Shown here: one piece after another, positions 1 through 39,718 of the stretch
How the letters are laid out: each line of letters starts with the position of its first letter
Position numbering within the stretch: the first letter of the stretch is position 1
Virus record (IMG/VR): IMGVR_UViG_3300031851_000059
Coordinates: 1 to 39,718 of that record
Strand: one strand, 5' to 3'
Origin: a virus
DNA: 39,718 nucleotides
The notes under the pieces: generated by a model
Databases searched by the model: none
Seen by the model: the letters and a program-made list of their open reading frames with translations, nothing else
What the model was told of the DNA's origin: nothing
Made by a program: the position numbers and the translations under genes

Positions 1-259
1 CAGCGTCAATTGCGGTGTTCCGTCCAACGCCAACACCCACATCGTGCTTGTCGAGATCAATCACATGGCAATGCCGTGCAGTTTGCGGGTACTTCACTGA
101 AAATCGCAATTCCGGACGCCCGTCATCAACGACCACAATCTTGGGATCATCAAAGTGTTTGCGGAGTGACTCGACCAAGCGATGACACGACCACGGCCGA
201 TGGATGGTCTTGATGCAGAAAGTGATGTCGTTCGGTGAAAATGTTTTTTTGTCGCTCAT
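1..259 (-). CDS. Glycosyltransferase, family-2-like, N-terminal fragment cut by window edge
   Basis: Reading leftwards from an ATG at 257-259 there is an open frame of about 86 codons that runs off the window. It contains TFCIKTIHRPWSCHRLVESL, then IVVVDDG and DVGVGVGRNTAID. This pattern (KT.R at the start, a strand ending in VDDG, and DVG...GRN) matches GT-A fold family-2 glycosyltransferases of the GalNAc-transferase-like type that use a nucleotide-sugar donor. Four bases separate it from the stop of the GT25-sulfotransferase gene, so the two are probably co-transcribed. The catalytic C-terminal part lies outside the window, so donor and acceptor cannot be judged. The fold is fairly sure; the substrate is unknown. 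Confidence 0.7.
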   Translation of the reverse strand, partial: MSDKKTFSPNDITFCIKTIHRPWSCHRLVESLRKHFDDPKIVVVDDGRPELRFSVKYPQTARHCHVIDLDKHDVGVGVGRNTAIDA

Positions 260-263
260 GGCA

Positions 264-1736
264 TCACCCGTGCTTTCTGAGTTCAGGATTCACGTGCGCG
301 ATGGCCGACGCGAGTTCGTCTTCCGTCGGTTCGATGTCAAGGAACTCGACCAGTTGGCGAATGACACGTCCTGGCTCAGCGGTCAACTCCGAGAACTCGA
401 TTCGGAAAACGGGAATATCGGGATGTTCTTCGATGAAGCGATCACGATGCTCTGCGAGACTGCGTTGCAAACTTTCGCAGGAATCATCGTCTGCCGCGAA
501 CCACTGACCACGATGCTTGTTGGATCGATCTTGCAAACTTCGGATGGAGGCCTCGATGTCGCGATGGACCGAGATGATCCGTAGTGAATCACCTAAGGCA
601 GAGTGCATGTGTTCGGCAAAGCGGCAGAGATGTGGATACTTGCCGCCCGCAACCGTTTTGTCTCGGTTTGCTTCTGATTTGCGTGAGACGATCCAGGACT
701 TCAATTGTTGAGTTAGTTGTTGATCGCTGATGCCAGGATCCGTTGCTGGGAATCGCATCGCCTTTTCGCAAAGCTGAGCGAGACCAACCGCTTCACCTCC
801 GCCCGTTGCCTCGTAGCCGCCAAGTTGGTTTCCCATGTGGACGCCGAGATGATGCATGACCATCGCCACACATGAGGTACCCGACCGATGCGGGCCAAGC
901 ACCGCGAAGAAGGGTGCGTCCGAGTGGTCGGCATTTCGGGCGTCGTTGAAGAACCGAGTTTGATTCCACTTGCGACCGCAAATGTTCGACTTCGTCGGCA
1001 GTTGTCCCACCATCCAGCGATCGGGCGTGTAGACCGCGATCGATTCTCGTTGCACGTTCTTACCCTGAACCAGTGCCTCGTAACGACGCTGAATGAAGCG
1101 GCCGAGATGGTGGTCAACGTGGTGTTTGTGGTGCCAATCGTTCCACGTCAGGTGTCGATACAAGGCTTTCATGTTGTCACGACCCCGCACCATGAACGCA
1201 TGCGTGCGATTGACGTTGTAAGGTCGATAGACGTGTTCATTCACCTTCTGAGGCGGATGCTTGCCGGCGTACAAGTGCTGTCCACCGAGATACGCCAATC
1301 CCCAGTCGGGAGGCAATTCTTCAACGAACTCTTGCACCTGTTGGGCGAAGTCTTCCGCGAAACCGGCGTCGTCCTCGAAGACGACATACGAATCGATGTG
1401 TTCACTCAGGCACTTTTCCAGAATCAACAGGTGCGAACGGTAACATCCCCACGCTCCATTGCCGGCTCGCCATTGCGGTGGTGTTGCAACGTTTCGTCCA
1501 TCGATCGCCGCAAACCGCTCGGGTTCAGGAAATGGCCATGGGTCGGGCAACTGTTCCAGCCACTCGCGCAGTCGATCTGGTCGGCGATCAAGGTTGATAA
1601 GAAAGCAACGTTCAACGATGGCCCGGCTATTCAGCTTCGTCGTCTGGCTCGGATGGCCCTTCGGGGAACTTCTGTTCGTATTTGCGGATGGCGGTGTTGA
1701 CGAGACCGCGGGCGATCGCGGCGGTGAACCTTCCAT
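264..1736 (-). CDS. Two-domain GT25 glycosyltransferase-sulfotransferase fusion
   Basis: The protein of about 490 aa has two enzyme domains. The N-terminal half carries CFLINLDRRPDR, WGCYRSHLLILE and VVFEDDAGF, the signature of glycosyltransferase family 25 (LPS/collagen type). The C-terminal half starts with FFAVLGPHRSGTS, a sulfotransferase PAPS-binding loop, followed by RIISVHRD, resembling the 3'-phosphate-binding region. Such a fusion could add a sugar and a sulfate to one acceptor. The ATG at 1736 has a fair ribosome site (AAGAGG) but overlaps the upstream gene by about 110 bases; the first ~40 residues are low complexity and the GT domain begins only at residue 44, so the true start may be a non-ATG codon near 1620-1631. 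Its place just after the serine-rich tail gene suggests that it modifies a virion protein, which is inference. Confidence 0.8.
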   Translation of the reverse strand: MEGSPPRSPAVSSTPPSANTNRSSPKGHPSQTTKLNSRAIVERCFLINLDRRPDRLREWLEQLPDPWPFPEPERFAAIDGRNVATPPQWRAGNGAWGCYRSHLLILEKCLSEHIDSYVVFEDDAGFAEDFAQQVQEFVEELPPDWGLAYLGGQHLYAGKHPPQKVNEHVYRPYNVNRTHAFMVRGRDNMKALYRHLTWNDWHHKHHVDHHLGRFIQRRYEALVQGKNVQRESIAVYTPDRWMVGQLPTKSNICGRKWNQTRFFNDARNADHSDAPFFAVLGPHRSGTSCVAMVMHHLGVHMGNQLGGYEATGGGEAVGLAQLCEKAMRFPATDPGISDQQLTQQLKSWIVSRKSEANRDKTVAGGKYPHLCRFAEHMHSALGDSLRIISVHRDIEASIRSLQDRSNKHRGQWFAADDDSCESLQRSLAEHRDRFIEEHPDIPVFRIEFSELTAEPGRVIRQLVEFLDIEPTEDELASAIAHVNPELRKHG

Positions 1737-2178
1737 GTGGCAGACCTCTTAGTTGGGCTTCTTCGAGTAACCAGTCGACAATCGTGTCAATGTTGCGGCG
1801 GCAACCCTGGGCACCCCAGTCGTTCATCGTGTCGACTCGGGTTTCGCAATTGCACGATTCATTTGGCTTGGCGAACCAGGCCAGCATCCGTTTCAATTCA
1901 TTGCCGGGGCCGGGACGAAATCGATCGATCTTGATCGTTTCAGGCTCGACACGTTCCGGCAGATAGTTGCGAAGCAGCGATTCGAGTTCACGTGAGTCTT
2001 GCTTGCGACGCTTCTTGTTGACCAACGCCATGCCGATCGTGACAACGTTGATCGCCCGCGGGTTTTCGTTGGCTTGGCAGGCGTTGCAGGCCGACGGCGT
2101 TGTACGGACTTTGCATCCGGCCATCTGGCCCGCGACTTCGCAGGAGTTGTCGTGATGCAAATGCGGGCAGTGGATCAT
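1627..2178 (-). CDS. Cys-rich hypothetical protein between tail fibre and glycosyltransferase
   Basis: This is a 183-aa protein of unrecognised function. The N-terminal part holds a Cys/His cluster (CPHLHHDNSC, then ACNAC), possibly a metal site. The C-terminal part has GPGNELKRMLAWF followed by CNC, MNDWG and GC..N. I believe similar proteins neighbour glycosyltransferase genes in other planctomycete prophages, but this could not be verified here. The start codon overlaps the stop of the serine-rich tail gene in an ATGA arrangement, so translation is coupled. It may assist the modification enzymes or tail assembly. No enzyme signature is evident. Confidence 0.65.
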   Translation of the reverse strand: MIHCPHLHHDNSCEVAGQMAGCKVRTTPSACNACQANENPRAINVVTIGMALVNKKRRKQDSRELESLLRNYLPERVEPETIKIDRFRPGPGNELKRMLAWFAKPNESCNCETRVDTMNDWGAQGCRRNIDTIVDWLLEEAQLRGLPHGRFTAAIARGLVNTAIRKYEQKFPEGPSEPDDEAE

Positions 2179-4937
2179 GCAGACATCTCCGTGACCTGGC
2201 CGTCAAAAGCACCGGAGCTAGTCGGTGGCTCGCCGGGTTCACCACAGTCGCTGTCGACCAGCTCCCAACCGCAGGACCAAATCCAAGTGCTGCTGCACGG
2301 TTCACTCGATCCACTGCTGTCGTCCGATGGGGGTTCGCTGTCGCTGGTACTTGTTCGCTCGGAACCTTCGCTCGAATCAGAGCGGCTTTCGCTGGGCCGA
2401 TTGGAACTGTCTTCACTACTGTCGCTGGGTCGATTTGATCCGGAGTTGGACGGTTCGCTTTCGGATGGTGGCTGGCTGCCGCTGTACGATGAACCGAGGC
2501 TGGGATCGTCGCTGTGGCTTGGTCGATCGCTTTCGGACGTTGAGTTCGAGTCACTCGTCGAGCGAGATGTGCTGCGAGAGCCTGATGTGCTGCGGGAGTC
2601 GGATCCGCTTTGGGAGTCAGACGTTGACTGGCTTGGGGATCCTGATTGCGATTGGCAGGATGACCCAGAATCGCTTCCGGACCGGGAGTCGCTGATCGAG
2701 TAGGATTCGCTCGCCGATGAAGGCCGCGATATGCTTGACTCGCTTGCTGAATCACTCGTCGAGCCTGAATTCGAACTGCTAATCGACCTCGATGTTGATC
2801 CACTATCCGATTGGCTACCCGAGTGACTTGTCGAATCTGAATCGCTACCGGATTCGGACCGGCTGTAAGAGTAGGACGCGCTGCCAGATGACTCGCGTGA
2901 ATCACTGGTTTCGCTGTCGGATGTGCTGGAGGACGCTGATTGCGAACCACTTTCCGATTCCGAGCCAGAATTGGAACCGCTGGATTGCGAATCACTTAGG
3001 CTGCTCGCCGATGGGCTTCCGGAATCCGATCGCGAATAACTGGGAAGTGAATATGATTCGCTGGTTGATGGGCTGCCCGAGTCACTTTCAGACTGGCTTG
3101 AGTCCGACGCCGATTCGGATGATTCAGAGGTCGATGAGCTTGCACTGGATGGGTGGCTTCGACTAACGGAGCTCTCAGAACCTGAGTCGCTGGATTCGGA
3201 CTGCGACGAGTCACTGGAGTCGGATTTGGAGGAAGATCCAGACGAATCTGAGGTCGACGAGCTTCCTGAACTCGAATCACTGCCGATGCTTGGGAAGCTG
3301 ATGGACCGGCTGGAGTCGCTCTCACTTTGTGATTCGCTGGATTCATATTCGCTGCTGCTTCCTGACGAACCGCTGGAATCACTTGATGAGCCGCTCTCGG
3401 ATGAAGAAGCCGAGCTTGAGCTCGATCCATCTGACGAAAGCGAAAGCGAGCCGGATGAATCGGACGACTGCGAAGACTCAGAACTGTCGCTTGATGAATT
3501 GCTGGACGATGAACTCGATTGACTACTGTCGGACGAGGAACTTGAAACGCTGGATGAGTCACTCTCGGAAGAGCTGCTTGAACTTGATTGACTGGATGAG
3601 CTAGAGGAACCAGACGAAGAATCCGAAGAACTGGAAAGTGACGAACTGCCGGATGAACTTGAACCCGATGAGCTTGAGCTGCTCGATGACGAAGAAGATG
3701 GCGAGCTTGACGATGAGCTTGAAAGTGAACTGTCTGAGCTGGACGACAGGCTGCTCGAACTAGATGAACTGAGACTGATCGACGAGCTGTCGCTGGACGA
3801 ATCGCTGCTTGAAAGACTGCTCGATGACGAATCGCTAGACGAAGATGAAGAACTGCCTGAGGATGAACTGCTGCTGGAGCTGGATGACGAACTACTGGAG
3901 CTAGAGCTACTGCTATCGCAACATCGACAACCAATCGTGAGGTACGCCGAGGTGTCTTCGTGGAAATGGCAAACGATCTGCTGCGTTGCAAGGAGAGCGT
4001 AGTCGCAAACGTTGTAGACCGAGACCTTGACTCCGATTGGTCGCCATTGTGTTCCGTCGAATCGCAGCTCGCGAGCCGTTCCCCATGACTTCGCTTTGAT
4101 GCGCCTGGTCGGCTTGCAAAGTAGAGTCTGCTTGGGCGGATCGAGCACCCAAGATTGGTTGCCATCGAACGTGACAGTGAGGTATTGATCACCGGAACCA
4201 TCAATCGGTCCACGGATTCTTTGCGTCGAATGGTTGCGGGCAACGATCCGGACTTGTTCGCCGTCAATGTCCAGGACCGGTTCAATCTTGCCGGTCGTGT
4301 CGAGACGGAACAGATCGCATTCCGCACTTCCCGTGACCGTCCCTTTGCGAGCGGTGACGCCGCCAACAGGCACTTTGACGAGATAGACGATGTCTTTTGG
4401 ATGGCCGACCCGGACAACAGCCCATTGGACACCGGTTTCGCTTGGGTTCCGTCGCCACAGAATCTGCGCCGAACCTTCGGGTTTGGATTCGAGGACGAAA
4501 CTTGGTGACAGGGCCGCATCGGCATATTCGTGCCAAGTCTCCTTGACGTTGACCAACGCGGCAACGACGCCGTCGAACACGACTCGGCCGACTTTGTCTT
4601 CGGCGATCGGTTCAATCGCAACGCCGACGCGGCCGGTAGATCCGTCTGCTCCCGGCTTACCGACTTTGATCGTTGCGTCGCGTACGAATCGGGCAAGTTC
4701 AACTGGTCCTTCGAGTGGATCGGTGAGCGGAGTGAGAAAACCACCAACACCGCCGATCGGTATCGTTTCGCTGGTTGTGTTATGAACTCGAACCGTTGCT
4801 GCGTTTTGCAGATGGGTTCGCGGGCCGCCTCCGCCGGGCAGTCGGTTCTTATGAAGCGCATCGGCAGCCGCAAGCAGTCGGTTGTACTCGGCGGCCGTGA
4901 TACTGAACTGGTCGCCGGGTCGGACTCTTCGTGTCAT
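2175..4937 (-). CDS. Tail protein with a ~540-residue serine-rich tract
   Basis: The 920-aa product has three parts. Residues 1-340 look globular and end in the Cys pair motif CRCC. Residues about 341-879 are almost entirely Ser with scattered Asp, Glu, Gly, Gln, Thr, Arg, Asn, Pro and Tyr, first as poly-Ser runs and then as S-x-S patterns with more variety. Residues 880-920 return to normal composition with TWIWSCGWELV and further Cys. Serine codons are mixed (TCN and AGY), so the tract is kept at protein level and is not a simple DNA repeat. The gene follows the tape measure and another tail gene, so it is probably a distal tail or fibre component with the tract as stalk or adhesin. Glycosyltransferases follow directly. 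The ATG shares a base with the upstream stop (TGATG). Confidence 0.75.
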   Translation of the reverse strand: MTRRVRPGDQFSITAAEYNRLLAAADALHKNRLPGGGGPRTHLQNAATVRVHNTTSETIPIGGVGGFLTPLTDPLEGPVELARFVRDATIKVGKPGADGSTGRVGVAIEPIAEDKVGRVVFDGVVAALVNVKETWHEYADAALSPSFVLESKPEGSAQILWRRNPSETGVQWAVVRVGHPKDIVYLVKVPVGGVTARKGTVTGSAECDLFRLDTTGKIEPVLDIDGEQVRIVARNHSTQRIRGPIDGSGDQYLTVTFDGNQSWVLDPPKQTLLCKPTRRIKAKSWGTARELRFDGTQWRPIGVKVSVYNVCDYALLATQQIVCHFHEDTSAYLTIGCRCCDSSSSSSSSSSSSSSSSSSSGSSSSSSSDSSSSSLSSSDSSSDSSSISLSSSSSSSLSSSSDSSLSSSSSSSPSSSSSSSSSSSGSSSSGSSSLSSSSDSSSGSSSSSSQSSSSSSSESDSSSVSSSSSDSSQSSSSSSNSSSDSSESSQSSDSSGSLSLSSDGSSSSSASSSESGSSSDSSGSSGSSSEYESSESQSESDSSRSISFPSIGSDSSSGSSSTSDSSGSSSKSDSSDSSQSESSDSGSESSVSRSHPSSASSSTSESSESASDSSQSESDSGSPSTSESYSLPSYSRSDSGSPSASSLSDSQSSGSNSGSESESGSQSASSSTSDSETSDSRESSGSASYSYSRSESGSDSDSTSHSGSQSDSGSTSRSISSSNSGSTSDSASESSISRPSSASESYSISDSRSGSDSGSSCQSQSGSPSQSTSDSQSGSDSRSTSGSRSTSRSTSDSNSTSESDRPSHSDDPSLGSSYSGSQPPSESEPSNSGSNRPSDSSEDSSNRPSESRSDSSEGSERTSTSDSEPPSDDSSGSSEPCSSTWIWSCGWELVDSDCGEPGEPPTSSGAFDGQVTEMSA

Positions 4938-5731
4938 CAGTCGATCCCCAGCGCATTGAAATTACCCTCCGGATAGACTTTCTCGACGTACGCCGCGGCC
5001 GGCCGTCGCAATACACGATCACCGACCACTTCCTCGTCATGCTTGACCCACAGGTAATCCCAGCCGAGTTTGTTGATTCCAGTGATCGCTCCAACAGAAA
5101 GCAGGGGTTGATTCGGACGCGCCGCAAAGTGATAGGTGATGTCGACCCAGTTCTGTTCGTCTTCGCCACCTTCGGCCCCGAGAAACAAAGCTTCACCCGG
5201 CGAGAAGAGAGACCAGTTGGTTGAATTCGTGCGGCCAGTCATCGAAACGACGGCGAGCAAGTATGCAGTCGAAACCCACTCAAACTTTTTGCGAACTGAG
5301 AACTCGAAAGCTGGAACGGTAACATCGACGCCTTCGACACCCGAGTCGCTGACGCCGATTGCTCCCTGATAAACCGGAGCGACTTTGCCAGGTGCTGGGT
5401 AGATGCCACGAGTAGCGAGCGACTGATTGAGGTGGGTCGTTGCTCCGGTGGTGTTGAACGAAACAGGATCGAGTTTTTTCTTGGTGATGTTCGCCGTGAC
5501 GAGGGCGTACTTCTGGTTGATGTGTTCCGCATCGATCCTCAAATTTGGAATCACGTCGGGATCGATCTGCTTGATGTAGCCAAGCAGTGCATTCGCCGCA
5601 GCAGCCGGACTGACCAAGCCGCCGCCATTGTCCGCAACGTAGGACGTGACGTCCGCTGTTTGATTGCCGCGGGTTGCCTTCGGTGACAGCGCGGCAATCT
5701 CAAAGTTGTACCCTCCCGCGACAAAGCCCAT
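4937..5731 (-). CDS. Putative distal tail structural protein
   Basis: This is a 264-aa protein with no signal peptide or membrane segment and no motif that I can name. It lies between the tape measure gene and the serine-rich tail gene and overlaps both by one base (TAATG upstream, TGATG downstream). Siphovirus genomes normally encode distal tail or baseplate-hub proteins here, so a structural tail role is the best guess. Its composition (many Val, Ala, Gly and Asn, and few Cys) suits a beta-rich virion protein. An exact role such as distal tail protein or hub is not supported by visible motifs. Confidence 0.6.
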   Translation of the reverse strand: MGFVAGGYNFEIAALSPKATRGNQTADVTSYVADNGGGLVSPAAAANALLGYIKQIDPDVIPNLRIDAEHINQKYALVTANITKKKLDPVSFNTTGATTHLNQSLATRGIYPAPGKVAPVYQGAIGVSDSGVEGVDVTVPAFEFSVRKKFEWVSTAYLLAVVSMTGRTNSTNWSLFSPGEALFLGAEGGEDEQNWVDITYHFAARPNQPLLSVGAITGINKLGWDYLWVKHDEEVVGDRVLRRPAAAYVEKVYPEGNFNALGID

Positions 5732-8265
5732 TAGCCAAACACCAAGCCTCCATCCCGAGCGCGATCGACAAGCTTTTTCGTGTTCTCAGCAGTCTCCGTG
5801 ATCGCACGTTGAACACTCTCGCTGAGGCCTGAGCTTTCCGAGGCAACTGTACGCTCAACCTGCTGTTCGCCCGATGAAAGAGATTCGTCGAAAGCAGTCA
5901 GTTGATCGTTGACGTGGGCAAGTGACTGATTGATCGCATCGGTGTCGACAACGGGGACGTCAGCCATCGCGGGCATTTCTGGGGCCGCTTTGGCGATTCC
6001 CTTCTCGTTGGCCGCCTCGGGCTTGTTGGCTTTCAGTGCCGAAACATCCTTGCCAAACCCCATTCCCGCGGAATCGAAGCTGGCGGTCACGCTCTCGGTG
6101 TCTGAACCGAAGCCGTTGATCGCATCCGCCGAATCTCGGTCGAGGCCCAGTTGCAGGTCCTTTGCATCGGGGGCCTGCAATTCCGGTGCGTCTAATTTCG
6201 GCATCTCGACGTCGAGCTTGCCGGGGTCCGGCAGTTGCGGCTGCTCAGAGGGTCTGTCGTTCGAGTCGCCTGCTTCGTTTGCAGCTCCGACCGCCGAATC
6301 GAGTTCCGCTTGCGCGTGATCGATTCGCAGCCGTCCTGCGTCGTCGACGCCTCCTCCCTGCAAGTTTGCGTTGATCCCTTCGCGCATCGCGCGTCGTTTG
6401 CGTGCGGCCGATTCCCGTTTCTGCATTCGCTCGCCGATCGCTTGATTGCGGGCCTGTTCATCGGCACGATTCGCAGCTTGCGTTTCCTCGTCGATCTTCC
6501 GCATCTCGACTTCGACGTCGATATCCGAGATTAGACTCTTCAGCTTGATCCAGGCTTTACGAATGAAGCCGGTCGCGTCGTTCCATCTTTGTTTGAGATA
6601 CGTAGAGAACACGGACCAACCATCGGCCAAGTATCCGATGGTCTCATCCCATGCGTTAGCGATGTACTCCAAGCTGATGACCAAGCCGCGTGCGATCGTC
6701 AGCGTCAACGATCGCCAAGCACCTTTCAGATGCTCGATGCCGCGTGTCCACTGGAGGTTGAGATAGGCCCAAAGCACTCGGGACGAGGCAGTGATGTCGC
6801 CGGCGGACAAGGCATTCGCGATCGCACCGAACGCAGCCAGCGTGTCTTTCTTCAGGATTTGAAAAACCGATCCAAGATATTCGACAGCTTTTGCTGCGAT
6901 ACCGCTGGCGTAGAGGAAGTAAGCGCCGAGCGCGGCGACGGCTACCACCACCAGACCAATCGGCGAGAAGAGTGCGGCGATGGCACCTCCAATGAATCCG
7001 ATTACCGTGCCCAGAACCGAAAACACGCTGGCCAACCCGCCGATTGCGAAACTCGCAATTCCAGCGAATGTGCCGACCGCAAACAACGCTGCTCCGATGC
7101 CGACGATTGCCGCAACGGCGACTGCAGCGATTTGAACAGCGCGACGGTTGTTGCCAATCCATTCTGTCAAAGTGGACGCCGCTCGCGAGGATGCTTGGAC
7201 CATCTTCGTGATGGGACCATTGAGAGATTCGCCGATTGCGATGGCCACTCCTTCAATCGAGCTCTTCAGTATCCGAAACGCCCCTCCGATTCCGGAGTCC
7301 ATTTCTTTCGCGGTCCTGTCTGCGACGCCGCCTGCGTTTCGCAACTCGGCCAATAGTGCTCGCGTATCTGAAACCGATTTTCCAATGGCGGATGCAGACG
7401 TGATGCCGAGCATTCCGAACACTTCGTTAAACTTCGCTGCCTTCTCCGCGGAGCCCAGATTCTTCGTTGCGTCGGCAACCTCGCCCAGAATATCGACCAA
7501 CGGTCGAGCGTTGCCGGCGGCGTCCATCGTGGCGACACCGAACACTTTTTGAAACTTCTCGGACTCCGCTGCGCTGAGTGTCAACAATCGCTTCAGAGCA
7601 TTACCTGCCGAGCTGCCTTGGATGCCGATGTTCCCGAGCGTGCCCAGAATCGCAAGCGTCTCTTCGAGACTCATGTTGGCATCGGCAGCGACAGGACCGG
7701 CGTAGGAGAGTGCTTCGCCGAGTGATTCCACGCTATTGAAGCTCTTGTTGGCAGCCGCAGTCAAACCATCGGCAACTCGGGAGGCATCCGTCGCTTCCAT
7801 CCCGAACTGCCGAATCGCTGCAGCAAAGATGCCCGAGGCAACCGTAGCGTCGGTTCCGGTGGCTCGAGCCAGATTCATCACGCTGCCCGTCATGTCCTCG
7901 ATCTGTTTTGGATTGAAGCCAGCACGCCCCAATTCCGTCATCAACGAAGCGACCTCAGTGGCTGAGAAACTGGTGGTTGCTCCGAGTTGCTTTGCTTTGT
8001 CACGCAGCACTTCAAATTCGGCAGCCGTTGCACCGGTGATTGCCTTGACGCCACGCATCGCGTCATCAAAAGAAGAGAACACCGCAAGGCTACCGGCCAA
8101 TGGTGCGGCCGCCGCCGTGCCAATGCTCATCAAGCGAGTGCCGATGAGCCGCGTTGATGCCCCGAAACGTTCTAGGCGTTTCTTAGCAGCTTCCAGACCT
8201 TTGAGGAACTTCGAGTTCCGCGTTGTCAGTTCGACGTAGGCGGCGCCTGCTTTGACCTGCGACAT
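5731..8265 (-). CDS. Phage tail tape measure protein, TP901-like
   Basis: The 844-aa protein is long and Ala-rich. The N-terminal part (roughly residues 60-350) has the FDDAMRGVKAITGATAAEFE and ASLMTELGRAGFNPKQI type blocks of TP901-family tape measure proteins. A strongly hydrophobic stretch at about residues 375-455 gives several membrane-spanning segments, as expected for the part that enters the host membrane during DNA ejection. The remainder is charged and coil-prone, with a proline-rich linker near 650. Tape measure length sets tail length, so the tail should be of moderate length. The gene lies directly after the tail assembly chaperone pair, the standard siphovirus order. Confidence 0.9.
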   Translation of the reverse strand: MSQVKAGAAYVELTTRNSKFLKGLEAAKKRLERFGASTRLIGTRLMSIGTAAAAPLAGSLAVFSSFDDAMRGVKAITGATAAEFEVLRDKAKQLGATTSFSATEVASLMTELGRAGFNPKQIEDMTGSVMNLARATGTDATVASGIFAAAIRQFGMEATDASRVADGLTAAANKSFNSVESLGEALSYAGPVAADANMSLEETLAILGTLGNIGIQGSSAGNALKRLLTLSAAESEKFQKVFGVATMDAAGNARPLVDILGEVADATKNLGSAEKAAKFNEVFGMLGITSASAIGKSVSDTRALLAELRNAGGVADRTAKEMDSGIGGAFRILKSSIEGVAIAIGESLNGPITKMVQASSRAASTLTEWIGNNRRAVQIAAVAVAAIVGIGAALFAVGTFAGIASFAIGGLASVFSVLGTVIGFIGGAIAALFSPIGLVVVAVAALGAYFLYASGIAAKAVEYLGSVFQILKKDTLAAFGAIANALSAGDITASSRVLWAYLNLQWTRGIEHLKGAWRSLTLTIARGLVISLEYIANAWDETIGYLADGWSVFSTYLKQRWNDATGFIRKAWIKLKSLISDIDVEVEMRKIDEETQAANRADEQARNQAIGERMQKRESAARKRRAMREGINANLQGGGVDDAGRLRIDHAQAELDSAVGAANEAGDSNDRPSEQPQLPDPGKLDVEMPKLDAPELQAPDAKDLQLGLDRDSADAINGFGSDTESVTASFDSAGMGFGKDVSALKANKPEAANEKGIAKAAPEMPAMADVPVVDTDAINQSLAHVNDQLTAFDESLSSGEQQVERTVASESSGLSESVQRAITETAENTKKLVDRARDGGLVFG

Positions 8266-8274
8266 GAAGCACCG

Positions 8275-8591
8275 TCACGACTTCGGAGAGAACTGAACGC
8301 CAAGAATGCCAGAGAGTTGCTGAACCGACGTTGGGATCGCGGGCTGTTTAGCGATGATGAGGGGATTGAATTCGGCTGGGCGATAAGGCTTCCGGCGTCG
8401 TTTGCGATCGCGATTCACTTCGGCCAGCAATGCCATGTGACTGCTCGCGATGCTCCAATCGTGTTCGCGACGAGCTTCCGCCATCACGACGAGGTGTCGG
8501 AGCGTTAATGGTCCTGGGTCGACGCCGAGGATGCCGGCGAGTCGGAGGACGAGGCGCTCAAGGCGGAGCCCTGCAGATTCTTTTCCAGATC
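8275..8591 (-). CDS. Tail assembly chaperone, -1 frameshift extension (T part)
   Basis: This open frame has no good start of its own at the upstream end and lies in the -1 frame relative to the chaperone at 8505-9005. Read through the overlap it gives LRLERLVLRLAGILGVDPGP, then TLRHLVVMAEARREHDW and RRKPYRPAEFNPL, ending just before the tape measure gene. This is the usual look of the extension made by programmed frameshifting in lambda G-GT-type chaperones. A separate start at an ATG (8487) is possible, but it would cut off the conserved LAGILGVDPGPLTLR block. The coordinates give the part from just upstream of the proposed slip site to the stop. Confidence 0.7.
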
Positions 8592-9005
8592 CTGAACGAC
8601 TCGATCGACTAGATGCGGATCGTCCAGATGTTTCTCCACCGCTGCCAATCCCCGAGCTTCGATCTGACGTTGTTTCTCCGCCGCCTTTTCCATCAGGCGG
8701 CGTTTCTGCTCCGGGAGATACGCCACGATCGCTTCAATAAGTGCGTTGGTCGCCTCCGCGATCGAATCGCCAGCCAAGCCTTCGCCGAACTGTTCATCGG
8801 TGACGTCCTCTTTGTCCGCTTGTGGTTTGCAAACCGCGTAGAGAACATCGCCGAGCAAGAGTGGATCGCTGGCCAGCCTCGCTACCAACTCGCCATCCAG
8901 GGCATCCATCAGTGAGACACCCGTGATGGTTTTCACTCGACGCAGGGCGGTGTTGTCGAGGTCAACAACCCAAACGCGTCCTTTCCGATCAACGAATTTC
9001 TGCAT
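8505..9005 (-). CDS. Tail assembly chaperone (G part)
   Basis: This 166-aa protein follows the tail tube gene by one base and precedes the tape measure gene, the fixed position of tail assembly chaperones. It is acidic with a charged helical C-terminus (PEQKRRLMEKAAEKQRQIEA) and ends in a low-complexity Ser/Ala tail (SALSASSSDSPASSASTQDH). That tail overlaps the coding part of the -1 frame and is probably the by-product of overlap constraints. The ATG at 9005 was chosen because GGAGG lies upstream and the preceding codons overlap the tail tube gene. Chaperones bind the tape measure and recruit tail tube subunits. Confidence 0.75.
   Translation of the reverse strand: MQKFVDRKGRVWVVDLDNTALRRVKTITGVSLMDALDGELVARLASDPLLLGDVLYAVCKPQADKEDVTDEQFGEGLAGDSIAEATNALIEAIVAYLPEQKRRLMEKAAEKQRQIEARGLAAVEKHLDDPHLVDRVVQDLEKNLQGSALSASSSDSPASSASTQDH
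8580..8586 (-). promoter_or_regulatory. Candidate -1 ribosomal frameshift site GGAAAAG
   Basis: On the minus strand the zero frame reads CTG GAA AAG AAT, and the -1 frame from here runs open to the stop at 8275. The heptamer G GAA AAG resembles the lambda slippery site G GGA AAG, but the P-site codon re-pairs less well (GAA to GGA). The slip could also occur elsewhere in the roughly 80-base overlap, so this exact site is tentative. Confidence 0.45.
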
Positions 9006-9006
9006 C

Positions 9007-9423
9007 TTACGGAGTTCCTCCACCGCTGCCGACGTTCAGTCCGCTACCGCTTGCCGCTTGAGTTGGCTTAAGAGTAACGTCCGCCGAGATGACTTCTTCG
9101 AGTTGCTGATTGATCGTGAAATTCATGACTTCGCAGGTCAGCGTTAGTGTTCCACCGGCATCGCTGATTGCGACATCGGTGGGATCGCCGGACATGAAGA
9201 GGCCCTGCAGCAATCCGAAGGAAGTATCCCCATCTTTGTTCAATACCGTGAACTCGATCGAAGCGTCCTTCAGCGTTCCAACGGTCGCCCGCCATCCGTT
9301 GTTGTCACGTGTCGATGCATCGGCCTCCGCCTTTTCCAGCGTGACCGTCAGGTCCTTGCAGTTCTTGATCTCGGCGCCGTCGATAGAGAGCGTGGCATCG
9401 AGACCGAGTCGCACTTCTGGCAT
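9007..9423 (-). CDS. Major tail tube protein
   Basis: This 138-aa protein starts MPEVRLGLDATLSIDGAEIK and continues with alternating beta-strand-like segments (VTVTLE-like, SIEFTV, TLTLTCEVMNFTI). It ends in a Gly/Ser-rich tail. Size, beta character and place (after the neck genes, before the chaperone) match siphovirus tail tube proteins, which stack as hexameric rings. The ATG has AGGA just upstream. Only the position-based call is strong; no sharp sequence motif exists for this group. Confidence 0.75.
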   Translation of the reverse strand: MPEVRLGLDATLSIDGAEIKNCKDLTVTLEKAEADASTRDNNGWRATVGTLKDASIEFTVLNKDGDTSFGLLQGLFMSGDPTDVAISDAGGTLTLTCEVMNFTINQQLEEVISADVTLKPTQAASGSGLNVGSGGGTP

Positions 9424-9453
9424 GAGTCCTGATTTCCTTCCGTGGGAATGGCG

Positions 9454-10017
9454 TTACTTGACGCTGTCACGCCAGAACTTTGGCAGCCGGCTTCGATTCG
9501 CATCGAGGGCCGGCCGCATGAATGGTCGCTTGGCATAGCGTCGAGGCCGCGCGACCGATCGACGCTTGTTCTCATCTTCGATCAAGCGTGTTGCCCGACT
9601 CGCTTGGGCAGCCGTCTGCAACTTGATTCGAGCAAACTTGGCAGCATTGCCGAGCGTTTTCACCCGGATCGGTCCATATTCACCGACTCGGAACCGATGT
9701 CGCTTCAGTTTTCGTCGACGCTTGGCGACACCGCCAAATTCGTGCAGGTTCCAAAGACGCCCCGCGATTTCATTGACGGGACCGACGACGACATCGGGTT
9801 GGGACCGGTCAACCTCATAGCGAATCGATCGTTTGAGTCGGCCGGTTTGCGTGTGAGGCGGACTGCCGGGGCTGGATGGTTTCTTGCGGCGACGAATGGA
9901 GCGTTTGGCCGTCAGGCGGATCGCTGCGCCGGCGTGCCCAAGTGATCGGAACGTGCCTTGTTGGGTCTTGCGTTTGAGTTGCTCGGGTGTGAACCGGACC
10001 CGAGTGGTGATGCGCAT
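9454..10017 (-). CDS. HK97 gp10-like neck/tail completion protein
   Basis: The 187-aa protein is very basic. It contains AAIRLTAKRSIRRRKKPSSP followed by GSPPHTQTGRLKRSIRYEV, the T-G-x-L-(K/R)-x-S-I block typical of HK97 gp10-like proteins, and LHEFGG further on. These proteins act at the head-tail joint or tail terminator. The start codon touches the stop of the upstream gene. The long Arg/Lys-rich C-terminus (residues ~115-187) is more basic than usual. Confidence 0.7.
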   Translation of the reverse strand: MRITTRVRFTPEQLKRKTQQGTFRSLGHAGAAIRLTAKRSIRRRKKPSSPGSPPHTQTGRLKRSIRYEVDRSQPDVVVGPVNEIAGRLWNLHEFGGVAKRRRKLKRHRFRVGEYGPIRVKTLGNAAKFARIKLQTAAQASRATRLIEDENKRRSVARPRRYAKRPFMRPALDANRSRLPKFWRDSVK

Positions 10018-10445
10018 CAGCGGGCCAATTCAAAAGTCAGCGACAGCAGGCTCGTAAATTGCCGGAGTTGCTCCCAGTGTTCCACTGAATACAACACGCT
10101 GTTTTGGACTTTGACGCAGCGAGCCTGCGGAAAGTCGGTCAGTCGCTTCAGTCGAAACTCGTCACCGATTTCCTCGACGAATTGAACCAAGGGATCAATC
10201 TCGGCTGCATCACCTTTCTTGAACTTCTTCTGCACCGCCACGTCGATCATTGCGTGGACTTTGTTGCTTGACCGGTCCAGCGGAAGTAGATCGATCTCGC
10301 GAGGCACGACGCTAACTCGCAGTTCCTTCATGTCCGACAGATCGAAGTTGGGCACGTACAACCGCTCGGCTTGGAACGTCTGGCTGAGACTTGTTGCGTT
10401 TAGCTTCGTCGCTACCTTGTCGGCGATCTCCAGAATCGTGGTCAT
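10017..10445 (-). CDS. Putative tail terminator / neck protein
   Basis: This 142-aa protein starts MTTILEIADKVATKLNA, a helix like those that begin tail terminator and minor tail proteins, and continues with SVVPREIDLLPLDRSSNK and HAMIDVAVQKKF. The pattern (an N-terminal helix, a strand with VVP, then a V-x-V-x-V-x-K strand) resembles the lambda gpU-like or gp17-like tail terminator fold. It overlaps the upstream gene by four bases and touches the downstream one, so it belongs to the neck gene block. The role is inferred from place and pattern. Confidence 0.6.
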   Translation of the reverse strand: MTTILEIADKVATKLNATSLSQTFQAERLYVPNFDLSDMKELRVSVVPREIDLLPLDRSSNKVHAMIDVAVQKKFKKGDAAEIDPLVQFVEEIGDEFRLKRLTDFPQARCVKVQNSVLYSVEHWEQLRQFTSLLSLTFELAR

Positions 10446-10825
10446 GTTTCCTCGCTGTCGATCAACTTGGTGTGGATTCGGAGCTTCAGGCGAAACGGAT
10501 CGCTGTACCGCCAGGCTGGTTCACCCCCAAGCGACATGACTTCGTAGGTGAAGGTCGTGCCGTCTTCGGCTTCCAATATCCAATCGCCGCGTTTGGGGAG
10601 AGATCCAATCGGCGAGAGTAGTAGGTCCGAGGTATCGATCAGAAAGTCACGAACCTGGCTGCGAGTGACGATGCCCTCACCGTCATCTTGCTCGTACAAC
10701 GAGCGTCCGATCGTAGCTGGTAATTCCGCCTGTAAATCGTCGCGTTGGTAAGTCACCAATCGCGACGCGTGAGTTTTGAGCTTCTCGGCCAGCCATGCGT
10801 GGCCATCGCGAAGCATGTCGGTCAT
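10442..10825 (-). CDS. Putative head-tail adaptor
   Basis: This 127-aa protein starts MTDMLRDGHAWLAEKLKTHA and has VTYQRDD, LLSPIGSLPKRGDWILEAED and a closing strand set. Proteins of this layout (an N-terminal helix followed by a small beta barrel that starts VTY.R) are stopper or head-tail adaptor proteins in siphoviruses. Four-base overlaps join it to both neighbours. No catalytic motif is present. The call depends mainly on gene order. Confidence 0.55.
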   Translation of the reverse strand: MTDMLRDGHAWLAEKLKTHASRLVTYQRDDLQAELPATIGRSLYEQDDGEGIVTRSQVRDFLIDTSDLLLSPIGSLPKRGDWILEAEDGTTFTYEVMSLGGEPAWRYSDPFRLKLRIHTKLIDSEET

Positions 10826-11109
10826 GACTTGCGAGTCGTCGTCGACTTGGTGGCTGGTTTGCCATTCGACTTGAGCAACTCGGCTGCCTTGTCGCTCAAC
10901 TCCTCACGCCAAGCATCATCCGCGCGACGTTGATACTCGTCTGCGATCGCCTCGGCCTCTTCCGTCAACTGCTGCTGACGGACGTTGGTGGGACGCGAGA
11001 ACGGTTGGATGAGATTTGTGTTGTTTCCGCCCTGGTCTCGTTTTCTCGTCGGCAGCAAAGCGACGGCAACGAGAACAATAACAACAACGGTTGCGATTCC
11101 AAGAATCAT
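10822..11109 (-). CDS. Small single-pass membrane protein
   Basis: The 95-aa protein begins with one hydrophobic segment (MILGIATVVVIVLVAVALLP) followed by RKR, so the rest should face the cytoplasm. The remainder is polar and helical (residues ~45-80: EEAEAIADEYQRRADDAWRE) with a Lys/Thr-rich end. The ATG at 11109 is the first usable start after the upstream stop at 11115. It sits with two other envelope-directed genes inside the head-neck block, where siphoviruses normally have none. A holin or spanin-like role is possible but unproven. Confidence 0.6.
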   Translation of the reverse strand: MILGIATVVVIVLVAVALLPTRKRDQGGNNTNLIQPFSRPTNVRQQQLTEEAEAIADEYQRRADDAWREELSDKAAELLKSNGKPATKSTTTRKS

Positions 11110-11114
11110 GAGTT

Positions 11115-12095
11115 TTACATGCCTCGTTTGATGAGAATGAATCCGAGCAAGATGATGGCGACGACAATCAACGCGAGCGTTGCCAGTTCTCCGGCCCCGG
11201 CCCAAATCAGCGCATTGCGTCCATCGCTGTCGCGGTCGAAGAGTTGATCTCGGTCGTTGTCGCGATCAAACGGTCGCCAGCGATCACTTGGCTCGACAGG
11301 GCAATACCCGTCAGGGCAGTCTTCCGACGAGAGTTGCATCGTCGGAGAGATCGCGTCGTCCCAGGAATAACCGCGAGTCTTCAGCGCACCGGTTCGTTGG
11401 GCTTGCCGTGTCTGCTGATACAGCTCGTAGCCGTGCTGGAGATCGCTATACAACTCAGCTGCCGTTCTTGGCAGCATCGTGTGCCCCGCCGCATGAACGT
11501 GTCCGCCAGTGGAATCTTGGAACAAAACGACGGGGAACTGGCTCACGGGAACGATCTCTTCAAAACGTGTTCGGTACAACGCGTTGCTTGCGGTGTAGAC
11601 CTGGAATTCACACTTCGACTTGAGACTGATGAGCTTTTGGTCTCGATTGAACCAATCAAGCAGTTGTTGGCTCTTGGCATCACTACCCACAAAGATCGCG
11701 AGTTGATATCGCTTCTTCTCTGGCTTGGGCTTTGGTGTCGCGACTGGTTTTGCGGGAGTCACGACAATAGGAGCCGGAGCAATTGGCTGTATCGGGACCG
11801 ATGGCACGACATACGGATGAACGACTGTCGGCGGACATGGGTTGCATGGACGCCGAATGATCTGTTGCTTGAGTTCGCCTTGAGCCTGCAAGTTGACTGT
11901 CGGTGGAACCTCAAGCTTCTCAAACTTTCCGACTCCCGGCGTCACTGGTGGAGATGACGGCACGGTCCAATCCGCCTGCTTCTGCGGGACTGGTTGCCGA
12001 TGCAGTGCAGTAAACACGGCACCAAGCAGGACCGCGTGAATCACCGCTACCACGATCAGGCCGACACTGAGCTTGATCCGAATTTCATCCTTCAC
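11115..12095 (-). CDS. Two-pass membrane protein with possible thioredoxin-like domain
   Basis: The GTG at 12095 overlaps the upstream stop as GTGA and has GAGGTGAT before it. The 326-aa product has an N-terminal membrane helix (LSVGLIVVAVIHAVLLGAVF), a Pro-rich periplasmic linker (about residues 50-130, with NPCPP), a globular middle and a C-terminal membrane helix (LATLALIVVAIILLGFILI) ending in KRGM. The middle part, RYQLAIFVGSD...QQLLDWF...FPVVLFQDSTGG, resembles a thioredoxin-like fold with its cis-Pro turn but lacks CxxC at the usual place. It could act in the envelope during lysis or DNA entry. Function is unknown. Confidence 0.6.
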   Translation of the reverse strand: MKDEIRIKLSVGLIVVAVIHAVLLGAVFTALHRQPVPQKQADWTVPSSPPVTPGVGKFEKLEVPPTVNLQAQGELKQQIIRRPCNPCPPTVVHPYVVPSVPIQPIAPAPIVVTPAKPVATPKPKPEKKRYQLAIFVGSDAKSQQLLDWFNRDQKLISLKSKCEFQVYTASNALYRTRFEEIVPVSQFPVVLFQDSTGGHVHAAGHTMLPRTAAELYSDLQHGYELYQQTRQAQRTGALKTRGYSWDDAISPTMQLSSEDCPDGYCPVEPSDRWRPFDRDNDRDQLFDRDSDGRNALIWAGAGELATLALIVVAIILLGFILIKRGM

Positions 12096-12706
12096 TCGAT
12101 CACCTCGTAACTTCGATAAGGCAGAGAACTGGCGGGGTCTTCCAATACAGTGAGAGCGAATCCGCCGTAGCCGGCCCAAAGACGAACAAACTGCTCTCTT
12201 GGCGTCAGTTCAAATCGACCGGGATAGTTGTTGTCGAGAATGGCCGCGAATTGCCGACCATCTCGTTCGACCCATCCAACGAAGGTGCAGCAATGTGCTG
12301 GCTTCCACCACAGAATCGCTCCTCGACGCGTTGCGGTCGCCCAATCAAGGAAGCGTGGGTCGGCCTTGATCGTGTAGCTGTAATCAATGCCAGCCGCATC
12401 CAGGCGATTTCGTAGCCGTGTGTCCCATTCACCGTCGCTGTAAGTCGAACGCCATCGCTCGCCGAGTTCGTATTCATTGAGCCAGCGAAGATGATTCACC
12501 AAAGATGCGTGAACGCAGCTGCCTTGATTAAGCCGGCCTGTCCAATTGCGCTGATGCAGTTCTCGAGGTAGGCTCGCGGCCGGCTGTTCGGGTGGAGGTG
12601 CGGGCAAAGCTCGCACTTGCACGTCGCCTTCGGGAAGGCAGCCGGTGCAAGCGAACAATGCAATCATGCAAAGTAGGCTTCGTGCATGCATTCGGTGCTT
12701 ACTCAT
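12092..12706 (-). CDS. Lipoprotein with papain-like cysteine peptidase features
   Basis: The 204-aa protein has a signal sequence (SLLCMIALFACTGC) with a lipobox-like Cys near residue 20-23 and then a Pro-rich linker. The globular part has NQGSCVHASLVNHLRWL, like the Gln and Cys of papain/C39-like enzymes, later PAHCCTFVGWV with a candidate catalytic His, and ILDNNYPG with a candidate Asn/Asp. Together these suggest a membrane-anchored cysteine peptidase or amidase. Planctomycetes have an unusual envelope, so a lysis or entry role is conceivable. SD-like AAGG lies upstream of the ATG. It is unexpected among head and neck genes. Confidence 0.6.
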   Translation of the reverse strand: MSKHRMHARSLLCMIALFACTGCLPEGDVQVRALPAPPPEQPAASLPRELHQRNWTGRLNQGSCVHASLVNHLRWLNEYELGERWRSTYSDGEWDTRLRNRLDAAGIDYSYTIKADPRFLDWATATRRGAILWWKPAHCCTFVGWVERDGRQFAAILDNNYPGRFELTPREQFVRLWAGYGGFALTVLEDPASSLPYRSYEVIE

Positions 12707-12714
12707 GGAACGCC

Positions 12715-13065
12715 TTACTGAAGTAACCGAACCAGGACGCTGGGCGTGCTCGGCGGAGCGTCTTCCACCGAGATGCCGATCATCGAGTGGTCGTACTGGT
12801 TCTTGATGACGTGATGACTGATTTCAGACCAGTAAAGAATCGTGCCAGCCGGAATGTTTGTGGTTGGATCTTTGACCAAACAGAAGATGCCGCTGACCGT
12901 GATACTGCCCCGAGCGCCCGCATAGATGCCGAACTTCGCGACGCCAACCAGTTTGTTCAGAACCACCACGTCGCCCGGCGCAATGTCTACATCAGGGGCG
13001 AAAGGAATGGTGTCACCTTCATGAACGAAGGTGGCCCCAGCGGGCACGACGATGGCGTTGCTCAC
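12715..13065 (-). CDS. DUF2190 capsid-associated protein, copy 2
   Basis: The GTG-started 116-aa protein contains GATFVHEGDTIPFAPDVDI, PGDVVVLNKLVGVAKFGI and GSITVSGIFCL, the pattern of DUF2190 proteins, which decorate or cement capsids in many siphoviruses. It is a clear paralogue of the next gene upstream (13087-13416): both share HEG...F.PDVD...G..V....LVG..K.....G..G...V.G.F. The two copies may make a mixed decoration layer. The last residues (PSVLVRLLQ) match the other copy's end (FVRVRLSQ). Confidence 0.75.
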   Translation of the reverse strand: MSNAIVVPAGATFVHEGDTIPFAPDVDIAPGDVVVLNKLVGVAKFGIYAGARGSITVSGIFCLVKDPTTNIPAGTILYWSEISHHVIKNQYDHSMIGISVEDAPPSTPSVLVRLLQ

Positions 13066-13086
13066 GGTGATTCATCACTTGGGATT

Positions 13087-13416
13087 TCACTGACTGAGAC
13101 GCACTCGGACAAACTCGTCGGCCGCGACCACATCGGCAACAACCTTTCCGAGGTAAACGGTGTTCGTGTCGATCTCGGTAATGATGCCGTCGTTGGTGGC
13201 ATACACTTTCTGGCCGGCCGAGTACTCGTCTTCGCTGGCCATGGCTTTCGGGAAATCAAAGACACCGTCAACCGCGAATGACCCGAGCACTCCTGCTTTG
13301 AGATCGCGTTTGGTGATACCGACCAAGTCGCCTTGGATGACGATCGAACCGACGGGCACATCGACATCGGGCGTGAAGTCGACGTGCTTTCCTTCATGGA
13401 TGAATTGAGCTTGCAT
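13087..13416 (-). CDS. DUF2190 capsid-associated protein, copy 1
   Basis: The 109-aa protein starts MQAQFIHEGKHVDFTPDVDV and continues PVGSIVIQGDLVGITKRDL, GVLGSFAVDGVFDFPK and VRVRLSQ at the end, as in DUF2190 capsid cement proteins. It lies directly downstream of the protease-capsid gene, the usual place for this family. A paralogue follows 21 bases later. The ATG lacks a strong Shine-Dalgarno match. Confidence 0.75.
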   Translation of the reverse strand: MQAQFIHEGKHVDFTPDVDVPVGSIVIQGDLVGITKRDLKAGVLGSFAVDGVFDFPKAMASEDEYSAGQKVYATNDGIITEIDTNTVYLGKVVADVVAADEFVRVRLSQ

Positions 13417-13467
13417 GGGAATCCGATAGGTTGAGTGCTTAAAAGGGAACCGAAGTCAGCCCGTCGA

Positions 13468-15495
13468 CTATTCGCCGGTGACCTTCACGGCCGCGCGGTG
13501 GTCTTGGCTGTTGACACCGAAGTCGATGTAAGAGCGGAAGCCCATGCCCAGTGTGTTTGGTGGCATCTCGACTCGTTCGATCACGGGAGTTCGGCGTGCG
13601 TTGAGGAACACGATCTCAAACGCCGGCAGCACGTTGGGATTGGCAAACAGGTACCAGGCGGCAGCCGATGCACCTTGGTAGTACGGATCCGACAGGTGCG
13701 GCATGCTGATGATTCGGTACTTGTTGCGATGAGGATTGTCGACGGGAATTTTGGTCGGAGAACCTTGAGCGTCGATCATTAACTGTGCCGAGCCCATCAG
13801 CAGTTCGGCTTCCGTTTCCAACTCGACCGGCACGACCAGGAATTCCGGCCGGATGTTGATCGGCTTTTGATCCTTGGCCTTGGTTCCGGGGCCAGCTTTC
13901 TGCTTGCGGAACGTTGTCTTGGCGACGGTCAGGCTGTCGGGGCCGAACTTGGTGTCGGCACCGGATAGCAGGTTGGAATTATTGGCCGCGAAGAAGCCCG
14001 AGTTCTTGAGCAGCAGCGTGAAGAACAGGTCATCGATCGACTCCGCACCCGAACGTCCCATCTGTCGCGGGATGTCCATGAAGGCGTTTAGGTCATCGTT
14101 GATGATGTCGTGCCGCGTCAGGGTCAGGATCTGACCGTAGGTGTCGGCTTTGTTCGTGTACTTTTGCTCCGACAGCTTGCCGTGCTTCAGTTCACCGTCG
14201 GGGGCGACTTGCTCAAATCCGCCAGTACCGAGCAAGCGATAGCGTGACACCTCTTTGAAGTCGGAGACCGTCCCGACGCTACACAGATCAAACGCCGCGA
14301 TCGGTTGGTTTTGGTAGGCCGCCAGCAACGTCTTGTTCATGACGTTCTCCATGATGCTTGGCAGGCTCATGGAGGAGAACCCGGCACGGATGGTGTCGGT
14401 GCCATCGCCAAAGACACGTGGCACATCGATGCCTTCCAGGCGAGCACACTCGGCGACGAGTTCACGCAATCCGATATGGCGAATCGGCTGAGCTGCTTCG
14501 AGTGTGCGCTCGCCATAGCCCGCAACGAGAGTCTTCTCCTCGATACCGACCGACATACACGCCGCGGCTTCGAGGACTTCGCGCGTGTAGGTTGGTTTGT
14601 GCACGGACTGGCCGGGAGCCTTGGGCCTTTCGCTGCGTAGCACTTCGAGTTCCGTTTTCGTGGCGGTCCACCCTTGTTCGATCGCGCCGGCTTCGATTAC
14701 CGCGTGCTTGCCTGCACAAACCTGGCGAATGTCTGCGATACGTCGCGATTCGGCTGCTGCTTCCGCTCGCATTTGGTCGACCGCGGATGGCGAGTTCGAT
14801 TTCGACTTGAACTTTGGTTTGGTGCTCATATCGAGACTCGCGTTGACAGGTTCCAAAATCGTGTCTTCCTGATCGTCGTCGCCTTCGCCCGAATCCTCAT
14901 CGTCAGGTTGGCCGGCCGCGACTCGGGCTTCGGTGTTGTCGTCCGCGCCGAGAGCAACGAACGAAACTTCACCCAGCGTGGACTTGCGAGCGATGTAGGT
15001 CGGACCTTTGTGTTCGCGGCCGTTCGCCTTGGCGGTCTTGCCTTCGGGGATGAAGACAACTTTGTCGGCACTCGCACCTAGCGATGCCTGCCACGGAAAT
15101 CCGTTCTCGCTGGTGGCGATCACTTCTTGAGCCGTCGCACCAACGCCCGAGATCACCCCCGCGACTTCGATCGAACGTTCGTTGATCGCGATGTCATCCG
15201 TGTGGCCGACGATGCTGCCGCGGTCATGATCTTTCAGAATTGGTCGCGACTTCCGATTTATGCGAATACCGGCAAGGTCCACGACCACTGGATAAGGCCA
15301 ACCACCCAAACGCATCGCGCCGCCTGTGTAAGCGACCATCGAGAACTTGCGAAGGGATGGTTTGTCTTCGCCTTCGGTCGATGTCTCAGCAGCGGCGAGC
15401 GTGATTGTTGCCGCGTCGTCGCAGACAATCCGCAAGCTACTGGGGACTGATTCGGCTTCGGCCTCAGGCGGGTTGTTCAGCTTCGTCTTCGGCAT
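13468..15495 (-). CDS. Prohead protease-major capsid protein fusion (Mu gpT-like capsid)
   Basis: The ATG at 15495, with GGAAG just upstream, gives a 675-aa product; it overlaps the portal stop by 32 bases. The first ~230 residues look like an S78-type prohead protease: LKDHDRGSIVGHT near residue 90 with the candidate catalytic His, and EVSFVALGAD near 177 with the candidate Ser. An acidic linker (DDEDSGEGDDDQEDT) follows. The remaining ~430 residues carry the capsid part, with MENVMNKTLLAAY, FKEVSRYRLLG, YTNKADTYGQILTLTRHDII and a C-terminal GSP..IPVDNP..., matching Mu-like gpT major head subunits. In such fusions the protease cleaves itself off during maturation, with the linker serving as scaffold. 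Confidence 0.85.
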   Translation of the reverse strand: MPKTKLNNPPEAEAESVPSSLRIVCDDAATITLAAAETSTEGEDKPSLRKFSMVAYTGGAMRLGGWPYPVVVDLAGIRINRKSRPILKDHDRGSIVGHTDDIAINERSIEVAGVISGVGATAQEVIATSENGFPWQASLGASADKVVFIPEGKTAKANGREHKGPTYIARKSTLGEVSFVALGADDNTEARVAAGQPDDEDSGEGDDDQEDTILEPVNASLDMSTKPKFKSKSNSPSAVDQMRAEAAAESRRIADIRQVCAGKHAVIEAGAIEQGWTATKTELEVLRSERPKAPGQSVHKPTYTREVLEAAACMSVGIEEKTLVAGYGERTLEAAQPIRHIGLRELVAECARLEGIDVPRVFGDGTDTIRAGFSSMSLPSIMENVMNKTLLAAYQNQPIAAFDLCSVGTVSDFKEVSRYRLLGTGGFEQVAPDGELKHGKLSEQKYTNKADTYGQILTLTRHDIINDDLNAFMDIPRQMGRSGAESIDDLFFTLLLKNSGFFAANNSNLLSGADTKFGPDSLTVAKTTFRKQKAGPGTKAKDQKPINIRPEFLVVPVELETEAELLMGSAQLMIDAQGSPTKIPVDNPHRNKYRIISMPHLSDPYYQGASAAAWYLFANPNVLPAFEIVFLNARRTPVIERVEMPPNTLGMGFRSYIDFGVNSQDHRAAVKVTGE

Positions 15496-16960
15496 GTTCT
15501 TCCGTGACCTCGGTTTCAGATGGAGAATCGATTGCGGCGTCGGTCGAAAGACCAAGCTCACGCATCAGTGCCGTTTCCTTGGCACGTTGTTTAAGTTCCG
15601 CCTCCCAATCACGCCCCTGCCTCGCGTACTCATGGGCCAGAGTAGTCGTATGATTGGCGAGGCGGATTTTCTGTGCGTTGGCTTCCTTGGCCGGATCAAC
15701 GTGTTCGTGTCCGTCCCAAAACCATTGATGCTCGAAGGTGGAGTCGAGCGTACGGAGAGAGTTGGGCAGATAGCCTTCGATCAAGACGGCTTCGCGGAGC
15801 CAAGCCTGCAAGATGCGATCAAGGACGACGCGAGCAAGCTGTGACTGCTCGACGCGAATGGATTTGAAATAGGTTTGGTGATCGAGTCGTCCGCTGGCGT
15901 AGTTGTATCCCGATGAATTTCCGGCCGCGACGTTGTACGGCATGCTCAAACAGCGAGCGATCTCGTTAAGGATTTCTTTTTTGAATTCGCCATAAGTGGT
16001 CGATGGTTGCTCGGCCCGCATTTGGGCCATCTTCCAACCGCCAGGCATGGTAAGAAGCATTCGCTTTTCAAGTTCAATTGGCTCGAATGGTTCAGCCGAA
16101 TCCGCTTCACCATTTGCCGGTGCGTCGGTGTAGAGAATGCCAGCGAAGTCGGCGGCAGTTTCGGCCGCAGCGAGCACTGCTAACGTGAATCGGCGAAGTT
16201 GAGCGAACAGCGGCAACGCCGGCGTGATGTCAGGAATACCACGGATTTGTCCGGGTCGTTCGTTGCGGAAATAGTGAATGACATCGGATGCGGGGATCGT
16301 ATCGTGAGATTCGTCAAAGGTGATTCCAGAGTCGCCCGGATGACTTCGCAGGACGTCGTAGCTGATCGGATTCCCGTCCGAATCAAATTCGATGCCATCG
16401 ATGTAGCGCCGCCGATCGAGACTCAGCGTTGGCGAAGCAATCTGTTCAGCTTCAACCAGCTTCAAATCCAAACTTACACGTGCATCGATCGCTTCGTTGC
16501 TGGTCAGCAATGCAAACGACTCGCCATCGCCCACACGAGCCAGCCGCATCGTTCGCAGCTTTTCCGCCAGACCGACCGTTTCCGACCACGCGAAGAACTC
16601 TTGTTCAACGAACCGGTTTGCTGCCGGGTCTCCGGTCAGCATCTGCAACCTTGGACCAGTACCAACAACGTCATTGGCAAGCGTTAATGTGATTCCGCGA
16701 GCGTAGCTGTTGTTGGCGATTTCATAACGCGAACGATTACGCAATATCCGTCGAACATCAGGACTGTTTGCAGCGGCAGCCGACAATCCATCGGCACGCG
16801 ACCAATGCTTGACGTTGTCCAGCGTCGTGTTTGCCGCGTCGTACTTAGCTCTGAGTCGCGAAAAGAAGGACTGTCGGGACGAGCGTCCAAGAGCGACGGA
16901 CTGATCAGCTGATCGCCGGCGCGTGTGCTGCTCGATTATCCCTGACAAGAATTTCAGCAT
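15464..16960 (-). CDS. Phage portal protein, lambda gpB-like
   Basis: The 498-aa protein contains YEIANNSYARGITLTLANDV and GTGPRLQM, then HYFRNERPGQIRGIPDITPA and NVAAGNSSGYNYASGRLDHQ, all hallmarks of lambda-type portals. These form the dodecameric ring through which DNA enters the head. The ATG at 16960 (AAGG upstream) is preferred to the ATG at 17002, which has no ribosome site. The C-terminus is acidic. It lies 58 bases after a small conserved gene and overlaps the capsid gene. Confidence 0.9.
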   Translation of the reverse strand: MLKFLSGIIEQHTRRRSADQSVALGRSSRQSFFSRLRAKYDAANTTLDNVKHWSRADGLSAAAANSPDVRRILRNRSRYEIANNSYARGITLTLANDVVGTGPRLQMLTGDPAANRFVEQEFFAWSETVGLAEKLRTMRLARVGDGESFALLTSNEAIDARVSLDLKLVEAEQIASPTLSLDRRRYIDGIEFDSDGNPISYDVLRSHPGDSGITFDESHDTIPASDVIHYFRNERPGQIRGIPDITPALPLFAQLRRFTLAVLAAAETAADFAGILYTDAPANGEADSAEPFEPIELEKRMLLTMPGGWKMAQMRAEQPSTTYGEFKKEILNEIARCLSMPYNVAAGNSSGYNYASGRLDHQTYFKSIRVEQSQLARVVLDRILQAWLREAVLIEGYLPNSLRTLDSTFEHQWFWDGHEHVDPAKEANAQKIRLANHTTTLAHEYARQGRDWEAELKQRAKETALMRELGLSTDAAIDSPSETEVTEEHAEDEAEQPA

Positions 16961-17018
16961 CCCGTGCCTTATCCCGCTGTCGATCCCGACAGCCCTATCC
17001 ATTCACGAGGAGAAGAGA

Positions 17019-17216
17019 TCAGCCAGCAGAGGGCGGCACAATCTTGTTGAATCGCAAACCACGATGCGGCTTTTTCACCGCATCTTTGCCGGCGAGATGA
17101 TTGTCGGCCGCGATTTGATCTTTCAGTTTGTGCTGCTCAACCGAGCCCGCATCACCCGAAGCCTTCGCCGGCCCCGATGCGTTCTCACGAATCTCGTCTT
17201 GTAGGTCATCCGCCAC
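17019..17216 (-). CDS. Small head-module protein upstream of portal
   Basis: From the GTG at 17216 the frame encodes 65 aa: DDLQDEIRENASGPAKASGD, then AGSVEQHKLKDQIAADNHLA and LRFNKIVPPSAG. Small proteins with the SGD.GSV..H.L.DQI.AD pattern lie between terminase and portal in several phage families, acting like gpW-type or connector-associated proteins. An in-frame ATG at 17273 would place the upstream repeat element inside the gene, so the GTG is preferred, though its ribosome site is weak. The function is inferred from place. Confidence 0.65.
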   Translation of the reverse strand: MADDLQDEIRENASGPAKASGDAGSVEQHKLKDQIAADNHLAGKDAVKKPHRGLRFNKIVPPSAG

Positions 17217-17248
17217 GGAAGTCTCACTTGGAAAGACACACTTTCTTC

Positions 17249-17318
17249 TGCAAATAGACCTACCCGGTCGCATCCACTTCCGACGGCGTTTCGCTGAGAT
17301 TTTCTCGATCTATTTGCA
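17249..17318. repeat. 10-bp inverted repeat TGCAAATAGA / TCTATTTGCA
   Basis: The left arm is at 17249-17258 and the right arm at 17309-17318, a perfect inverted match spaced by 50 bases. The left arm overlaps the ACCGGGTAGGT element. A partial third copy (AATAGATTTGCA) lies near 17424-17436. This could be an operator pair that loops DNA over the portal promoter. Confidence 0.4.
17251..17285 (-). promoter_or_regulatory. Repeat element A (ACCGGGTAGGT), upstream of portal module
   Basis: On the minus strand it reads CGTCGGAAGTGGATGCG followed by ACCGGGTAGGTCTATTTG. It shares CGTC...GGA...ACCGGGTAGGT with elements at 32291-32323 and 39304-39330. All three lie upstream of the first gene of a leftward operon, here 35 bases before the GTG at 17216. 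This fits a promoter or operator for a phage-specific factor. Confidence 0.5.
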
Positions 17319-17461
17319 TTCGATGAATAGGCATGGCTTGCCTTACTGCCCGTAGATTTACAGGGACGCTTCACGAGATGACATTGTGACGGACAATCTA
17401 TTCCATAATGATTCGACTTCCAGAATAGATTTGCAATTGAAATTTGAGGCAACCAACCGAG

Positions 17462-17761
17462 ATGAAAATCATCGTAGATCTGTGCGTCGTCCCGATGGGA
17501 GTTGGCGTTTCCGTGAGCAAATATGTGACAGAGTGCCAGATGGTCCTTCAAGAAGCTGGACTCGAGCACCAACTTCACGCGTACGGCACGAACATTGAGG
17601 GCGATTGGGACGATGTGTTTACCGCGATCAAGCGATGCCACGAACGTGTTCACGAGATGGGAGCACCGCGGATCACCACCAGCATCAAAGTCGGAACTCG
17701 CACGGACCGCGAACAATCAATGCAGGAGAAGGTGGACAGCGTGACAGAGAACCAGTCATAG
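17462..17761 (+). CDS. MTH1187 family thiamine-binding protein (DUF77)
   Basis: The 99-aa protein starts MKIIVDLCVVPMGVGVSVSK and has ECQMVLQEAGLEHQLHAYGT, NIEGDWDDVFTAIKRCHERV, GAPRITTSIKVGTRTDRE. This is the compact ferredoxin-like fold of the MTH1187/YkoF group, which binds thiamine-like ligands as dimers or tetramers. It is complete and of normal length. It is a cellular-type gene on the opposite strand inside the leftward virion block, between terminase and portal, with its own AT-rich leader, so it looks like a cargo (moron) gene. What it does for phage or host is unknown. Confidence 0.8.
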   Translation: MKIIVDLCVVPMGVGVSVSKYVTECQMVLQEAGLEHQLHAYGTNIEGDWDDVFTAIKRCHERVHEMGAPRITTSIKVGTRTDREQSMQEKVDSVTENQS

Positions 17762-17809
17762 GGCCATCACGTCGACCTCATTCTCCAATGTCGGCTCATG
17801 CCAGGTTGA

Positions 17810-20077
17810 TCAACTTCGCTTCTTGCGTTGAAGATCCCTGAAACTCACTCGCTCTCGTTTCGGTATCGAAGGTAGATCCGTTCCAAAAAGCAATGCGCCC
17901 TGCATGGAAGCGGCGACGGCGGAGCCGACAAGGCAGTCGAGCCAGTGGTTGTCGGGTTGCTCAGGACGCGGCTTCCATTCATCGACGGTTCGGCCGCGGC
18001 CTTCGGTTTTGACGAAGTACTCGGCGGTGATTTGCTCGGCGAACATTCGGTGTTGTTCGGCTCGGTCACCAAAGATCGAAAGACAACCTCGATCGCCCAT
18101 CGCGACGGCGAGTCTCGCGTGCGTGAAGGACTTCCACCAGTTGGTGTCGTAGATCACGTGTCGGATCGCTCGTTTGCCGTGGATGGACGGGACTCGCCAG
18201 TTCAAGCCGACTCGGTCGCCCGGGCGCCGTTTGTATTCGCTGAATGGGTTGGATGAAGCACCGACGAATCGACCGTGGGACGGAAGCAGGATCGAGGCGA
18301 AGGGGCTTTGCCGGCAGAATTGGTAGACAACGTTGGTGGAGTGTCCCCAGTTCGCATCGATCAAGCAACGCTCGATCTTCATCGCAGCACCATCGTCTCG
18401 GTACCATTCTTTACCGAGCAACGTTTCGGTTAGCGATTCGAGACCGGCGTAGATGCTACCTTCGAGGCCAGTGCCTTCTGCAGCCGAAGCGAGCGTCAAT
18501 CGTGCGTCGCGCAGCGTGAAGTAGTTTCGTTTTTGGTCGGGATAGGTTCCGTAGTCGATGACGTAGCCGGTGAAGTCGTCTTCCCAGGCAGCAATGACGT
18601 AAAACAATAGCTTTTGCTGGACGTCGATGAATGCGGTGACGTGGTTGGCGGCGATGGGTAGCTGGAATTGCGGCATGCCGTTGGTTTTGTCGGCGACCTG
18701 ATCGGCGGTCAGTTGATCCGCGCCGACCGTTTCTTCCGGCAGCGGTTCGTTCTGGTACTCGGCGAAGAACGCGGCTTCGTCTTGAAGCTTCAAGTTCATC
18801 GCGTGCTGGATCGCCGATAGTTCGTCGTGGTTGAATCGCTCGGCCCAAGCGACCTCAGCGCCTTGGTCCATGACCTCACGATTGTCGCGATAGAAATTGG
18901 TGCCGGCCACGCCACCATCGCCCGCGCGAAATCCTTCGGCACGGACCTCGGCGTAACGTTGCCAGAGAGTCTCGTTCGTTGGGAACGAGTACACCATTCG
19001 CGTGCGTTCGCCGTTCCATTCGGGATGTTTATCGCGGTCGAGGATGTTGTCGGCCATGTCGCCTGGCCGAATCACAGTGCAGGGCATGATGCCCGAGATC
19101 TTTTTGCCTGGGCCGGCAAGCCCGAGCACCGCGCCGGCCAGGATGGCCTCACGGTTTGCACATTGCGATAGCGATCGAGCGGATTCATCGGTTTGCGGAT
19201 CGTCGAGAACAACAAGCGAAGGACGGACCGTTTTACCGTCGGGTCGTTTAAACTTCATACCGCGGATACGTCCGGTGAGACCGGCGACTTTAATGATCGC
19301 ACCGCTAGCCTTGCTGTCGGCGATCGTTGGCAAGACGACTTCTTTCGCAGTCCAGCCGATCTGGGTTCGCTTTCCATTGAACAACTGGCCGTTCGCGCGG
19401 TTCGAGATGCCGTCGAGGGCTTGGATCGGGAAACATACTTCGGGATAGTCGGCTGCCAGTAGATCGTTGCTATCGAGTTCGGTTTTGATCGAATCGAGCA
19501 TGTCGCACGCGTGACCTTCGTCGCTGCCGATCAGGCAAACGAAATCGCGATAGCCATTGAGCACCGCCCAAATGCACGCAACTTCCGCCAGTGAGCTTTT
19601 GCCCGATCCGCGAGCCATCGCAAGCGAGAACAATCCGCCTCGAATCACGGCTTCTTCAATCTTGGCGATGACTTTCAAATGGTCGGGCGACCAGGCCAGA
19701 TGAAACGTCAGATTGAAGTAGGCTTCGCAAAAGAACCGAAAGCTGCCGGCGGCTTTGGCTTTGCGTTCCGGATCCGCGACTTCGGGCATCTCGCCGATGT
19801 CTCGTCCGGCCAACGCGATGGCTGCGTTACGCTCGCGCGACTTAGCTTTCAGCTTGGCGTATGGATCTTCATCGCCTTGCGGTTTTGGCTTGTGGCGTAC
19901 TTCATGGAGCCATGACGCATAACGAAGCAAATCGACGTGTCGGCCGTCTCCGATGCGGTTGCCAGCTCGAGTTCGATGGCGATGGAGTTGCCGTTCGTTG
20001 ATGACTTCGCCAAGCGGCGTGGAGTTCAACAACCGACAACATTCGCTCGGCCGAAGTTTGCGAGGGTCAATCGCCAC
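17810..20077 (-). CDS. Terminase large subunit (gpA-like) with N-terminal DNA-binding-like domain
   Basis: The 755-aa protein starts at a GTG with AAGGAG eight bases upstream. Residues ~10-60 (RPSECCRLLNSTPLGEV to LLRYASWLHEV) form a small domain also found in the preceding gene. MARGSGKSS near residue 154 is the Walker A motif and PSLVVLDDPQTDE near 290 the Walker B motif. Later, FIDVQQKLLFYVI, CLIDANWGHST and a C-terminal LDCLVGSAVAA fit the nuclease domain of phage terminases of the lambda gpA/DUF-type group. The enzyme cuts and pumps DNA into the prohead. It is the second gene of the leftward virion operon. Confidence 0.9.
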   Translation of the reverse strand: MAIDPRKLRPSECCRLLNSTPLGEVINERQLHRHRTRAGNRIGDGRHVDLLRYASWLHEVRHKPKPQGDEDPYAKLKAKSRERNAAIALAGRDIGEMPEVADPERKAKAAGSFRFFCEAYFNLTFHLAWSPDHLKVIAKIEEAVIRGGLFSLAMARGSGKSSLAEVACIWAVLNGYRDFVCLIGSDEGHACDMLDSIKTELDSNDLLAADYPEVCFPIQALDGISNRANGQLFNGKRTQIGWTAKEVVLPTIADSKASGAIIKVAGLTGRIRGMKFKRPDGKTVRPSLVVLDDPQTDESARSLSQCANREAILAGAVLGLAGPGKKISGIMPCTVIRPGDMADNILDRDKHPEWNGERTRMVYSFPTNETLWQRYAEVRAEGFRAGDGGVAGTNFYRDNREVMDQGAEVAWAERFNHDELSAIQHAMNLKLQDEAAFFAEYQNEPLPEETVGADQLTADQVADKTNGMPQFQLPIAANHVTAFIDVQQKLLFYVIAAWEDDFTGYVIDYGTYPDQKRNYFTLRDARLTLASAAEGTGLEGSIYAGLESLTETLLGKEWYRDDGAAMKIERCLIDANWGHSTNVVYQFCRQSPFASILLPSHGRFVGASSNPFSEYKRRPGDRVGLNWRVPSIHGKRAIRHVIYDTNWWKSFTHARLAVAMGDRGCLSIFGDRAEQHRMFAEQITAEYFVKTEGRGRTVDEWKPRPEQPDNHWLDCLVGSAVAASMQGALLFGTDLPSIPKRERVSFRDLQRKKRS

Positions 20078-20273
20078 GATTCATCTCCTTCAATAGCCAA
20101 GCCGCATAGGCCAGAACGTTTAGTCGGCCAGTCTCATCGGTGGGTGCTCCGGCATCGATGTCAGCCTGGATTTGTTCCACTTCAACGCGCCGTCGCGCGA
20201 GTTTGGAAAACAACAACGCGGCCTGCTCGGACGTCATCGCGTTCGGGTTCAACTCTTCTCTTTCTTCTTCCAT
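20067..20273 (-). CDS. Small protein upstream of terminase, possible small terminase subunit
   Basis: From the ATG at 20273 (GGA upstream) it encodes 68 aa: MEEEREELNPNAMTSEQAAL, then LFSKLARRRVEVEQIQADID, AGAPTDETGRLNVLAYAAWL. It overlaps the terminase start by 11 bases. The layout matches residues 10-60 of the large terminase, including SE..x..LL, AG, DG-R, and YA.WL.E, so the two domains look duplicated. A role in site recognition for packaging is inferred from place and this likeness. Confidence 0.6.
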   Translation of the reverse strand: MEEEREELNPNAMTSEQAALLFSKLARRRVEVEQIQADIDAGAPTDETGRLNVLAYAAWLLKEMNRGD

Positions 20274-20421
20274 GAATCGGTCCAACTGCTAGGGATAGGC
20301 GAACATGCAACACGTCGCGACACGCCCGCGACTGTCGCGAAGCGAACCATGTTTCGGGTACTCGGCCACATGTTTTGGGCGGCGACAGTGGGCCGGAACA
20401 GGCCGCCTGTGGGCATGAAAA
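20274..20421. other. Divergent intergenic region between virion and plus-strand modules
   Basis: This stretch separates the leftward packaging operon from the first rightward module. It must contain the promoter for the terminase genes, but I see no clear -35/-10 pair and no copy of the ACCGGGTAGGT element. It holds short GC-rich inverted repeats around 20310-20330 (CGTCGCGACACGCCCGCGAC). Confidence 0.4.
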
Positions 20422-20495
20422 GAAAGCTGCAGATTCCTCGAAGATTACTTTCTGACTTCGCTTGAGGTCCTCCGAAACGCATGGCTCATGTGTCA
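20422..20495 (+). promoter_or_regulatory. Plus-strand repeat promoter P1
   Basis: This is copy 1 of a ~65-80 bp repeat. The core is TTCGCTTG (20457-20464) followed by GAAACGCATGGCTCATGTGT (20474-20493). A -35-like TTGAGG and a -10-like TCATGT are spaced by 18 bases. The amidoligase ATG lies ~65 bases further on. Copy 1 differs most from the others between TTCGCTTG and GAAACGC. Confidence 0.6.
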
Positions 20496-20556
20496 CACGC
20501 GAACGCAAAACGCATCGCGAAACACATCGAACCAACCACCCATCGGAGACCTAGCC

Positions 20557-21414
20557 ATGCAAGCCAACGACATCGCCTTTGGAATCGAAATCGAAACCAC
20601 TTTGCCCGGCCGCGACCGCACGCCGATCGGCGGATACCACAACGGATTGCCGGTCGCCTGGCTGCCCACGGGATGGAAGGCAGAACGCGACAGCAGCATC
20701 CGCACACCGGCCGGACGCAAACCGGCCGAGTTCGTATCACCGATCCTTCGCGGATACGAAGGGCTTCAAAACGTGGAACGGGCGGTCGACGCGATCAAGG
20801 AACGGGGCGGACGGGTAAACGAGTCTTGCGGGCTTCACATTACGGTGACTTGGAATGGCGACGCGGCCGCGCTGGCCAGATTGATTTCTTTGGTAAGCAA
20901 CCACGAGAAAGCCATCTACGCTTCAACCGGAACGCGACGACGCGAGCGAAACAGCTGGGCCAAGCAAATCAAAACCTATGGCAACAAAGACGCGGCCAAA
21001 CGACGATGCGAAAGCGACCGCTACCACCTTTTGAACCTGACGCACCTCGCACGCGAACGATCGCGAATCGAATTCCGGGCCTTCGGGGGAACGCTCAACA
21101 AAACGAAACTGATCGGATACATCCAGATGGTGCTTGGCTTGGTAGAGCTGGCCTTGAACTCGAAGCGATGCAGCGGCTGGGATTACAACAAGAAGCCCGG
21201 AACGAAAAGCTGCTGGGATCGACCCACGGCAGGTCACGGCGAAACGGAACTCAACCGACTCTTCTACCGACTTGGCTGGACAAAGGGTTGGTACAAAGGC
21301 GACCTTCGCGACAAACGTTTTGGCCAACTTTCGCAAGGCGACGCGACCTGCGATTGGAAGCCGGTCAAAAAGAAGCTGCTTGACTTGGCCCGCAAATACG
21401 ACCAAGCGGCCTAA
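20557..21414 (+). CDS. Amidoligase-family enzyme
   Basis: The 285-aa protein starts at an ATG with GGAG eight bases upstream. Key motifs are AFGIEIETT (residues 7-15), ESCGLHITVTW (89-99) and RIEFRAFGGTLN (170-181), the conserved blocks of the Amidoligase_2 group with a glutamine-synthetase-like/GCS2-like fold. Such enzymes join a carboxylate to an amine using ATP, perhaps making peptide or lipid amides or modifying proteins. Family members often occur in phages and plasmids. It is alone in the first plus-strand module, with a terminator directly after. The substrate is unknown. A second open frame fully overlaps this gene in another frame and was judged spurious. Confidence 0.8.
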   Translation: MQANDIAFGIEIETTLPGRDRTPIGGYHNGLPVAWLPTGWKAERDSSIRTPAGRKPAEFVSPILRGYEGLQNVERAVDAIKERGGRVNESCGLHITVTWNGDAAALARLISLVSNHEKAIYASTGTRRRERNSWAKQIKTYGNKDAAKRRCESDRYHLLNLTHLARERSRIEFRAFGGTLNKTKLIGYIQMVLGLVELALNSKRCSGWDYNKKPGTKSCWDRPTAGHGETELNRLFYRLGWTKGWYKGDLRDKRFGQLSQGDATCDWKPVKKKLLDLARKYDQAA

Positions 21415-21433
21415 CGCCTTCTTCTTTTCTTCA

Positions 21434-21468
21434 ACGCCGCCGAGCTTCGCGCGGCGTTTCTTCGTTTT
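21434..21468 (+). terminator. Terminator after amidoligase
   Basis: ACGCCGC (21434-21440) pairs with GCGGCGT (21451-21457), followed by TTCTTCGTTTT. It lies 19 bases after the amidoligase stop. Confidence 0.75.
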
Positions 21469-21586
21469 GTGGCCGCGACGCTCGTCAACTGCGGGCGGTT
21501 TCGGGTAGGTCAAAGGTAGAGGGGCAGCTTCTGGGACATACGCACACGCGGCCGATGTGGGCGACACGGGCAGCATCAATAAACCT
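21469..21586 (+). other. Spacer between modules 1 and 2
   Basis: No gene is seen here. The stretch carries TTCGGGTAGGTCAAAGG near 21500, a partial likeness to the ACCGGGTAGGT element but on the other strand, and a CACACGCGGCCGATGTGGGC segment that resembles the stretch upstream of P3. Confidence 0.3.
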
Positions 21587-21655
21587 GAGAAAAGCCTGCG
21601 AATTACTGGCTGGATTCGCTTGCTGTGTTTGGAAACGCATGGCTCATGTGTGTCA
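21587..21655 (+). promoter_or_regulatory. Plus-strand repeat promoter P2
   Basis: Copy 2 has GAGAAAAGCCTGCGAATTAC at its left end and the core at 21615-21651 (TTCGCTTGCTGTG, then GAAACGCATGGCTCATGTGT). The -35-like TTGCTG and -10-like TCATGT are 18 bases apart. The start codon lies ~48 bases downstream of the -10. Confidence 0.65.
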
Positions 21656-21696
21656 TCGGAAGACGGTTTTTCATTTACCCAAACGGAGAAACAAAC

Positions 21697-21972
21697 ATGA
21701 CCCTTGGCGAACTGATCGGCTTGCTTGAAGAGTACCGCGACGAGCACGGCGAAGACTGCGAAGTGCGGTTGATGACGCAACAGAACTGGCCGTTTGAAAA
21801 CCGCATCGCCGGCGTAACCAGCGGAGCGGAGATGAACGAAGCGGAGCACGACGACCCGCACGAGTTCGCGGACGACCAAGACGTCGCCGAAGACGCGATG
21901 GTCTACATCGTCGAAGGCGGGCAGCTTTGCTACGGCAGCAAACGAGCGTGGGAAACCTGCCGCGATTGCTAA
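21697..21972 (+). CDS. Small acidic hypothetical phage protein
   Basis: The ATG at 21697 follows GGAG at good spacing. The 91-aa protein is strongly acidic: MTLGELIGLLEEYRDEHGED, CEVRLMTQQNWPFENRI, and MVYIVEGGQLCYGSK near the end. The E-V-R-L-M...N.P.E..I.GV pattern resembles small phage/plasmid proteins of unknown role seen near DUF4314 genes. No motif gives a function. A perfect hairpin terminator follows 15 bases after its stop. Confidence 0.7.
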   Translation: MTLGELIGLLEEYRDEHGEDCEVRLMTQQNWPFENRIAGVTSGAEMNEAEHDDPHEFADDQDVAEDAMVYIVEGGQLCYGSKRAWETCRDC

Positions 21973-21986
21973 ACGCGAACCAACAT

Positions 21987-22020
21987 GCCGGCGGCGAGAA
22001 AGATCGCCGCCGGCCTTTCT
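21987..22020 (+). terminator. Strong terminator after 91-aa gene
   Basis: GCCGGCGGCGA (21987-21997) pairs perfectly with TCGCCGCCGGC (22004-22014) over a 6-base loop, followed by CTTTCTATTC. This 11-bp stem is the strongest in the window and could let part of the transcripts through to the next gene, which has no promoter repeat of its own. Confidence 0.85.
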
Positions 22021-22044
22021 ATTCAACAACACAGGAACGAACCA

Positions 22045-22254
22045 ATGACGAATCGAGAGAACATTGAAGATGCCTACGCGGCCGCGCACATTCGGGCTTT
22101 GACCTTGCTGGAAAACTTGCATGAAAGGGTCGAAGACTTGCCGGCACCAGGCAATAACGACCATCCGATCGATTGGGGCCATGTTGGTTCCTTGAATCAT
22201 CTGTGCGAACAGCTGGCCGAGTTGAAGAAGCAATTCGCGCTGGACGAGGACTGA
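22045..22254 (+). CDS. Small hypothetical protein
   Basis: The 69-aa protein starts MTNRENIEDAYAAAHIRALT and ends LCEQLAELKKQFALDED. It is helical and acidic, with no recognised motif. AGGA lies upstream of the ATG. It sits between two strong hairpin terminators, so its expression depends on read-through or an unseen promoter. Confidence 0.65.
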   Translation: MTNRENIEDAYAAAHIRALTLLENLHERVEDLPAPGNNDHPIDWGHVGSLNHLCEQLAELKKQFALDED

Positions 22255-22279
22255 TCGGCATCCGCTTTCCTTTCCCAAC

Positions 22280-22316
22280 ACGCCGCGACGTTGGCAACCT
22301 GTCGCGGCGTTTTCTC
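22280..22316 (+). terminator. Terminator after 69-aa gene
   Basis: ACGCCGCGAC (22280-22289) pairs with GTCGCGGCGT (22301-22310), followed by TTTTCTC. The ACGCC...GGCGTTTTCTC pattern recurs at 23638-23670. Confidence 0.85.
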
Positions 22317-22387
22317 ATGTGCGGGTTCCTTGAGGCATTCGGATCGGACCGCACACGTGGCGAGTGTCGCCGGCCGGACGAAACCGC

Positions 22388-22456
22388 AGAAAGACTGAAG
22401 ATTCCTTCCGGACTTCGCTTGCTGTGTTCCGAAACGCATGGCTCATGTGTGTTAAC
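22388..22456 (+). promoter_or_regulatory. Plus-strand repeat promoter P3
   Basis: Copy 3 has AGAAAGACTGAAGATTCCT at its left end and the core at 22414-22450, ending ATGTGTGTTAAC. The -35-like TTGCTG is at 22419-22424 and the -10-like TCATGT at 22443-22448. ACGCATG and CATGTGT form an imperfect palindrome around GCT, a possible repressor site over the -10. Confidence 0.65.
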
Positions 22457-22504
22457 GCCGACGGGGCAAACCAAGAAACAAACCTTTCTGCAGGAGACGA
22501 AACC

Positions 22505-22747
22505 ATGCCCAAAGAGAACAAGACCGCCGACCTTCGCGGCGCGATGCAACAACTTGACCCAGCGACCTACCAAGACATTCGCGAAAGCTATTACCGCATC
22601 GCCGACAACCTCAAACCACTGGCCGACGCATTGGAGAAAGCCGACGCGGATCTCGGCGGCCAGGCTGGACCGCTGCTCGACGAGCATTTTCTCTTCCTGC
22701 AGATGTACGAACAACTCCGCAAGAGCAACCTCGGCGGGGTGGTGTGA
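22505..22747 (+). CDS. Small hypothetical protein
   Basis: The ATG at 22505 follows AGGAG. The 80-aa protein (MPKENKTADLRGAMQQLDPA..., YRIADNLKPLADALEKADAD) is helical and acidic, without a known motif. It is the first gene of the third module. A 10-bp hairpin follows. Confidence 0.65.
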   Translation: MPKENKTADLRGAMQQLDPATYQDIRESYYRIADNLKPLADALEKADADLGGQAGPLLDEHFLFLQMYEQLRKSNLGGVV

Positions 22748-22760
22748 GACGGAAGCCGAA

Positions 22761-22797
22761 ACGCCGGCCCCGGCTCTTCGGTAGCTCGGGCCGGCGT
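22761..22797 (+). terminator. Hairpin after 80-aa gene
   Basis: ACGCCGGCCC (22761-22770) pairs with GGGCCGGCGT (22788-22797). No T-tract follows, so it may be a pause, a weak terminator or an mRNA stabiliser rather than a full stop. Confidence 0.55.
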
Positions 22798-22864
22798 CGT
22801 CGCGGGCGGTCCCCGCGGCCTGACGATGGCAGCCACGCATCAAACTTGAAAACGGAGAAACGAA

Positions 22865-23347
22865 ATGAAGAAGGCAGACGTAAAGATCGGCGGTGAGTAC
22901 TACGCCAAGGTCACGAACAAGAAGGTCGTTGTGCGGATCGACGCCGAGAACTCTTCCGGCGGCTGGGACGCGACGAATCTTTCGACAAACAAAAAGGTGC
23001 GCATCAAAACGGCCGGCCGATTGCAGGGTTCGGCTCGCGCCACTGCGACTGGTTCGGAACCGACCAAGCGAGCGAAGAAGCGCACCGCCAAGAAAAAGTC
23101 TGATTCGCCGGCCACCGAGAGGAAGCTCTCCTGTGTAAAGGCGGCGATCAAAGTCTTGGAAGAGAGCAACGATCCGCTGAACACGCAAGAAATGATCGCC
23201 TCGATGACGGAGGCGGGGTACTGGACTAGTCCAGGCGGGAAGACTCCGCACGCTACGCTGTACTCGGCGATCCTCCGCGACTTGGCTAAAGGCGAGGAAA
23301 GCCGATTCGTGAAGACCGAGCGCGGCCGGTTCACGGTTCGCAGTTAA
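22865..23347 (+). CDS. HARE-HTH winged-helix protein
   Basis: The 160-aa protein has an N-terminal part (residues 1-55, KIGGEYYAKVTNKKVVVRID) like a small beta-barrel, a basic linker (TKRAKKRTAKKKS) and a C-terminal winged helix. The latter, CVKAAIKVLEESNDPLNTQE then MIASMTEAGYWTSPGGKTPH and ATLYSAILRDLAKG...RFV...GRFTVR, is the HARE-HTH domain also found in RNA polymerase delta and chromatin proteins. It likely binds DNA or RNA polymerase and could regulate the phage or host. AGA-rich upstream sequence contains GGAG. Confidence 0.8.
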   Translation: MKKADVKIGGEYYAKVTNKKVVVRIDAENSSGGWDATNLSTNKKVRIKTAGRLQGSARATATGSEPTKRAKKRTAKKKSDSPATERKLSCVKAAIKVLEESNDPLNTQEMIASMTEAGYWTSPGGKTPHATLYSAILRDLAKGEESRFVKTERGRFTVRS

Positions 23348-23365
23348 ACGAAAGGGACGGATTCG

Positions 23366-23599
23366 ATGCAAAAGCACTTCCACGATTTACGAGAGGTCGA
23401 TGACTTGGCGGACGGCGAGCGGGCTTTGCCCGAACCCGGCGTGACGTATGACTTGCGGACGATGGAGAACCGCACGGTTGATTCCGAGGTCGAATGTGTC
23501 TTCCGCAATGGCGACACGTTGTTCGCCCGCACGGCCGCCGGCGAGACGTATCCGGTGACGGGTGAAGGTTCGTACGTCTTGGTTCCACACGGCTTGTAG
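23366..23599 (+). CDS. Small hypothetical protein
   Basis: The 77-aa protein (MQKHFHDLREVDDLADGERA..., VECVFRNGDTLFARTAAGET) starts 18 bases after the HARE-HTH gene, with GGGACGG upstream. The C-terminal half looks like a short beta-barrel. No function can be assigned. Confidence 0.6.
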   Translation: MQKHFHDLREVDDLADGERALPEPGVTYDLRTMENRTVDSEVECVFRNGDTLFARTAAGETYPVTGEGSYVLVPHGL

Positions 23600-23637
23600 C
23601 CGCAACATTTCTCTGCTTGGCGAACGCTTCGCCACAC

Positions 23638-23670
23638 ACGCCCGACGTTGGCCACGATCGGGCGTTTTCT
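23638..23670 (+). terminator. Terminator after module 3
   Basis: ACGCCCGA (23638-23645) pairs with TCGGGCGT (23658-23665), followed by TTTCTC. It ends the third module before P4. Confidence 0.8.
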
Positions 23671-23743
23671 CGTTGGTCGGCAAGTTGGCCGCGCGAATTC
23701 TATGGCCCACGCGCGGCAACGTCGGCCGCGATTTCTTCCCGTT

Positions 23744-23824
23744 GAAAAACATGGCGAATCTCTCCGCATGTTTTCCGAAGTTCGCTTGCTGTGCTCGCCA
23801 ACGCATGGCTCATGTGTGTTAACG
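23744..23824 (+). promoter_or_regulatory. Plus-strand repeat promoter P4
   Basis: Copy 4 begins with GAAAAACATGGCGAATCTC and has the core at 23781-23817 (TTCGCTTGCTGTG, then AACGCATGGCTCATGTGT) ending in GTTAAC. The start codon of the DUF4314 gene is ~43 bases from the -10-like TCATGT. Confidence 0.65.
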
Positions 23825-23858
23825 CGTCCGAAACCACTTTTCACGAAAGCAGAAACTG

Positions 23859-24104
23859 ATGAAACACACTTGCAACCTCAAGGCGGGCGACCGCGTCCGC
23901 CTGGTTTCGATGACCGACGATCCCGACCCGATTCCCGCCGGCACCATCGGAACGGTCGTCGGTATGTATCCGCAGAGCGATTGGACGCAAGTCGATGTCG
24001 ATTGGGACATCGGCCGATCGCTGATGCTTTCCATTCCGCCGGACCGAGTCGTGCGACTCGCGGCCGGCGACTCCAAGACCGATTCTTCAACGAAAGGAAA
24101 TTGA
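23859..24104 (+). CDS. DUF4314 family protein
   Basis: The 81-aa protein has KAGDRVRLVSMTDDPDPIPA, GTIGTVVGMY, VDVDWDIGRSLMLSIPPDRV, an almost textbook DUF4314 sequence. This small SH3-like barrel is common in phages and plasmids; its role is unknown. The stop is three bases before the next start. Confidence 0.85.
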   Translation: MKHTCNLKAGDRVRLVSMTDDPDPIPAGTIGTVVGMYPQSDWTQVDVDWDIGRSLMLSIPPDRVVRLAAGDSKTDSSTKGN

Positions 24105-24107
24105 AAC

Positions 24108-24425
24108 ATGTCCACCAGAGCCGTAATCGCGACGCAAACTTACGACCGAGGTATCCTCGCCACTTACTTGCATTTCGATGGCTACCCAGAACACGTTCTC
24201 CCAATACTGGTCGATGGCTACTTGGATCCGGACGAAGCGATCGAGTTGATCGAAGGCGGCGAACTGCGATCGCTATCTCCGCGACCGGCCGAACCAGAGT
24301 ATTTCGAGAACAGCCGACGCACCGAGGAATTGAAAGACGAATCGGAGCTCGACCGGCTTGCCCGCTACCTGAACGCGGAGCACATCTATTTCTACGATGA
24401 CATGTGGCGTCATCGGAAGGTTTAG
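24108..24425 (+). CDS. Hypothetical phage protein with FDGYPEHVLPIL motif
   Basis: The 105-aa protein (MSTRAVIATQTYDRGILATY, LHFDGYPEHVLPILVDGYLD) matches a pattern I recall from small phage and plasmid proteins near DUF4314 genes, where a Y.H.DGYPE.VLP.L block is conserved. It is acidic and has YFYDDMW near its end. GGAAATTGAAAC precedes the ATG. It is the last plus-strand gene, and the convergent methyltransferase ends nine bases away, with no terminator between. Confidence 0.65.
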   Translation: MSTRAVIATQTYDRGILATYLHFDGYPEHVLPILVDGYLDPDEAIELIEGGELRSLSPRPAEPEYFENSRRTEELKDESELDRLARYLNAEHIYFYDDMWRHRKV

Positions 24426-24434
24426 CAACGAAGG

Positions 24435-25745
24435 TCATCGCATACTCTCCTCGCGAGCGCCGACGGGAATCGGCGACTCGCCGGTCCGCTCTAGCACCGC
24501 AGCTTTGCCGGTGAAACGCTGGAAGCGGTCGACGATCACGTCGCAATATGGCGGGTCGAGTTCCATCAAGAACGCCTTGCGTCCGGTTTGTTCGGCCCCG
24601 ATCAAGGTCGAACCGCTGCCGCCGAACAGGTCCAGCACGTTGTCGCCTTTCCGCGACGAGTATTGCATCGCTTTCACCGCTAGTTCCGCGGGCTTGCCGG
24701 TGAGATGCTCCAACTGCTGCGGCGGGATCTTCTTGATATGCCACAAGTCGGTTGCGTTGTTGGGACCGTAGTACTTGTGGCCCGCTCCCTCTCGCCAACC
24801 GTAGAACGCCCATTCGTGTGCACCCATGAAATCCTTGCGCGTCATGACCGGGTGCAATTTGTCCCAGATGATGGCTTGCGAGAAATACAGCCCAGCCGCT
24901 TCCAAGACCGCCGGATAGTTTCCGATGTTCGAGAAGCCTCCCCAGATATAGAAGCATCGACCCGGCTCCAAAACGCGAGCGATGTTGCCGAACCAGGCTT
25001 TGAGCAACCGATCGAATTCTTCGTCGGACACGAAGTCGTTTTCCAACGGACGGTCCTTCGCTCGCATCTTCTTCGGGCCATCTTTGGACTTACCCTTGCC
25101 GGCCTCGAACGAACTGTTGCCCGCCGCGATCGCGTTCTTACTGCGAGGTTCGACCTTCACGTTGTACGGGGGATCTGTATTGCAAAGTTGAATCTTCGCG
25201 CCATCGAGTAGTCGATCAAGGTCTTCGGCGTTGGTCGAGTCACCGCACAGCAGTCGGTGGTCTCCGAGGATCCAGAGGTCGCCCGGTTGCGTGACGGGAT
25301 CGTCGGGCGGCTCGGGAACATCGTCGGGATCGGTTAGTCCTGGCTCAACGCCTGGATCAAGCAGCTTGGCTAACTCGTCACTGTTGAATCCAAGCAACTC
25401 GCAATCGAACCCATAGTTTTGAAGCTCTCCGACCTCGATCGGTAGTAGGTCGTAATCCCACTCCGCGTTTTCGCCGGTACGGTTGTCAGCGATTCGGTAG
25501 GCCTTCACCGCCTCGGGTTCGAGGTCCGTTGCAATGTGCACCGGGACCTCGGCAAGGTTCAACTGCTTGGCTGCTTTCCAACGGGTATGGCCGACGATGA
25601 TCACACCGTCGTGATCGACCACGATTGGCTGGCGAAAACCGAATTCGTTGATGGATTGGACGACCGGAGCGACCGCATCGTCATTGATTCGAGGATTCTT
25701 TTCGTAAGGCTTGATCCGATCAAGCGACCACATTTCGACCTGCAT
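24435..25745 (-). CDS. ParB-like nuclease/DNA methyltransferase fusion
   Basis: The 436-aa protein begins with a ParB/Srx-type domain (SLDRIKPYEKNPRINDD, VGHTRWKAAKQL; residues 6-90). A linker rich in Asp and Pro follows, then a site-specific DNA methyltransferase with DPPY (191-194) before FGGSGST (374-380), the order of beta-class N6-adenine or N4-cytosine enzymes. No restriction gene is nearby, so it probably protects or marks phage DNA. The ATG at 25745 is preferred to the one at 25754 because AAGGA lies at good spacing. This ribosome site lies next to a hairpin arm. Confidence 0.85.
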   Translation of the reverse strand: MQVEMWSLDRIKPYEKNPRINDDAVAPVVQSINEFGFRQPIVVDHDGVIIVGHTRWKAAKQLNLAEVPVHIATDLEPEAVKAYRIADNRTGENAEWDYDLLPIEVGELQNYGFDCELLGFNSDELAKLLDPGVEPGLTDPDDVPEPPDDPVTQPGDLWILGDHRLLCGDSTNAEDLDRLLDGAKIQLCNTDPPYNVKVEPRSKNAIAAGNSSFEAGKGKSKDGPKKMRAKDRPLENDFVSDEEFDRLLKAWFGNIARVLEPGRCFYIWGGFSNIGNYPAVLEAAGLYFSQAIIWDKLHPVMTRKDFMGAHEWAFYGWREGAGHKYYGPNNATDLWHIKKIPPQQLEHLTGKPAELAVKAMQYSSRKGDNVLDLFGGSGSTLIGAEQTGRKAFLMELDPPYCDVIVDRFQRFTGKAAVLERTGESPIPVGAREESMR

Positions 25746-25754
25746 GGGCAGCAT

Positions 25755-25783
25755 CCTTTTCCAAAAGGGAGAAACGGAAAAGG
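25755..25783 (-). promoter_or_regulatory. Hairpin holding the methyltransferase ribosome site
   Basis: CCTTTTCC (25755-25762) and GGAAAAGG (25776-25783) form an 8-bp stem. On the minus-strand mRNA the 3' arm GGAAAAGG contains the Shine-Dalgarno sequence of the methyltransferase, so the hairpin could keep translation low. Confidence 0.45.
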
Positions 25784-25817
25784 CTCGGTCGGTGGGTAAT
25801 TGCGTGGATGGTTGGGC

Positions 25818-25836
25818 GTCCGATTTTCATTCGGAC
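25818..25836. other. Short hairpin in methyltransferase leader
   Basis: GTCCGA (25818-25823) pairs with TCGGAC (25831-25836). It lies within the 430-base non-coding region and is followed on the plus side by AAACAAAACAAAC, i.e. preceded by a T-rich stretch on the minus strand. Its role is unclear. Confidence 0.35.
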
Positions 25837-25941
25837 AAACAAAACAAACTGTGCCTAATAGCGTGGCTGTTCCCGCGGCCCTGACATGAGACACATTTCA
25901 CGGGAGGACCCGTTCGATGCGTCACCAAATCTGTCTCCTGA

Positions 25942-26181
25942 CCCCTCGCGTGCGCGTGAATGCGCATCGCGGGGGTGTGGGCGTGACAGGGGGACAGATA
26001 CAGATAGAGAGAGTGTTTCTATAGACATTTACGGTCTTTTCCTTTCACGCGAAGTGTCACTGAAGTGTCACCACGACTGGTGACACTTCGGGACGGATTC
26101 GGCTGATTGATTTAGTTTGGGTAAGGTTTCGACGCTAATTCGTCCCTGCCGCGTGACAGATGGTGACACTTCGATGACACC
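25942..26181. other. Putative replication origin with iterons and a large hairpin
   Basis: This part of the 427-base gap has three features. A GC-rich imperfect hairpin spans 25942-25977 (CCCC, CGCG and TGCGC arms pairing with GCGCA, CGCG and GGGG). An AT-richer stretch lies at about 26005-26050. Copies of GTGACACTTC or its complement occur at 26051-26060, 26062-26071, 26080-26089 and 26163-26172, with a partial one at 26173-26181. Iterons beside an AT-rich stretch, next to the primase gene, fit a phage origin of replication; an operator array is the alternative. Confidence 0.5.
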
Positions 26182-28359
26182 TTATTCCACTCCGATGGCC
26201 CGATACCCTTGCGTGGTTCGGGCGGAAGACTGGATCACGGTCGGCTCGATTTCGCCTTGCTGCACCAAGGTCAGAACCACTTGATCGAACTCCGCTGCCT
26301 TCAACTTCATGGCTCGCATCAAGTCACGACGGGCCATGACCTTGTCGCTCGCCTCATTGATCTTGTTCAGAAACTTCAGGCACTCTTTGTGGAACGGGTT
26401 CTCCGCGACGTGTACCGAGGCGAGATAGAGCTGCCGACGAGTCTGGTGCAGCGCGAACTCACTGGCCCAGCGGACAGCGTCGAGTGAAATTTGGGGTTCG
26501 ATGTGGTTCTCGCTGCAGGCGTAGATCAAAGCAAGCTTCTTAGCGTGCTCGCACGTTCGGCTCCAGGCAGTTCGAGCAACTTCATCGCCAGCGTCGTCGG
26601 CCTGGTCGTATTCGTCTTCGGTTTGTTCTCGGAGCTGGGTAATCGCTGTTTCGGCGTCAGGCGTGAACGCAATACGAGCCGGCTTAGGATGAAAGTTGAG
26701 AAAGTTGCCAGTGCCAGGCTCGAACTCGGACCACCACTTGGCGACTTCTAAGATATCGTCGGGTAGATCTCGGGCCGATCCAGGCATTTGCCCTTTGCCA
26801 CGCTTGCCGACGTCGATGATGTTCAGCCGAGCGAAGAAGCCGTTGGTCAACATTCGCTTCGATAGTGCTTCGTAGAAGTATTGAGGTGTCGCCGTGCCGA
26901 AAAGAGTGAGGTGCGGTTGGTCGACGTGGATCGCGTCTTTCTGATTGGCTTTGACGCGAATCGGATAAACATCGCCAGCGGACGTGTAAAGCGTCAGCAG
27001 AATGTTCGGGATCGATTCGCGGCTGTTCTCGCGGTCGAGATTGATCTGCCGAAGCACTCCGTCCATCTCGTCGTTCTGGAACAGCATGCAGCCGGTACGA
27101 ACGAGAGCGTCTTGGATGCCTTCGCCCGAAGCGAACTTGTCTCCCAGCGAAGCCGACATGCCAGTCTGGAAGAGAACTTGTGAATTGACTTTGCGCGGGA
27201 ACTCTTTTCCTGTTCCGCTGCCGGCAAGTGCGAGTAGATACAGATTGGTTCTCAGATCTCCTGTCGTGCATACCTTTCGGCCGGCAAGGAAGGACTGCAA
27301 TGCCATCGCGCCGCAGAACGCCAAGCCAAGGTTGGGATACGGCGCGTTCGCGAGCGTGAAGTCCATGACTTGTTGTACGAAGCCGGGGACTTTGAAAAAC
27401 TGCTCAGGCAGTCGACCGGGGTCACGAACGGGGGCATTTCGAGCGGCGTTTGATTCAGTTGCCAGCGTCTTGGTTGAGCCAACAAGGAACTTGCTGAGGT
27501 CGACTGCTGGATCGTCATTTTGCAGCGTCTGGGAATCTCGCAGCCAACCAAAGGGGCGGTCGTGCGATTTGGTTGCCGCTTGGTTGATCTTGTGCTGCAG
27601 CTCTTTCTCGGACCAAGGCGGGCTGCAGCGTGCGTTGTATTCGGTGGTCAGGATCGCCAGGGCACGGTCACGTGCGATTCCGAAACCGTGGACGAGCGCA
27701 GTGGCTGCGGCGTAGGTTTGCGAGTGTCCGCCACTGCCCGAGACTGCCGGCGGCATGGCCGAAAGGTAGGCGATGGCTCGTGTTTCCACGTCGGACGCGT
27801 CCGTGGGCGAAACTGGCGGCAACGTCGGCGTCTTATTCGTGACGCTACCGCCACGCTTGATGATGACGGCATCGGCGAGTGCTTTCACGCAGGCGGACAA
27901 CATCGGCGCGGGAACGGAGGCTGGTTCGGCGTCGAGTGTGTCATACGCTTCACCATCGGGATGGATACTTGGTCCGACAACGGTTTGCGTTCCAGTGGAT
28001 CGCAACTCGACCATCATCGTGCCGTCTTGGGGATCGGTGTGCTTTTCGGTGGTCGCGCCGGCGGCGATGTACCATCGGTGAGACTTTGGAGCTGACGGTC
28101 TACCGGTGATTGCTGGCGTTGGCGGCAGGTATTGATCGGCCAGCTCAATTGCTTCGTCGCAATCCAGGTCGACATCCACCAGCCAGCCAGAAGGTTCGCC
28201 CAGAATGATTCCGATATTGCCAGGATCCGGAAACACCTCGGGTTCCAATCGCAACTTGGTCCAATCGCGTCGAGCCGGCGATTTGCCACCAGCGCGCAGC
28301 GGCACACACCACCAGCCTCGCTGGCGAAAGTTCGCGACTTGCTCCCGAACGCTCGACAC
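26182..28359 (-). CDS. Primase-polymerase with DUF3987 helicase-like domain
   Basis: The 725-aa protein starts at a GTG sharing a base with the helicase stop (TAGTG). Residues 1-170 are a prim-pol domain (RQRGWWCVPLRAGGKSP, WLVDVDLDCDEAIEL with the metal-binding Asp pair, KSHRWYI). A primase C-terminal region follows (GFGIARDRALAILTTEYNAR, PWSEKELQHKINQA). The rest is a DUF3987-like ATPase with GSGTGKE as Walker A (around residue 390) and QNDEMDG as probable Walker B. Such proteins prime and unwind phage DNA. Four GTGACACTTC copies lie just beyond its stop. Confidence 0.85.
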   Translation of the reverse strand: MSSVREQVANFRQRGWWCVPLRAGGKSPARRDWTKLRLEPEVFPDPGNIGIILGEPSGWLVDVDLDCDEAIELADQYLPPTPAITGRPSAPKSHRWYIAAGATTEKHTDPQDGTMMVELRSTGTQTVVGPSIHPDGEAYDTLDAEPASVPAPMLSACVKALADAVIIKRGGSVTNKTPTLPPVSPTDASDVETRAIAYLSAMPPAVSGSGGHSQTYAAATALVHGFGIARDRALAILTTEYNARCSPPWSEKELQHKINQAATKSHDRPFGWLRDSQTLQNDDPAVDLSKFLVGSTKTLATESNAARNAPVRDPGRLPEQFFKVPGFVQQVMDFTLANAPYPNLGLAFCGAMALQSFLAGRKVCTTGDLRTNLYLLALAGSGTGKEFPRKVNSQVLFQTGMSASLGDKFASGEGIQDALVRTGCMLFQNDEMDGVLRQINLDRENSRESIPNILLTLYTSAGDVYPIRVKANQKDAIHVDQPHLTLFGTATPQYFYEALSKRMLTNGFFARLNIIDVGKRGKGQMPGSARDLPDDILEVAKWWSEFEPGTGNFLNFHPKPARIAFTPDAETAITQLREQTEDEYDQADDAGDEVARTAWSRTCEHAKKLALIYACSENHIEPQISLDAVRWASEFALHQTRRQLYLASVHVAENPFHKECLKFLNKINEASDKVMARRDLMRAMKLKAAEFDQVVLTLVQQGEIEPTVIQSSARTTQGYRAIGVE

Positions 28360-30020
28360 TAGAACGGCGCCTCTTCAAGTGAGCTGCTGGGAACCTCCGA
28401 TAGCCGATAGTCGATGATGCGATCGTAGGGTTGGCCTGCAATCGCTCGGACAGTGATGGATCCGGCTGTTGCCAACAGACCGGCGTCCGCCAGGTCAAGT
28501 GCTTCCTCAGCATTGTCCGGGCAGGGATCGAGGCAGCGTTCCGACCACCACAATTCGGCTTTGCGTCGCGCGTAGCCCGAGTGCTCGATGCAAATAAATT
28601 CGCTTTGCCAGTGGTCGAGGCCGATCATGTAATCGACGCGCAAGCATCTCGGTGCATCTTCGTCGGCATCGCGTTTGCGATGGATGCGATAGACGATGTC
28701 GTGGACGTCGTATTTGCTGTCGGTGATTTCGCCAGTTAAAACACCAGCGGTGCTAGCCCGGGCATCGTGGGGTTCCCGTTCCGGCGGAGGGAATGGATGT
28801 CCGCACTCGGGGCAGCTCGCATAGCCACATGCGACCAAGGCATTACACTTCTGACACTCCTTCGCTGGTGGCTCAATTCCGGGACGGAGTTGCTTTTCCT
28901 TGGGTTTGATTTGATCGATCGGACCGTGGCGTTCGATGTTGCCACCGAAGTCAAGAACCAGGCAGTTCTGTTTGTCGGGATGCAGCCGGAATCCACGGCC
29001 GACGCATTGGTACAGCAAGCCCGCCGACATGGTTGGTCGCAGCATAACCACGCAGTCGACACGCGGCGCATCGAAGCCGGTCGTCAACACGTTCACGTTG
29101 CAGAGGAATCGCAACGGCTCCGAATCAAAGAGCGAACCGCTTGCATCACCTCGAAAGCGAGTGAGAAGCTGGTCACGCTCTTCGGCCGAAGTATCGCCAG
29201 TGATGAAACCGCACTCGATTTCGTGCTCATTACGGAGTGTGTCGACGACTTGTTGTCCGTGAGCGACGCTGGCTGCGAAGATCAAGATGGATTGGCGGTC
29301 CGCGGTTAACTCAACGATCTCACTGCATGCAGCCGAGACCAACTCGGAGTCACTCACACGTGCTTCCACCTCATCGGCGACGAACTCACCGGCTCGAACC
29401 TTGAGGTCGCCAAAGTCGGCTCGGTTGACTCCGGCCTTGGAGATCAATGGGCAAAGATAGCCATCGCGGATCAATTCCTTGATGCCGATCTCGTAGCAGA
29501 CGTGATTCAAGAAATGATCGGGCGAACAGATCATGCCTGAATCGAGGCGAAACGGCGTCGCAGTCAATCCAATGACACGGACCTGCGGATTGATGACTTT
29601 GCAATCGGCCAGGAACTGCCGATACATGCCGTCACCCTTCTTTGAAATCAGATGGGCTTCGTCGACGATGATGAGGTCGAACGGATCGAGCTCACAGGTT
29701 CGCTTGTAGATGCTTTGAATCCCGGCTACCAGGATCGGTGTAGTTGTGTCTCGCTTCTTTAGGCCAGCTGAGTAGAGACCGACCGGGATGTCCCGGCAAA
29801 GCTTCCGAACCTTGTCCGCATTCTGTTCGAGCAGTTCTCTCACGTGAGCCAGAATCAGAACACGTCCGCCCCAGCGCGACACCGCGTCGGACGCGATCTG
29901 AGCCAAAACAAGTGACTTGCCTGCGCCGGTCGGAAGCACGGCGACTGGGTTGTCATCGCGTGACCGCAAGTGTTTGTAGACCGCATTTACAGCGGCTTGT
30001 TGGTAGCCGCGCAGATTCAT
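28359..30020 (-). CDS. Superfamily 2 DEAD/DEAH-box helicase
   Basis: The 553-aa protein starts at the ATG at 30020, overlapping the RusA stop as ATGA. Motifs are clear: LPTGAGKS (I), DEAH in IIVDEAHLI (II), GLTATPFRL (III-like), TGFDAPRVDCVV (V) and QCVGRGFRLHP (VI). A zinc-binding C4 cluster (CQKCNALVACGYASCPECGH) follows near residue 400. This resembles SSL2/UvrB-like phage helicases used in replication or repair. Translation is coupled to both neighbours. Confidence 0.85.
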   Translation of the reverse strand: MNLRGYQQAAVNAVYKHLRSRDDNPVAVLPTGAGKSLVLAQIASDAVSRWGGRVLILAHVRELLEQNADKVRKLCRDIPVGLYSAGLKKRDTTTPILVAGIQSIYKRTCELDPFDLIIVDEAHLISKKGDGMYRQFLADCKVINPQVRVIGLTATPFRLDSGMICSPDHFLNHVCYEIGIKELIRDGYLCPLISKAGVNRADFGDLKVRAGEFVADEVEARVSDSELVSAACSEIVELTADRQSILIFAASVAHGQQVVDTLRNEHEIECGFITGDTSAEERDQLLTRFRGDASGSLFDSEPLRFLCNVNVLTTGFDAPRVDCVVMLRPTMSAGLLYQCVGRGFRLHPDKQNCLVLDFGGNIERHGPIDQIKPKEKQLRPGIEPPAKECQKCNALVACGYASCPECGHPFPPPEREPHDARASTAGVLTGEITDSKYDVHDIVYRIHRKRDADEDAPRCLRVDYMIGLDHWQSEFICIEHSGYARRKAELWWSERCLDPCPDNAEEALDLADAGLLATAGSITVRAIAGQPYDRIIDYRLSEVPSSSLEEAPF

Positions 30021-30535
30021 GCAATCCTCTGTCCGTTGTGGTACTTCGCTCCACGAACGACTCGAATACCTGGGAATTTCATGCACCATCTGGTGCAGTC
30101 GATGCAGAAGCGATGCCCGGGACCGTCGGATTGGAACTCGTCGTCGCAACGCAGACAGGTTCGATAACCTGGCTTACCAAGTTCAGCCGGCACGTGGCGG
30201 ATGGCGACTTCGGCGCAAGCGACTTCCTTGCATGGCGATTGTTTTTCAACGCACAGCTTCACGATCTGGCTGTCGTCGTGATACGCGCCGCCAGCTTGCA
30301 TCGCGTCAAGCAACGCCTTGAGCGAGTTGTCGATATCTCGGCGACGGCGATCTGGTGGCGTGAGCCCGATGTTGACGATCAATTCGTTGTCGAGCGGCTT
30401 GATGCGGTCGCGGGCCATCAGGGACTTCACCGTGCTGCGATACTCGCGGCCGGCGCGGCTGATTAACACTCGGCTGCCTACGTGTCGCCAGTAGTGGTTG
30501 ACTGAGGGTGGAAATGGAAGTCGAAGTCGAATCAT
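30017..30535 (-). CDS. RusA-like Holliday junction resolvase with zinc ribbon
   Basis: From the ATG at 30535 the 172-aa protein has the RusA core: LPFPPSVNHYWRHVGSRV, then RRRRDIDNSLKALLDAMQAG and HDDSQI, with the Asp residues that bind metal and cut branched DNA. After about residue 110 there is a C-terminal zinc-ribbon-like part (CLRCDDEF, FCIDC), which is an addition to the normal ~120-aa enzyme. It resolves recombination or replication intermediates before packaging. A longer frame reaches upstream, but the family start supports 30535. Confidence 0.85.
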   Translation of the reverse strand: MIRLRLPFPPSVNHYWRHVGSRVLISRAGREYRSTVKSLMARDRIKPLDNELIVNIGLTPPDRRRRDIDNSLKALLDAMQAGGAYHDDSQIVKLCVEKQSPCKEVACAEVAIRHVPAELGKPGYRTCLRCDDEFQSDGPGHRFCIDCTRWCMKFPGIRVVRGAKYHNGQRIA

Positions 30536-30560
30536 CAAATTGCTCTGTGCAGGAAAGAAG

Positions 30561-30594
30561 ACAGCCAACCAGCAATCCTTTGCCGGCTGGCTGT
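30561..30594 (-). terminator. Hairpin between DUF669 and RusA genes
   Basis: Arms 30561-30573 and 30582-30594 form a 13-bp stem with an 8-base loop. On the minus-strand RNA all pairs can form, two of them G-U; on the plus strand these would be A-C mismatches, so the leftward RNA is the likely form. CTTCTTTCC follows. It may be a partial terminator or processing site within the operon. Confidence 0.55.
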
Positions 30595-30629
30595 TTGGGC
30601 CTTGGAACGATGCAGAGAGGAGGCGCCGA

Positions 30630-31112
30630 CTATCGTTTCCAAGGCGGGGCATCCGAGCCGGAAGCGTCCGGCGTTGAACTCGCGACCTCACTCGCCGCGA
30701 TGGGCTGAGCGGTGGCGTCGCGACGGGAATACCCCTTCACTTCGTTTTGCAGTTCGCCCGTGTCGCTGCGGCGTTTGACTCGCACGTGGATGAAGCAGGG
30801 CAAGTTGTGAAGGTCTGTCGAATCAGTCGGCACCATCACTCCGACGGCATGGCAGATTGATGAAAGTTCGCGTCGAGCGATTTCAACTGCGGTTCCGTTC
30901 GGGTTGTCGAGGTTCAATCGCACCCACAGCAATCGGTTGGCGCATTCGCCTTCGATGATTTGAAAGGTGAGTTGCAGATAGTTGCCGGTCCCAGACTTGG
31001 TTGGCTTCATTTCACTGTCGGTGACGACGGCGACATATTTGCCAGCGGGGATCGGTTCGAGATCGTCGGCTGGTTCGACTTCGTTGGCGTTGAATCCGTT
31101 GAGGTTGGCCAT
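30630..31112 (-). CDS. DUF669 phage protein (ssDNA-binding-like)
   Basis: The ATG at 31112 has AAGGA upstream and gives 160 aa: MANLNGFNANEVEPADDLEP, IPAGKYVAVVTDSEMKPTKS, GTGNYLQLTFQIIEGECANR, typical for DUF669. These OB-fold-like proteins usually sit beside Sak4/RecA-like ATPases in phage recombination modules, as here. The C-terminus (SGSDAPPWKR) ends acidic-then-PPW, similar to single-strand binding protein tails. It probably binds single-stranded DNA. Confidence 0.8.
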   Translation of the reverse strand: MANLNGFNANEVEPADDLEPIPAGKYVAVVTDSEMKPTKSGTGNYLQLTFQIIEGECANRLLWVRLNLDNPNGTAVEIARRELSSICHAVGVMVPTDSTDLHNLPCFIHVRVKRRSDTGELQNEVKGYSRRDATAQPIAASEVASSTPDASGSDAPPWKR

Positions 31113-31161
31113 GTGGGTTCCTTGGGTTGAGAGACTGAAAGGGTATTGAGAAAAGCTGGAT

Positions 31162-31953
31162 TTAGCTGACGGCTTGTGGTTCGGGCCGCGGCTTCGCCGA
31201 CTGACGCATCGCACCCACGAAGGCGGACCAAGACATAGGCAGTTCATCCGTGATGCCGTAACGATTTTTGGCAACGCAGCTAGGCGAGCCGTAAGCACGC
31301 ATGACCCGTTCGCCACCTTCCTTACCGATCGCATGGGCGACAGTTCGCTTGCGGTTAAAGCCGGCGTCTTCCGTTTGCGTTCGCATCTTGCGAGTCGCAA
31401 AGAGCACGGCGTCGCACCACTCTTTGACCAAGGCCGCCGCGTGCTTGTGCAGTCGAGGCGAATAGCGGTCGTAAGGCGACGACTCCGGATCCTCGAACCG
31501 TTCAACCTTCGAGTGAGCGATCAAGACGACGACCATTCCGCGTGAACGAAGTGCGCCAAGGTGATTGAGGACTTCTCGCCAGAGCGTCAACGCGTGGGTG
31601 TAGCCGCGAGCGTATCCGCCGTCGACTTTTTCGATCGATTCGACGCCATACTGCTGGCAGAGTTTGTCCCAGATGAGGCGTTCCAGCCAATCGAGCGAAT
31701 CGATCACCAGGGATTCATAGCTGTGATCCGACGTCCGCAGTGACAACAGCGCCGCGGTGACTTCATCGAAAGTAGTCGCCAACGGAAATCGATCGCAATC
31801 GATCTCGTCGAGCCCGTCTTCAGTTTGAATGAAGATGGGCTTGGAGGCTTGGCTGCCAAAGGTCGACTTTCCGATGCCTTCGACTCCGTAGAGCAAGACG
31901 CGAGGCGGTTTCGGTTGCCGGCCGGTTTGGATTTGGTCGAGTAGATTGGTCAT
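31162..31953 (-). CDS. Sak4-like P-loop ATPase (phage recombinase)
   Basis: The 263-aa protein has PPRVLLYGVEGIGKSTFG (Walker A at about residues 17-34) and SLVIDSLDWLERLIWD (Walker B near 85). It further contains MVVVLIAHSKVERFEDP and a Lys/Arg-rich end. This is the AAA_24/Sak4 group, RecA-core ATPases that help single-strand annealing in phage recombination, often with a DUF669 partner, which follows here. GGAG lies 11 bases before the ATG. Confidence 0.8.
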   Translation of the reverse strand: MTNLLDQIQTGRQPKPPRVLLYGVEGIGKSTFGSQASKPIFIQTEDGLDEIDCDRFPLATTFDEVTAALLSLRTSDHSYESLVIDSLDWLERLIWDKLCQQYGVESIEKVDGGYARGYTHALTLWREVLNHLGALRSRGMVVVLIAHSKVERFEDPESSPYDRYSPRLHKHAAALVKEWCDAVLFATRKMRTQTEDAGFNRKRTVAHAIGKEGGERVMRAYGSPSCVAKNRYGITDELPMSWSAFVGAMRQSAKPRPEPQAVS

Positions 31954-31991
31954 GGTTGGTTGATCTCCGATCGGATCGTGGTGCTGATTGG

Positions 31992-32231
31992 TTAAAGGGA
32001 CTGGATGGGTTCGATCTCGAAGTTGCCGTCGGCATCGCTGGTGACGAGGTAGTGACGGAAGTCGACTTGAACGACGAAGCGTTGTTCACTGCCAAGCTGT
32101 TTCCGCAGCGATTTACACGCTCCGGTGAACTCCTTGCTGATCTCATTGAAGCGATCTTGGATTCTCAGATAGCGACCCACGGCCAGTGAGATGGAGACAC
32201 GTCGTTCGATGTCGGTTGCTAGGTTTTGCAT
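31992..32231 (-). CDS. Small hypothetical protein, first gene of the replication operon
   Basis: The 79-aa protein (MQNLATDIERRVSISLAVGR, ISKEFTGACKSLRKQLGSEQ, FVVQVDFRHYLVTSDADGNF) has no known motif. Its pattern (an N-terminal helix region then a beta part) could be a small DNA-associated protein. It begins 60 bases downstream of element B. Confidence 0.6.
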   Translation of the reverse strand: MQNLATDIERRVSISLAVGRYLRIQDRFNEISKEFTGACKSLRKQLGSEQRFVVQVDFRHYLVTSDADGNFEIEPIQSL

Positions 32232-32290
32232 TCAGGTTCCAGACTTGTTGATTGAAGAAGGCGTTTGGGAAACACCAGGCCGCCGCCGGG

Positions 32291-32323
32291 AATAGACCTA
32301 CCCGGTTCACGTCCGTACCGACG
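32291..32323 (-). promoter_or_regulatory. Repeat element B (ACCGGGTAGGT), overlapping sigma gene end
   Basis: On the minus strand it reads CGTCGGTACGGACGTGA then ACCGGGTAGGTCTATT. The sigma-factor stop TGA lies inside it. It differs from element C in few positions and leads into the replication operon. CCGGG here also pairs with CCCGG ten bases later, but this pairing is not conserved in the other copies. Confidence 0.55.
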
Positions 32324-32915
32324 AAGTGCGGTCGAAATATTCGGCCAGCCCGGCGTCCTCGAAGTGCTCACGAATCTTGCGAAACCAGCCCGATGCAGTG
32401 GTTCGAGCGACACCGAACTTGTCCGCGATTTCGGTGATCGTCATCGTCTTTCGCAATTCGATGAGGTGCCGCTGGTGGGCGGGTAGCTCGTCAATTCGGT
32501 TTTGCAGATCGCTACGTAGATCGGATAACTCGGACTGGCTGCGTCGCATCCGGCCGGTGTGGCGGTCGAGTGCTGTATCGGAGATCACGTGGGAAATCCG
32601 CAGCGTTTCGCCACTTGATTGAGTCAGTGGCGTGCTCAACAAAATCGTGTTTGCATCGCACCGCTTCTCTGCACAACGATTGCGGACAATGTTGGCGACG
32701 TATCGTTCAACGATGGCAGTAACGAACTTGTTGCGATGGCCTTCACGCGAGTCGTACAGCCGCACGCCTTGCATGACTCGGACGTAAATGTCCTGTTGCA
32801 GATCGTCGCGGTCGACTTCGGTGTAGCCATACTTGCCGATCAGGCCGCCCGTTTTTCTCTCGACTAGGTTGCGAGTGAACGTGTCTTCGTATGGATTGAA
32901 ATTGGATTGTGTCAC
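32307..32915 (-). CDS. Sigma-70 family RNA polymerase sigma factor
   Basis: The GTG at 32915 with AAGGAG at good spacing gives 202 aa. The region-2-like part (DDLQQDIYVRVMQGVRLYDS then NKFVTAIVERYVANIVRNRC) and the region-4-like part (ELPAHQRHLIELRKTMTITE, IADKFGVARTTASGWFRKIR) fit a small two-domain sigma factor. Longer upstream starts lack a ribosome site. A terminator-like hairpin lies upstream, and element B overlaps its end. A phage-encoded sigma factor could direct RNA polymerase to phage promoters; this role is inference. Confidence 0.75.
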   Translation of the reverse strand: MTQSNFNPYEDTFTRNLVERKTGGLIGKYGYTEVDRDDLQQDIYVRVMQGVRLYDSREGHRNKFVTAIVERYVANIVRNRCAEKRCDANTILLSTPLTQSSGETLRISHVISDTALDRHTGRMRRSQSELSDLRSDLQNRIDELPAHQRHLIELRKTMTITEIADKFGVARTTASGWFRKIREHFEDAGLAEYFDRTSSVRT

Positions 32916-32973
32916 GGTGAATCTCCTTGGCCGGAGACATGCCGAGGCGTGGACGACGGACCGCAGGCCAACG

Positions 32974-33038
32974 AAAAAAGCGGAGGCAACTGTGTCGAAC
33001 CAAGGTGACTTGGTGTCGCCCACAATCGCCTCCGCTTT
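32974..33038 (-). terminator. Terminator or attenuator before sigma gene
   Basis: AAAGCGGAGGC (32977-32987) and GCCTCCGCTTT (33028-33038) form a perfect 11-bp stem around a ~40-base loop with its own CCAAG/CTTGG hairpin. On the minus strand it ends in CTTTTTTCG, so it fits a terminator. Only 59 bases remain to the sigma start, so sigma expression needs read-through or a promoter in that short space. Confidence 0.7.
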
Positions 33039-33083
33039 GCGGCCGGCCGAATGTCAGGTGAATGAAATGTTCGAGTTGTTTCG

Positions 33084-33410
33084 TTAGGTCGCGAATTCCA
33101 CGACGATCATGCGAAATGGCAAACCATGTTTGATTTCCAGCGATTCGATCTCGCCGTTGACTTGCTGATCGAAGTAGCGGAATAGTTCCGACAACGGACG
33201 CTTGATCGGGAAGTCATTGTTCTTTGATTCCCGGTGCGGTCCGTTCTCACCCATGAATTTGTGCTCACGAACGATCCTGGATTCGTCGCTTAGTTCAGGC
33301 TGACCATCACGAAAGCGAATTCGCTCAATCCTGCCAAAGTTGATTTGCTGAAGCGTTTCGAGGAATAGCTGTCGCTGCAGTGAAAGAGATGTCTTTTGCA
33401 CGAGTTCCAT
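33084..33410 (-). CDS. Small hypothetical protein upstream of sigma gene
   Basis: From the ATG at 33410 (GAGGG upstream) it encodes 108 aa: MELVQKTSLSLQRQLFLETL, QQINFGRIERIRFRDGQPEL, PLSELFRYFDQQVNGEIESL. The last part (GLPFRMIVVEF) is beta-like. I recall similar short proteins in planctomycete mobile elements, but cannot confirm it. Function is unknown. Confidence 0.6.
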   Translation of the reverse strand: MELVQKTSLSLQRQLFLETLQQINFGRIERIRFRDGQPELSDESRIVREHKFMGENGPHRESKNNDFPIKRPLSELFRYFDQQVNGEIESLEIKHGLPFRMIVVEFAT

Positions 33411-33665
33411 TGTGGGGCCCTCTTGTCGGGGCAATCATCAGAGACCAGCAACAGGCTCAGGGCTGGTCATCCGCGATTGTTTCCGACTCGATTGGGAGTC
33501 AGCGTTGAAGCCTGTCATCCCTTACTGGCGAATTTTCGCTGCGGGCTCAAAATTTCGCCGACCTGTAAATCCATCAGGTAGCACGAACCCCAGATAACCC
33601 GGCATCAGAAGAATGAAAAGAATTCGCGAAAAGAAATGCGAGGGCGAGCGAAATTTCACCGTGTA
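33411..33665. other. Intergenic region with inverted repeat
   Basis: No gene is seen. GGCGAATTTT (33527-33536) and AAAATTTCGCC (33549-33559) form an inverted repeat that could end the gene pair's transcript or act as an operator. The rest is moderately AT-rich and may hold the promoter of the sigma block. Confidence 0.4.
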
Positions 33666-34694
33666 TCAAGGTTCGTCGATCGCGAACATCGTTCGATAAC
33701 CCTTGAGGGACTTGTCGTATTTGATTGGCGTGCCCTCGATTGCAAACGCTGCGGTCAACTTCTTGTTCAGTTCCTGAGTTTGCTTTTTGACGTTGGCAGC
33801 GGCACCACGATCGCCCCATGTCAGTACGCCATGATTCTCGGCGAAGGTACGCAGGACTAGCCACTGCTTCACGGGCTTGGCGTTGCGGCTATTCGCCATG
33901 CCAAGTTGGGTGTAGTGGAAGATTCCAGAGCTACCTTCAACGCTGACTCGAATCGTCTCATAGTCGATGAAGCGGATGCGGACAGATGCCCAAGTCGTCC
34001 CGTCTGAAATGGAGAGAAGCGGCTCTGTTTGGCGAGACGGTTCTGATGGACGATGCTGTGCTCGGAATTCACTAAGTTTCTGCAATCCGCGTCCGTTGAA
34101 TTTCGCTTGACCGCGGGAATCCAACTCGGTGTAGTCATTTAGCGGTATGTCGATCACTTGCCGCGACTGCAACAACAGCTGCATTGAGCTATCGTTCGCC
34201 GCAGCGTCAGTCCGCAAGATCACACAGGGCGACTCCAGTCTTGAAAGCAAGTGCATCGCTGACGAAATGAAGTCTCCGCTTGCGAGATAGATCGGCAGTT
34301 GGAAATTCAAGCTGGATCGATCGACCGTGAATTGCGATAGCCCTACGATCTCGCCAACCGATCGATACTCAAAGGGCAGGTCGATCGAAGCACAGAGCAT
34401 GCGGCAGATCAGCCGCCAGTTGACCTGGAACACGACCGTGTCGCGACGTGAGACCGCGAGTGTGGCGCCGGATTCTTCGTCGACTGTGTAGACGGCCTTC
34501 TGGTCATGAACTTCAACACGCAACCAAGACCAACGGCAATTCGGGCTGGGCACGTGACTACCGAGTTCATCAGTCGCCAATAACAAATGCTCAAAGGCCT
34601 GAAGATGGTCCCCGAGCAATTGCCGCCAATGAGCGAGCGTCGTCTCGTACTTGCAACGCCTAGCTGCCCGCCAGAACGGCTCCATCGATCGCAT
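33666..34694 (-). CDS. Hypothetical protein B with C-terminal winged helix
   Basis: From the ATG at 34694 the protein has 342 aa (339 from the next ATG) and overlaps the end of gene A by 35 bases. The N-terminal part (EPFWRAARRCKYETTLAHWR, QLLGDHLQAFEHLLLATDEL) is helical; the middle has beta-like segments. The last ~70 residues (KQWLVLRTFAENHGVLTWGD, then NVKKQTQELNKKLTAAFAIE and SLKGYRTMFAI) read like a winged helix, with a recognition helix and a wing. It may be the DNA-binding partner of gene A. I do not recognise the family. Confidence 0.55.
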   Translation of the reverse strand: MRSMEPFWRAARRCKYETTLAHWRQLLGDHLQAFEHLLLATDELGSHVPSPNCRWSWLRVEVHDQKAVYTVDEESGATLAVSRRDTVVFQVNWRLICRMLCASIDLPFEYRSVGEIVGLSQFTVDRSSLNFQLPIYLASGDFISSAMHLLSRLESPCVILRTDAAANDSSMQLLLQSRQVIDIPLNDYTELDSRGQAKFNGRGLQKLSEFRAQHRPSEPSRQTEPLLSISDGTTWASVRIRFIDYETIRVSVEGSSGIFHYTQLGMANSRNAKPVKQWLVLRTFAENHGVLTWGDRGAAANVKKQTQELNKKLTAAFAIEGTPIKYDKSLKGYRTMFAIDEP

Positions 34695-35871
34695 AGGGCT
34701 GCCAATCTTGCTCAGTGATGAAACCTCGATCTCGCAGGAATCGCTCGACGACTTCGCTATCGCCGTCACGACTGTAGATTGCCACATTGGGAGGCTTGAC
34801 TGTAACGACCCGAGATCTCCGGCTCGCTGCAAACGACAAGCTGAATTTTGCTTCCGTCAATCGAACATCTTCGTAGCCTTGGCGCTCAAGCCAGTCGATT
34901 CGTTCTTCCAAGACTTCCAGCACATCTTGCCGCCTTGATGTCAGCTCCTCTGGCTTGTGACCAGGAAGCAGCATTTTGACCGAATGACACTCGGCACTCG
35001 TCAGCTCTTCAATCATGGAGACTGAAAGCGAGGCTTCGCCGTACTCCAGCAGCGGATCCAGCGTGTATTTTTCGCCCGGCGGAAACATCTCCTCGTCGCC
35101 GAACATGTGCTTCCCGATCAAACGCCGATAGATCTCACGCTGTGGAACGGTTTCAGCGTTGATTCGTAATTCGCCAAGGAGCTTGTCGAACACGGCGATA
35201 TCGTCTTTGATCGGTCGGCAGATGAGGGAATCTCGCAAGCCGGAGTCGAGCACGTCGAGTCGACGCATCGGCGTACCATGACTGACGAAGACGAACAGCG
35301 AACCCTCGTTCTGACTGCAATGGGCCGACGCACCACGGCCACATCCACGTCGATAAAACCAATGATCAAGGTCACGGGTGAGCGACTGCGTTCCCTCGGC
35401 AAGATCTTCCACGAGTTGCGGCGGCGTTGAATACCGCGACTGAAACGACATGAAGGCTCGTCTCGCTCTCGCGGAGTGATGGCTGAGCATCCGTTCGGCT
35501 CGATCACGGTCGCGAAGGAATGCTTCGATGGCCACGTCACCTGGAAACGGATCTTCTTCGTTCTGAAACGCGTCCATCAGCCCGTCGATTTGATCGAACA
35601 AGAGATCGATTGTCGCTCGGCCCGTTAAACCATTGACAACGTGCAATGCATCCAACAACGACGACGGCGTATCGGCATCGGGAGACGCGAACATCTCCGC
35701 CAGCTTCTGAACGTATTCCTCATGCGGGACGTCTTTCGATAGGTGGAGTTGTTTGGATTGGAGATAATCCGCATAGGGTTCCAGGAGGTTGAGGAGTCGT
35801 TGTGGTTTGATGGATTGCAAAAAGGTCAGGTTGGTAAATCGTTGATAGTTCAGGGTGTGCATCGAAGTCAC
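34660..35871 (-). CDS. Hypothetical protein A, partner of protein B
   Basis: The 403-aa protein (GTG at 35871; ATG at 35862 also possible; neither has a good ribosome site) has no named domain that I can see. Notable blocks are HTLNYQRFTNLTFLQSIKPQ near the start, CGRGASAHCSQNEGSLFVFV in the middle, and IYRRLIGKHMFGDEEMFPPG plus KYTLDPLLE later, which recur, as far as I remember, in other uncharacterised bacterial proteins. The fold might combine a helical half with a conserved beta-rich core. It is translated in overlap with protein B, so the two likely act together. Confidence 0.55.
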   Translation of the reverse strand: MTSMHTLNYQRFTNLTFLQSIKPQRLLNLLEPYADYLQSKQLHLSKDVPHEEYVQKLAEMFASPDADTPSSLLDALHVVNGLTGRATIDLLFDQIDGLMDAFQNEEDPFPGDVAIEAFLRDRDRAERMLSHHSARARRAFMSFQSRYSTPPQLVEDLAEGTQSLTRDLDHWFYRRGCGRGASAHCSQNEGSLFVFVSHGTPMRRLDVLDSGLRDSLICRPIKDDIAVFDKLLGELRINAETVPQREIYRRLIGKHMFGDEEMFPPGEKYTLDPLLEYGEASLSVSMIEELTSAECHSVKMLLPGHKPEELTSRRQDVLEVLEERIDWLERQGYEDVRLTEAKFSLSFAASRRSRVVTVKPPNVAIYSRDGDSEVVERFLRDRGFITEQDWQPYAIDGAVLAGS

Positions 35872-36108
35872 GCGTTTCAGATACAGGTCATAGAGCGTCC
35901 GTGGGTAAGAAGATCAGTTCCATTCCGAATGGCTGAGAAAGAGAGGTGGGGCTGGATGACGACGGTTCCACCGCCGCTCCTGGTTGGGTTTCCGTTCCGC
36001 TCGTCCGTGGCCTACTGTCGAGCGATCCGTTCCTGTGGGCGTCCTACCGATTCACCCAGCCCCACCCGGGGCGATTGATAGCATTTCCATGTCCAGTGAC
36101 ACGTCTGG
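35872..36108 (-). other. Structured leader of the two-gene system
   Basis: This gap has a 15-bp imperfect inverted repeat spaced by ~90 bases, GGTGGGGCTGGATGA (35945-35959) and TCACCCAGCCCCACC (36052-36066), and a perfect CCATTC/GAATGG palindrome (35920-35932). It could hold a small RNA, a riboswitch-like leader or operators for the neighbouring XRE regulator. GTGAC...GTCAC right after the regulator's stop may be its terminator stem. Confidence 0.45.
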
Positions 36109-36423
36109 TCACACCGGGACAAGAAAGTTGCGAATTTCTTGCTGGCCGAGATCGGTCGGGCCGGCCAGGGAAGCTTCCCGGTCCGTGACGCTCTTTGGAA
36201 ACAGCTCCTCAAAGCCATCGAACGCCAGTTGGTCCCAGGGCGAGGAGTCAAATACCTCGTCGAGAACGGGGATCAGTTTGTCGTCCCGCTCCTCGAATTC
36301 GCCGCGTTCCAAGCCCTCCATCTGGGAGTTGGAAATCCATAGGATCTCCGCGAGCTCGTTTCTGGTCAGGTGCTGTTCGAGTCGACGCATTCTGATCTGG
36401 GCACCGAACTGTTTTGGCGTCAT
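36109..36423 (-). CDS. XRE-type HTH transcriptional regulator
   Basis: From the ATG at 36423 (GGAG eight bases upstream) the 104-aa protein begins MTPKQFGAQIRMRRLEQHLT, then RNELAEILWISNSQMEGLER, a normal XRE/Cro helix-turn-helix, followed by an acidic helical C-terminus (LIPVLDEVFDSSPWD). It is the fourth gene after the recombinase group and precedes the unknown gene pair, so it could be the phage repressor or the regulator of that pair. Confidence 0.75.
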   Translation of the reverse strand: MTPKQFGAQIRMRRLEQHLTRNELAEILWISNSQMEGLERGEFEERDDKLIPVLDEVFDSSPWDQLAFDGFEELFPKSVTDREASLAGPTDLGQQEIRNFLVPV

Positions 36424-36467
36424 CAATCGCTCCATCTTGGAAGGTGTCTGTATTGAAGATGGACCGA

Positions 36468-36905
36468 TTATTCGGATGCGGTGGACACGTTTGGTCCAAC
36501 TTCGCGAGACAGTCGTTTCCACATTCGTCGCTGCTTCTTCCAGGCGGGTGTCAGGGCGATCGGCTGAAGCTGGCGTATCGAAATCGGATCGCGTCCAACG
36601 GTGATTTCTTCTGCGAAAAGGATCGCCTCCTGAATGTCCGGAGCGAGCAACCGCAGGTTCATGATTTGCGTCAATCGAGCCCGAGTCACATGGCCTAGTC
36701 GTGCAAGATCTGCGTAGTCGCCGACCGTGCCATCCCCGATGAGCTTCTCAAATCGGATCGCCAATGCCATCAGTTTGGTGATCTTGGGAAGTCGCCCTTG
36801 CGGTGCATCGATGTCCGATTCAGGTTCCGATGTGGCAACGCGTCGCGCCCCGGGGCCTTGGCGATTGAACGATATGGCGAGTTCAATTTTAATTTCGTCG
36901 CTCAT
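36468..36905 (-). CDS. HTH-like protein of the recombinase operon
   Basis: The 145-aa protein has RLPKITKLMALAIRFEKLIG, DYADLARLGHVTRARLTQIM, NLRLLAPDIQEAILF and ending LTPAWKKQRRMWKRL. A ParB-type or KorB-like HTH (D..x..LA..G.VTRAR.TQIM.L) is likely. Proteins of this type follow large serine recombinases in many alphaproteobacteria and planctomycetes. It may help the recombinase choose direction; this is inference. Its ATG overlaps the recombinase stop (ATGA). Confidence 0.7.
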   Translation of the reverse strand: MSDEIKIELAISFNRQGPGARRVATSEPESDIDAPQGRLPKITKLMALAIRFEKLIGDGTVGDYADLARLGHVTRARLTQIMNLRLLAPDIQEAILFAEEITVGRDPISIRQLQPIALTPAWKKQRRMWKRLSREVGPNVSTASE

Positions 36906-38467
36906 TGGGCGGTCTCCGCCAGCAAGCGTGCTTCGACCGATTTGATTCCGGCCAAATGAAACGTGATCGCAATCTTCTCGCCTTTCCCGTCGTACTCGAT
37001 ATGGCGGATCAACATCTGCAGGATCTCTACTCGTTCCTGTGGAGCCAACGTGTCCCAGAGTTCGTCAAAGTGTGCTAGCGCCTCGGTCGCTTCGTCGGGA
37101 TCGAGGATTGTCTTCCGCAAACCATCCGAATCGATACGGATCGTGGAAAGCCGTTTCTCGTTTTCGCGAACTCGGTCTTGCAGGTCGGCCAACACGCCGA
37201 GCAGGACGGAATCGTCGCCGCCGGCCGGAAGTTTACGAATCACTTCTCCAAGTTGATTCTGCCACTGCGTGAGGTTGCGTTGGATGAGAAGCTCTTCGGT
37301 GGCTAGCGAAGCAATCTGTTCGCGGACGGCGGCAGATGCTTTTTCGATCGACTTCCTTGCCAAAGAGCGATCACGACCGATGGCACGTACTTGTTCTACG
37401 ACAAAACGCTCGATCTCGCCGGCGGGGACTGATTTCGTCGGGCACTTGGCCCAACCTCGCTTCTGAGCCTGCAAACAGACGTAATAGCGATACCGCTTGT
37501 TGCCGGCTTTGATTGAATGCGACGGAGTCATCGAGCAATCGCACGCTTTGCAACGCAAGATCCCTTTTAGCAATGCTCCATACTTATTTCTAACCTCGCC
37601 GCCACCGGACCGTCCGTTGCGATTGAGCCTCGCTTGGACCTTCTCGAAGATTTTTAGATCGACTATTGCGTCCTGTTCACCCTCGTGAATCTCGTCTTTG
37701 TAGCGAAGCTTGCCGATGTAAGTGACGTTGGTCAGCAGTCGGTGCAGGCTGGTTTTGTTGAATGGCTTTCCGCCTCGGCACGTGCCCCGCTTGGTCGTCC
37801 ATTGCTTTGTCACCCAAGCTCGACGGTCCAATTCATCAACCACTGCCAGTAGCGATCGCCGTTCCAAGTACAGGTCAAAGATTGCTCGCACCCGTTCTGC
37901 TTCCACGGGATCGACGATGAGTTTCGAGGTTTCCGCTGTGACGTTGTATCCCAGCACCGGCATTCCACCCGACCATTTCCCCTTGCGTCGCGCGGCAGCG
38001 ATCTTGTCTCGCGTCCGTTCCGAAATGATCTCCCGTTCAAACTGCGCAAACGAAAGCAGGATATTGAGTGTTAGCCGGCCCATGCTGCAGGTCGTGTTGA
38101 ATTGCTGCGTCACCGACACGAAAGAAACGTTGGCCTGGTCGAACTTCTCCATAATGCGAGAGAAGTCGAGTAGTGATCGGCTGAGTCGGTCCACTTTGTA
38201 GACCACGACGCAGTCGATCTTGCCAGCTTCAATGTCCTCCATCATTTGCTTAAACGCCGGCCGGTCCATGTTGCCACCAGTGAAACCACCGTCGTCGTAA
38301 TGCGTTGGCAGACATGTCCATCCTTCGTGCATTTGGCTTGCGATGAAAGACTCGGCCGAGTCGCGTTGGGCGTCCAAAGAGTTGAACTCTTGCTGCAGAC
38401 CCTCTTCGGTCGACTTGCGGGTGTAGATCGCGCAGCGGACTTGTTTGTCGGTATTGGGTTTGATCAT
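36902..38467 (-). CDS. Large serine recombinase (integrase)
   Basis: The 521-aa protein begins with the resolvase domain RCAIYTRKSTEEG, with Ser19 as likely nucleophile, then NSLDAQRDSAESFI, VYKVDRLSRSLLDF and LLSFAQFEREIISERTRDKI. The recombinase domain (residues ~165-270, VLGYNVTAETSKLIVDPVEA) and a zinc ribbon (CKACDCSM... WAKCP) follow, then a coiled coil. This is the normal layout of phage integrases that insert at attB/attP without tRNA need. The gene overlaps both neighbours by four bases. Confidence 0.9.
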   Translation of the reverse strand: MIKPNTDKQVRCAIYTRKSTEEGLQQEFNSLDAQRDSAESFIASQMHEGWTCLPTHYDDGGFTGGNMDRPAFKQMMEDIEAGKIDCVVVYKVDRLSRSLLDFSRIMEKFDQANVSFVSVTQQFNTTCSMGRLTLNILLSFAQFEREIISERTRDKIAAARRKGKWSGGMPVLGYNVTAETSKLIVDPVEAERVRAIFDLYLERRSLLAVVDELDRRAWVTKQWTTKRGTCRGGKPFNKTSLHRLLTNVTYIGKLRYKDEIHEGEQDAIVDLKIFEKVQARLNRNGRSGGGEVRNKYGALLKGILRCKACDCSMTPSHSIKAGNKRYRYYVCLQAQKRGWAKCPTKSVPAGEIERFVVEQVRAIGRDRSLARKSIEKASAAVREQIASLATEELLIQRNLTQWQNQLGEVIRKLPAGGDDSVLLGVLADLQDRVRENEKRLSTIRIDSDGLRKTILDPDEATEALAHFDELWDTLAPQERVEILQMLIRHIEYDGKGEKIAITFHLAGIKSVEARLLAETAQ

Positions 38468-38958
38468 GATGCCGCCTTTCCAAGTTTGAAGAATGCATAG
38501 CCGCTGCAGTGTTGGCCAGTGATCGCTTTGGCAACCGCCGTTAGTGATTTGAAGAATTCACCCTCGTACTCAAATCCGTCTTCGCGAACGGTGCAGATAT
38601 AGAGCTGGCCTTTGTAGGTTCGCTTCAGTTGCGAACCCGGAGGTGGCAGACGGTCATCGTGTTCGATCGAAACCTTCGATGTGACCGTCCGCTGTGGCTG
38701 AGCCTTTGGCTTGGGCGCATCGGGTGGCGGCGACATCCGTAGATCCGCATCGTTGGCGATTTCCAGTGCACGGTTGCGTGCACGTTTGGAAATATCGCCT
38801 TCCACGTTCGACTGCATCCGCCAGGCGATGCGTTTGATCAGCCAATTCTTATTGGAGGCATTGGTCGCCTCGCCAAAGACGTCGGCATACTGTTTACGAA
38901 GTTCGCGGACGGTACATTTCTCCATCGCGCGAACCTCCTTGGCTATGTTCAGCGCCAT
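38464..38958 (-). CDS. DUF2924 protein of the recombinase operon
   Basis: The 164-aa protein (MALNIAKEVRAMEKCTVREL, RKQYADVFGEATNASNKNWL, IKRIAWRMQSNVEGDISKRA) is a clear DUF2924 member. These proteins go with large serine recombinases in alphaproteobacterial and planctomycete elements; role unknown, possibly DNA binding. The first ATG (38958) has AAGGAG; a second (38925) has AAGGAGG and would shorten the protein by 11 residues. The C-terminal part (DDRLPPPGSQLKRTYKGQLY) carries a small beta domain. Confidence 0.8.
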   Translation of the reverse strand: MALNIAKEVRAMEKCTVRELRKQYADVFGEATNASNKNWLIKRIAWRMQSNVEGDISKRARNRALEIANDADLRMSPPPDAPKPKAQPQRTVTSKVSIEHDDRLPPPGSQLKRTYKGQLYICTVREDGFEYEGEFFKSLTAVAKAITGQHCSGYAFFKLGKAAS

Positions 38959-38993
38959 TGGGTGGGTTCTCCTTCTCGGGAATCTCGGACGTG

Positions 38994-39212
38994 TTAACCG
39001 TTGTGGACAGTCAGCCCGGATTCGGGAGAAGACTCAACCCGATCGTCGGCCGAGTCGCCAGAGATTGGCGAAGATTCCTGGGATGGTTGGTCACCGTCTT
39101 TCAATAAGCGCTTTCGCTTGCTGAGCCGAACAAGCCCGGCGCCGAGAATCGACGCGATGCGCTCGAATCGTTCTTCGGGTGTTAAGTCGTCAGGATCATG
39201 ATTCGCAGACAC
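38994..39212 (-). CDS. Small protein, first gene of the recombinase operon
   Basis: The GTG at 39212 with GGGAG upstream gives 72 aa: NHDPDDLTPEERFERIASIL, GAGLVRLSKRKRLLKD, then a Ser-rich end ESSPESGLTVHNG. It matches the small proteins (DLTP..R...IA.ILA.G..RL...) found upstream of DUF2924-recombinase pairs in planctomycetes. Function unknown. Confidence 0.7.
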   Translation of the reverse strand: MSANHDPDDLTPEERFERIASILGAGLVRLSKRKRLLKDGDQPSQESSPISGDSADDRVESSPESGLTVHNG

Positions 39213-39303
39213 AGATCGCTCCCATTTAGAGACGTCCCGTGCCAAGTGCCTGCGATGCTCGCCCAGCCAAAGCCAACGGAGAAGAAGTTAAGCCAGTGAG
39301 ACT

Positions 39304-39330
39304 TACCTACCCGGTTCACGTCCGAGGTGA
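39304..39330 (-). promoter_or_regulatory. Repeat element C (ACCGGGTAGGT), upstream of recombinase operon
   Basis: The minus strand reads CGTCACCTCGGACGTGA then ACCGGGTAGGTAAG. GGACGTGAACCGGGTAGGT is identical to element B. It lies ~90 bases before the GTG of the first gene. Confidence 0.55.
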
Positions 39331-39520
39331 CGAACGAGAACTGCCTGTTAACCATTTGTCTCTGTTAATCAGAGAGGTTGAGAGGTTTCGTAGATTTCTC
39401 TCGGGGTGCGAGTGAGAACATGGGGGTCTCACGGTTCTCTCGAATGAGACGGGGGCGGAAGAGAGAACTTTCGCCAAACAGAGAGGTTTAGCCAAACGCC
39501 GGGAAAACTGGGGCCAAACG

Positions 39521-39559
39521 AAAAAACGCCCGGGGGCCTGCTCTCGGCTTCCGGGCGTT
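39521..39559 (-). terminator. Terminator of tRNA-Asn
   Basis: AACGCCCGG (39525-39533) pairs with CCGGGCGTT (39551-39559), and on the minus strand a TTTTTT tract follows. It is 38 bases beyond the tRNA 3' end and is a normal intrinsic terminator. Confidence 0.85.
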
Positions 39560-39596
39560 AACTGGACGGTTGGTAGTTCCGTAGTTTTTCAAAAAG

Positions 39597-39669
39597 CTCC
39601 CCCGACAGGACTCGAACCTGTGACAAGGTGGTTAACAGCCACCTGCTCTACCAACTGAGCTACAGGGGA
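39597..39669 (-). tRNA. tRNA-Asn (GTT)
   Basis: The 73-base gene folds into a standard cloverleaf on the minus strand: acceptor arm TCCCCTG with CGGGGGA, D arm GCTC/GAGC, anticodon arm GGTGG/CCACC with loop CTGTTAA (anticodon GTT), and T arm ACAGG/CCTGT with TTCGAGT. The 3' CCA is not encoded. An intrinsic terminator follows. It may be host sequence flanking the element. Confidence 0.95.
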
Positions 39670-39718
39670 AAGTGATTTTCGAGAGCTCGGCGACAGCTGA
39701 GCCCTCTCCATGAAGCGT

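Follow-up and report, generated by a model that had tools for sequence, protein, structure and literature searches.

Promoters read by ECF sigma factors usually carry boxes of the GGAAC/CGTC type. The stoperators of mycobacteriophage L5 and the start-associated sequences of cluster K phages are repeated, near-identical sites that keep one orientation relative to genes, and bacteriophage N4 has hairpin promoters, formed by a stem with a 3-nt loop, that are used by its virion RNA polymerase. Phages phiEco32 and 7-11 encode a sigma factor with only a distant relationship to the sigma-A family, and a promoter motif restricted to the phage (TAATGTATA) is located upstream of their middle and late genes (PMC4331800). 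Gene control in planctomycete phages is almost unexplored. We analysed a 39,718-nucleotide stretch of viral DNA (IMG/VR record IMGVR_UViG_3300031851_000059), hereafter called the window. Its phage has no relatives among 50,697 described phage records (the best terminase match is 24-27% over about half the length) and no DNA match to them, and no account of a promoter comparable to the one described below was found in described phages or in the searched literature.

A sequence-only reading of the window had reported four copies of one repeat ahead of plus-strand genes, and all four were recovered with exact cores, ACGCATGGCTCATGTGT being present on the + strand at 20477, 21635, 22434 and 23801. 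Allowing up to 3 mismatches, no further match was detected in the window (shuffles give 0.10 ± 0.30). Over 68 nt, alignment to the reference copy gives identities of 66-79%, and TTCGCTTG precedes every core with a constant gap of 12 nt (4/4). The predicted promoter copies extend over 20420-20493 (A-tracts at approximately 20420-20455, CGCTTG at 20459-20464 and the core CATGGCTCATGTGT at 20480-20493), 21578-21651 (CGCTTG at 21617-21622, core at 21638-21651), 22377-22450 (CGCTTG at 22416-22421, core at 22437-22450) and 23744-23817 (CGCTTG at 23783-23788, core at 23804-23817), all on the + strand. The end of the core is separated from the ATG by 63, 45, 54 and 41 nt, and the geometry of copy 1 predicts an RNA start at about 20497.

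The repeat in the window is one instance of a more widespread element, [C/G]GCTTG-N15-CATGGCTCATGTGT with phased A-tracts upstream, of which related phages contain about 290 copies; our sample, drawn from planctomycete prophages and uncultured phages, comprised 152 non-redundant copies. Upstream of the core, A peaks occur at -25, -36, -46 and -56, with a period of 10.8 bp, so that the upstream similarity of about 30 bases that had been noticed is real but was understated in its extent. The gap was 15 in 55 of 55 viral stretches in a scan that permitted gaps of 11-19, and a local count gave 573 site occurrences with gap 15, including duplicates from overlapping loci, versus 20 for all other gaps. 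A start codon and ORF follow 116 of 126 non-redundant copies, with a Shine-Dalgarno sequence in 113 of these 116, and the remaining 10 have an ATG within range, as judged by eye; the distance from copy to start codon is mostly 32-62 nt (median 46). Each prophage carries 4-7 copies in a single block on a single strand.

No weaker sites were found elsewhere in the prophages with a position weight matrix (PWM), although the clean score gap is partly built in because core matches served to train the PWM. A profile search with E-values was used as an independent check, with scoring limited to 150 first-look candidates per genome. When a profile of 52 copies was compared with 11 whole genomes, the arrays alone were matched at E < 1e-4, and the next matches had E-values of at least 0.0017. 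In whole genomes, neither pattern nor profile searching detected element sites on host chromosomes outside prophages. The element is present in other planctomycete genomes, where the sequence-only reading had suggested looking for it, within their prophages, and a search for the repeat inside unrelated coding regions, an outcome which that reading had named as refuting, found none. The carriers span several planctomycete genera, and distant phages contain drifted versions of the element.

Because a terminator-like hairpin is located upstream of each of copies 2-4 in the window, the array appears to consist of four short transcription units. Copy 1 is predicted to drive an amidoligase-like gene of 285 aa (20557-21414, +; PF12224, E 1.1e-20; PHROG 2443), and this unit would end at a hairpin with a T-rich tail (21433-21458, +; -16.5 kcal/mol) that is weak by shuffles (z -1.1). 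The second unit contains two conserved proteins without an assigned function, one of 91 aa (21697-21972, +; 79-97% identity in 15 prophages) and one of 69 aa (22045-22254, +), with a strong terminator-like hairpin between them (21987-22014, +; -26.3 kcal/mol, z -5.7) and another at the end (22280-22311, +; -20.2 kcal/mol, z -4.0). In the third unit, a HARE-HTH protein of 160 aa (22865-23347, +; PF05066, E 4.3e-12) lies between conserved proteins of 80 aa (22505-22747, +) and 77 aa (23366-23599, +) without an assigned function, followed by a hairpin at 23638-23665 (+; -16.9 kcal/mol, z -2.4). Like the 69-aa protein, the 80-aa and 77-aa proteins were compared with the 15 related prophages. Copy 4 precedes a DUF4314 protein of 81 aa (23859-24104, +; PF14192, E 8.9e-11) and a 105-aa protein (24108-24425, +; PHROG 1987). 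The array block runs opposite to all other genes. Because nearly all of the 15 related prophages contain its genes (about 40-97% identity), with gene order and content mostly kept, the earlier description of an accessory region was dropped, and accessory or moron cassettes were excluded.

We consider it very probable that the repeat is a promoter. The suggestion of a coordinated family of plus-strand promoters, probably with a common regulator, agrees well with the strict spacing, the phased A-tracts, the narrow range of distances to start codons and the hairpins, and equally with the restriction to a single strand, the absence from host chromosomes and the number of copies in related phages. 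Of the -35/-10 pair that had been proposed, a -35-like TTG is present but a TATAAT-like -10 is absent. A sigma-70 scan of 20280-24700 (TTGACA/TATAAT, spacing 16-18) returned 0 sites versus 1.1 by chance, and a housekeeping sigma-70 promoter was rejected on this ground; a host promoter borrowed by the phage was rejected because no sites were found on host chromosomes. Because the element is foreign both to the usual bacterial promoter pattern and to the host chromosomes, the phages probably use a dedicated, non-housekeeping reader protein. Such a factor would bring RNA polymerase to the repeat by reading the -35-like box [C/G]GCTTG and then the -10/start box CATGGCTCATGTGT exactly 15 bp downstream, probably aided by the upstream A-tracts as an UP-type element, and the four window copies would start four short units on the + strand. 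Because of these four copies and the hairpins before copies 2-4, we propose that the conserved small-gene block is switched on together. The repeat, its spacing, position and strand, its absence from the hosts, the hairpins and the presence of a sigma gene were observed directly in the sequence, and from them we infer transcription initiation, its timing and the reader. As a full explanation, we favour, with modest confidence, a phage-family promoter that is read by a dedicated factor with an ECF-like sigma factor as the leading candidate.

The window does contain the CATG-GCT-CATG palindrome that had been placed over the -10, but among the 152 non-redundant copies its arms are not kept as a dyad: the left arm is altered in 16 copies, and the matching right-arm change occurs in 1 of these. 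The right flank TGTG is fixed, the left flank is variable, and no symmetric half-site conservation was observed; with arms that vary independently and a fold no better than shuffles (z -0.5), the palindrome was rejected as an operator or RNA hairpin. Window copies can fold a 7-bp stem around a 3-nt loop, as expected of an element that acts as a single-strand hairpin (a promoter of the N4 type or a 5′ leader RNA hairpin), but the lack of compensation, outer pairs that vary on one side only and the poor fold make this highly improbable, and the largest ORF in the window, of 920 aa, is no giant virion polymerase, although the record is possibly incomplete. Many near-identical copies of fixed orientation in a temperate phage would also suit a family of repressor operators over ordinary promoters, comparable to the one-direction stoperator sites of L5. 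We regard this as very unlikely, given that conservation covers two parts at a fixed gap, with phased A-tracts, instead of one compact site, that nearly all copies lie 32-62 nt upstream of start codons and that neither adjacent ordinary promoters nor a regulator of matching conservation was found. A recombination site for cassette shuffling could explain why every copy begins a gene cassette and why cassette number varies among phages, but its probability appears negligible in view of the strict promoter-like geometry, the distance to start codons and a gene order and content that show mostly conservation, not shuffling.

As reader of the putative promoters, the leading candidate is an ECF-like sigma factor encoded at 32307-33023 on the - strand, with a true start probably near 32915, in what appears to be the early (replication) operon of the phage. 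The protein matches TIGR02937 with 43.9 bits (curated cut-off 42.9) and PHROG 1740 with E 3.4e-10, and all 19 relatives match TIGR02937 at E ≤ 0.01; the window protein falls below Pfam cut-offs, and the family is very divergent. Its structure model (pLDDT 80) comprises sigma2 and sigma4 halves that, fitted separately, superimpose on 8b3z (2.2 Å over 72) and 4nqw (1.9 Å over 61), respectively; phmmer gave no meaningful match to solved structures, and a viral-contig search with the single sigma returned one relative only. Nearly every array in host genomes has this gene at a distance of 6-15 kb, and each cluster contains one sigma; Rhodopirellula rubra CECT 8075, which carries four such prophages, is an example with four and four. 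The gene also occurs in phages with a different terminase. Were a sigma factor from the early operon the reader, the array block would be a middle-time regulon, which we propose.

That this sigma factor reads the promoters is a tentative assignment, somewhat short of an even chance. Prophages with 85-88% identical terminases share only 20-35% identity in this sigma, and its recognition helix differs where the promoters are the same; distances between promoters do not track those between sigmas (rho -0.02; partial -0.15), and the co-variation test was negative. No sigma of this family was detected in carriers L349, G417 and G129, the last of which may be a remnant. Among 39 well-covered loci, 26 have both motif and sigma, 1 the motif only, 10 the sigma only and 2 neither, a link no stronger than shared phage ancestry predicts. 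Because a hypervariable sigma is combined with a nearly frozen promoter and no co-variation, the reader could be another factor. A conserved factor may read this nearly frozen promoter across a whole family of planctomycete temperate phages, which would form a regulon with a common promoter code, the rapidly changing sigma serving a separate phage-specific purpose, perhaps immunity-like, but we consider this rather doubtful. A host-encoded alternative sigma or activator would fit a promoter that is nearly unchanged in phages with strongly different sigmas of their own, the few carriers that lack the phage sigma family and the several host genera; it is nevertheless unlikely, because such a factor would be expected to have targets in the host as well and neither pattern nor profile identified a site outside prophages, and the drifted versions in distant phages also argue against it. 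More unlikely still is that the promoter is read or controlled by a different conserved protein of the phage, for example the HARE-HTH protein, which was not detected in carriers G129 and G426, or the ParB-domain DNA methyltransferase (24435-25754, -; PF01555, PF02195). The methyltransferase gene adjoins the array, convergently, in all carriers with enough sequence (62-93% identity), and the promoters diverge in step with the methyltransferases (rho 0.54; partial 0.55, P 0.001), but adjacency and common descent alone would produce the same correlation, and such methyltransferases also occur in phages without a detectable element copy. A conserved 79-aa protein (31992-32231) was rejected as reader; it is 68-85% identical in close relatives and undetected in many distant carriers.

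The sequence of the element can serve as a clean tag of one phage family, and the element marks a defined block of about eight conserved genes, mostly without known function. It also poses a testable puzzle, namely which protein recognises a promoter that is frozen although its obvious reader is hypervariable, and, if active, could serve as an orthogonal promoter for Planctomycetes, for which few genetic tools exist.

Compared with known systems, the element resembles the N4 promoters in that a stem with a 3-nt loop is possible, but unlike in N4 the hairpin is not conserved and a virion RNA polymerase was not found. Like the one-direction sites of mycobacteriophages, it occurs in many nearly identical copies that all point the same way relative to genes, and it differs from them in sequence and layout, having promoter geometry, a fixed gap and upstream A-tracts. 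The likeness to ECF sigma factors (TIGR02937 superfamily) lies in a two-domain sigma2 plus sigma4 protein and two promoter boxes with a fixed gap, whereas the boxes themselves, GCTTG and CATGGCTCATGTGT, differ from the usual ones. With phiEco32 and 7-11, the planctomycete phages have in common a promoter motif restricted to the phage and a phage sigma that is remote from the sigma-A family. However, phiEco32 and 7-11 are lytic and use the short motif TAATGTATA, whereas the planctomycete phages are temperate and have a bipartite motif that includes a -35-like box and phased A-tracts; moreover, unlike the phiEco32 and 7-11 motif, the planctomycete element serves one small-gene block only, and the sigma factor is here a candidate reader.

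The 39,718-base virus record carries its large genes on the minus strand throughout, except for a plus-strand block at 20.5-24.4 kb that is flanked by the terminase gene (17810-20077) on one side and a ParB-domain DNA methyltransferase gene (24435-25754) on the other. The four ACGCATGGCTCATGTGT copies claimed by the sequence-only reading were confirmed as exact plus-strand matches at 20477, 21635, 22434 and 23801, each with TTCGCTTG upstream at a fixed gap; no further match to ACGCATGGCTCATGTGT with up to three mismatches was found in the window (0.10 expected). Hairpins with T-rich tails are located at 21433-21458 (weak), 21987-22014, 22280-22311 and 23638-23665, and because such a terminator-like hairpin precedes each of copies 2-4, each of these copies opens a new unit. 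The array, that is, the block of small-gene units headed by the element, encodes an amidoligase-like protein, unknown proteins of 91, 69 and 80 aa, a HARE-HTH protein, an unknown protein of 77 aa, a DUF4314 protein and a 105-aa PHROG 1987 protein. Because these genes are conserved phage genes, present in nearly all of 15 related prophages at approximately 40-97% identity, the earlier label of an "accessory region" is the wrong term.

A second conserved block, AAACATGCGGC ... CGCGACAGTCG ... ACGTGT, lies on the minus strand at 20300-20400 upstream of the terminase genes; the window shares it with 14 related prophages, and it is a candidate late promoter. One module, at 36468-38958, comprises a serine recombinase, a DUF2924 gene and a conserved 145-aa HTH-like gene; this module is absent in some related prophages within the stretch examined.

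The position and sequence of the element give good support for its being a phage-family promoter. Automatic detection, with a minimum ORF length of 50 aa, placed a start codon and ORF downstream of 116 of 126 non-redundant copies, 113 of them with a Shine-Dalgarno sequence; the remaining 10 have an ATG within the same range as judged by eye. The core-to-start distance is 32-62 nt in all but a few copies (median 46). Each phage (15 related prophages and the window) carries 4-7 copies in one block on one strand, and a matrix scan of these 16 regions found no non-array site above 8 bits, true copies scoring above 36 bits.

The full pattern is present in prophages of Rhodopirellula, Rubripirellula, Stieleria, Aporhodopirellula and other planctomycetes. 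The core was found in 54 viral-contig stretches, mostly in the same context, and a few of these matches (L033, L043 and L071 among them) appear fortuitous. When any gap from 11 to 19 was allowed, every viral-collection match had a gap of 15; across all collected DNA, a gap of 15 occurred 573 times, overlapping loci being counted more than once, versus 20 for all other gaps combined. In 152 non-redundant copies, A-rich peaks at -25, -36, -46 and -56 (period 10.8 bp) are arranged in the manner of phased A-tracts or an UP element. Geometry would put the RNA start near +17 of the core, a position commonly occupied by A.

The host seems to make no use of the element. Matches with up to two mismatches were almost confined to prophage arrays in eight host genomes; 19 of 392 sampled planctomycete genomes had any such match, many of them single and chance-like, and in most genomes weak matches were as frequent as in the control. 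A profile built from 52 copies was run over 11 whole genomes; among the 150 first-look candidates scored per genome, arrays alone reached E < 1e-4, and all further matches had E >= 0.0017.

A dedicated, non-housekeeping factor is the likely reader of the element. A search for a sigma-70 promoter found none. The CATG-GCT-CATG palindrome is not conserved as such: its left arm is altered in 16 of 152 copies, with a matching right arm in only one, and variation in the outer pairs of the dyad is confined to the left side. An RNA hairpin was also rejected, as the element folds no better than its shuffles.

The leading, as yet unproven, candidate for the reader is the phage's ECF-like sigma factor (32307-33023, minus strand), which passes the curated sigma-70/ECF model, matches PHROG 1740 "RNA polymerase sigma factor" and has a predicted structure with sigma2 and sigma4 halves. 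Almost every array has a sigma relative 6-15 kb away, on the opposite strand, and the counts of arrays and sigma genes agree in R. rubra (four and four), in genome G389 (three and three) and in several genomes with two and two. The sigma gene accompanies the array despite different terminase and head genes (second and third element of G389; G347; G341). Array, methyltransferase, sigma factor and serine recombinase are kept there alongside an HNH-type terminase with small and large subunits (L237-L244), and this set is a control cassette common to phages of different build. In a few carriers (L349, G417 and G129) no sigma factor of this family was detected, and G426 carries a different sigma-70-like protein. 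Among 39 well-covered loci, 26 had both sigma factor and promoter, 10 had the sigma factor alone, 1 had the promoter alone and 2 had neither, an association that is not strong beyond shared ancestry. Two tandem sigma-like genes occur in an uncultured phage contig (L031:12355-13541), and genome G006 has two more relatives with no array nearby (L181 and L183), one of them 69% identical to the window sigma factor over a short stretch, which are probably prophage remnants.

Sigma identity is only 20-35% between prophages with terminases that are 85-88% identical, as if this hypervariable gene were a specificity or immunity locus, and recognition-helix residues vary while the promoter is constant. 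Conserved basic residues, one opening the recognition helix and three in the region-2 helix, would make common recognition possible. Among 30 phages, some with weak distant promoter calls, promoter distance did not follow sigma distance (rho -0.02) and tracked methyltransferase distance (rho 0.54; partial 0.55, P 0.001), a correlation that linkage and common descent would also yield. In distant phages, the element drifts in sequence and retains its layout (GCTGGCTCATGTGT, CATGCGAACTGTGTG and CATGGCTCCATGTGT), with 15 relaxed sites on the array strand, 1 on the other strand and 0 in shuffles.

No relative of the window phage was found among described phage records, and our search of the accessible papers revealed no description of the element. 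The closest described case to this promoter family is that of phiEco32 and 7-11, which have a phage sigma factor and phage-only promoters (PMC4331800).
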